A stretch of DNA of 64,000 nucleotides, from positions 3,968,001 through 4,032,000 of the forward strand of contig JAKZAN010000005.1 in NCBI GenBank assembly GCA_023053545.1, in the 5' to 3' direction. A program made the translations under genes and the position numbers. This DNA is from Lepidurus packardi (lineage: Eukaryota > Arthropoda > Branchiopoda > Notostraca > Triopsidae). The notes below the pieces were generated by a model. The model was given only the letters and a program-made list of their open reading frames with translations. It did not search any database and was not told the DNA's origin. Shown here piece by piece: positions 1 through 64,000 of this stretch; positions within the stretch are counted from its first letter, which is position 1, and each line of letters starts with the position of its first letter.

Positions 1-226
1 ACATCTGATGAACTTGCTGACTTTTACTAGCTTTTGAATCCTTTGTAGGATTTGCCTACTTTGGGCTGCCATGTGTGCCACGTGTTTTGTCCACTGCAAT
101 TTCGAGTCGTAGATCACGCCAAGGTACCTTACATCGTTCCTTGGTCGGATCGCTGTCGTTCCACAGGATAAAGTGGCTTCTTCTGGGGTTTGTTTTTTTG
201 AGAAGTGGATAAGCTCCGTTTTATCC
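1..226 (-). mobile_element. Non-LTR retrotransposon reverse transcriptase fragment
   Basis: Read on the minus strand from about 226 down to the window edge, one uninterrupted frame gives a typical reverse transcriptase C-terminal segment of the Jockey/I type. It opens with DKTELIHFSKK and continues with RYLGVIYDSKLQWTKHV. The DKTE and YLGV..D..L.W..H motifs are the thumb-proximal part of such enzymes. The frame runs off the left edge, so the rest of the element lies outside. Just beyond its truncated 5' side (higher coordinates) is a degenerate repeat with no coding sense. Probably a dead 5'-truncated or internal fragment, but the surviving frame is open. Confidence 0.85.
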
Positions 227-229
227 CTG

Positions 230-430
230 GAAAAAATCCAGATGGAGTCTCTTCCCGAAATGCCGATCCGAAACCCCAAAAATGCCGATTTGGGGGGTTT
301 CGGATAATTCCGATTTTGGCCAATTCCGATGGCTATGGTTGGCTATCGGATAGTTCCAATAGCCAACCATATATTCCGATAATTCCGATAATACAATGCT
401 CATACACACAGTAGACAGTTCATTAAATTC
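230..430. repeat. Short CCGAT-rich repeats with a 12-bp inverted repeat
   Basis: The motif ttccgat/atcgga recurs about eight times. A perfect inverted repeat ATGGTTGGCTAT (335-346) / ATAGCCAACCAT (359-370) sits inside with a 12-nt loop. Related phrases (aataccgattt) recur near 824-860. No coding signal. Probably part of a degraded mobile element. Confidence 0.5.
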
Positions 431-3400
431 TTAAAGTACATAATGTTGTCACAAATTTTCTTCTTCACAATCCGCCTAGCGCAACAACATTTCTGTGCTT
501 CCTATTTGCCTGTAATGGCAAATTACGATAACGAAACAAAAAGCCAGGTGAAAAAACGAATCCACAGAAAATGAATCACTGGGGCGCTTAATCAAGACTA
601 TATTTTGTTTTGGAATTTTACTGCAACGAAATTTTGCGAGCTTAACCAACCGACTAGCGGTTAGCGAGGATGGGAAACGAACAAAAACTATGCCTGCTTG
701 TCTGCAGGCTAGCTTAGCAGACGGGAACATTCATTATTGGGCAACAATGGAATTTTCCTATTGCGGGTTAGGTGGACCATTCTTAGGTCATTCTTGTCAA
801 CAACAATTTTTTGGGTTTCAGATAATACCGATTTGGGAGTTTATGAAAATACCGATTTAGGGAAACAGGCTACTCATTTTGGAAAAGGTTACCCTTATTC
901 GGTATGCGTTACTCATAATAGGGGGTGCCCACTCACTTTGGGCTACAGCTCCTGTTTTGAGTGCTGGTTCCCCGTAGTTGTGAAGGAGAATCTCATCTTT
1001 GGGGAGAGGTACCCATCTTGAGTAGTAACTAGTAATTTTAGCATGTCGTTATATAGCTGTTTTAGGTACCCTTTTTAAAAGTGCAGTGTCTAATAGTCAA
1101 CACTTCTAGAAATCACCGTTCACAGCTGTCTGCCAGGATTGGTATTCGATGAGTCGTACCAAATGTGTAAATTGCCAGGTTAGACTTGATCTCAATTCTC
1201 TTTTCAATGCCTATTTTCTATCTTATAATGTTTTTTTTTATAGTGGAAGCACAACCTTGCAATAGAGCAGACGAAGACGGGAAAATTAGCTTTCGGCAAA
1301 ATTTCGGTCTTTTAGGAGGCTGAAAACAAAGTAGCACAAAGTAAGCAAATAGGAAAGCAAACCAGTAGTGCAGATTGTTTGCTTCTGGGATGAATTGTTT
1401 CGGGTTCTGGATCCATGTACACAGCATGGTTCCCACACTCAAGCTACTTATAACACAACAGTTCAAAACGTAAACGTTCAGATTATACCGACTAATACTT
1501 ATTCCAAAGTATTTTATAATTAAATGAGATTTTAACTTGGAATCCGGAAGCCATAGCACCTAATATAATTACTAACACAAAAATATCCTCTCGGAAATTT
1601 ATATAATCCTACTAAAGTTTAGCTTTATGAAACTATACTATCCAGGAGTCGGTACCTTCCATCAGCGTTGTCCGTCAAAGAATTCCCTATTTTTTAGTGC
1701 TTCAGACGTATTACTTATTAACACACGACGTTTTATCTCGACCAAGTTATTTTGAGTTTGTTTCTTACAAGAAGGTTTTTAGGACGAATACGTATTTAAA
1801 CAATGGTGAACTTTTCTGCTAAGATTAGTTTGAACTTCCGTTTCCATATTCATATTTGGCTGGCCAGATAGGTCACAATGATTTCATATTCGTATTTCAG
1901 TTCCTGGAACTTAAATAATAAAGGATGTGTAACTTCTTAGGAAGATCAACTTTTTCACTTCGTTGCAATTCTTGGAAGTGTAGGTTTATGTTTTTGTGCT
2001 TTTTTAATACGCTAAACGTTTTTTAAGTGCAGTATTCACAGAGGTTCCTGATAAGTTCTTTTACCCTACGCCAGAGTGCGCAACGTTCTGTTATTTTTTT
2101 TTCATTACAAACCCTGTCAATACGGGGTAGTCATCTTACTATTATTTTCTTCATCTTTAATTCTATTCCACATTTGATATAGATATCATCTAAACACGCA
2201 ACCAAATTCTAGAATGACATGCCTATTTTGCACCCTGCCGTTTGGCTTGGCAGATACGTCCACCATTTCATGAACAGATATACAGAAATATTTTCTTATA
2301 GACTGAGCTTCTTTTCTATTCGTATAAGGAGAGGACTGGGCAAAAAGTCTTGTATCACCTCCCATATCACTAGTTAAAACAGAAAAGGGAGTGTCGTATT
2401 CTCAATGATGGATGCTAACGGTCCTTTTCGCACACCTAGTAGAAGACAATACACCACCACCTGAATTTATGTTTCTGATTTACGTGAAAGATTATGGGAC
2501 ATTCACCTTGAAAGGCAAATCGGGTGCATAGAAGTTGCATTTGATGTCACTTTTGGCCTCTTCTTGGGCAAAGGACCTTAAGAGTGCAATACTCAGCAGT
2601 TTGATATACAGATTTAACTAATAAAATTCCTTTTAACCTTTTACTATTTGAAGATGAACTTGTAAAATGAAAAAAAAAACTTTGGCTATTCTGAGAAAGT
2701 TACGTTTTGCATAAAACTAACGTGCTGTGGCCATAAAAATTGGTTTCTGTCAGGACACTGAGCTTAATTTATTTCACGGAGTTATTGTCTTCGGTAACAA
2801 CCTTCGCTGGTCAAGAACGACCGAACGTAATTGATTATATACGCATACCAACAGATAAGCGCAAAGTGATGGGGCATTCTCCTTCGAGATGCAAGTCCAC
2901 AGTCAGCCTTGGTATGGCTCACTATTCCAAAAGAAGCAAACAAAGTAAAATAAAGCGCTTAATTTGGTGTCCGTTTTCCCCTCTTGCTTTTGCGGTATAA
3001 ATGCTCGAAACCCGCATACCCTTTCTACCTTTTAATCGTCCGTTTATTCTCCGTACGTTCTGAAGGAGGATTATGTGTATTCTCGAGCCACCATTGTGTT
3101 GCAACACTGCAGAACTTTCTTTGTGAGCCCCACGTAAACTTGCACGGAGCAATCACGCGCTCGGTCGTGCGTTTGACCCTTAAAGATATTACAATGCATT
3201 TACATATACCGCGCTGAGGTAACACTGTAGGACGTGAGTCTTCAAGCTATATGGCTGGTCACTTGCGATTGCTAATGCACGGGCATTTTAGTAGGCGACG
3301 TAAAACCGATTACTAAGGAACAGAATATAATAGCAAAGCGAGATTTATTACGAACTTCCAAGGTTAGGGTCGTGCAACTTTAGGAATTGGCTTCTTTAAG

Positions 3401-3759
3401 ATTAACTTTAGTCTGTGAGCTCCGATAGCTACGTAAGGCATGCTTTGACTTATCAGCGAAAGTCACAGGGGGTTCTCCATGCGTTAAGGAAAAGCTGTTG
3501 CCCAGCTAGGGATCGTTTCATTTTCACAAAAGTTGATGCTCATCGCTTATGATTATGTCATTCGAAGAATCTTGGAAGATCTTTTGCTTGAGTTGGTTTT
3601 CTGTTTCAACAATTTATCCTAGCTTTCCAGGCCTATGTCGATACTATGAAGTAACTTCTTATCAAACGTACAATACTACTTTCAAACTACACTTTCCAGC
3701 AAAATGCAATCAATAGTTTATTAGCTTTGGTTTTTTTTCGTTCCTTTGGGTTTTTTCGT

Positions 3760-3792
<33 letters not shown>

Positions 3793-3940
3793 GTGTGTTT
3801 CGAATGCGTCCCTGAGCCATTGACGCGCTCAGGAGTGGTATAGGATTCAGTATGGTAATTTTTTAGGCGACTACATGTTTTAGTGGGGGATCTTAATCAC
3901 GTACCTTAAGACGTGGCAATGCGGGAAGGTAGATTTTGGC
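431..3940. other. Intergenic, no supported gene
   Basis: About 3.5 kb of AT-rich sequence. The open frames here are short, lack family motifs and have no matching splice structure. The only distinct features are related CCGATTT phrases near 824-860 and a 30-nt T run at 3761-3790. Confidence 0.6.
3761..3790. repeat. Poly-T tract (30 nt)
   Basis: Uninterrupted run of T, about 200 bp upstream of the TATA box of the chitin-binding gene. Could be the poly(A) end of a minus-strand retroposed copy or simple slippage. Confidence 0.9.
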
Positions 3941-3985
3941 CAGGGGGCGAAGACTCTCCTTTTCAACTCACCGTTTTGGCCAGGT

Positions 3986-3994
3986 TATAAAAGG
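3986..3994 (+). promoter_or_regulatory. TATA box of the chitin-binding glycoprotein gene
   Basis: TATAAAAGG lies about 180 bp before the start codon at 4166, implying transcription from about 4016. A GC-rich block GGGGCGAAGACT near 3944 resembles the GGGCGAGGCT motif upstream of the cuticle genes in this window. Confidence 0.7.
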
Positions 3995-4165
3995 ACCGGA
4001 ATCTTAAGCGTTCCTCTGCATCTTGGTTGAGGTGATCGATCCGCTGTGATCCTGCGCTCATCTCGAAACTTCGTTTAAGTTTACCTTTCGTGCAGAAAGT
4101 TCATATTAGTGATACGGTTATTCTGTTCGCCGTCAAATATCTGAGCGATTTGCGAAAAGCCCGCA

Positions 4166-12592
<8,427 letters not shown>

Positions 12593-12818
12593 GTTGATTA
12601 GTTTTGAGCTTCCCTCAATCAACATTTAGTTTACAAAAAGGGGGTTTGGTAAGGGTCTTTCTTGCTTTCTTTGATTTACTATACCGGTGGCATTGCTTAT
12701 AAACATGGAAGTTGCAAAAATTCACTGTTCGATAAAAAAAGTACAGAACACAAATTTTAAAGAGACACGGTTTATTTATGTTCACGAAAATACACGTCAT
12801 TGACATTTCCAAGGGATA

Positions 12819-13643
12819 CTAGCTATTCCACCAAGACAATAAACCCAAACCAGGTTCGTTTATACTCGCCTAACCAAATTTTTTTTACAGTTTTACCAAA
12901 AATCTACATCAGCTTTACCTACTGTAAGCAGGTAGGGTATCTTCTTATTCTCTCCTGGTTCAACCAAAGTGTCGACGGTTTCTGAACCACTTGGATTGGT
13001 ATCCACAAAAGTTTCCGCAGTAACACGAAATCGAACCTCTTCTCCTAGTTTTGGATAGTTTAGGCACTTCAAATTTGCAGTTAAAAATTACCTTCGTCCA
13101 TAAAGAGATCATGTTTGCCATCTTCAGTCTCATATTCCCATACCCAAACTTGTTCCGTTTCATCAAACCTTGCTGGCTGCTGCAGGTATTCAGGTGGAAT
13201 GATAATCTCGTCAAAAAAGCCCAAAGTGACTACAAGATAAAAGAATTGCGCTTAGCAATTTTGTTTACAGATTCTCGTAGTAATACCATAAACTGCCTCA
13301 CGGCTGCAACTTCTTATCTTCCCAACTAATATTGAATCCATGAAAGGTCTGAAGACGACAAAACGAAATTTGACGTTTGTGTGGGATGCTCCATCGCCAG
13401 GCAGAATAAATGACTTGCTTTGCTCACTTATATCCCATAAAGCTATGCATAATCCAACATTCAACACGACCTATACCAGAAGAATTATAAGATGAGCTTC
13501 TATTTTTAGAGGTTACCGTTGAAATTATGTACTTTATTAGCCAATTTGCGATTGAGTTCCTCCTTAATGGCTTGTTCTAGTGGACAGTTGAAACTAGACG
13601 GTAGGATACGGACGGTTTGCTTCATAGATGCAAGAACAAACAT
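12819..13643 (-). CDS. POLR3H: RNA polymerase III subunit RPC8 (POLR3H)
   Basis: Five minus-strand exons (13533-13643, 13287-13470, 13092-13229, 12923-13044, 12819-12869) close in phase to 201 aa; human POLR3H is 204. This is the RPB7-like stalk subunit of RNA polymerase III, which works with RPC9 in initiation of tRNA and 5S transcription. The N-terminus [13 protein letters not shown], the S1-domain signature FPGDGASHT (here LPGDGASHT), [20 protein letters not shown] and the C-terminal GLGLLSWW are family hallmarks. The start is the first ATG. A minus-strand AATAAA lies near 12774. It is head to head with RPP21, with 485 bp between the start codons. The junction of exons 4 and 5 (acceptor at 12870) is the least certain. 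Confidence 0.95.
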
Positions 13644-14128
13644 TTTCTGGTGCTATGACAACTGTGTGTTCGTAAGCTTGCCTTTTTATCTAAATTATAT
13701 TAAACTTCATCCCGCCGTGTTTACGTTTACAAATCGTGCTGTTCCCGGTTTCATGTTTTAGAGCGTCGATTTGGATTCGCTATTTACTTTTATGGTCTCC
13801 AGTTTAATTACATCAATGTTTCTCAAAATTAGTCGAAGAAAAATTATTATTATTTTCTTTATTAACAGAGAAAAACTTTCAATGCAAATTCTATTCAATG
13901 TCACTGAACGTTTTGGATAATTTCTAGGGTTTGCTGTTTGTAAAGAATTTTTCACTCACACATTATACAAGTCTCACTCTCAACGTTAGGTGGCATCGGA
14001 GAACATATACAAATTCTGCAATTGCATCAATTCAAGTGGCCATTCTTTGTAACTATTCTCTGCTGTAAACAGTTCATAAACCACGTTTCAATATACATCT
14101 CTGTGACTACGATAGTTCGTGGTTTGTA
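13644..14128. promoter_or_regulatory. Shared promoter region between POLR3H and RPP21
   Basis: A 485-bp interval separates two divergent start codons. No TATA box is obvious on either side, as is usual for housekeeping bidirectional promoters. Inferred from gene arrangement only. Confidence 0.5.
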
Positions 14129-14795
14129 ATGAGTAAAACTAAAAAGAAGCCCATTCCTGGAAAAGATGGTCTTCATAGGATGAATTTCCTCCATCAAGTA
14201 ATTCGTATTTCCCTTTCTTTTTCAAGTTTTACGCTTTCTATAATGGTAAAATACCGGTCATTAAAACACAACACCAGCCGATACCATTATAACGACCCCC
14301 TCCCCACACACACGATAGAATAGATCGCATAACGGCTAATCAAACTTGTTCATAACCCTAGTATTCGTCAAAATTATTAGTATCATCAATTTTTATAGGC
14401 TAGTCATACGATAGCACAAAAGAAACCCATGGATTTGGCATTTACTTCTTTATACGGTTCCCACTTGGTCAGTGTCGGAAAGAAACTACAACAAAAAATG
14501 TAAGGAACACACTAAGAAAAGATATTAACCCTAATCTTTTACGTTTGAAAGAGACCCTTCCATGAAGCGCATGATTTGCAAAGGTTGCAATGGAATATTA
14601 ATTCCTGGAATATCTGCCACTGTCCGCGTAAAAGGGAGCAGTCAGAGCAAATGCAAGAAATACAACCCCCAACGGAAATTCTCGGTATGGACATGTTTAC
14701 AGTGCAGGTTCTCCCGTCGGTATCCACTCGACCCTAATTACGAACTATGGTCTGAACGATCGGAATTTCAAAATAAAATGGAAGTATTTCATTGA
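14129..14795 (+). CDS. RPP21: Ribonuclease P protein subunit p21 (Rpp21)
   Basis: Exons 14129-14197, 14399-14499 and 14552-14795 join to 137 aa. Rpp21 is a zinc-binding subunit of nuclear RNase P, which removes 5' leaders from pre-tRNA. The N-terminus has the HRMNFLHQA motif matching the family's QRLNFLYQA helix. The C-terminal zinc ribbon shows CKGC...IPG and WTCLQC, spaced like the vertebrate CRGC/CLTC pair. Length is slightly below human (154 aa), mainly from a shorter tail. The start is the only ATG giving the basic N-terminus in frame. Its stop lies 102 bp from the stop of RPL3, tail to tail. The exon 2/3 acceptor (14551) is inferred from phase. Confidence 0.9.
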
Positions 14796-14897
14796 AACAT
14801 TTATGTACATATATACAAAAGGTCCAATACAAAAGAACAATTTTCCAACTCAGCAGTGTATTAACCCGGTAGTAATGGGAACACGGATGCAAACAAT

Positions 14898-17800
14898 TTA
14901 GGCCTTGGTGGCGTTCGCAGCAGCAGCTTCTGCCTTAACACGATCTTTCTTGGTGGGGCCCATGAATGCAGCCTTATCAGCCGCCGTCTGGAAGCGACCA
15001 TGACCGAACTTCGAGGAAGTATCGATGAACTTCAGTTCAATCTTCTCAGTGGCCACACGTTTGGTGTTTGTAACCAAGCTCTGAAAGCATAAAACATTTC
15101 CATCATTTCTTCATTCTAAACTTTTCCTTCTAGAAATTTATCAAAAATATATTCAGCCCTATCATCTAATATCACCGAATCTCATAAAAATATAGGCTCT
15201 ATGATAATTTCATCATGTAAATATTAAACAAGAATTAGTGAACGAAAACAACGTACCTTTCTCAAGGTAATCACGCGTTTCTTGGGGCCCATGCAGCATC
15301 CCTTGATCATGATAAAGTCGTTGTTGACTTCACCGTAGTGAGGGAACCCGCCCATGGGGGTAATGGACTTTTCGGTCAAATCGTAATCGGTGGAAGCGTT
15401 GTTCTTGATGACCTATCAATTAAAAACTAGATAATACACTTACGAAATTTCAACTATTCTTTTTAAAAGCTAATTTTGAAAGACAATATTGCTTATCGAG
15501 GTATCCAACTGGTCACAAGATTTAAGACCACGCCGGAGCATAAGGATAAGCCTTTTACTTTGCGAGATTATCCCCTAGCACATCCACGTTAGAATCGACA
15601 ATACAAGTGACTCTGGGGCTCGCCTTTATATTCAAAAAGAAGAAAAATTAAACAATTTACCTTGCCATCCTTGGTATGGATACCAGCTCCCATGCGGTAG
15701 ATCTTCTTGTTCATCTCAGTACGATGATGGTAACCCTTTTGACCAGCGCGAGCTACGGTGAATTGCACACGACTAGGATGCCACGCTCCGATACACGCGA
15801 CCTTGCGAAGACCTTTGTGAGTCTTACGGGGCAACTTGCGTGTGTGCCAACGGGAAGTCACACCTTTGAACGAGCGAAAACTTCGTTAGTAACGGCCAAT
15901 CTCAATTAATTAATTCTAAATTGGCACTGTGTAACTTCAGAAGGAAGGCAACAGAGAACTACTATCAACAGGAGTATTCTGAAACATTAAGCTCCGTATC
16001 ATCACGTACAAGCTTAAAAAATCTTAAGAGTACTGTCAACCGTTTTCTTACCTTTGAACCCTTTTCCCTTGGTTACACCAATGCAATCAATCATCTCATC
16101 TTGAGTGAAAACGGATTTCACTTCAACGGGCTTCTCCAGGTGTTCGCGGGCCCACTTGATCTTGTCGGCGATGGTACCACCGTTCAATTGGATTTCCATA
16201 ATGTGAGCTTTCTTTTGACGTTGACGGAGAAGTTTCATCTACAGAGATATAAGTATCGTTAGTTACAATTTCGGTTACAAAATATTCAATAGCTTTACCT
16301 GAGTGTGGGCAATGACGCGGATAGTCTTGCAGTAACGAGCCATCAGCTTCAGATCCTTTTCGATCATCTTCTTGCCCAAGTCGTCTTGCCATTTCTTGGA
16401 AGCCTTGGTGAAAGCCTTCTTTTTGGAGCGATACCTGAACGAGAGCAAGAAAGGTTGCAAGATATGGCTACCTCAGGTGAATCTCATAGGCCGAAGACCC
16501 AGCGGAGACATGACAACATCTGAGGTTTTAACGCTCGTAGCTCATTGACAAACGCATCAAGCATACGCCAAGCGGAGCTAAGGCAATACAAATTCAACAC
16601 TCATCACACGCGTATGCGCGGAGCGGAGGGTAGAACTGTTACCAAGAGGAATCACATGAGAACGGTTTTTCCAAATAAAGCAGAAACTCAAGTATTTAAG
16701 AAGAAGAAATGAACTATTTAGTCGCTGTGATCAGTTCGCCCTAGTTAACAGGCTTCATAGCAACGCTCCTTAAAAGTAGATACCTTATAGGGGTTCATCA
16801 TTTGCACAGCGACTTGTGAGAAGAATCTTTACTTTAAAGACAACTGAATTCGACATACCAGTTCTTATAGAAACGACGACGGCAATCTTCGGACAAGTGC
16901 TCCGCCCAGACGGTACGAAGACCACGGAGGCCTTTAGGAGTAGCCACGTATCCAACGATACCGACAATAACCATGGGTGGTGTTTCCAAGATGGTGACTC
17001 CCTCCACGACTTCCTTCTTGTTCACCTCTGCAGACAAGAAACTTCCGTTAACAACGCGATATTTTTTAAGGTTATTCTTAAAATGCTGTTAAATAAATGT
17101 CCAACCCATGGTTTCTCCCAAGCTTCCTCACCTCGTAGAGGTTCAAGCAGAGATTAGGAATATGGGCGGGCATTCACTCGTTTCCGAGTGTAAGTTTGCT
17201 CTACTACAGCGTGACTCAGAATAGGCTACATTGAAAGTAACTCCAGCGTCACCACCCAGTCAACGAGGCGTCGACTGGGCAGCTGTAGATGTTTGCGCGA
17301 ACAAGGTTGGAAAGAAACTCACTTGAGCCAGGCTTGTCTACTTCACGAACGATGTGAGTCATGCCGGCTTTGTAGCCAACGAAGCAAGTTAAATGAACAG
17401 GCTTGCTTGGGTCATCTTTAGGGAAAGACTTGACGCGGCCACGATGTTGGCGAGAACGCTTCTTGGGGTAAAACCCCATGGAACCATGACGGGGTGCACT
17501 AAACTTCCTGTGCGACTAGAGGAAAAAAAGGAGATTAATACCTTTACTGACTATTTCACCGACACAGTTGTGATAAGACTGAACAATATTGTACGACCAT
17601 GCTTTCTATAGGTTTCACAAAATGGCTGCTTGACTTGAGAAAAGCATGGTCTGCAGAATGCAACACTTCTTTGCAACGAACGTGTCAACAAAATTGAGAA
17701 GAACATTAATCTTACTAGTAACTAAACGTTAGGTTAGACTGTGACATTTTTAAACCTTTAAGCAAAGGAAAGCTTACTGGAAGCTTAGTCTACATGTAGG

Positions 17801-17982
17801 GCACCACAAAAATATTGTGTCACGAATCTTCGAATTGACAAACTTTAAATTCACATTTTCATGCACATCTCACATTTCCCTACAGCCAACATGCAAATGA
17901 ATCAAATTAAGAAAGATCTAGCTTCGGATGACTAAAATAGAAAGCGATAACCCTGAGAAACTTAAACTTGGAAACTTACCAT
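14898..17982 (-). CDS. RPL3: 60S ribosomal protein L3 (uL3)
   Basis: Eight minus-strand exons (17980-17982, 17323-17515, 16859-17027, 16299-16434, 16052-16238, 15661-15863, 15257-15412, 14898-15080) join exactly to 409 aa; human is 403. The protein shapes the peptidyl transferase centre and is essential for 60S assembly. Signatures include [30 protein letters not shown]-type [10 protein letters not shown], the basic W-finger [19 protein letters not shown], and C-terminal KFGHGRFQT. The coding part of exon 1 is the ATG alone. Introns 1, 2, 3, 5, 6 and 7 hold box C/D or hairpin elements listed separately. It starts 204 bp from PHF5A, head to head. The C-terminal tail is Ala-rich and longer than usual. 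Confidence 0.98.
15147..15224 (-). ncRNA. Box C/D snoRNA candidate in RPL3 intron 7
   Basis: Box C ATGATGA (complement of 15210-15216) and box D CTGA (complement of 15153-15156) lie 64 nt apart end to end, flanked by weak AU-rich pairing. The guide region reads ATTAGATGATAGGG before box D. TGATAGGG plus the following C complements the 18S segment GCCCTATCA. Slightly upstream ATTAGATGA complements a conserved 28S TCATCTAAT. Less certain than the other two because the stem is weak. Confidence 0.5.
15929..16013 (-). ncRNA. Box C/D snoRNA candidate in RPL3 intron 5 (U83-like)
   Basis: On the minus strand, box C GTGATGA (15999-16005) and box D CTGA (15937-15940) bracket about 69 nt, with a short bulged terminal stem (UGUAC/GU-U-ACA). 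The 14 nt just upstream of box D, CTGTTGCCTTCCTT, are complementary to the conserved 18S rRNA stretch AAGGAAGGCAGCAG with one G-U wobble. By the box D plus five rule this would guide 2'-O-methylation of the A in AAGGA. Human RPL3 is known to host C/D snoRNAs including U83, U86 and U43. The rRNA comparison is from memory. Confidence 0.75.
16721..16813 (-). ncRNA. Box C/D snoRNA candidate in RPL3 intron 3
   Basis: A 9-bp perfect terminal stem, GTCGCTGTG/CACAGCGAC, encloses box C ATGATGA (16795-16801 complement) and box D CTGA (16731-16734 complement). The total is 93 nt, on the same strand as its host. A CTATGAA sequence could be box C'. The guide segment next to box D is CCTGTTAACTAGGGCGAA. 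I could not place its rRNA target from memory, so the target is unknown. Confidence 0.75.
17175..17288 (-). ncRNA. Structured RNA candidate in RPL3 intron 2 (possible H/ACA snoRNA)
   Basis: Nested perfect inverted repeats: CTACAGC (17204-17210)/GCTGTAG (17282-17288), GTGAC (17211-17215)/GTCAC (17248-17252), CCCAGTC (17255-17261)/GACTGGG (17273-17279), and CACTCG/CGAGTG (17175-17190) with a GAAA tetraloop on the minus strand. An AGAGCA sequence matching the H-box pattern ANANNA follows the large hairpin. No clear terminal ACA was found, so the class is tentative. Confidence 0.4.
17595..17651 (-). ncRNA. Stable hairpin followed by ACA in RPL3 intron 1
   Basis: A perfect 11-bp stem (GACCATGCTTT/AAAGCATGGTC) with a 35-nt loop lies in intron 1. 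On the minus strand it is followed closely by GTACAATA, resembling the 3' hairpin and ACA box of an H/ACA snoRNA. A matching 5' hairpin is not clear. Confidence 0.4.
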
Positions 17983-18186
17983 GTCGACGCTAGCAGGAAC
18001 CAACAGAAACAGAAGACCGAGTTGGGCCCCACAGCCGTTTTCCTTTCTCCACCCCACTACCCCAAGCGGAGAAAAAGGAAAATCAAAAACCCGAAGCGGG
18101 TTAGACCCACTTTTTAGAGACAGCAAAGAACGCGGATTTCAGCCCAACCATGTTTTGACGCGCTACCGCAAAAGCTTGGATAAAGA
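17983..18186. promoter_or_regulatory. Shared promoter region between RPL3 and PHF5A
   Basis: Only 204 bp separate the two divergent start codons, so both genes must use overlapping promoter sequence and short 5' leaders. No TATA box is seen. The RPL3 leader side contains pyrimidine-rich CTTCTG/TTTCTG, which could be a TOP-type start, but the transcription start is not determined. Confidence 0.5.
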
Positions 18187-18723
18187 ATGGCAAAGCATCA
18201 TCCTGATTTGATTTTTTGCAGGAAACAACCCGGTGTAGGTCAGTATGTTTCTTAAAACTCTTATTTGTTCAAAACGTGTTCTCAATCGAAATGCTCATGT
18301 TTAGTAAATATAGCTAGATTTTTCAAATTTTCCTTTAGTCGTTTGTTTATATAGGTTAATGTAGTAATTCTTATTTCTTAGCCATTGGACGACTTTGCGA
18401 AAAATGTGACGGCAAATGTGTCATTTGCGATTCCTATGTAAGACCATGCACTCTAGTTCGAATTTGTGATGAATGTAACTATGGTTCGTACCAAGGACGC
18501 TGTGTTATTTGCGGTGGTCCTGGAGTATCCGATGCATACTATTGCAAAGAATGCACGATTCAAGAGAAAGACGTAAGCTATTGTTTAATTTATTATTTTT
18601 GATAACTGCAGTACATGTTTGTGTTTTCTTTAGAGAGACGGTTGTCCCAAGATCGTAAATTTGGGTAGCTCCAAAACTGACCTGTTTTACGAAAGAAAGA
18701 AGTATGGATTCAAGAAAAGATAA
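18187..18723 (+). CDS. PHF5A: PHD finger-like domain protein 5A (SF3b14b)
   Basis: Three exons (18187-18238, 18382-18572, 18634-18723) give 110 aa, exactly the family length. PHF5A is a core subunit of the SF3b complex of U2 snRNP and helps form the branch-point adenosine pocket. The sequence is almost identical to the animal consensus: [47 protein letters not shown] and the terminal [10 protein letters not shown]. All the knotted zinc-binding cysteines are present. The start follows directly from the invariant N-terminus. Divergent from RPL3. Confidence 0.98.
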
Positions 18724-19103
18724 TTTTTCTATTATTGCTATGTGAAACAAAAAAACAACACTTACATTTCAATACATTTTTACTTCACAACTATGACTAA
18801 ACATGGGTAGATAATTGTGTTCTGAGAGCAGGTTTCAAGTTACGTATACACTGATTATAAATTCCATTAGATGGACAACAAGTTTTCGAGATTTCATTTA
18901 AGATTAAGTTTTAAGCAGCGTAAGCTTTTTTAGCATAACTTACACTGCCGCACTAAACATTGTTCTTTTCTCCAAAGAGGAGTTACCATGTGAAAATTCA
19001 AATATAAACCCCTTGTATGCGGCAGTAAAATATATATTTAACAAGTTCAGATTTAACCCAGCTTTTTTCTCTTCCAACCTGGCGCAAATATTAAAGAAGG
19101 CAG

Positions 19104-22396
<3,293 letters not shown>

Positions 22397-22896
22397 GATT
22401 ATGGCAATGAAGAAATTATACGAACAAAATAACACCTGTCTACAATTTGCAATCGAAGGAGCAATAAGTAACTCACTTGAAGTTGAACTGACAAGTTACT
22501 GACAAAGATACATAAAAGAAATTTAAACGTAGTCGCAAGAACGCGACCGACTTAGGCGGCCAAATAACATCAACAACGTCATTCGATGTACCAAGAAGAA
22601 AGTTTTCCATGCGCAGCGCACGACTCCTATCCGTACCTTTTTGGAACCATGAAGTCCACTGGGTGGAGCTTGAAACCTTCGGAGAGGTGTGTCTTTCTAG
22701 ATAACTACGTAATAGTCACCATTACAAATGCTTATTCCGGGTTCGATATGTTTTTTAAATCATACTATAGAAGTTATTGTGGTATAAATCAAGTGTGTAT
22801 TAATTGCGAACTCCGATAGTGATTCTGTCTAAAATGTATCATCCACAGATCCGATATAAGCTCTTCTCCGGTATAACATTAAAAAACGTAATAAAA

Positions 22897-25866
22897 TTAA
22901 GCCAAAGAGCTGTTCAGGATGGGTACAGAAGGTTTTTGAATAACAATAGAGGCATAGCTTCTACTACGAGACACTGGTTTATTTTCCAATCTGTGGGAAG
23001 CGGCAGTACGAAGCATTTCCAAGAAACCTGCTCGCGGAGAAAGTGTCGTCGTTGTGGGTATCGTAGTTGGAAGAGAGCCAGGAATTCGGGGGGTAGCAAT
23101 ATCTTCTACCGCTTGGAGTGCTGTTGTCGAACTTGGAGTTTTACGAAGATTAGACGCGATCGCTGATTTTCTTGAAATAACAGCCAGTCGATGCGGATTG
23201 GTCGATTCGGTGGTTCTGATAGCGAACGGATATGGGGTGTGTGCTTCCTGGGCAGCTAAAGTCGTTGCATCCGTAGTCAAACGGTACGAAATTGTCCTCT
23301 CTTCCATTCTATTCGAAATTGGAAAAAGAGTTGTTGCTTCGGTGTTAGAACTAGGCAGTGTTATGCTTTCTTTTAAGGAGGTAGAACTGGGCAGCGGTGT
23401 CGTTGCTATCGTATCAGGACTAATAAGTACGGGTTTCTCTGCGGGTACGGTAGAAGTTTTGGGAAGGGCCGTCACCACAGTGGTAGGACGCGATGGCGCA
23501 GTTTTGTCCATAATACTATCAATCGGCGGAAGAATTGTTGCTAGTGTGGTAGAACTGAAAACAGTTCTACTTTCATTTTTGAAGGTAGGACTCGACGGGA
23601 GAGTTGCTTCTACCGAAGTAGGATGCACGCCGGCTATGTTTCCTTTGAAAATGGTAGGGCGGCGCGTGGGAGCTTGCAGAATAAGGAACTGGGCCTGCCT
23701 GTCGGATATGCTTTTAGGTTCAGGCTGAACCAAGATGTCGCTAGTTGATGATGGGTTTGTTTCAGTGTTCTTAGTTTCAGAATCACTAAAGAGATTAACA
23801 GCCTTGGGAACACGCGTTGCAGAGTCTGTATGTGGCTTTACCGGATTATTAGTATCCCGAGACGCTAGCTTTTCCGTTGTTTGTTTTACATGTATCTCGC
23901 TACGTGACTCGGATCGGATTTGCATAACTTGAGAAGTGGACGATTGAACCTGTGGAATATCTGGTTGCTTTGTAGTTGTAGTTGATGATGCCTCTGTACT
24001 AGTTTGATGAATAGTAAAAAGAGTTTCGGACGTACTTGTCGTTTCATACGTACCCAGAGTTGCATTTTCAGTCATTGCATCCAAATATTCGTCTTGGCGA
24101 AATAAGTCCTCACGAAACTGATCACCCGGTATTGTGCTAAAGTTCGGCTCTTCTGTCCAACTGGACGTGTCACTCTCGCTAATTTGATCGTCCAGAAATG
24201 ATGACTTTCTACTGAATGGTGATGGCTGGTTTAGATGGCGATAAGCAAACCTTGAATTACTCTTTGATGACAAAGCAAGTTTCCCAGAATTTGGCCGTTT
24301 ACTTTTGTTATCAACAGTTTTCTCTCTAGATCCTGTAGTTTTGCGAGAAGGTAGATTAGGTTGTGAGTTAGATCCGTGACGGAGCGGGTAGGTCGAGTTA
24401 GGACGTACCGATCGTAAGATAGACAGATGCTTGGGACTGGGTGTCGTAGAACGTGAAGGAAGTCTACGATTAATAATACCTGGTCGTGCTTTTTGTTCTT
24501 GCGTTTGAGAGACAGATGTTTTATTTCTTAGAATTGCTGCATAAGATAGTCTGCTCGGATCACGGCGTGGAAATAGGCCAGAAAGACTACTTTTTGACTG
24601 ATTAACAGTGGATTTCATTTCTTGTCGAGAGCTTGAATCCTCCACGTTGTCTAAGTTCGCTACTTCTGTAATGGATATGTCAGAAGATTGTCCTTTAGTA
24701 ATAGATTCTTTGAAAAGTGGACTGCTTGAAGTGTAAACCGGTACACCATGGCTATCATTAGCTACTTTGTAGGAACCTTCGCGACGATGGTAAGGCCGCA
24801 CTCTCGATCTAAATTTTGATACGTTTTTCATAGCGTTAAAAGGCCATTGGGCCAAAAGATCTACTTTGTCGCTTTCGGTATATGTATCTTGATCTAATGG
24901 ATGCGATGTGCTTTCAGACGTTGTGGATTCCAATGTAGAAGTCAAGGGTTGTTTCTTCAAAGAAGACAGAGTAGCTTCCGGTTCAGGGGTCGTACTGATC
25001 ATTTGCGTGTGATCTTCGAACCGGAATTTCAGAAAAGATGTGGCGATAGGCTCTGTGTTGTCTACATACGCAGGTAACGCGGGGAATGTCGCGGATGGCA
25101 CGTCTTGAGGACGAATTGCCATTCCCCTACAAACTCCAGGACGGCGACATATTCTTTTCTTTTTCAAAGTCTTTGAACCATTTGAAAAAGGAGAATTTTG
25201 GTTAAGAGGTCGGGATAAAGTTATTGGGACCCTGGCGGCGGGATCTGGAACTGGGGTTGTAGCTGCTGTTGATAAAGGGTGACTCTGTTGAGTACGGTCG
25301 ACTAGCTGTTGTTGTTCGGATTTCCAGGAATTTGCTTGCTGAAGGTCTGTTTCACTTGCACCTAAAGGCATCCAATGCACGACAGGCAGTTGGGTGTTTT
25401 GCCAAAATTCGTACATGTAGGTGTCTGTTTTGGCCATAGGTTTCTGATGTTGGGATAGCCGCTTTTCATTAGCCAAGAAGCTTACAATATCCTGATGCTG
25501 CAAACCAGGGTCCCGAACCACGAAGGCTAAGCTGTGGGATGCAGCTACAAGATCGCGCTCAAATTGATTTGCAGGTGTTGGCATGACATTGTGAGCAAGG
25601 ACAGCGGATGCTCGACTTTTTGCCTCATCGTTCTTAAGGAAAGACAAGCCATGGCTGATGGCTCGAGGTTTTGCATCTTCGCCTAAAAGGAAAACATTTT
25701 TACCAATTAACTAAAAATGTCAATGTCTAAAAATGCAACTTGTGATCTTACTTGGAGAATATGAAGCTGGTGCGTAGTATCCCGAGTCTGCATACGGTCG
25801 ACCTTGTCCGTGAGAAAATCCATTGACAAGCACTAAAAGAAAGTGTAAATCCCAAGACAATTTCAT
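22897..25866 (-). CDS. Secreted Ser/Thr-rich disordered protein, unknown function
   Basis: Two minus-strand exons (25752-25866 and 22897-25682) give 966 aa. Exon 1 encodes a signal peptide (MKLSWDLHFLLVLVNGFSHG), so the protein is exported. Residues about 40-150 look folded (FERDLVAASHSLAFVV and TYMYEFWQNTQLPVVHWMP). The rest is low complexity, rich in Ser, Thr, Pro, Arg and Lys, with repeated TT.ATTL and PS-type phrases near the C-terminus. No catalytic motif and no chitin-binding cysteines. I do not recognise the family. Candidate roles are an extracellular matrix or cuticle-associated protein. The plus-strand open frames across it are mirror artefacts of Thr/Ser codons. Confidence 0.75.
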
Positions 25867-25869
25867 TAT

Positions 25870-27170
25870 CACTGTAATAAATTTTCGTTCAAAACTCTAA
25901 TGTGTGCATTCCAGCACCTAGGCTTACCGACTGAAACGGCTTACCATAAATGTTTATGCTTGGTTTGAAAGGATAAACGGCACATATCAGGTCAATAGGT
26001 TGACTTACGGTAATGCCATCGGCACATGACCTGGATTTTATATTCCAATCGGGTTATGACCTCGGCTTCATGACTTTCAATGCGCTACACAGCGTTTGAC
26101 ATCTACTGCTGACCTAAAAAAATTGCTAACTCTTTACATCTTCAGACAAAACGCACTTAAATTAAGGGATATTGAAGTGCGTTGCTCTTTTACATAACCT
26201 TGGTTTGTGCGATGGAAAGTGAAGTGTTCCTTGGATTTTCCGATAAAGGAAGAGTTTGCATAGGACTTTTTTCCCTTTCCTTTTCCTAAGCGTCGCGCAT
26301 CCAGGGCGGGGTATGTCGCTCAAAGGCAAGGATGGGCCGGATAGGCTACTAGAACTGGATCATTTCAGGGTCGACAAGAACCAAAACAGCCTTCAAGGAC
26401 CTTGCCCTCTCATGTCGATCTATTCGTGGGTATATCTATAAGCTTTGACAGTTTAGCTTATAGAAACCCTTCAATAGATGTAAAGTAACATTAGCATATA
26501 TATTATTTGAACTTTGCACCTAAATCTAGTAAAAAATCTAGATCTAGTGAAAAATCTAGATCTAGTGAAAAATCTAAATCTAGTTTCACAGAATCTGAAA
26601 ATTCGTATTAGCTTATCGTCCACCATGCTCCTGGTCGCATGTCATATAGCCATATTTAGCTTGAGTATTTATTGTCTCAAATGAATTTCCAGTATGGAAA
26701 ATAGCAAGCTTATCTGGAACTTGTAAAAATGTCTATGGTTACGTAATCGTAAGCAACAGTCATCTAAAAATCCACATGTATGCACGTAAGGTATACACAA
26801 ACAAGCATTTTATTAGTCATGTAGAGTAATCAAGGTTCAACGTACGACTGATTGTATTTACAAAGAATGGTCTTTTATGTAGATAGCAAAGGTACTGTAC
26901 AAGGTCATGTAAGTCAATCAGTACCGGAGTGGGTCAGTCCAAGTGAAGACGGGTCAAGTCGATTAGTCAGATCCTGGTCAAGTCTCAAGAATTACAACAT
27001 TCCCCTTTCACTTACGCTATACTACACAAGATTACCATTTAATACTTTAAGGTTTCCAATCTTACAATCAGGTTAGGAATTCTTGGCCCGGGACATTCTA
27101 AGTGAACGTGATCAAAAGTGAACTAAGGCGCATCTTATGCTAAAAATGAAGGAAAAGGTGGTCTGAACTT
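25870..27170. other. Intergenic, with a short tandem repeat
   Basis: AT-rich with no gene supported. At 26524-26587 an 18-bp unit (tctagatctagtgaaaaa) is repeated about three and a half times. Confidence 0.6.
26524..26587. repeat. 18-bp tandem repeat, about 3.5 copies
   Basis: Units of tctagatctagtgaaaaa differ by one or two bases. Each contains the BglII-like palindrome AGATCT. No coding sense. Confidence 0.85.
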
Positions 27171-27180
27171 GGTGAGTTGA

Positions 27181-27285
27181 CCACAGTATAGAGGTTTAGA
27201 GTATAGAGGTATTTTGTATAGTATACAGTATACAATAAAATATACATAAAGGTATACAGTATAGAGGTAAACCTCTATACTGTGG
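27181..27285. mobile_element. MITE, 105 bp, with perfect 18-bp TIRs and 6-bp TSD
   Basis: Terminal inverted repeats CCACAGTATAGAGGTTTA (27181-27198) and its exact complement (27268-27285) enclose AT-rich sequence. The flanks are identical hexamers AGTTGA (27175-27180 and 27286-27291), a target-site duplication. The right end also folds on itself around GAGGTAAACCTC. It belongs to the same family as the element at 29631-30459. Confidence 0.8.
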
Positions 27286-27291
27286 AGTTGA

Positions 27292-27878
27292 CCTTGATCC
27301 CCTAGCTGCTTAAAAAATGCTGCTCTGTGATTTTCTATTCACAATTATTGCCCCCCCTCCCATTTTTAGCTATATCTCGTGTACAATATCTCGTGCATAA
27401 ATTTACCAACTCAATACGGTTACTCGTATTTATGTGTATTCTAACCTATCTATACAGTTTGTTACGTTACATTTTAGCCAATGCAGAGAAGTAAAATTAC
27501 GACACAGTGTAATATTACCATATAGAAACAGTATATAAGTGATTCACTGAAAAAAATCGTAATTTTACAAATAAAAGATGGTAAACTGTTGCAGTTGAAA
27601 ATTCCCACACATTTCCTTAAAATAATTTATACGACTTTTTGAGAGTCGAGTTTTTCGTTATAAGTTTATAATTCGTTGCCTAAAAGGTAACAAATACACT
27701 GATTTTTTTTAGTGTGTGATTAACATTCTCGTTTGAGAGCTTGTCTGTTCTGGTGTGAGAGCTAATTTTTTTTTTTGCAGTGCGTAAAATGTGCGAGGCA
27801 TGAGTGGTCCAGGTTTACTAAATCAAATCAACATATCAACATTTCAAGCATATCCAACGCTCTATTCAGGAATCCGAA
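27292..27878. other. Intergenic; degenerate promoter of the cuticle pseudogene
   Basis: AT-rich. Near 27792-27870 the sequence aligns with the promoter and leader of the intact cuticle genes (GTGCGAGGC..., CCAACGCTCTATTCAG), but the TATA box has been lost. Confidence 0.55.
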
Positions 27879-28610
27879 ATGAACGTGCTGGTCAAAGCTT
27901 CTTCGCAAAAGTTTTCATTTAGACTCTTCTCTCTTTCTAACGTAATCCCAGCCTTACGCTTACAGTGGCAACAATGAATACACTCCGTACTCCGATGCAG
28001 CCTGGCCGGCATACTCTGCTCGCCAATACCATGCTCAAGACGAGTTCGACCAGGCTTCTTCCGGATATTCACACCCTGGACAAGCCGCTAGCAACTACAG
28101 CGACGCTTTCGGCAACCAGGTCGGATCTTACAGCTACATCAGCCCTGAAGGCAAGGAAATCCACGTCCAATACATTGCTAATTCCAACGGATTCCTTTTC
28201 TCCCGTGCCATTCCAGTCCCCGTTGCCCGTGCCCCCGCAGAAACCCCAGTTGCCCGTGTCTTTCAAGAAGCCCCTGTTTTAATAATTAAGGATCCCGAGC
28301 CCGTCCAAGACACCGCTGGAGTAGTTCAGGCTAAGACCAAATTGTTCCTTTTGTAGAAGGAAGATGCCTACGCCGCTAAAGTTGCGCCTGAAAGCCGCAA
28401 AAAGCACGGAATTTTCTGCGCTGCTGTCCCTGTGGTTGCCGACCCTGCTTTTGCCAAAGCCACCATCCAGACTGCTTTCTAGGAGAAGCATGCCGCGCCA
28501 AGACCCCGGCTGGTAACAGCAAGGTCGACTTGAAGACCAAGTCCCTAGATATCTGCATCCCAGTAGCTATCTCATTTGCTCTCTACCCTCTCAACTTTTG
28601 CATACAACTA
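27879..28610 (+). pseudogene. Cuticle protein (Rebers-Riddiford) pseudogene
   Basis: Clear relative of the genes at 31129 and 33552: same two-exon layout, start ATGAACGTGCTG and conserved core (QYHAQDEF, GYSHPGQAASNY, GNQVGSYSYI). Broken several times. A stop occurs in the signal peptide part of exon 2 (CTTTCTAACG, near 27938), then TAG at 28354-28356 and TAG at 28480-28482, with frame slips near the end. The SRKKR site is altered to SRKKH. The promoter lacks a TATA box. Not expected to yield protein. Confidence 0.9.
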
Positions 28611-28734
28611 CCACAGGGCCATCTTAACACCCTCGTGGTCCCCTGGGCCAAGTTTCAAAATGGGCCCCTAAACAGGTCAAGATGGGCTCCCTAGTCTCGT
28701 AGGGCACTGGCCAGTGCCCAGTTGGCCCATGCAG

Positions 28735-29262
28735 TAAGACGGCACTTTGGCCTACTCATGCCGCTGAAAGCCGCCAGAAGCTCGGACTTTAAAGGCTCAT
28801 CCAGACTAGGTTTATTTTTACGTTTTTTTCTGTGATTTTTTTTTGCTGTTGTTTGTGAAAGGTATACAGATAGGACAGCATTTCTTCTGCGGCGTTCCGC
28901 CCCAATTCCTAGAAACATCACTTTTCCATGTGATACAAAGCATATGTGCATTGGCTGATTTTCCTGATTGGCCAAAAAATTTTGGAACCTGCCACGCGGG
29001 TTCGAAACATGCAGGAAACCATAAAACGTCCAGAAAAAAAGGTAGTCTGGATGAGCCTTAACACCCTGATGCATCCATCCAGATCACAAGTTTGTCCAAG
29101 AACAAATTCAAGATGGCTTATTTCACACAGGACGACACAGCCAATACCACGGCTATTACGAGCAAAGTGGAGTACACGACCAACCCTGACGATTTCTACA
29201 CCAGTTCAAGTTACTCCGGGTACAGCTTCCCCTATCCTTATAGCCCCGTCCAAAACTAAATT
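28735..29262 (+). pseudogene. Second cuticle gene remnant split by a MITE
   Basis: Left piece (28735-28790) matches the AAESR.K.GL segment of the cuticle genes. Right piece (about 29110-29259) matches their C-terminal tail, ending YSFPYPYSPVQN and a stop. A 268-bp MITE separates them. Only the 3' half of the gene is present, so this is a tandem-duplicate relic. Confidence 0.7.
28792..29059. mobile_element. MITE, 268 bp, with 17-bp TIRs and TTAA at the ends
   Basis: Perfect terminal inverted repeats AAGGCTCATCCAGACTA (28792-28808) and its complement (29043-29059). TTAA occurs at both borders (28789-28792 and 29058-29061), suggesting a piggyBac-like TTAA target. The left side overlaps by one base, so the exact end is uncertain. 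Contains a minus-strand open frame with no recognisable family. Confidence 0.7.
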
Positions 29263-29630
29263 ATATATGTTGATCAACTCAATGCATTATATAAAAAATC
29301 TATATCAGGATCCGCAGTACTGCATATTTATGTGCAGATAGGTATTTAAATAATAAGCAAAACGAAAATTGTAGAAATATTAACTCTATTAGCTTCAACA
29401 GAGCTAAAAACCAACTGAAGGCAAATAATTTACTTTATTATTAAGCCGTGTACTATTTAAAGAAAAAAAAAACTGTGCTATGAATGCCAGGCAATAGAGC
29501 CATCCAAACTGCCAACTTTCATTGTTCGTTACTGCGTATAGTTGTACATATGCAAAGGCAGCCGGAGTAACACTAAGGATCCCTTGCTTGGCTGTAGTAG
29601 CTTTTATTTATGGACAGGATAATATATACG

Positions 29631-30459
29631 TCACAGTATAAAGGTTTCGCAGTATGGTAACTGGGGGTATCTTCCAATGTAAAGGGATTAACACGATTTT
29701 CTCGGTCCCAAGAGGATGTGAGGGTACGAAGGCTTATATGGGGGATGGATTCCCAGACTGTGCCATGTACCCCCATGTAGGCATTCCTAATCTACTAGAA
29801 AAGGGGTTCGAGAAGAGAACAAAACAAACATTTGAAAGTGTTTTTGGAAAAAAACGGTTGATTTCCAGTTGATTATTTTTTTAATTTGTTCGTTCGAGTT
29901 AGGATTTACTATACACTTAAAGAAGAAAATGTAGCTGTAGCAGAAAGAGCCGTAGTTAAATGTGTTAAGAAAAATACTAAACTTGCAAAAGTTAGTAACA
30001 TTTAGGAATAGTTGTAAAGTACCAATGTAATGGATAACTCGTATATAGACGTAAATAGTCATAACAACACATAGACATTAATATACATGGGTATTTTATA
30101 GTATATGGGGTTAAACCTGTATACTATAAAACACCTATGTATGGGTTGCAAAATAGACTGCCTCCTCGTGGTGCAACCTGGGTAACGCGAAGTAGTCCAT
30201 AATGTGTATACGTGTTGTGCTTTGACCTAGTTAATTCATCTTTTATTTTAAGCTCACATAGTTTAAAGCAATAGATTTAAATTACGCGCTTTGTAAACCG
30301 TCGTGACCTTTTTTGAACTGCACTGGGAGGTTTGCGAATGTACCCTTTCATTTTCTGGCCTTTTACCTGAATATTACTCGGGGGACCGAGAAGGTCGTCA
30401 GAAAACCTTAACATTGGAAGATAGCCCTGTTAGCATACTGTGAAACCTCTATACTGTGA
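29631..30459. mobile_element. Non-autonomous DNA transposon, 829 bp, with 26-bp TIRs and 6-bp TSD
   Basis: Left end 29631-29656 and the complement of the right end 30434-30459 match at 24 of 26 positions (TCACAGTATARAGGTTTC then CAGTATG). Both sides are flanked by TATACG (29625-29630, 30460-30465). The ends match the 105-bp element at 27181. Inside at 30087-30145 is a further large imperfect palindrome (TTTTATAGTAT...ATACTATAAAA). No transposase frame. Confidence 0.8.
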
Positions 30460-30465
30460 TATACG

Positions 30466-31030
30466 TATTTGAGAACAGTAAATATGTGCACTTTAGATAT
30501 AACTATATTGCTGTTACAGTAACTAGTTTAGGTCACGATAGTTGGTTGAGATCCGTTTGTATTAAAATAATACATTTAAACTAAATATATTATAACTTTA
30601 AGCAAAGAAATGAAGAAATTACAGTAGTCAAATACAGAAAATGTATTTCATTGCAGAAACAGACCAATGACGGAAGTTTACATTTGTATAAAATATGACG
30701 AAATATTGCAAATAAAAATTATCTAATATCTCAAGTAAACAATGGGAACGGGGTTATAACGAAATTCAAAATAAATTCCAATAAACGCAACAATTCCAAA
30801 GTTATTTATAGTTAAGGTACTAAAAACTGATAATTTTGTGATAATTAAGTGGTCAAATTTTGAATTTAGTAATTGTTCAATTCTACAGCTTTAAAACACC
30901 GAAGTCACGTTCGGTATTTATTGGTATGTAACACAATAAAAAATGAATTAAAACGAAAGGTACCTGCAGGAAACGAAAGGAAAAGTGACAGGATTAGGCG
31001 TGGCGACCTTGATCTTCTAGCTGTTTCACA
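30466..31030. other. Intergenic, AT-rich
   Basis: No gene or repeat supported. Ends at the promoter of the first intact cuticle gene. Confidence 0.6.
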
Positions 31031-31064
31031 AGGGCGAGGCTTGGACCAGGTTCCACTATATAAG
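31031..31064 (+). promoter_or_regulatory. Promoter of cuticle gene A: GC motif and TATA box
   Basis: AGGGCGAGGCT (31031-31041) precedes TATATAAG (31057-31064). The start codon is at 31129. The same arrangement occurs before the other two cuticle genes. Confidence 0.75.
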
Positions 31065-31128
31065 TCCGATTTCACGTTTGGTTTAGTATGCATTTTGCAG
31101 CATCCAACGCTCTATTCAGCAATCCAAA

Positions 31129-31971
31129 ATGAACGCATTGGTAAGAGCTTCTTTATAAGATGTGTTTATGTTTCAATGTACTGTAACTTAAAATCTTTTA
31201 TAGACTCTTCTCCCGTTGTTGGCTTGTGCCTCTGCCTGGTTTGCACCTGCCACCGTGAACCCTTACGCTTACAGTGGCTTCGGTAGACAATACTCCACTG
31301 CTGCCTGGCCAGCATATTCCGCTGCTGCCTGGCCCGCATACTCTGCTCGCCAGTACCATGCTCAAGACGAGTTCGGCCAGGCTTCTTTCGGATATTCCCA
31401 CCCTGGACAAGCCGCTAGCAACTACCGTGATGCTTTCGGCAACCAGGTCGGGTCTTACAGCTACATTAACCCTGAAGGCAACGAAATCAACGTCCAATAC
31501 GTTGCTGACTCCAACGGATTCCGTGTCCTGTCCAACGCTCTTCCCGAAGCCCCCGTTTACAACGGTGTTGCTCCCGTAGACACCAACACTGCCCCCGTTT
31601 TCGACGGCAAGGCTCCCGAGCCCGTCCAAGACACCGCTGAAGTCGTTGAGGCCAAGGCAGAATTCTTCCGTCTGTACAAAGAAGCTGCCGATGCCGCTAA
31701 AGCTGCCTCTGGAAGCCGCAAGAAGCGAGGACTTTTCTACGCTGCTGCCCCGGTGGTCGCCGCCCCTGCTTTTGCCAAAGCCACCATCCAGACCGCTTTC
31801 TACGAGAAGGACGCCGCTGCCAAGACCCCAGCTGATACCACCAAGATCGACTTGAAGACCAAGTCCCAAGATGTGTACACCCCAGTAGCTACCCCCTTTG
31901 TTCACTACCCATACAACTTCGGATTTAGATCCCCCTTGTCCTACCCCTATCCCGTCGCATATGTTCAGTAA
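31129..31971 (+). CDS. Cuticle protein A (chitin_bind_4, Rebers-Riddiford)
   Basis: Exon 1 (31129-31140) encodes only MNAL; exon 2 (31204-31971) completes 259 aa. The split signal peptide MNALTLLPLLACASA is typical of arthropod cuticle genes. The chitin-binding core is FGYSHPGQAASNYRDAFGNQ, then GSYSYINPEGNEINVQYV and ADSNGFRVLSNALP. After an Ala/Pro/Val-rich stretch comes a helical AKAEFFRLYKEAADAA segment, a basic SRKKRG site and a Tyr/Pro-rich tail. Structural protein of chitinous cuticle. Intron 63 bp. AATAAA at about 32084. Close paralogue of genes B and C. Confidence 0.95.
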
Positions 31972-33450
31972 CAAGTGATCCTTTACTTGGTTAAACGCTG
32001 CATACCAGCAAATCCATTCCCTGGTGACAACTTACTGTGAAAGGCTTGCACCATACCGACGCCAATGTACAATTTTTTTTTTAAATAAATTTTCGTTCAT
32101 CAATTGTTGACTATTATTAGTGGAAATTTTCTGGCAATCGATATTATCGGTTTTGATAGGTGCAAAGGTTCTAAAGGTGAAAAGGTTTTACACCAAGTTT
32201 CGTTAATTTATACTGTTTAATGTTTTCAGAAAAATGAAACCAGTATATTGGAAATGAAAATTTGCCTCGAACAAACTATTTAACCAACTTACAGCAGTTT
32301 AGCTTCAGTACACTTCTGTAATGTCAAATTCCTCTATCTTTATTAGCTTGTAAATCCCTCTCCATGGTTATTAACGCCACGGAATTCCTCAGTATTCCCT
32401 AAAATACTACTCTAATCGAATTTCCAGAAATTACGCTTTGTGACTTTAATGCAATCACGATCTATAGAAATTGCAACCAGTCTGACTCGCTTTGTTCAAC
32501 ATTTCTTCAAGTGTGCCTTCTTTGCAGTCAATGGCCCTTTCCTTACTTCCTCTTTGGTTTAAAACACGAAACAATATTACAATCGCAAATAGGATACCAT
32601 AACAAATCTATGCTAAATAAATTACAATAACAGCATTATTTAAAGATCCCAGGGATTCATAAGTTGTAACATCATCCAGTCGGTTATTACAAATGTTACG
32701 CTTATAACCTCATGCATACGTTTATAACTGAACAAATTAACTATGTAACTTCTTGACTTTCTAGAAAGTACATCACAAAGAACTTCCGGCGACCTTTCAT
32801 TTCTTACATATTTGCAATGGTATATACTGAGCCTAGGATACAATAGTCCAGAGGTCAGATTTTTCCATTTAAAAAAGCTAAAACATTCATTCGTTATGAA
32901 ATTAGGCTTTTTTTAGTTTATGCCTAAAGGTAAACAGACTGAATCCAAATATTACAATATAGATACAGGTTTCGGGCGCGGTTTATACTATAATGCTATT
33001 CGTGCATTACACGAAATTACTGTAATTTTTTTATTAATTAGTAACCTTCAAAATAAATTACAATAGATAAGGCAATTAATTACCTTTTTAGTTAATTTTT
33101 TTCTAGAATACTGACATCATTTTATGACCCAATATAACAAAAGCGTAATAAATTTTAAAAAACATCGAACAACTGTTCCATCAACAAAATAATATAATGA
33201 GTGACATTAGAATTACTGACATGCGACATTAAATATCAACGTAACCAAAACAAAGCGCATCTGCAGAAAACGAAAGAAGTGGTCGGATAAGGCGTGGTGA
33301 CCTTGCTCATCTAGCTACTTGAATGCCATCCGGTTGCCAGTCTTTCGTTTCTGAGCAACTTTTCGTCAAGGTAAACTTCGTGTTGTGAGTGTTTTTTTGG
33401 ACAGAAGTGCTTGAACCCTTTGGACGCTCCAATTTTGATGCTACGCAAAG
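31972..33450. other. Intergenic between cuticle genes A and B
   Basis: AT-rich. Holds the 3' end of gene A. No further gene or element could be supported. Confidence 0.6.
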
Positions 33451-33487
33451 AGGGCGAGGCTAAGCCTACCAGGTCCCACTATAAAAG
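33451..33487 (+). promoter_or_regulatory. Promoter of cuticle gene B: GC motif and TATA box
   Basis: AGGGCGAGGCT (33451-33461) precedes TATAAAAG (33480-33487), with the start codon at 33552. The leader GCATCCGACGCTCTATTCAGCA is nearly the same as in gene A. Confidence 0.8.
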
Positions 33488-33551
33488 CCCGGTGCCACGT
33501 CTGGGATAGTATGCACTTCGCAGCATCCGACGCTCTATTCAGCAATTCAAA

Positions 33552-34391
33552 ATGAACGTATTGGTAAGAGCTTCTTTATAAGATGTGTTTATGTTTCAAT
33601 GTACTTTAACTTAAAATCTTTTACAGACTCTTCTCCCGTTGTTGGCTTGCGCCTCTGCATGGTTTGCACCTGCCACCGTGAACCCTTACGCTTACAGTGG
33701 CTTCGGTAGACAATACTCCACTGCTGCCTGGCCCGCATACTCCGCTGCTGCCTGGCCCGCATACTCTGCTAGCCAGTACCATGCTCAAGACGAGTTCGGC
33801 CAGGCTTCTTTCGGATATTCCCACCCTGGACAAGCCGCTAGCAACTACCGTGATGCTTTCGGCAACCAGGTCGGATCTTACAGCTACATTAGTCCTGAAG
33901 GCAAGCACATCAACGTCCAATACATTGCTGACTCCAACGGATTCCGTGTCCTGTCCAACGCTCTTCCTGAAGCCCCCGTTTACGACGGTGTTGCTCCCGT
34001 AGACACCAACACTGCCCCTGTTTTTGACGGTAAGGCTCCCGAGCCCGTCCAAGACACCGCTGAAGTCGTTGAGGCCAAGGCAGAATTCTTCCGTCTGTAC
34101 AAAGAAGCTGCCGATGCCGCTAAAGCTGCCCCTGAAAGCCGCAAGAAGCGAGGACTTTTCTACGCTGCTGCCCCTGCTTTTGCCAAGAGCACCATCGAAA
34201 CCTCTTATTACGAGAAGGACACCGCTGCCAAGACCCCAGCTGACACCACCAAGATCGACTTGAAGACCAAGTCCCAAGATGTCTACACCCCGGTGGCTAC
34301 CCCTTTCGCTGCCTATCCTTACTCCTACGGATACAACTATCCTTTGGCGTATTCTTACCCTTATGGCCCCGCCCTTAAGTACGTCGCTTAA
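33552..34391 (+). CDS. Cuticle protein B (chitin_bind_4, Rebers-Riddiford)
   Basis: Exons 33552-33563 and 33627-34391 give 258 aa. Very close to gene A across promoter, signal peptide (MNVLTLLPLLACASA), duplicated AAWPAYSA repeat and chitin-binding core (GSYSYISPEGKHINVQYI). Downstream are DTAEVVEAKAEFFRLYKEAA, the PESRKKRGLF site and a tail of Tyr-Pro repeats (YPYSYGYNYPLAYSYP). The high identity, including intron 1, indicates a recent tandem duplication. AATAAA follows at about 34515. Confidence 0.95.
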
Positions 34392-35483
34392 GTTTAGTCA
34401 CACGTGCCTAATACTCTTTATACAACGCTCAACATCAGCAACTCCGTCGTCTGATGACAAGATTCTGTCAATGGGATTTACAACACAAACCTTCAATGTA
34501 AAATTTTTTTTTTAAATAAAAAGCTTTTGTTCAACAATTGTTGTCCTTTTATATCGAAAGGTTACTTTTGGACCATCAAGAAGGTTAAGATCATCTGAAA
34601 GGTCAAAAGTCTGACAACCATCTTTGAAGCAGGAAATGAAATTGTTTGACCGGCCTATTCTCAATTTATGAAACAGAAAAATTTCTCCATGCTTTAAAGG
34701 AGTGAAATTTTTGTCATAATCAGTCATAAAAAATTCGCCAACAAATTCTGGATAAAAGGAGACAAAGATAATCGGTGAATTTAAAACGAGCTGTGAAAGC
34801 AGCGTAATTAGTCAAAAGGATCTTCCCGTAACTCGAATGGATTAGAGTTGATTTCCATGTATTTGCCTTACGAATTTTCCTTAATCCTGTAAATAAAAAA
34901 AGGAAAATGAGCCATAGTGATAATCATGGGTGTATTGGTGAGCAATGGTATTAATTAGCATTTGTTTAAAAAGCAACGTTTAACTTTCAAAACGAATGAC
35001 AATAATGAGCAAATGGCCTACGTTTATCGGATGTATAGCCTTACATTTTACAACTTAAGCCGTTTAGACTCGGTATTATAAATACAATCGCACAGACGTA
35101 TGCGACCTTCATTCCTTATAAGGACTTCTACGACTTCAACTTTCCATTTTATCTCATAAGATAACAGATGATAAGAAACCTGTTGATGGGCTCTAAACAC
35201 AAGTTTGGCATAATATTTTACAAGCATAGCAAATACGCTACCGGTCATACCCTTTCATCACCAAAATTACTGGATTATAGTTGAGGTTATATTGGCTATA
35301 AATTCTAGCCAATCTAGGGCGTGGACCACTTTATACATTTGAGCTCTTCACCTTGAGCCCGTACACGAATAATGACAAGGTAACTCGAAAGTAGCTTAAT
35401 GTTGCCAAACGCATCCTCAGTTTAATCTATGAACGAACCAGAATTCTTGAAGGATGTCCTCTTTTACTTTTTACGCATAATTA
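34392..35483. other. Intergenic between cuticle genes B and C
   Basis: AT-rich; 3' end of gene B, then no recognisable gene or repeat. Confidence 0.6.
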
Positions 35484-35539
35484 AGGGCGAGGCTTTGCGC
35501 TCTTCTCCAAGCGCTTACCTGATCTCCTACGTATAAAAG
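35484..35539 (+). promoter_or_regulatory. Promoter of cuticle gene C: GC motif and TATA box
   Basis: AGGGCGAGGCT (35484-35494) and TATAAAAG (35532-35539) precede the start codon at 35601. The spacing from motif to TATA is longer than in A and B. Confidence 0.75.
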
Positions 35540-35600
35540 CCACAGGATCTTCTCCAGGAAACATCACTTCAGCAACAGTTATCTTTTCTGCGAGTACAAT

Positions 35601-36388
35601 ATGAAAGCTTTTGTAAGTAGATCCATTTCTTCTGGATCGGGACTAACCCTTTTTTACATTTTCTTTAGATCTTCCTCGCCTGTTTGGCCTGTGCTTCAGC
35701 CAGTGTGTTGCAGTACGCGTATCCAACGTATGCCTACAGCGCATGGCCTGCGTACTCCGCGAACCAATACCATGCTCAAGACGAGTTTGGGCAGGCCTCT
35801 TTTGGATATTCCCACCCTGGACAAGCTGCTAGCAACTACCGCGACGCTTTCGGTAATCAAGTAGGGTCTTACAGCTATATTAACCCTGAAGGCAAGCAAG
35901 TTATCGTCCAATACGTCGCTGACTCCAACGGATTTCGCGTCTTGTCCAACGATCTTCCGGAAGCGCCCATTTACGATGGCGTTGCTCCCGTTGACAATGG
36001 TGTGGCTCCCATCGACACCGGGGTTGCCCCCATTGACACCGGCGTTGCCCCCGAGCCTGTCCAGGACACCGCTGAAGTCGCTGAGGCCAAGGCGGAGTTC
36101 TTCCGTCTTTACAAAGAAGCCGCTGAAGCCGCTGAAGCCGCTAAAGCTGCCCCTGAAAGCCGCAAGAAGCGCGGACTTTTCTACGCTACTCCCCTTGCTA
36201 TTCCGGCCTTCGCAAAGTCGACCATTGAAACCTCTTACTTGGAACAGGATACTAAAGCAAAAACACCAGCTGCTACCACCAAACTCGAACTGAAGACCAA
36301 GCAACAAGACATCCTGACTCCTCTTGCCTTTCCATACCATCTTGGATACCCCTTCGCTTACCCCTTCCTTACGAAAATTCAGTCCTAG
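35601..36388 (+). CDS. Cuticle protein C (chitin_bind_4, Rebers-Riddiford)
   Basis: Exons 35601-35612 (MKAF) and 35669-36388 give 243 aa. Signal peptide MKAFIFLACLACASA. The chitin-binding core (FGYSHPGQAASNYRDAFGNQ, GSYSYINPEGKQVIVQYVAD) is conserved. More diverged than A and B: it has a single AWPAYSA unit, a short VAP(V/I)D(N/T)G tandem repeat (about residues 106-130), an expanded EAAEAAEAAKAA helix and a shorter tail. The SRKKRGLFYA site is retained. Same strand and layout as A and B, so an older member of the tandem array. Confidence 0.95.
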
Positions 36389-37108
36389 ACATCTTCCATG
36401 AGAACACATGTGGGCATAATCTCGGACCTTATCTGTGTAACATTTTGTACCAATTTTTGTAAATTTGCATCATAGCCAGTGTATGTTGTTGGTATGTTTC
36501 TAAATACATTACTCAAGCTTTAAGAAACAGATCTAGATTTCTCTAGTTTAGTTTCTTAGCCGTTTGTAGGTTACAATTATAACAAAGCTGTGGTAAAAGG
36601 TTAAGCTTAATTATTCATATCAAAACGTGGACTACGAGTCCAAGTAAATGTACGGTAGCGAAGTTGTTCGTAATACACCTGAAGATAAGCAGTATTACTT
36701 TTACGACACTAGGTTAATTTTATACTCTTGCTGTGAAGCACTGTCATCGAATTATAACGCTTCTGTAAATATCAAACTCCTCTCAAGACACAAAAAAGTT
36801 AACATACGAAAGGTTGGTTACAATCGAGCGAGCCTTGCGACAACTGTTGTCGCTGAAGCAAGCTCACTTTCCATATTGCATACAAACAGCACACATGCGC
36901 GTGTGGTATCTAACACACTAGACGGTGGATTCAGCCAAACCAAATAAAGGTTTTTCGATTCCAATCTTCAACTCGAGTGACACGTTGTTTGTCATTCTTT
37001 TTCCGAAGAACGTTTTGAAATAATATAACACATACAGTGTAACTTTTATCTCCGGGTCCTGAAACTGGAGACCTGTTGGATTAGTTTTCTGAGTGAAGGA
37101 GTGCCCAG
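36389..37108. other. Intergenic
   Basis: 3' flank of cuticle gene C, then AT-rich sequence without a supported gene. Confidence 0.6.
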
Positions 37109-37320
37109 GTAGCACACTACGGTCGAAAAATGGTTGAAATAACGTCGCCGACTTTGACAGTTGTTGTCACTCTGCGACGTCAATATCATTTGAAAATTGA
37201 CCTTCCCGTTTCCCGGACGTCAAATTTGACTGCCAACACTGACGTCGCTTCCACGTTGAGGCGACGTCGCAAAGAGCCAACTTTCTGCGACCCGGTTAGG
37301 TAAAATACCTGGTCCTGGGA
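37108..37320. mobile_element. GACGTC-rich MITE candidate
   Basis: About 210 bp that is more GC-rich than its surroundings, with at least four (T/G)GACGTC/GCGACGTC phrases. The ends are imperfect inverted repeats: CCCAGGTAGCACACTACGG on the left against CCAGGTATTTTACCTAACCGG (split: CCAGGTATTT then CCGG) read from the right. No clear target duplication. Classified from composition and ends only. Confidence 0.5.
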
Positions 37321-39370
37321 GGATTTCTATTTGGTGACTCCAGACTCATACTTAAAGCCGATGTTTTCTAAAATGGACATTCTTTAATAAAATATATGTT
37401 GAACTGCTGTTAAAATTTAAGAGGAATACTTTAGAAGAATTCTCATGGTCGCCCTTGCGTATCCTTTTGTTTCGGTGGAGTCATGCGTAACAATTGACCA
37501 TTAAACCTTGTACAAGTTGTAATTAATACGTGACATAAAACTAAGTCTGTTCCGCTTATTTTCATTGCATATATATAATAACAAGACAACAGACGAGCTG
37601 TCAACTAGGCTATACAAGAAGGATGGCTGAAACGTCCGATATTTTTGTCTACCTGAGTAGGTTGCGCAGGATGTTCACGGTAGATGAATGTGCGGTAGAT
37701 GGATGTATACCGTACACGGTAGACGGCAATGACGTTAGTTCAAATTGACATGAATCGGGATTTGAAGAACAAACAGGAGCAAGAGCTTGTGACACAAGGT
37801 AAGGGAAGTAATTACTCATAACTTTAACTGCCATATCGCAATACTTGCAGTACTTAACTTCTAAAATTCGTTGCAGTGTATTGTTTACAACTAACTGAAC
37901 GTTATCTTCCTTTGGACATAAAAATACAATTCAGGGAGGTAGTTTTTTTTGTTACTTAAGAAAAATACAGCAAAGCGTTAAGTTTTACGCAACTTAAACA
38001 CAACGTATTCAAAGTTGTTCTTCTTACCAATTAGAAAACATGGCGAAACGTACATTGAAGGAAGACGTTGGCCGACGACAACTCTTAAGGAGTATGGCAG
38101 CGGAAGTGGACAGCGAATTTTCCAAAACAACGGGCAGTTGGGAAATGCAATCGTCAATGAACTTAAGCCTTCGTTTGAATAGTTATTGCATCAAGGTGGA
38201 AGGCACTCGTCACGTGGACCATCGACAGTGCCTTGTTTACAAACCGTGACAAGTCTTAAGCTTGCTTGCGGGCAGGATTGTGCCACCTTATCTGACAGCT
38301 ACTTCCCACATACCGAGGATGCCAACGCGGAGGTATTTGTTGAGCTCGAATTCGAACATAGTGAAGTAGATGACGATGATTCGGACGAGTAGTATAGTGA
38401 ACTTTGCTATAGAAAGTTTTGGGATAAACTCCTGACTTAATATGATAAGAAAAATTCTGATTTAAGTGCTCATGGGGCGATCTGTCCCCAAAAACCAATA
38501 CTTCTGTTGCTTGGGATATTTTTTTTACGGAATTTTCCCGATAATCTTTAACTCCCTGTATAGACATTCCGGCATTCTAGAATTATGTGCTCAACTTTTT
38601 GCTCTTTCTGGGTTAGCTGGCATGAATTTCGGCTTCCCTCTAATGGATGTTGGGTTCCCGAGTTTTGTCCTCTCTGTGGTGCTTCTAAACGCATTAGCTC
38701 TGGAGCCGTGAGAAGACAAGTCGTGGAAAGAACGACTCCTTGGGTTGACTCTTCGAGTCGGCAAAGTTTTAGCCGGTGAAACACTGCACTATATAGGCCT
38801 ACTGTCGCGGTTCGCCTTTCCCAAATGCTGTATTTCCTTTACTGTCCAAAACTGGACTCCCTTTTCTTTACATTTGCTTGTCTTTTTATACCACTTGGCG
38901 ACCTTTAAACCACTCTAACTGCCCCTTCCCTTTTGTCTTTCCCTAACTAACTACTGAATTGCCTCTCCCCTTGACCTTTTATCCCCCTTCACTAGCCTCG
39001 GTCTGTCGCCCTCTCCGCAATCACCTTGCCATACCACATTGAGTCCCCAAAGACGACGCTTCGAGGAAAGCAGCCAAGGAGCCGGGGGAGCAACAAGGTT
39101 CAAAACGGATACGGAATGCCACAATACGATACAGCGCATGAAAAAAAACTTCAACTGGGAAGTTCAACCTTCACTTTGTCGTCATTTTCATGGTTTCCAT
39201 TTTAAGTCGCGCAAAATTTTAAAGTTTTAAAAATTTCCTTCGAAGTAAGAAATATTTTTCACGGTAAATATTATTATTATTCATTCATTTGATTCTAAAT
39301 TATGGCTTTTAAAGTGGTTAAATTGATTATGGGTGGCAAAATGAATGGACCCATAGTGGTGCCAAAAAAT
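37321..39370. other. Intergenic with weak open frames
   Basis: Short GGTAGA repeats occur at 37679-37725. Two overlapping open frames at 38040-38392 (one ending in an acidic VDDDDSDE tail) might be a small gene or relic, but no splice model or family supports it. A retroelement scrap lies at 38548-38784. Confidence 0.5.
38548..38784 (-). mobile_element. Possible non-LTR retroelement 3' scrap
   Basis: A minus-strand frame contains CQLTQKEQKVEHIILEC, resembling the C-terminal zinc-binding motif (C..C....T.EH.L..C) found after the reverse transcriptase of many arthropod non-LTR elements. No other domain is preserved. Confidence 0.4.
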
Positions 39371-39377
39371 TAGATTT

Positions 39378-40149
39378 ATGATTCGAGATGCTACTATCCC
39401 AAGTTTCAATACAAAAGACTTGAAATTGCTGTTACCGCGGGAGAAACTCCACAGTTCAATTGGCCGAATTATGCGTTTCGCCTTGTTTCTACACACGGTG
39501 AGCCATTCGAAGCCTTCCCCGTAAGTTACTAAGTTTATTTGTTTGAATTTTAGACACCTATCCAGTTGCTGCAGCGAAAGTGCAGACTGGAAAAAGGTAA
39601 GCGAATCAAGTATAACAAACGTGCCTATACGCCTAGCGAGGCCGAAGATTTAGCGAGTATTCCACTTCATTCAGGTAGATACTCAATTTTGAAATATCAA
39701 TAGCTTTTAAAATGAAGCTCATGAATCAATTTATACTTATGTAATTTTCATTACAGAGCTACTGCTGTCTTTTTTTAACCTTTTGCAAACAAACGCCAAG
39801 CCGGAGAAACGAGCTAGTCGTGGTTGGGAGCATCCATTGATCGTTATATCGTCGGGGGCAGTGGCCAAAGCAGGCCGATATAACCTTAGGGTTCCCGTTT
39901 TACCTTTTAAAACGTCAGCTGTTTTTTTTTATATTGGACGGAATAGTAAAAGGAAACATAATCTGTCAATCATTGTAAGCCATGTTTTTTTAAAAAGAAT
40001 TTATTAAAATTTTTTACACAAAGCAGTCCCCATCCATCCCACAAGGCAAAGTAAATGGTGTTTTAGTTCCAAGGCTTCACCGTTCGTATCCTAGACGGGC
40101 ACATTTTTATGGACAATGGACGTACGCAAGAATGTTTGGGACTTGGTAA
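39378..40149 (+). CDS. Unrecognised 193-aa basic protein
   Basis: Four exons (39378-39497, 39554-39674, 39757-39974, 40027-40149) with consensus splice sites join in phase to 193 aa. That gives confidence that this is a gene even though I do not recognise it. It begins MIRDATIPSFNTKDLKLLLP, has a Lys/Arg-rich middle (RLEKGKRIKYNKRAYTPSEA), a hydrophobic LLLSFFNLLQ helix, and a C-terminus rich in Arg, Tyr and Trp (RSYPRRAHFYGQWTYARMF). No signal peptide and no zinc motif. Only 47 bp separate its stop from the next start codon, so the two genes may share a transcript or the next gene's leader may overlap this one. Confidence 0.6.
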
Positions 40150-40196
40150 ACGAAAAGGACTGTAAGTGTGATGTCTGGTTTACAGTCCGAAAGCTC

Positions 40197-41724
40197 ATGT
40201 ATTGGAGCAGCTTAGCATTAGTAAAAGACGCATATGAGCTAAGAAAAATCGTCCATGTTTTACCCCCACGTATTTTGTTTCATTTGGCCAGCACAGCTTA
40301 CCTTGCAGGTAAGGGTGTAAGGGTGGTCTCGCACGCAAGACGCAAGGTCACATTTACATTTCACGTGATGGTAAATTTTTGCCTTTATTTATTTGTGTAG
40401 GACGATTTCAGGCTCTGAAGATACTAGTTAGTCACTGGCCGTACTCTACCTTAAACTTTGCAGATCTTGCTCCTAATGTATGTTCACAATGCAGAAAAGA
40501 AAAATCAGACGTAAAGCGTTCACATTCCATCATGCTAGCTGATATTCTTTCTGGTCAGTTTACGGATATTGCTCTGAGATCTCTGCAAAGTGGGCAAACA
40601 TCCTCTTCTTTGAGAAATCTTAATCTTCAAGAACTTCCTCCAAGTAAGATTCCCAACATAGGGTAAACCGACTCTTTTAATATGTATATATAACGCTCCT
40701 CGTACCTCTCTAGTTCAATCTAGAACACTTATCCGATTATGCGAATCCATTACTTCGAAACTTGGGGATGGGAAGAATACAAGGCTACCTCTTGAAGAAA
40801 CTTGTAAGTTTTTTTGTTTTGTTTTTAATATAATAACTTGAAAAAGTTAATGTATAGCTAATATTTGTTGCAGTTACTCTGGCTGTTAATGTCGAACCTG
40901 GCTCAACGGAGAAAGAAATACTTGCTTTGGAAGCGGCTATGAATTGTTGCGGTGGCTCAGACGCCAGGTTTCGGCTTGAGATTAATGGCTGTAAAGCACA
41001 AGGATTTAGTACATACCAACTGTCTCGCTTGCTGAACGCCTTGCCTAAAGTAAGAAGCCCCCTGCCTAGCCTCGAACAAAGGCTTACTACTTTTTTCTAG
41101 TCCTTGATTCATCTTGATCTGGACTATAACAGGTTGGAACGACAAGGGGTGACTGCTCTATCTGAAACTTTGTCCAATTTTCGCTGCTTGAGGAGTCTTA
41201 GCCTCGCTTATAATAATCTGCAATTATTTGACGACGTCACGTGGGCTGGAAGGTTTGGGAGTCTTCTGGCCTCATTTCACCAGCTACAAGGCTTGAACTT
41301 GTCTTATAGCCCGCTTCGAGGTAATCTAATGTTACTTTCTTACTATAGAACTTATGGCGGAAATTTTTGGTAGGAGTACTGGGCTCAGTTTTGAGTAAGT
41401 TGCAAACCCCCTTGACGGCTCTTAGTTTGGTCGGCTGTAAGTTGTCCAGCTTTGACATACATAATTTAAGGAATTCACCACACGCGGCTTCCTTGAAGTA
41501 TTTAGATCTCAGTGGCAACAACTTGCGTGAAAGCTTCTCTACCTTAATAACGCTAATAGAAATCATGAGTCCTAACGTAAGGCAAACCAGACTACTGCTA
41601 GCGCGCGTGAAGATCTAAAATCGTCTCTATCTAGTTGCGGAGTCTGGGAGTTCGGGATTGTTCGTTTATTCCAGATGATTGTCAAACAATTGTTTCCGTG
41701 CTTGGCCGAGTACCTGAGCTTTGA
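40197..41724 (+). CDS. LRRC14/PRAME-type leucine-rich repeat protein
   Basis: Seven exons (40197-40308, 40401-40643, 40714-40803, 40874-41049, 41101-41320, 41374-41576, 41635-41724) join in phase to 377 aa. It matches LRRC14 throughout: the N-terminal LKILVSHWPYSTLNF segment (LRELVHTWPFPLLSF in human) and LRRs such as LIHLDLDYNRL and LRSLSLAYNNL. The signature SPHAASLKYLDLSGNNL aligns with human SPHAAHLKKLDLSGNDL. Human LRRC14 is 493 aa and acts as a Cullin-2 substrate receptor and NF-kB modulator. This copy stops after VLGRVPEL, so the final repeats are missing. Either the gene is naturally short, or a terminal exon has been lost or missed. AATAAA at about 41762. Confidence 0.8.
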
Positions 41725-42233
41725 TATACGTATATTGTTATCTTCTGATTTATTTGGTTTTAATAAAGCTTTGAAATTCTGAAATTATGTGTACAGGATT
41801 GACTCAGGATTGTGCAAAGATAAGTGGTTAGATACAGTCTCTGTAAGCCAAAACGAACGCGGATGTGGTTGACTTGCGGTCCAGCCAGTGTAACATCAAG
41901 AGGAAATTGACTTCCGTATGATTTGAAATCGACTGAAAAATGCGTAGCTAAATTTTATTCAGTGTACAAGAAGAGGTGTAAAGCCACGTCTATTCCTTGT
42001 CGCCTGTTCCCAACTACTTCAAGGTCGAAGCTCTTATCTTCATTACACACATTCCCCCAAGAAAGCGCTCCAGAAGAAGACGGAGATTAAGAAACGCAAA
42101 ACACTTTGCCAAAGAAAGCGAATGTGAGCTACAAGGACAAGACGATCGTATTTTTCAAAGTCGTGTTGTATCATATACAGTGCATCTGAGATAAAGAGAA
42201 TCTGTTCAACTCGTTGGCAGATAAATTTTAAAG
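41725..42233. other. Intergenic
   Basis: 3' flank of the LRRC14-like gene and upstream region of the NLR pseudogene. Nothing else seen. Confidence 0.6.
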
Positions 42234-43625
42234 ATGGATTCTTGTCGTGATTTTGATTCCGATTCTTCAAGTGAAGACGAGTCTCGTGAAACAAAACAAA
42301 ACGTAGAAGAGTGGAGTCAATAGCTACACGGACAAGATTTTTATTCAAGGTAGCCCCGGTTTCGGCAAGACCATCACTCATCACTTTTCATTTTCACTCA
42401 TCACTTTTAAGCTTTATGAAGACTGGGTCCAAGCAGCCGATTATGTAAAGCATTTTTATTCAATTAAGGCACATTTCAGTTAAGTGCATTCAAAAGAAGC
42501 AGTTTTTTCTTCAGAGTAAAACAGCGTTCTTTCGTTGCAGAAAGATAGTTTTCGGGAGTATATTAATCATGCTTTAATTCCTCAACAAAAGCGAAATCAA
42601 ACCGACAAGTATTGGAAAGCTCTTGTGCAATTCCAGAACCAGACACTTTTCGTCCTTGACGGCTATGAGGAGCTTGCGGAAAACTTGAAACCTGAGTTAG
42701 AATAGTTAATGTCAGGAACCCTTTTTGGTCAGGTGTTAAGATAGAGAGAACAAAAGGTGCCAAGTTCACAACTCGCAATCTTTCTCGCAAGTCACATATT
42801 CCGGTTTTACATTCCAATCCACTGTGGTCCTGATGTCGCGTTTTTTTTACCCATACAAGCTGAAATGATCTCTTGTAGTACGAACACATTTTATTGTGAA
42901 GAGGTTTGGCAAAGGAGATATCGTCTCTTTTGCCTCTAAAATACTACTCGAATCTCTGGGCCACAAGTTCTATTCCAGCATTGCGGACAATGGCGTGTTC
43001 TGGGAACTAGCGCGGTGTCCATTGTCGTGCATTATGCTGTGTCTGGTTTTCCAGGACAAGCAAGGGACTTTGCTTACTAGCTCTACGCTTCTCTACATTC
43101 ACATAATAATAACGCAAATTAAACGGGCCGCCAAGCGTGATGGGTTAGGTGCAAAAAAGGCGGAAGAGTACGAAGAAGAAAACGAGTGCAGTGTGGTATT
43201 CGGGCAATAGAACACCTTATTGCAACGTTTAGGACAGCTTGATTGATCTTGCCATCCTCCATAAAGAACGTGAATCAGATTTCCAATCAGGAAGTACCTC
43301 GGTCTGTTACGTGCTGGCCCACAGGACATGTCGGGTGTTTCCGTGGAAAGCTTCATCTTACACCTTGGCCCAGCTTCGTTTTTAACCAAAGGCCACTAAG
43401 CTTCATCTAACTAAATTGAAACTGGGTTTCCACAAAACTGCTTCATCGTTAGTCGAGGAGTTACACCAGATTGATTTTGTCCGGTTGGTACAATTGCTAG
43501 CTCGGCATATAACCGTTTGCAAACTGAAAGGACTAACTTTGTTTGACGATGCACCAATAAGCGACAAAGATTTGTTCGCCACCTTTTTAGCCGAATTGCA
43601 AGGGGTTCGTAACTCCGTTGGTAGG
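42234..43625 (+). pseudogene. Decayed NACHT-LRR (NLR-like) paralogue
   Basis: Aligns segment by segment with the intact gene at 44769-48680. The start reads MDSCRDFDSDSSSEDES, then the frame is lost after a TAG. The exon 2 equivalent is missing. The P-loop GSPGFGKT (near 42351) is followed by a 20-bp local duplication. The donor after the P-loop exon has changed from GTAAGT to TTAAGT. The Walker B exon keeps LFVLDGYEEL but has a TAG at 42703-42705. The following exon is open in pieces (WELARCPLSCIMLCLVF) and ends early at 43207, after which only scraps remain. Confidence 0.9.
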
Positions 43626-43752
43626 TGTACGAGGGTTAAACTTTTTTTAAACCAAAGAAATCTTAGGATTAAACTGTTAAACTTAAGGTTGAACTGTTAT
43701 AATTCAGTTAAAAAGTTTAAACTTTGGTTTAAAGCTCCCGTATACCTTAGCT
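43620..43752. mobile_element. Small palindromic MITE candidate in the NLR pseudogene
   Basis: Ends GGTGTACGAGGGTTAAAC (left) and GGTATACGGGAGCTTTAAAC (complement of right) are similar inverted repeats. Inside, TTTAAACCAAAG/CTTTGGTTTAAA gives extra pairing. The intact paralogue has no counterpart at this point. Short and imperfect, so tentative. Confidence 0.5.
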
Positions 43753-44768
43753 CGCTATAGGCGAATAGCATGGACAATTTCGGACCAACTTTTTGAGAAT
43801 AACAATTTCAGGAACAAATTCTTTTACTGTCATCTTAAGCTTGCTAACAGGTAGCGCTCCCTTGACTAAGGGATTAGGGTCTCAGAGGCACAAAATGTCT
43901 AAACGCTTACACATTAGAATTTCAATCGGGAAGGAAGGCCCGGGAAATAGCTTGCGCTAAAACTTCCAATGTGGACGGACGCCTTTATACGTTGGTCTGA
44001 TTATAGTATCGGAACCTGGGCTGAGCGAACATATCGATATCTAACGGCAACAGGTTACGTATTCCTGACTTTATTGATGACAGCATCAACGCATACGCTC
44101 TATTAATATAAGTTTGAAGGCTTGTTTTTAAAAAAGAATATCTCCATTCTACATCGATTCGGATATGTCAAAGATAATATCAATATCTTTAACTTATACA
44201 AAGTTGAAATAAATCGAGTAATGTTTTTAGATATTTTAGAACGCGTTTTTTTTTTTTTACTGCTGCATAAACGTCGAGCAAGTTTTAGGTTCTGTGTCTC
44301 ATGTTACCCATTATCCGTGTCGCGCGTGTTGTAGACCACTGTAGACCACAATGTTGCTTCGACTTGTCGTTTGCCCCGTACGGCGTTCTGTACTAATCTG
44401 GAATTGAAGCCATGACAAAGGAGACGACCAAATTAAACGTATTTGGTAAGTGGTATGATGTCATCTACATGCCCTCAATTGGAATGTGACCCCGAAGGCA
44501 GTTATGCTCGGTGAGAGGTCAGTTAGGAAAGGTGCGAGAGAAAGCAGTAAGAGTTGAGCGTCAGCAGTCACGATCGTTAGCTTTTTGTGCCACACGTATA
44601 GAGTCCAGTACACGAAATCTTAATACCAGATTTAAGATTAAAAGTCATATCAGTAAGAGCTAAATAATCGTACTATACAGATTACGTTGTACTGCCAGCT
44701 TTTTAGTCTACAAGAAAAGTGAACAATAAAAAATGTGTTTTCATTCTTTTTCGCCAACTAGATTTAAA
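43753..44768. other. Intergenic upstream of the NLR-like gene
   Basis: Contains residual similarity to the pseudogene's LRR part near 43800-44080 but no open frame of note. A possible splice acceptor (CAACTAG) lies at 44756-44762 just before the start codon, so a 5' non-coding exon may exist upstream. Confidence 0.5.
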
Positions 44769-47700
44769 ATGGCATCAAATTCCGACATATCCAGTGAAGA
44801 TGAATCACTTCCCTCTAGCTCTATATTGTCTCAACCAAGTGTCCATGTTGAGGGAAATATCAATGTTTATATGCACGATAACTCTGTGACCTATATTGGA
44901 AACAACGTTAATATTTCGGAGGGATATATGCGAGTAGTGACCAAGCTTTCTCGGGTATGCATTTTATTTATGTTTTCGTTCCAATTTGTTATTAATATTA
45001 ATTAATTACACGATCAGTGTAGATTTTTGTTAATGGCTAATATTGTTAATTATAAGGACGACATCAGTAATGCTTTTGAAGATTTGAAAACATTTTGGAA
45101 GCAGCGTCATAATTCAAAGCAACGCAAAATTGACCCTCATATATGGCCCAATGTTCAGTACGATTTGCAAACCATTTTTACGGAACTGGAATTACATGAT
45201 CGCGAAATGCAAAGAGAGGAAAGCATCAAACTTGAAGACTTGTTTGTTACGGAGGTATTAAACCACGAAGTGTTCTTTTATATTCAGTATTCGATCCGAC
45301 TATATTACAGGACAGCGATCGTGCACAGAAAATATTTGTTGAAGGTAGCCCTGGCTTCGGCAAGACAACGATCTCCCACAAACTTTACGAAGACTGGGTC
45401 CAAGAAGCCGATTATATAAGACAATTCCATCTAGTATTTTTTGTACAGTTGAGGCACATTTCTGTAAGTGCAGAAATAAGTAGTGAGGGATTTGCATGAC
45501 GATGGCTTTATTTCTTTACAGAAAGAGAATTTTAGAGAATACTTTAACCATGCCCTAATTCCGCAAGAAAAGCGAAGTCAATGTGACATGTATTGGACAG
45601 CTGTGACTGAGTTTCAAGAGCAGACACTTTTCATACTGGATGGTTATGATGAATTAACAGATAAGCTGAAACCTGAAATTGAACAGTTAATGGAAGGAAG
45701 TCTCTTTGGTCAGGTATATGATTTTTTTACATATGCGATACCCATTCATTGGCATGTTGTGTGTTTTCTAGGCTACTGTAGTGTTAACTTCTCGTATTTT
45801 GCCAACAAACGCTCGCTTGATATCTTACTGCAGTAAACACGTTATTGTCAAAGGATTCGGAAGAGACCAAATCATATATTTTGCTTCGAAAATGCTGCCG
45901 GGGTCCATGGTAGACAAGTTTTATGAGAGCCTTTCCAATTTCGATGTGTGCTGGGAACTAGCGAAATGCCCTCTTGCTTGCATTATGTTGTGTCAACTTT
46001 TTAAAGACAAGAACGGTGCTTTGCCTGAGAGTTCTACGCAGTTATATGTTCATATGATAAGGTTGCAAATTCGGCGGGCTGCGAAACGTAATAGGTCGAG
46101 TACATACATGGCAGAAGACGACGAAGATGACAGTGAAGAAGAAAACGAGAGCGGAGTTGTATTTGGACACTATGACGTCTTACTACAACGTTTAGGAAAG
46201 CTGTGTTGGGAATGCCTCCTGAAAGACGAGTTTTCATTCAAGCGTGCGAAATTACAAAAGTGGTTCGGCCAAGAGTATTCAAAGCTAATAGATCTGGCCA
46301 TCCTCCATAAAGAAAACGATTTAGACTCCCAGAAAGAAAGTACTTCTGTCACTTACGTGCTGTTTCACAGAACCTTCCAGGAATTATTTGCAGCCTTCTA
46401 TCTGGGAAACTATGTCGAATGTCCGGAGCAGCTAGCTTGTTTGCTAAGACAAGTGATGGAATCACATATTGATTCTTACTATCAGATCGCTCCCTTCATG
46501 GTGGGCTTATTAGGCCAGAAAGCTAGCGTTGTCTTTGACGTTTACAGTGTCACTCGTATAGATAGAAACCTTGCGAATCTTTTCATGCCCGAAATATTAC
46601 CGGATTCCTCATCAGTATTAGACGAGTTAGCGGAACGTTTGAACCATATTTGGTCATGGCAAACTAATGATCACCTGGACAATTCTGTTGGCGTACTGGC
46701 TTTACGAAAGACCTCTGCGGTTAAGATGGCGAATATTGTGCTCGATTCAGATACGGTCATTGAAGACATCTCTTTACAAAAATTTTTTGGTGGCAATTTC
46801 CCTCCTCATGTTCCTGTTACGGCTATTACCGTAGAGCATGATTCTCCGTATAGCTTGGGTCAACTCCGTTTCCAATCCCGCAAACTGAACCTAGCGAATT
46901 TAAAACTGGGCTTTTCTTTATTGGATTCATCCTTGTCCGATGCCTTTTATAGCAACGATTTTACATGGGTGGTTAAGTTGCTAACCCGCCACGTAAACAT
47001 AGGTTCCCTGGAAGGGCTTACTTTCTCTGATGAAGCCGTTAAGGATAGAGATGCTTTCACTACGTCACTTGCCGCATTATGCGACTCTGACAGTGGACCC
47101 GAAAGCTTGGAACTGAGTAGGGTCTAAAAATATGAGAATATAGCTGTTTCTGTTAATGTGATTCTTTTTGTTTTTCAAATAGATTTGAAAGGTACATGGA
47201 AAGTATCAGAAAACATGTGGGATTTTTTAACCCGTGGTTTATCGACCAGCACTCGTTTAAAGAAGCTCGTAATTATCGCCGACGAGTTTTCTGGCGGTGT
47301 TGGGGAATTATCTAGCCTTATTCGCCTTTGGTTCACCTTACTGAACCTTACACACAGCACGAATCTTAGGTCGCTTATCTGGAAGGATGGTTATGGACTA
47401 GAAACTGATAGGCTGTAATGTATCTTTTTTTATTCTACTCTTTGAAGTCAAAATGTTCTTTCCAACTCAGATCCTATACGATACATGAGAAGGGTTGGGC
47501 CCGTCTAACACATGTAAGTTTGCATATTAATGGGAGAATCGATGAGCACAACTGCATACCAATCTTTGAAAGTTTCGCTAGCAGTCAACTAGAGTCCTTG
47601 GATTTAAAGAGCTGGGAAATCTACATAAACGTAACTTTGGTATGCATTATTACATTATTTCTAACCAAATGATTCAAATAGGAAGAGCACGTACCAGAAG

Positions 47701-48680
47701 TTTTGATTTGTTTGCAGAACAGCGTACTAAGCAAATTAAATTTCGTTAACTGCACAGTGTTTATCGTGTATCCATCTGTGTTGGAAAGTTCGGATATGGA
47801 ACATTTTCAGTTCCCGACTGAGGGAAGTGTATTACCAAAGTTAAAAATACTAAAGCTTGATAGAACGATTTTTACAGCCGTTCCGGCTAATACTAAAGCG
47901 GTACCAGGCCTACCTTTAAGCCAGCCCTATGATGCGAGCCTTCGAACCCTACACTATTTCCGGTCTCAAATCAAATCATTGCGTCTTGACTCTTCTTTTT
48001 TGTCGATGGGATTTGGAAATGATACGCGGCTCTATTGGTTTGCATTTATACAGCGATTGCCAGATTTTTCCCGACTGACTTCTCTACACCTTGAGATTGA
48101 GTGGGCGATGAAATTTGGTACCATCCTCCTTTTAAGCACTTACTTCGTTATTAAGAAAATATTTCGTGTGTATTTTTCTTCAGATGTATTCACCAATGAC
48201 ACATACCTTCGTGAACATGTGCCTTCTGCATATGCAACGGAGATGGTGTCATCGCAGTACTTATCGGAAGCTCTAAGCGCTTCAAACATAACAGATATTT
48301 GCATTACTTTGGAAACCGCTTCACTAAAAGACGAAGCACAGCCGCAATTGATTTGGATTGTCGAAGAAATACTGCGAGGATTGCCTAATGTCCAACGCTT
48401 AGGTATTCCAAGCACGAGTTTCGTATCGACGGGGCAAAGCATAGCTGGGTTACTGCGGCAATACTGGAAAGGAGAGGAACTATTTCTAAATATCGACCTT
48501 GGCTTCTTTGGATCCGGTACAAGTTTCATTCACGTTTTAATTCATGACTTGCAATTCGGAAACAAAAATGACATTGAGAATTTCGATGTGCAATATTGCT
48601 GTAATATGGAAACAGACACGAGGGATAAGTCTTTTCATATTGTACGTAAAAGTAAAAGCGATAGTGCGATTCACGTTTAA
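44769..48680 (+). CDS. NACHT-LRR (NLR-like) protein
   Basis: Nine exons (44769-44954, 45018-45254, 45311-45463, 45522-45713, 45772-47116, 47183-47414, 47471-47630, 47718-48117, 48184-48680) join in phase to 1133 aa. The start matches the pseudogene copy's start. The NACHT ATPase shows Walker A GSPGFGKT (residues 153-160), Walker B LFILDGYDEL (228-237), sensor VVLTSR (259-264) and a winged-helix/superhelical part with RTFQELFAAFYL (about 455), the NLR hallmark. From about 560 on there are degenerate leucine-rich repeats (LDLKSW, LRTLHYF, LTSLHLEI). The first 140 residues lack CARD or pyrin features but include an Asn/Ile-rich segment (NSVTYIGNNVNI). By family it would be a cytosolic STAND sensor that oligomerises on ligand. 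Ligand and partners are unknown. Confidence 0.87.
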
Positions 48681-48959
48681 ATAAGGATCATATGTGTGTC
48701 TGTATTGTGAATTTTTCTTTATTAAAATTTAAATATAGGATTCATTTAATGTACGTCTTCTTTCTTTTTTGTGTTGTTAAAGACGACAGGCTTTAATATA
48801 CGTGTTGTTGTTGGACTGTTTTTAGTCAAAACTGTGCCACCTAACGGGCACATTTTCGACTATTTCTGACCATTTAATATTTCTGATTTTTTTTGTAAAG
48901 ATTATTATTATTCTGAAACAAATATTATTATTCTATTCGTATTATTGGTTAAAAAAAAT

Positions 48960-51300
48960 AATAATTACACCACTTCTATTAGTCTAGTATCTTTAAGGTA
49001 GTCTACTAGACAGTTTCTTAACTTAAATTGTCGTTCTGGTTCAATTTTCCCTAATCCTAATATATTTTCCATGTTAAAGGTTACTCCGATCTGTTCTACT
49101 CTTCTCCTCCACTTTTCTCTGTCGTATCCGTATGATGAGCAATACAACAAGCTGTGTTCCACTGTGTCTGTTTGTTCCCTACAGTTTCCACATATATCTG
49201 TGTCTTTAAGCTTAAATCTCTTCATCCACCAACCCACCTTTGCATGTTTGCTTCTTATTCTTAAGAGCGCTACGGCACTCTTAAGAATAAGAGTACCTTC
49301 TATTCAGGTGTTCTAGCCATGGTTGCGGTTTGAGAGACATGGCCGCTTGCACCAATTCTTGTTCAGATTGAAGTTTTAGCGTTCTTAAAATTCTCTTTTC
49401 GTTCTTTTCTTTATAAAGTGACATTATTTCTTCAGTTGTTAGTCCTCTATTTATAAAATTTTCTGATCCTTTTCCCAGCTTTGCTGCTAAATCTGCCTTT
49501 TCATTGCCCTTAAAACCCTCGTGTCCTGGCACCCATTATATAGCTACGTTTTTCCCCTTGAGTTTTTAAAGCCATAATTGACCTTTGAATTTCCTGAATG
49601 ACTCAGCTATATTTCTTGTTATCATAATTTTGTATTGCCAAAACTGCCACCTTTGAATCTGTAAATCTTACATATTTGTTTTCCTGTGCTTTGTTTGTCT
49701 CCTTTTCTGTCTACTCTATATTCCTCGTAACCTCTTAAATTAATTTTCATCCCTTCTTTTAGCCATGTTTCACAAATAAAAATAACATCTATTCTCTTTT
49801 TTACATCACTTAAATAGGCTGTTAAAGAATCTACGTTGGCCCTTATGCTCCTGGCATTCCAAAATAAAATGTTTATGCCCTCGCAATCCATGTTAATATT
49901 TGTTGTATAAAGTTTCCATTCCTAGTAACATTTTTTACTTCCTTGCGGATTTCTTCCCATTTCCCTCCTGTCAAAACTACTGAAATTATTTTTCTGACCA
50001 ATCCTCCTACCCAGTTCCCCAAAATCAGTTGTCTCTTTTTCATCTTCTGACTTCTCTTCGTCTTGTTGTCTTTCCTCTCGATTTGTTTGTCTCTCTTTTT
50101 CCTTTTTCTTACCTTGTAATACCTCATTGTAGCTTTGTTTCGCTACTACTAATGTTTTCTTCGCTTTTTCTATTAGTTCTTGAACTGTTCTGTCTTCTTC
50201 TTTTTCTGCTATTACTCCTGTCCTGATGTTATTAACCAATATTTGACTCGTTACGTTTTATGGTCTGATCACCTAATGTGTCAGCTTTTCAATTTGCCTG
50301 ACTTTGGGTCCCTTTGGCTCGTTTAAAAAACTCACAGTTCCTATCCGCTGCAGTATGTTGCTTATTACAGTTTGCACATGTTGGCTCCTTTCCCTCTTTC
50401 TTGTTTTCGCAGATTGTCGTGGCGTGTTCTCCACCACAGTGCCCACATCTATACCTTGCCTTGCAGACATAGCTGATATTCCCAAATCTTTGACACTTAT
50501 GACATCTGATGGGTCTTGGTTCAAAGTGATGAACTTTTATTTTCAGGTATCCTAACTTCAGATAGGATGGCAATGTGCCGTTTTCAAAAATAAGGTGGAA
50601 ACGGCTAGTTTCCTCTTTAACTTTTCCCCCGTTATCTAATGTTCGCTCTTTGTACAGGGCTCTTACCCCGACTAATCCTGCAAAATTCTCTTCCTCGATC
50701 TCCTTTTTAGCCGCCCCGTATATGGTTACAATCCCATGTTGCAGAAATTTAGGTTTGGTTATCCTGGCCTGAACTTTTATTTCCCCTGTCTGTTTCATCT
50801 TTAGGAATCTATCCGTTTCGTCCTGATTGGTCGGAAAAACCAACAGTTCTCCTGCACGCGTTACTTCGATTTTAAAATCTCTCATATTCAAATCTCCCAT
50901 CATTTTATTAATTTTGAAGGGGCTTAGCTTATCGAAACTCTCCTCATTCTTTACTGCTCGGTATGCTACTGGGCATTTCTCCTCCGATTTCTCTAATTCT
51001 TCCTCTGTATCCGTTTCCGTAGTCGAAACCTGTAGTCTTCTACGTTTGCTTCCTACATCAACCTGAGCTTTCTCCCTGCTTTACTTTCTTTACCTTGTTT
51101 TTCCTATAGGAAACCATTTTAAACCCTCCATCTTTTTCTGCATTCTCCGTCTCTAAATCCTGATTTTCGTCCTCCATATCGGAGCTTTCCGAAATCTCAA
51201 CTTCTTCGTCTTCTAAATCTGGTAAATTGTATCTCTGCTCGTCCCCCAGCTCTTCACTAGGCCCTCCACCTCTCATCCCCATACAGTTTATAAAAATAAA
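48960..51300 (-). mobile_element. Internally deleted non-LTR retrotransposon (ORF1, EN and RNase H remnants)
   Basis: Read on the minus strand: ORF1 start near 51282 (acidic N-terminus), a gag-like part at 50289-50903 ending in CCHC zinc knuckles (CHKCQRFGNISYVCKARYRC, CGHCGGEH), and an endonuclease start at 49891 (ILFWNARSIRANVDSL). The next preserved part is RNase H (FTDSKVAVLA; PGHEGFKGNEKADLAAKLG at 49476-49532). The C-terminal zinc motif (ICGNCREQTDTVEHSLLYC) ends near 48968. The reverse transcriptase and most of the endonuclease are gone, joined around 49660-49690. ORF1 and RNase H carry frameshifts and stops. The AT-rich (ATT)n tail lies at 48890-48960. Dead element. Confidence 0.88.
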
Positions 51301-51850
51301 TAAAAAAAGAAAGAAAAGAAAGCGTTAGGGTAAAACTATTTTTTTGAAGATGCTAAATAAGAACAAATTGGAAAAAAATAAAACTAGTGTAAGAGAGCAA
51401 AGACAAAACAAAACTGGTAACTCTAAACTTGTCACCTGGTTCCAAAAGGTTTTGATGCACTTTTTCTTTCGATCTTTCGCACTGCAATTCTGTACAATCT
51501 GCCGGTTTGGAATCACAAATGGGAATGTTGATATACGTAAAATCGTCCAATATAATGAACGAGACCTGCCATCTAGTGAATGCAGTACTTATTACTATAA
51601 AAAGCGCAAACACGTGGGTTAGGGTATTTACTTGAATCGTGAGAATTGACTCACTATAGACAAATTGAAGCTGCTTGTTTTTTCATTTCATTAAGTATCC
51701 ACTAGACCTATGCGACAGTTCTAAAGGGAACAATAACATAATTCGAAGGTATAATTTTGTATAGTTTCTTTGCTTGTCGCACTGTTTTCTGCTCTTGATC
51801 TTGATTTTGAGTCGTCTTCCATGCAGTTTATTTATTAGGATTCTTATGTA
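51301..51850. other. Intergenic upstream of WDR3
   Basis: AT-rich flank between the retroelement 5' end and the WDR3 start codon. No TATA box is obvious. Confidence 0.55.
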
Positions 51851-54800
51851 ATGGGCCTCACAAAGCAGTACCTGCGCTATGTACCGGGGCCAGTATTCAA
51901 CTTGATTGGAAGTGCCAAAGCAAACATAGCATTCGTGACTTTGCAAGGCCATGCGGGACGATATGTTGCTACTGCTGTTTGCGAGCAGGTCGCCGTCTGG
52001 GACACCAGGAAGGGAGAAAAGGTACTCTGTTAGCTTTCGCTAAAATTTGTCTCACCCTATAAACTCTGGTTAATCATAGGTTATGCTTCTTCAAGGCGAC
52101 AAATACCCTGTGACTTACCTCAGAGCAAGCCCAATGCATCAGCACTTGGCTGTCGGTTACGAGGATGGCGCAGTTCGAGTATTTGATGTTACTAATGGGG
52201 ATTGCATTGTCACCTTCAGTGGCCATAAAAGTCCAATTAGCTGTCTAGCTTTTGACCAAGAAGGCTTGAGGCTTGTATCAGGTTCCAAGGTAAATAAACA
52301 AAATATAAATTTTCGAATGAGAAACTCCAAAGTCGAATTTTGGTATAGGACACCAATGTTATAATTTGGGATATCGTGGGCGAAGCTGGCATGTTTCGCC
52401 TTACCGGCCACAAGGGACCAGTCACTCAAGTATCGTTCTTGAAAGACCGCAACATTTTGGTTACTTCTTCCAAGGACTCTTTCGTAAAATTCTGGGATTT
52501 AGACACTCAGCATTGTTTCAAGACCATTGTCGGTCACCGGACGGAGGTATTTTTGGCCCAGAATAAGCTATACATTGTTCTTAAACACAAATTTGGCAGG
52601 TGTGGGATTTTGTTATTATTAAAGACAAATACGTCGTGACTGGATGTAGCGATATGGAGTTGCGAGTATGGGAAATCAAATTCGCTGATGAGGAAGACAC
52701 GCGAAATACGGAAAGCGAGTCAAAAAGATCTAAACCTGACGAAGAAGAAGACATAGAAGAGGATGACAAGGTAAACCTGCTTTGTTATTTTAGGTGCTTT
52801 ATCTTGACGATTTTTTTTGCCATAGTCAATATTAAGTTGCGAAAAAAAGGGAACGATTCTGCGGCAAGGGAAGGACCGTATTGTGGCCATGGCTACAGAC
52901 GCCACCAAGACTTTGTTGCTATGCCATGGGTCAGATAATAACGTCGAGCTCTTCAAATTCTATAACGATGAAGAAGTTAAGCAACGATTCAACAAACGCC
53001 AACGAAAAGCCAACAAGAGAGCTGTCACGTAAGTTTTTCTTTTGCTTTCATACAAAACAAGCTATGAACCAAAGTATTTCTAAGGGAGGATGAGGTTTCT
53101 GAAGTAGCCCCTTCTTTGCAAGATGAAGTTTTACGCTTAAATTACCTTAGAGTATCCGGTAAAGCCAAACACATTGACGTGTATCTAACAAATAATGCTG
53201 AAGCTAAAGTAAGTGTATTTTTCTCACAAATGTTACAAAACCTAATATACTTATTGTATAAGGTGTTGGTATTGTTGGGCAATAACGCCTTCGAGTTACA
53301 CACGGTAGATTCGGTTAACAAAGACAGCGCAATCTTGGGTTCATCTCGTTTGGCGTTGCCTGGCCACCGAAGCGATGTTCGATCGTTGGCTTTCTCGTCC
53401 GATAACATTGCAATTGCTTCGGCCAGCGCAGAAGCACTAAAGATCTGGGCCAGGTTCGTAATGCATATCCTCTGGAAAAGGAAAAGTTGTCACGAAATGG
53501 ACTGGTTTTTCCCTTTAGGTCTAGTCAGCAATGCTTACGGACCATGCAGTGTGATTATGCACTGAGCATCGTTTTCGCCCCGGGTGACCGACATGTGCTC
53601 GTAGCCACCAAAACGGGCTTAATTCAGATTTTCGATGTGGCAGCTGGACGTCTCTTGGAATCCGTGGCAGCCCATGACGGAGCCGTGTGGTCGCTAGCTT
53701 TAACGCCTGATTTGAGGGGCGTTGCTTCTGGCAGTGCAGACAAAAGCGTCAAATTTTGGCAGTTTGAGCTAATTACAGACGATGAAGCGGGCGACAGCCA
53801 AGGCAAACGTCTCAGTTTGATCCATTTACGTACTTTACAGCTCGACGAGGACGTTCTGTGCGTGAAATTCAGTCCAAACCATAAATTCATCGCTGCATCG
53901 TTACTGGATTCCACTGTTAAGATATTTTTCGCAGATACACTCAAAGTAAACACTTTAAAAAATTTGGGCTTTCTAGCATTTAGGTAACATTTTTGGTTTT
54001 CTCCAGTTTTTCTTGTCTTTGTACGGCCACAAATTCCCGGTTTTGAGCATGGATATTTCATATGACTCCACCCTCATTGTGACCGGTGGAGCAGATCGGA
54101 ATGTCAAGATTTGGGGCTTGGATTTTGGCGATTGCCATCGTTCTTTGTTTGCCCACGACGATTCCATTATGGGCGTCCATTTCGTGTCAAAAACGCATCT
54201 TTTTTTCTCTTGCGGTAAAGACGGTAAATTGAAGCAGTGGGATGCGGATAACTTCGAGCGAGTTATAACATTGGAGGTACTGTTACGCTGTACATTGAAT
54301 ACGGAATAGTTTAGTTCCGTGAGACTTTCTCAGCCAGCATCGGAGGTCATGACTCACGAATGTTGGGGTTTTAGGGTCACCATGGTGAAGTATGGGCTTT
54401 GAGTGTAAGTCCGGATGGCAAATTCGTGGCAACGTCAGGTCACGATCGCTCTTTACGACTTTGGCAGCGTACCTCGGAGCCCTTGGTACTGGAAGACGAG
54501 CGCGAAACTGAGCGAGAAAAAGAATCTGAGCAACAATTGGCCACAGATCACGAACGCGTTATACCCGGTCAAAGTAACGATGCCGAAGCCTCTCTGCCCG
54601 GCAAGAAAACAGTGGAAGCTGAGAAAGCGGTACAGAATTTTCTGGTTTATTGTAGCTCATGGAATAGACTTTTGTAATTGTGCTCTTCTCAGGCGGAACG
54701 ACTCATGGAAGCGTTGAATGTCTACCAAGGCTTTGTTGAAGAATTAGAAGCTTACCACAAGCAATTGGACCGATGGAATAGCAAAAAAAAGGAGAAAACG

Positions 54801-55599
54801 AACCCGCCAGCCGAACCGCAGCCTCACCCTTTGATGGTAGCCTACAATGTGACGGATCCTCATAAATATATGTTGGAAATGCTACGGATGATCAAGTCAA
54901 CGTGAGTTGTATTTCTTCTGTATTTTTTTTTTTTTAGTTTTTCCTTAATTACCTAAACACAACTTTTACGGTTTTCTCCTTTCTTAGTATAAATGTTTGA
55001 ATTAAATAAGCGCATAAGATTTTTTTTTTTCTGTTTGTGACAAAGTTTGGTGAAGGTGATCTATCCCAAACGGTAAAGAAATTAATCTGTGGGTTATGTA
55101 GGGAATTGGAAGAAGCGTTGTTGGTTTTGCCCTTAGATTACGTTACTCGGCTGCTGCAAGTTTTGGAGCTTCTGTTGAGTAAAGGGTGGGAAACCGAATT
55201 GATTTCCCGCATATTGTTATTCCTTTTACGCCTACATCACGATCCCATATTGGGGAGCCGAACTTTACTTCCTACAATCCAGGAACTGAGGGTCATTGCC
55301 TTACGAAGGATCTCCCACATTAAAGTAATCAACACTTCTGGTTCTTATTATTTTTTAAGCCCTTACGGGCCCTTTGAAAGGATTATTTATGTTTTTTATA
55401 GTTACCCAATTTCTAATATGTATGTGGTTATTAGGATTTGATGGGGTTTAACATAGCAGGATTGCAGTTTTTGCAAAGGGAGGTGGAAGAACGTGAAGCT
55501 GTGCAACTTTTTGCAGATGCCACAGCGAAGGTGCATCAAAAACGACAAAAAAAGAAACGCAAAGAAAGTGCTTTACAACGGGCGGTTCTGGCTCTTTGA
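51851..55599 (+). CDS. WDR3: WD repeat-containing protein 3 (UTP12/Dip2)
   Basis: Thirteen exons (51851-52021, 52080-52289, 52349-52546, 52600-52770, 52826-53028, 53085-53208, 53263-53453, 53519-53945, 54007-54276, 54375-54629, 54693-54901, 55102-55324, 55435-55599) sum to 938 aa; human is 943. It is a U3 snoRNP/UTP-B component of the small-subunit processome, required for 18S rRNA maturation. The N-terminus [11 protein letters not shown] is invariant. Two WD40 propellers carry motifs such as [41 protein letters not shown] and [18 protein letters not shown]. The C-terminal UTP12 domain has [13 protein letters not shown], ending in a Lys/Arg-rich nucleolar-type tail. The acceptor of exon 5 (52825) was chosen to restore the [12 protein letters not shown] frame. 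AATAAA at about 55618. Confidence 0.97.
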
Positions 55600-56757
55600 A
55601 CATGCAAGAAAGTTTGCAATAAAATCATTCTTATAGCTCATACACGCGCATTTGATGTATTCTGTAAAGTCAGCCAGGCTTTACTTTGTGAAGTAGGAAG
55701 GGAAATATGTAGCGCCCTTTGTCATTGTTATAAGTTTCGAACGACGAGAACCTACATACCACTTCTCTAGAATTCTTTGGTATTTGGCAGCGGCTAATGA
55801 TTCTTGCACACTGGACGAGAATGACACAAAATAAACCAAGCATAGAAGTTGTTAGGCGCGACCTAGGCACTCTAGTATTTCTCGCACTGTCAAACAACGG
55901 CACAAAACGGAACTTCTTCCATTATGCTTGTAAGTAATACCTTGCAACCATGCTCGCTTGTTGTTCCGCATGACTGCTGTCAACTGGTCGGGTGAAGACA
56001 TTTTGCGTACTGTTACTGTTATAATCATCTTTCAAAACGACCATGATGGTAAATACTCCGGAATTTCTATTACCTCAATTATTTCGTTTTTAATGCTTGT
56101 TTGTCTGCCAAGAAACAATCATGCTTTACTTTATGTAAAACCGTGGACATTATTCCAACAGTCGATGGATGCTTTCACCGCTGAAGGCTGCTTGGGGAAG
56201 ATCTTACGTCGAAGATATTGAATTGGACTTCTTTGCTAGAAAGCGTCGCCTGGCCGTGAGCGTTCTCATGCGTTTATCAAGGAAAAAAAGAAAACTTGGA
56301 CCTTTTGCATTCTCACGTCCAAGCAATGAGACAAATCCTCAGGGTCAGGTTTGGCACCCACACATGTTACTGTGATGGTACATTCGGCAATTGCGGACAC
56401 TTTATGCCTGTTGGCATGCAAATGATGATCATCTTAGAAAAAGCTGCCAATAATTGTGTTACAAAGCCAGGTTGATTTTCTTACAACTCTTCAGCAGGCT
56501 AGAATACCAACTACGTGGTTGACTTGGGATTCCAAAAAAATAAACATTTTGGGGGCTAAAATGAGCGCCTATCAGCAATGACCCTAAAACTTATTTCTCG
56601 AGCGCTGCCCACAAAAAAAGGAAGGGCCTGGTGTGTATGAACAAGAACGATGGAAGGTGCAATTTTAACCAGACAGAAATAGTCTTACGTTCATAGCTCT
56701 CTGGACAAAGATATCTTCAAAACACTGAAAGCGCCGATAAACTGATGAACTAAAGGT

Positions 56758-56779
56758 GGGGGGGGGGGGGGGGGGGGGG
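56758..56779 (+). repeat. Poly-G tract (22 nt)
   Basis: Run of G on the plus strand. The length may be unreliable because homopolymers are error-prone in sequencing. Confidence 0.9.
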
Positions 56780-58887
56780 ACACAAGATCATCCGTTACAT
56801 GTGGGATTTTTTGGCGAGTAAGCTATAGGAAGCTACCTTTCATAGATAGGGAATAAGCAGGTGAACGCCATAACTGGTATGAGTAGCGGAACCAGAACGA
56901 GCTAAACTTGTCAGTATTAAGGTCAAGCTTGCAGGCTTGTAAACGTGTTTCTTTACATTGCATTAGGTCATTTGGCACTTCCAACTCGCGACTGCGAAAT
57001 GACGTGCCAGGATTAATTATCGGTTTTCCTATGATCGGAGCTTTCGTTGACTATGTAACTTACGCATGTGGCACTGTCAAAGTAAAATTTGCATTTCCGT
57101 ATAGGTAGAAAGCTGGTTTGGGAGGCGCACCTTTTGGTATCGGCTCACCTGTCGGTATAGAAGAGCTTTGGGTATCAAGCCCCCGTATTTTGCCTTGCTT
57201 TTGTATCCCTATTTATTGCTAGTTTTCTCTTGGTACGAGTTTCTGTTTCGTGCACGAGGAACCAATTCAGAGCCAACGGGAGCTCCTTTAACTGTTTGCG
57301 GTAAAGGAAGAGCAGAGCAAGTCCAGTGAGGCGGTAGACTTGGCAAGAGGCGGAGGTAAATATTAGTTGCCTTTTGTTTGTCGAACTGTTGCGCCTTTAC
57401 GCATGTATTGACGCAACTTCCACGTGTTGGTACGTACGCTAAAGGGGCACCACGAAACCCCTTGTGATCAAGCCGATTCCAGTTGATTTCGGAAATCAGC
57501 AGTGACTCGGAGGATTTTCGCTTTCTCAAGTTAAGAATATTGATACGAAAAGTTTCAGTGTGGCATGCTATTACTGAGACTTGAGTGGTGAGAGGGACTC
57601 CTTCCTAATATCACCTTCCTATGGAACGCTAAGTTGGGATACACGGATATATCACGCGATCCTACCAATTTCCGGTAAGTAATAAAGTTTGTATGCGTAG
57701 ATCTCTTATCTTTTCCATGTGGAGGAGTTCGTGCCTGTCCTAGAGACCTAAATTCCCTAGGACGCATCTACAAGTCAAAGTTCTATACAATTTGCTGTTA
57801 TACATTCTAATTGCGTCCGAGTTAAGCTTGTAAGGGTAAGCTAGGGTTTATTGAGAGGTAACGGAGAGGGCTTTCTACACGAATTCTTCGCTCAGCCTTG
57901 TGGGATTCTTTGCAGCAAGTCTCATGTAACAAGGAGGGACGTCATTTTTCTCTCTGTCCATTAATGAAGCGTTTCAAGTGGGTCGAGCGAAAGTCGCGGA
58001 TGTCTATGACTACCTATGGTTCCGTTTCCCATGCAAGCATTAGGAAATCTTTGCCTTCGACATCTTAGCTCAACAAACTTGCTTGTGGCGCTGGTCTGTG
58101 CTCGTTTGTTAGCAGAGCGACCTGGAGGTTTACCTTTTTTCTTGTGAGAAACCCTTTTTCCCTGTGCAGACACTAGAAAAAAGAATCGCGTTGGCGATGT
58201 GCTAAAGAATTATAAAAAATGTCATTAACAAGTTAACGGGATTTGCAAGCGTGCTTCGCGGCCATTCATCTTGAAGTAAAACATCCTTATCTAAAGGCTT
58301 CCAGCTTCTTAAGCCTAACTTCGAAGTGACGTAAGCAAGTTTTTGTGAGTCAATACCCATTTTTAACCACTTTCAAGCGTAGCCTTCTACTTCTCACATG
58401 TGTGGTTCTGAAAGTGCCGCTCAATTTAGACCATTCCGTGATGAAGTCAAAGAAAGTCCAGTGAAGTTTTCCTGGTATCGCGTTTCCCCTTTGCCCAACA
58501 GGAAAGAATGTCGTAAGGGTTGGTTTGAAACGCACTTTGAATGCTGAACTCAATATTCATATTTTGTTGGCTTCTCAATTTAGTTCCTTGTATAATGACT
58601 TATGTACTCAAAGAAATTAGTAGTCGTAAAACGTTTGCCTCGTATGCAAACTTGAACAACATTGCTTATAGTTTGTCTCATGAAGCACACGAAGGTTAAT
58701 TCGTGACTTGAACCGACGCGACTGGATCACGCTTAAAAGTAAGATTGTCTCAGTAGGGTTTTTAAATAGAAGGTTACTGAACCACCAATTTGCTACAATA
58801 TTTATTTTTGGTGTAAAGTGCTTACAAAATTTGTCGTTGAACCTTGTCTATACTATATCTTTGTGCGTGGTATACACTCTTGAGGAA

Positions 58888-58929
58888 GTCCAGCCAAGGT
58901 AGCCAAGGTTCTTTGGTACTTGGCTGGAC
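58888..58929. repeat. Perfect 10-bp inverted repeat with secondary stem
   Basis: GTCCAGCCAA and TTGGCTGGAC are perfect complements 22 nt apart. The intervening sequence has a second CCAA/TTGG pairing, giving a compact hairpin in unannotated DNA. Confidence 0.7.
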
Positions 58930-59850
58930 ACAAGGGTAGACCACATTGTTCTCACGTCTGGGGTTCCTTCTATAACGGGGCATTGCTAAACTTGACTTTA
59001 CCTATGCTGGCAATTATAGCCTTGCCTTTACTTTCCGGACGATCTTTTGTACTATGTCAGTCTTCGTATTTTAAGAGACCGACGTTTCAGTGCTTTGTTT
59101 GTACACTGCCAAAGCCAGAGTCGACCTCACCCTTGAGCTTGACCCAGATAAGTTAACATAATCAGCCCTTCGTTTTTGTCCCCGTGACCACCTTTTTTTA
59201 CTCCTTGTAAGTTGTAGGATCCGTCTGTGTCTAAAATTTTAAATGCTATAAAACACACAAAAAGATAAGGTTTGTGGCGCGACAATTAACACGTTTTTAA
59301 TTTACATTAAATAATTTCCTTGACTCTCGTTTGTAAGTCAAACGAGATCAAAAAACAAAATACTTCCAAAACAAGTTTTTTCCCCGAAGCTTTTTATACA
59401 TTTTGCGTTGATTAATAAGCTGCCAGACTGGCCTCGTAACCTTCTTATTCGGTCAAGTCGAATACTTTCTGTCGTTTTTTAAAAGTTTGATTTACAAATT
59501 TAGAGAGGCCGCGATGTTGTAATTTTCATGTTAAAGTCACCAGGTCGACATCTCAGCAATGCTGAGACAATTTCCTCTTAACCAAGCATTCAATATCTGA
59601 TGGCCGTTTTAAATCCAGAGCGAAAGTCTGCTTGTCAAGCATTGAACCCGCTTGCGCATCAAACCAGTAAAGCAAGTCTTCTCAATAAAGTAACAAGTCC
59701 GGACAAGAAACAAAGAAAAGCAATCAACCGAAATGCCTCCGAAGCTGAAAAGGCAGTCATTATCATAAAACATGAATAAGTGTTCTTGTTTCCAATGGTA
59801 ATTTTTTTGTCAAATTGGCAGGTAGCTTCGATTGCTGGGTTAGATCCGCT

Positions 59851-62329
59851 ATGCATCCATGGTTATTATACTGTCTTTTATCGGTATGGATTACCCCCAT
59901 TACTTCACGTAAGAAGCTCATTATTCATGTGATTTTTTTAATTTTGACGCTAATTAGAGCATTTTATTCTACCATCTCTAATCCTCAACTTACTGCTGGA
60001 CACAGAATCGTGTGAACGGTGTACTTTATCTGCCTTTTGCTGGATCTCGGGAGGCCGCTCCGAGTCTGGTTGTGGAGGTCCGTCATGGTTTATGACCTGC
60101 TGTTCGCACCAAATCACTCGAACGGAATTTTCCAAAAACCAGCCATATCCTCTTGAGTATTTGCCTCGGCCGCAAGGATTACGGTCAGCTGTCAATTCAT
60201 TGGAGATGGTCAACAATGAACTGGATCCTGATGCGGAAAGAAACGATATGTGTACGTACTTCGACTCACATTCCTCTTGACAAACCATTTTAACTTTCCA
60301 TAAAGCTAATAACATTCCAAAAATAATCTGTCTAGTTCCCTTCAATTCTCATGCACGTGTATACCAGCCCCTTAATACTGAGGGCCTTCAAATCCGCCCA
60401 CTAACTCGCTTTAAGCCTTCTCAACTGGGAATAGGTAAAGTTCTATTAAAATAATCGGCTTTTCTAACCTTTCTTACTGCTTATTTTGAAACTGTCTTTA
60501 TTCTTTCTACTTCCCGAGAAGAAACGCAAACCGACGACAAACTTGTCGGAGAATCGTACTGTTTTCTTTCCTCTTTCAGGATCGCTTATTTTTTTATTTC
60601 TTAGAAAAGCTATGTTATGAGGTTTTGTCGTTGAAAAGCTCATTTCAGGTTAAAGCCAAAGCAACTCATAGCACCGTTGTCTAAAAAATATAAGCTGAAT
60701 AATATAGGTAAATTGCATGAAATAATCCCGTTCTAAAATTTATGTACTCCCCAATTCCCCTGAAGTAAAAAGCTCGTAATTTTGCCCTTTCACGACATTA
60801 ATTAAAAGATAGATAGGTACAGAACGTAATTGAGTTGCCGAAGAGATAAACAAAAGACGTGCAATCAAATATGCACTGATAATAATTAAGGAAGCAAAAG
60901 AACAACTGTCAACAAAAACAAAATGAAAGGCAAAAAGTAGTCTTCACTTAACTATAAGAGTGTTAATTTACTTTTTGTATTCTATGAACTTTTACAGCTA
61001 TATAAAGGTTTGCGGAAGTCTTTTAGTTTTTAATATATGGAGGATAATTTGGCACCTCATGGGGTAATCCACCTCTCGTGTGACTTTGCTTTGAAGCGTA
61101 TTACATAGTATTCATATTAATACTGATGTTTATGTGTATAGGGGTACCTGCTCCAAATCACCGATTATGGACAAGATTAAAAGTCCAGAATAATAACTTG
61201 GTACCATACAGTCCACCCGCACCTTCATCACAGCAACAAGGGCCACCTGGTAGGACGCAAGTATTAACTTCCCAGCCAGCCGTGTGCGGAATTCAGCCTT
61301 TGCGTATCTTCGGGTTTTCCAAGCGAATCATCGGCGGAGAGCAGGCCTCTTTCGGCGAGTTTCCTTGGCAGGCACATATCCGAATTGCAGGTTTTCAATG
61401 CGGAGGAGTTTTGTTGAATCATCAGTACATCGCTACAGCTGCGCATTGCGTTCACCGGTAATGAAAATGCTCTTCAGGTGATGAAGGATTGAACCAACGG
61501 TAAAATGCTTGTCTTTTCCATAGGGCTAAGTTATCTCAGATCATCGTGTACTTGGGCGAATACGATACAAAGGATAGCGACCTCTCTTTGGAGATTTTGC
61601 CCAGGGAGACATTGGGCGTCATTGAACGAAAGATACATCCCAACTTTAAGTACATGCTGACACAACCTGACAGGTGAAACGTACTATAGCGTTTATTATT
61701 ATAAGCAGGAAATGCTAAGCTTGCTTTTGTAGGTTTGACGTTGCGTTGCTGAAACTGAATCGACCCGTTAACTACCGAGATAACATTTTACCAATCTGTT
61801 TGCCTCCTGAGAACAAAAATTATGAAGGATATGTTGGAGTAGTGGCCGGATGGGGCAAAACGGACACTTCCTTTGGTACCCTTCACTTTTTTATATTATT
61901 TTTTTTACTCTTATTCTTACTAAAGATGACGCAGCTAACGGCTTTTTGTGTAGGCAAAACCGGGACTAACGTATTGCATAAAGTATTTGTCCCTATAATC
62001 AACAACGACAAATGTTACCGTTGGCACGCATCAAAAGATATCATCTTAGAATTACACAACGAAATGTTTTGTGCTGGACACCAAGAAGGAAAACGTGATG
62101 CTTGCCTGGTACTTAGGATTTTTATTTATTTTTTTAACGTTTTTTCTAATTTCGTCTTGGATTTGTTTAGGGAGATTCGGGTGGGCCATTGGTTGTAAAT
62201 GATAAAGGCCGGTGGAATTTAGTCGGAATTACGTCAGCCGGTTTTGGATGCGCAGTGGATCATCAGCCAGGTATATATCACAAAGTGAGCCATACCGTGT
62301 CTTGGATATTAGCGAATATTTTAAATTAA
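59851..62329 (+). CDS. Secreted trypsin-like serine protease with Cys-rich N-terminal module
   Basis: Eight exons (59851-59908, 60006-60251, 60336-60434, 61142-61457, 61524-61673, 61733-61875, 61954-62108, 62171-62329) give 441 aa. Signal peptide [19 protein letters not shown]. Residues about 21-50 form a compact Cys-rich module ([27 protein letters not shown]), followed by a Pro/Gln-rich linker. The S1 protease begins at R/IIGGEQ (about residue 191). The catalytic triad is complete: [20 protein letters not shown]. Asp lies six residues before the active Ser (RDACLGDSGG), predicting trypsin-like specificity for Arg/Lys. The usual Gln in CQGDSGG is Leu here. Activation would be by cleavage after SKR. 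Intron 3 is 707 bp, AT-rich, with nothing recognised inside. Confidence 0.92.
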
Positions 62330-64000
62330 CCCAAGTGAAAACCCGTATGATCTACAAGTGCAAACAATGTACAAAATGTTTTCCGCATAGACAATTGTTG
62401 AATGCAATGAGTATATATATATATGTATTATTTTTTCCTTTCTGGCCTTTTGGCTAAAGGTTCAGCCCATCCTAAGCGGTAACGATACACATGTACATAA
62501 CTTGTTTTGTATAGCATGTCTTCAACTTTAAGTTTTATTTTCTCTTCATGTTGACCTGATTTGTGACCAGTGACTTTGTAATGACCGACCAGACTTGCTG
62601 ATATCAATAGACCTGACAAGTTTCTCAAACTCCTACGCTTCCATTCTAACATTTGAATGCCTTGAAAACTTTCTGGTATCCTAGACAAGGTCCGCATAGT
62701 TACCCAAGGATAGCAGTTACCAGTTTCTCGTTCGATTGAATTAGATGTAGGTCTTTGGGTTAAGACCGGTTATATCTGCTGGTCATTTTGATTCGGTCTC
62801 AATTTCCTCCGCCTCTGCAGCATGCTTACACTGACCATTAGTTTCGGTGTGCTTCTCAAAAGAAAAAAAAGGACCTCGCCCATTTTATTACTACATTCAT
62901 GCTATGCAGTTAACAAGTTCATCAATTCGAATGCGTAGCTTTCTCGTTTCAAACTGCATTTTTAAAAAATCCGTACACTCATAGCAGTCACGCAAGAAAT
63001 GATCGACATGAGTTGACCAGACCAAATAGGTAAATGTTTGCTCGGACGTTAAGAACACTTCTACTGCTATAGGGTGTGCTCTTTACCACGCAAGTGTGAC
63101 AGCATTGGCCCATGAGGAGAGGCGAGCTGATCATTGCTGTGTTACTATCATGTTGCCCCCACCGGAGTAATAATTTTGCTTCGCCGACATTTTATGCTGC
63201 GTGAGCGAGCCCTGACCCTGCAACCGAGAACCTGTTTTTTGTCTGGCGGAGAGACTTGCATACCATCAATGAGGCTCTATAGTTATAATAGACGCGAAGG
63301 AACATCGTGAACACAGATTCGTTATGCTCACCAGCTCTGCTGGGAATGTTCGGATGCTAGATTAGTTCATCATATCTGCGGCACGAAGGCAGTAGGATGT
63401 TTTAGCTGGCTGTCGCTAAGCAATAAGGTGTTATTTTGATTTCGTAAAACAGGTTTGAAAAGTTTCTGTCGCGCTATATTTGTACTTAGTGCTGTTCTGG
63501 ACTCTCCGTAGCTCGGAGTTGGTGCTCCCATAGATCCAACAGGTGTTGAAGGCAGCTTTGGTATTCAACCTACTTTTGGAGCACATCCTGGGTGACCCAC
63601 AAAGACATCTAGCCAAACTACTCTATAGTGCTGTGACATCCGCGAATTATGAACGCCCGTTTACGGGAAAGTTTTCTCTAGAGGCACCATAGCGCGACAC
63701 GTGGATACAATATTAACACGGTAATTTGAAAGTGTAACTAAAGGAGCTTGCGTTTCTCTTTATTTCTTATTTTCAGCAGGTAACCTAAATCAAATGTTTT
63801 CCCCCTTTGTCTTCCGATACATCTTGCGTGCTATAGGCCCACCACCTTGCGCTGAAGAAGCTACATCACCTCTACGTCACAAAACTAGCTAGTCACTGTT
63901 ACTTTTCTCTGACCTGATTTGAAATCAGAAGTCTGAAAGAGGTGTCAGTAAGGATCGTGAACAACAGCCAGACGGTTGAAGTTCTTTTACTCAGCTCTGC
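62330..64000. other. Intergenic, no supported gene
   Basis: 1.7 kb downstream of the protease. Short open frames lack motifs and splice structure. A brief similarity to the 5' end of U2 snRNA near 62441-62458 does not extend and was not called. Confidence 0.55.

Follow-up and report, generated by a model that had tools for sequence, protein, structure and literature searches.

PGRPs are the insect receptors upstream of IMD, and the cRHIM of PGRP-LC and PGRP-LE activates IMD. The insect system combines a short beta motif carrying a VHIG-type tetrad, and a proposed amyloid step into IMD, with a PGRP domain as sensor; the arrangement considered below has the motif type and the proposed amyloid step in common with it, whereas the sensor would be a NACHT-LRR protein. 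In Aedes, VHIG is the tetrad of both PGRP-LE and IMD, and a thioflavin signal is seen in cells that overexpress them (PMC9531809). Daphnia pulex is described as being without PGRP, yet Imd and Relish are present (PMC2685406), and the authors of PMC4833078 concluded that Imd is either non-functional or activated differently. Shrimp authors have speculated on a novel receptor (PMC6683665), the scavenger receptor SRB2 has been proposed as a shrimp IMD receptor (PMC11602452), and four putative PGRP genes have been reported from three malacostracans (PMC5437397).

Among NLRs, the closest described systems are those of other crustaceans. LvNLRC, from Litopenaeus vannamei, and the NLRs of other crustaceans consist of NACHT and LRR with no recognisable N-terminal CARD, PYD or Death domain in the accessible descriptions (PMC12370184, PMC11508797), an architecture that the gene described here resembles with its NACHT and LRR-like part, and according to one comparative study arthropod NLRs have no effector domain at the N-terminus (PMC11508797). 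The reported action of LvNLRC runs through STING and cyclophilin A (PMC12370184). A RHIM-like motif, as described below for our gene, is not mentioned for LvNLRC in the accessible part of that report, a comparison made by description rather than by sequence (PMC12370184). Vertebrate NLRC4, NLRP3 and NOD2 have NACHT, HD/WHD and an LRR-type fold in common with the predicted product of the gene but use CARD or PYD (PMC11508797); no CARD was found in the genes studied here. Fungal NLRs with PP motifs hand on a signal through an amyloid-type motif to a partner with the same motif, as we propose here; their partner is a pore former (HeLo) (PMC12881547, PMC7885112), whereas ours is an animal gene with LRR-type repeats, for which the partner would be a Death-domain adaptor.

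An NLR gene of nine exons and its relatives

The window, a stretch of 64,000 nucleotides of contig JAKZAN010000005.1 of the notostracan Lepidurus packardi, contains a gene whose splice model runs from an ATG at 44769 to a stop codon at 48680 in nine exons (Table 1). Its eight introns (56-102 bp) are all GT-AG and phase-consistent in this model. The preliminary description likewise had nine phase-consistent exons, but the product is 1123 rather than 1133 aa long. The Walker A, Walker B and FQELFAAFYL segments named there are present, and its NLR assignment was right: Pfam NACHT matches the protein with 72.4 bits (E 4.9e-20; cut-off 26.7), and among proteins of solved structure its sequence matches NLRC4 (E 1.7e-8) and NLRP3 (E 1.5e-5) best. 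The predicted structure of exon 5 superposes on NLR structures, has helical domains HD1, WHD and HD2 after NACHT as in NLRP3, NLRC4 and NOD2, and ends in alternating strands and helices.

Table 1. Features of the window NLR gene, its neighbour and the motif-bearing loci; positions are those of the window.
Feature	Position	Strand	Content	Basis
Decayed tandem paralogue	42334..43598	+	in-frame stops; residues about 445-600 and C-terminus missing; no first exon recognised	
Exon 1	44769..44954	+	acidic/serine-rich leader, then RHIM-like motif	splice model, motif comparison
RHIM-like beta motif	44841..44915	+	VHVEGNINVYMHDNSVTYIGNNVNI, residues 25-49	alignment with paralogue first-exon motifs
Exon 2	45057..45254	+	pre-NACHT linker (..PHIWPNVQYDLQTIFTELELHD..)	splice model; resembles the SPLPWYPEHTWDIDEVYTELAL exon of paralogues
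Exon 3	45311..45463	+	Walker A GSPGFGKT at 45344-45367	splice model, Pfam
Exon 4	45522..45713	+	Walker B LFILDGYDEL at 45627-45656	splice model, Pfam
Exon 5	45772..47116	+	NACHT end, WHD/HD2-like helices, FQELFAAFYL at 46375-46404, first LRR-type strand-helix units from about 46648	
Exon 6	47183..47414	+	leucine-rich region	splice model, LRR-spacing test
Exon 7	47471..47639	+	leucine-rich region	splice model, LRR-spacing test
Exon 8	47718..48117	+	leucine-rich region	splice model, LRR-spacing test
Exon 9	48184..48680	+	leucine-rich region and stop codon	splice model, LRR-spacing test
Motif-bearing loci			window, L013, L015, L016a, L017, L018, L019, L021, L022, L025, L026, L027, L028, L029, L030	

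The leucine-rich repeats that had been read downstream of NACHT fare differently by different measures. At E up to 1, Pfam LRR matches nowhere in the C-terminal 661 aa, and a genome search with the LRR family PF13516 has no match here, nor in any control. LRR-like spacing, on the other hand, is enriched across residues 481-1123 (15 occurrences versus 7.0 in shuffles, P 0.003), and from residue 293 of exon 5 onward the predicted structure has five strand-helix units, then a sixth strand, at an NLR-like position. Spacing is enriched also in the paralogues L014 (P 0.007) and L026 (P 0.02) and not in L013 (P 0.31), L025 (P 0.38) or L015 (P 0.10). On its sequence and the predicted fold, the gene is established as an animal NLR, ordinary in kind and of a class known from crustaceans; an immune role may be supposed. 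The supposed rarity of such genes holds in that NLRs are absent from Drosophila and C. elegans, as stated in the accessible part of PMC11508797, and does not hold for shrimp, whose NLRs have been described and in one case studied functionally (PMC12370184).

A six-frame NACHT search of the genome gave 46 matches, which we grouped into 39 places; one of these (L031, C6:4.01M) is adjoined by WD40-like ORFs, judged by eye, and was left out of the NLR-type count. A second search, with the NACHT of the window gene as query, added two places, C4:11284562 and C1:2598591, among its 72 matches. The family thus found comprises about 40 loci in two subfamilies, some of which may be haplotype duplicates (C1:41929 and C18:21062 have equal scores, as do C1:25445 and C1:119320). 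Contig C1 has 16 of the 39 places within its first 303 kb, all but one of the 16 on the minus strand. Placed in a tree, 14 segments fall into an LRR-type group of five (window, L013, L014, L025 and L026; 100/100) and a group of nine, with L025 as nearest kin of the window gene (87/95); the tree program flagged long branches for the window gene (2.38) and L014. As one of about 40 loci the window gene is no lone relic, and the small, evolving family of the preliminary description exists but was understated in size.

The decayed tandem copy, also correctly recognised there, consists of pieces with in-frame stops that are 46-73% identical to the window gene, the two long pieces 51-52%. One might ask, then, whether the window gene is itself a recently silenced member of a birth-and-death family, without a function of its own. 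The decay of its tandem neighbour, the broken state of another copy, L049, and the long branch of the window gene would fit such a history; against it stand sound splice sites, Walker A and B motifs that are both intact and a nine-exon frame that stays open for 3,372 nt, and we consider it very improbable. A gene with CARD and Death domains, CRADD/RAIDD-like, adjoins expanded-type NLR copies of the opposite strand at C4:11.329M (L029:3113-4099, +). As a candidate NLR adaptor it was rejected, neither domain having been found in the NLRs.

A short motif ahead of the linker exon

Exon 1 is the part of the gene that looks new, and its RHIM-like motif was missed by the preliminary description. At the 22 NLR-type loci where we examined upstream DNA, partly only as listed, filtered ORFs, a short beta-type motif lies in the exon ahead of the linker exon in at least 15 (Table 1). 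It has the form G-x-V-x-I-x(3-5)-V-x-I-G, with variants, and occurs in both subfamilies. Among the ORFs listed, it was not recognised at six of the 22 loci (the decayed neighbour, L014, L020, L023, L024 and L032), although L020 and L032 match the tail of the motif exon; in L016b it is degenerate. The linker exon that follows has a phase-0 acceptor in all nine loci checked and a donor of score 3 or more in three of them.

Aligning 13 motifs leaves one invariant column, the G of IG. Five NLR first exons have the tetrad VHIG (L017, L022, L026, L027 and L030); others have VYIG, VCIG, VSVG, VNIG, VIIG or LHIG, and the window gene has TYIG. In three expanded-type loci, L017, L022 and L027, a second candidate motif, of the IGTIKLQDGRVLNVGGNIGNQ type, lies ahead of the VHIG exon, and these second motifs could be alternative first exons. 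Once matches in L040, L044, L046, L047 and L048 had been removed as duplicates, VHIG occurred 11 times where composition predicts 1.9; apart from the five NLR first exons, the occurrences fall in unrelated frames, four of these six being copies of one antisense stretch. The loosest tetrad class, [VIL][HQYNSC][IVL]G, is as frequent as expected (273 observed versus 274) and was discarded as evidence. So was the dN/dS of the motif exon (0.67 versus 0.50 in the flanks), which includes pseudogenes and is uninformative.

For exon 1 of the window gene no Pfam family is listed at E up to 10, in a scan of seven proteins whose filters drop most matches above about 0.1; the N-termini of six NLRs (window, L013, L025, L028, L030 and L026) yield two chance matches far below cut-off. 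Pfam RHIM (PF12721, with the canonical tetrad [IV]-Q-[IV]-G) is listed neither for these six N-termini nor for the IMD-like protein described below, and its two weak matches elsewhere in the genome, below cut-off and in unrelated ORFs, were dismissed. A PDB profile search with the motif gave 0 matches. None of the four CARD and eleven Death matches in the genome falls inside an NLR gene, and for exon 1 Pfam lists no CARD, PYD or Death domain such as the NLRC, NLRP and NLRD subfamilies have at the N-terminus. We therefore describe the exon-1 motif as RHIM-like; by this test it is not a member of the Pfam RHIM family.

How well is the motif recognised from its paralogues? With each sequence left out of the profile in turn, its score is reached by none of 20,000 shuffles for L013, which is significant, by 408 for the window gene, which is marginal, and by 732 for L025, which is not significant; the window motif is not listed at E up to 50 when left out. 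On these scores, the case for exon 1 of the window gene rests on position and exon structure as much as on letters. Taken across the family, the RHIM-like N-terminus is likely to be a real and recurrent feature. An animal NLR with a RHIM motif is not reported in the accessible parts of the literature searched, though Kajava 2014 or Kleino 2017 might mention one.

A candidate adaptor and a possible route into the IMD cascade

A six-frame search for PGRP-type domains gave one match, on the bacterial-looking contig C344, and none on arthropod contigs; a heavily split domain could be missed by such a search, by which NACHT and Rel-homology exons were nevertheless found. The Death-domain search, with its eleven matches at E up to 1, has among its two weakest the locus L045 (C5:3146213, E 0.76), the last exon of a three-exon gene. 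The gene model encodes 217 aa, with the motif GDINISKAGVLHLGTSYTI between an acidic/serine-rich leader and the Death domain, which scores 20.8 bits (E 4.1e-4). As this is just under the Pfam cut-off of 22.6, IMD is only a candidate name for the protein. Its leader contains TESD|AVVV, which we take as a possible caspase site and IAP-binding motif, as in insect IMD. A PDB search with the IMD-like protein returned three chance matches only.

To compare the motifs, we ran a profile of 13 NLR motifs, IMD excluded, on 8,211 ORF fragments from the examined loci (406,439 aa; the duplicate loci L047 and L048 included). The profile recovers the NLR family, including additional copies in L049, L050 and L051. 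Of the fragments that do not belong to the family, L045 scores highest (13.6 bits, E 0.022), and the runner-up reaches 8.2 bits (E 1.1). L045 likewise ranks first (13.6 versus 5.9) when the comparison is confined to the eleven Death-domain loci with their 605 fragments, and its score is reached by two of 20,000 shuffles of its ORF. Leaving out single motifs changes this to differing degrees. Without L025, 196 of 20,000 shuffles reach the L045 score and, with realignment, L045 falls to E 13; without L013 the figures are 3 of 20,000 and E 3.5, and without the window motif 4 of 20,000 and E 0.19, at which point L045 (10.6 bits) no longer stands apart from a background ORF (10.5 bits, E 0.2). When the profile is made from one subfamily alone, be it the four LRR-type or the nine expanded-type motifs, L045 is absent from the matches at E up to 50, and genome searches with the single motif of L025 or of IMD each found itself only, with no cross-match. 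A regular expression, composed after L045 had been seen and missing the window's own motif, has 13 matches in 574,256 aa (11 NLR first exons, one chance match and L045) against 1.15 in shuffles. The motif statistics connecting the NLRs with L045 are modest and lean on one paralogue, L025.

There are several scenarios that might explain this pattern. A plain one is that the gene is an NLR of the ordinary crustacean kind, that its N-terminal part serves as a linker or beta-hairpin and forms no functional amyloid, and that NACHT itself signals, as reported for the shrimp LvNLRC-STING pair. The weakness of the window motif when left out, the failure of single-subfamily profiles to list L045 and the want of a Pfam RHIM match all agree with this scenario, to which we would give somewhat less than an even chance. 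It accounts less well for a motif that recurs in both subfamilies with a core of G, hydrophobic alternation and xIG, and that resembles the motif of an adaptor in the same genome.

A second possibility, and the one we favour, if tentatively and with the balance still tilted against it, is that the NLRs nucleate IMD through the shared motif, so that NLR-to-IMD signalling would proceed by amyloid templating. By analogy with the fold of other NLRs, recognition of a ligand or of damage would fall to the leucine-rich part, and the NACHT ATPase would oligomerise the protein. Oligomerisation would cluster the N-terminal RHIM-like, cRHIM-type beta motifs of exon 1; the clustered motifs might then template a hetero-amyloid with the motif of the same type in the IMD-like adaptor (motif plus Death domain), and this hetero-amyloid would start the IMD/NF-kB cascade. 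Amyloid formation, IMD binding, the ligand and expression of the NLR are all things that we infer. That SRB2 has already been put forward as a receptor for IMD in shrimp counts against this scenario (PMC11602452). A broader version, in which a cytosolic NLR family took over as IMD-pathway receptors in crustaceans without PGRPs and bears the cRHIM-type motif of IMD where other animal NLRs have a death-fold domain, is possible, and we give it a slightly smaller chance.

Alternatively, the motif might be a true RHIM-like signalling amyloid whose partner is another NLR or a cell-death effector rather than IMD. Fungal NLRs, which activate HeLo-type effectors via RHIM-like PP motifs (PMC12881547, PMC7885112), offer a precedent in the accessible accounts, and the second candidate motif upstream in L017, L022 and L027 points the same way. 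In the DNA of the examined loci, however, the IMD-like ORF is the only non-family ORF clear of background, and no motif-bearing effector gene was seen there; we consider such a partner unlikely.

If amyloid templating into IMD were borne out, these genes would form a class of animal NLRs that pass their signal to an NF-kB adaptor through amyloid templating, a counterpart of the fungal amyloid NLRs. A motif common to NLRs and a candidate IMD adaptor would, if real, bear on the missing N-terminal effector domain of arthropod NLRs, and the link would hint at how crustaceans might activate the IMD pathway without its usual receptors.

Genome setting of the window

The assembly comprises 108.6 Mb in 344 contigs, and the window sits on a contig of 13.5 Mb. 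Other genes that Pfam recognises in the window encode a cuticle protein of insect type, a protease of trypsin type and WDR3. Because the contig is this long, the NLR gene has introns and arthropod genes lie in the same window, present-day bacterial or fungal contamination is excluded, and the contaminant on an isolated contig that the preliminary description had allowed for is not what we find. We scanned a prokaryote genome collection once, with an alignment of six NACHT segments as query. From 73 candidate stretches two loci emerged, in a Rhabdochlamydiaceae bin (22% identity) and in Streptomyces (26%); both are distant, and therefore no close bacterial relative was found, although they are no more distant than solved animal NLRs (structure-based identity 12-19% in the better rows), and an ancient transfer is conceivable.

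Elsewhere in the assembly, contigs C52, C214 and C43 look bacterial, with undisturbed COX1 frames, and C344 looks bacterial by its ORFs, with an amidase-type match; the NLR contig is not among these four, which would be symbionts or contaminants. Many COX1 matches with in-frame TGA, on C1, C2, C4, C5, C6, C21 and C38, are probably nuclear copies of mitochondrial DNA; one nuclear COX1 copy resembles that of a branchiopod crustacean.

Within the window, zinc-knuckle, endonuclease-like and RNase-H-like ORFs at 48965-51080 (-) start about 300 bp past the NLR stop codon. We take them to be remains of a non-LTR retrotransposon; the longest ORF of the stretch has no Pfam match. A long GA-dinucleotide run at 5453-5912 (+) gives rise to spurious ORFs of considerable length in which R and E alternate. 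LRR-rich ORFs at 40858-41700 (+), immediately ahead of the decayed NLR copy, belong to a separate gene reminiscent of LRRC14-type genes; two of these ORFs match Pfam LRR_1 above cut-off.
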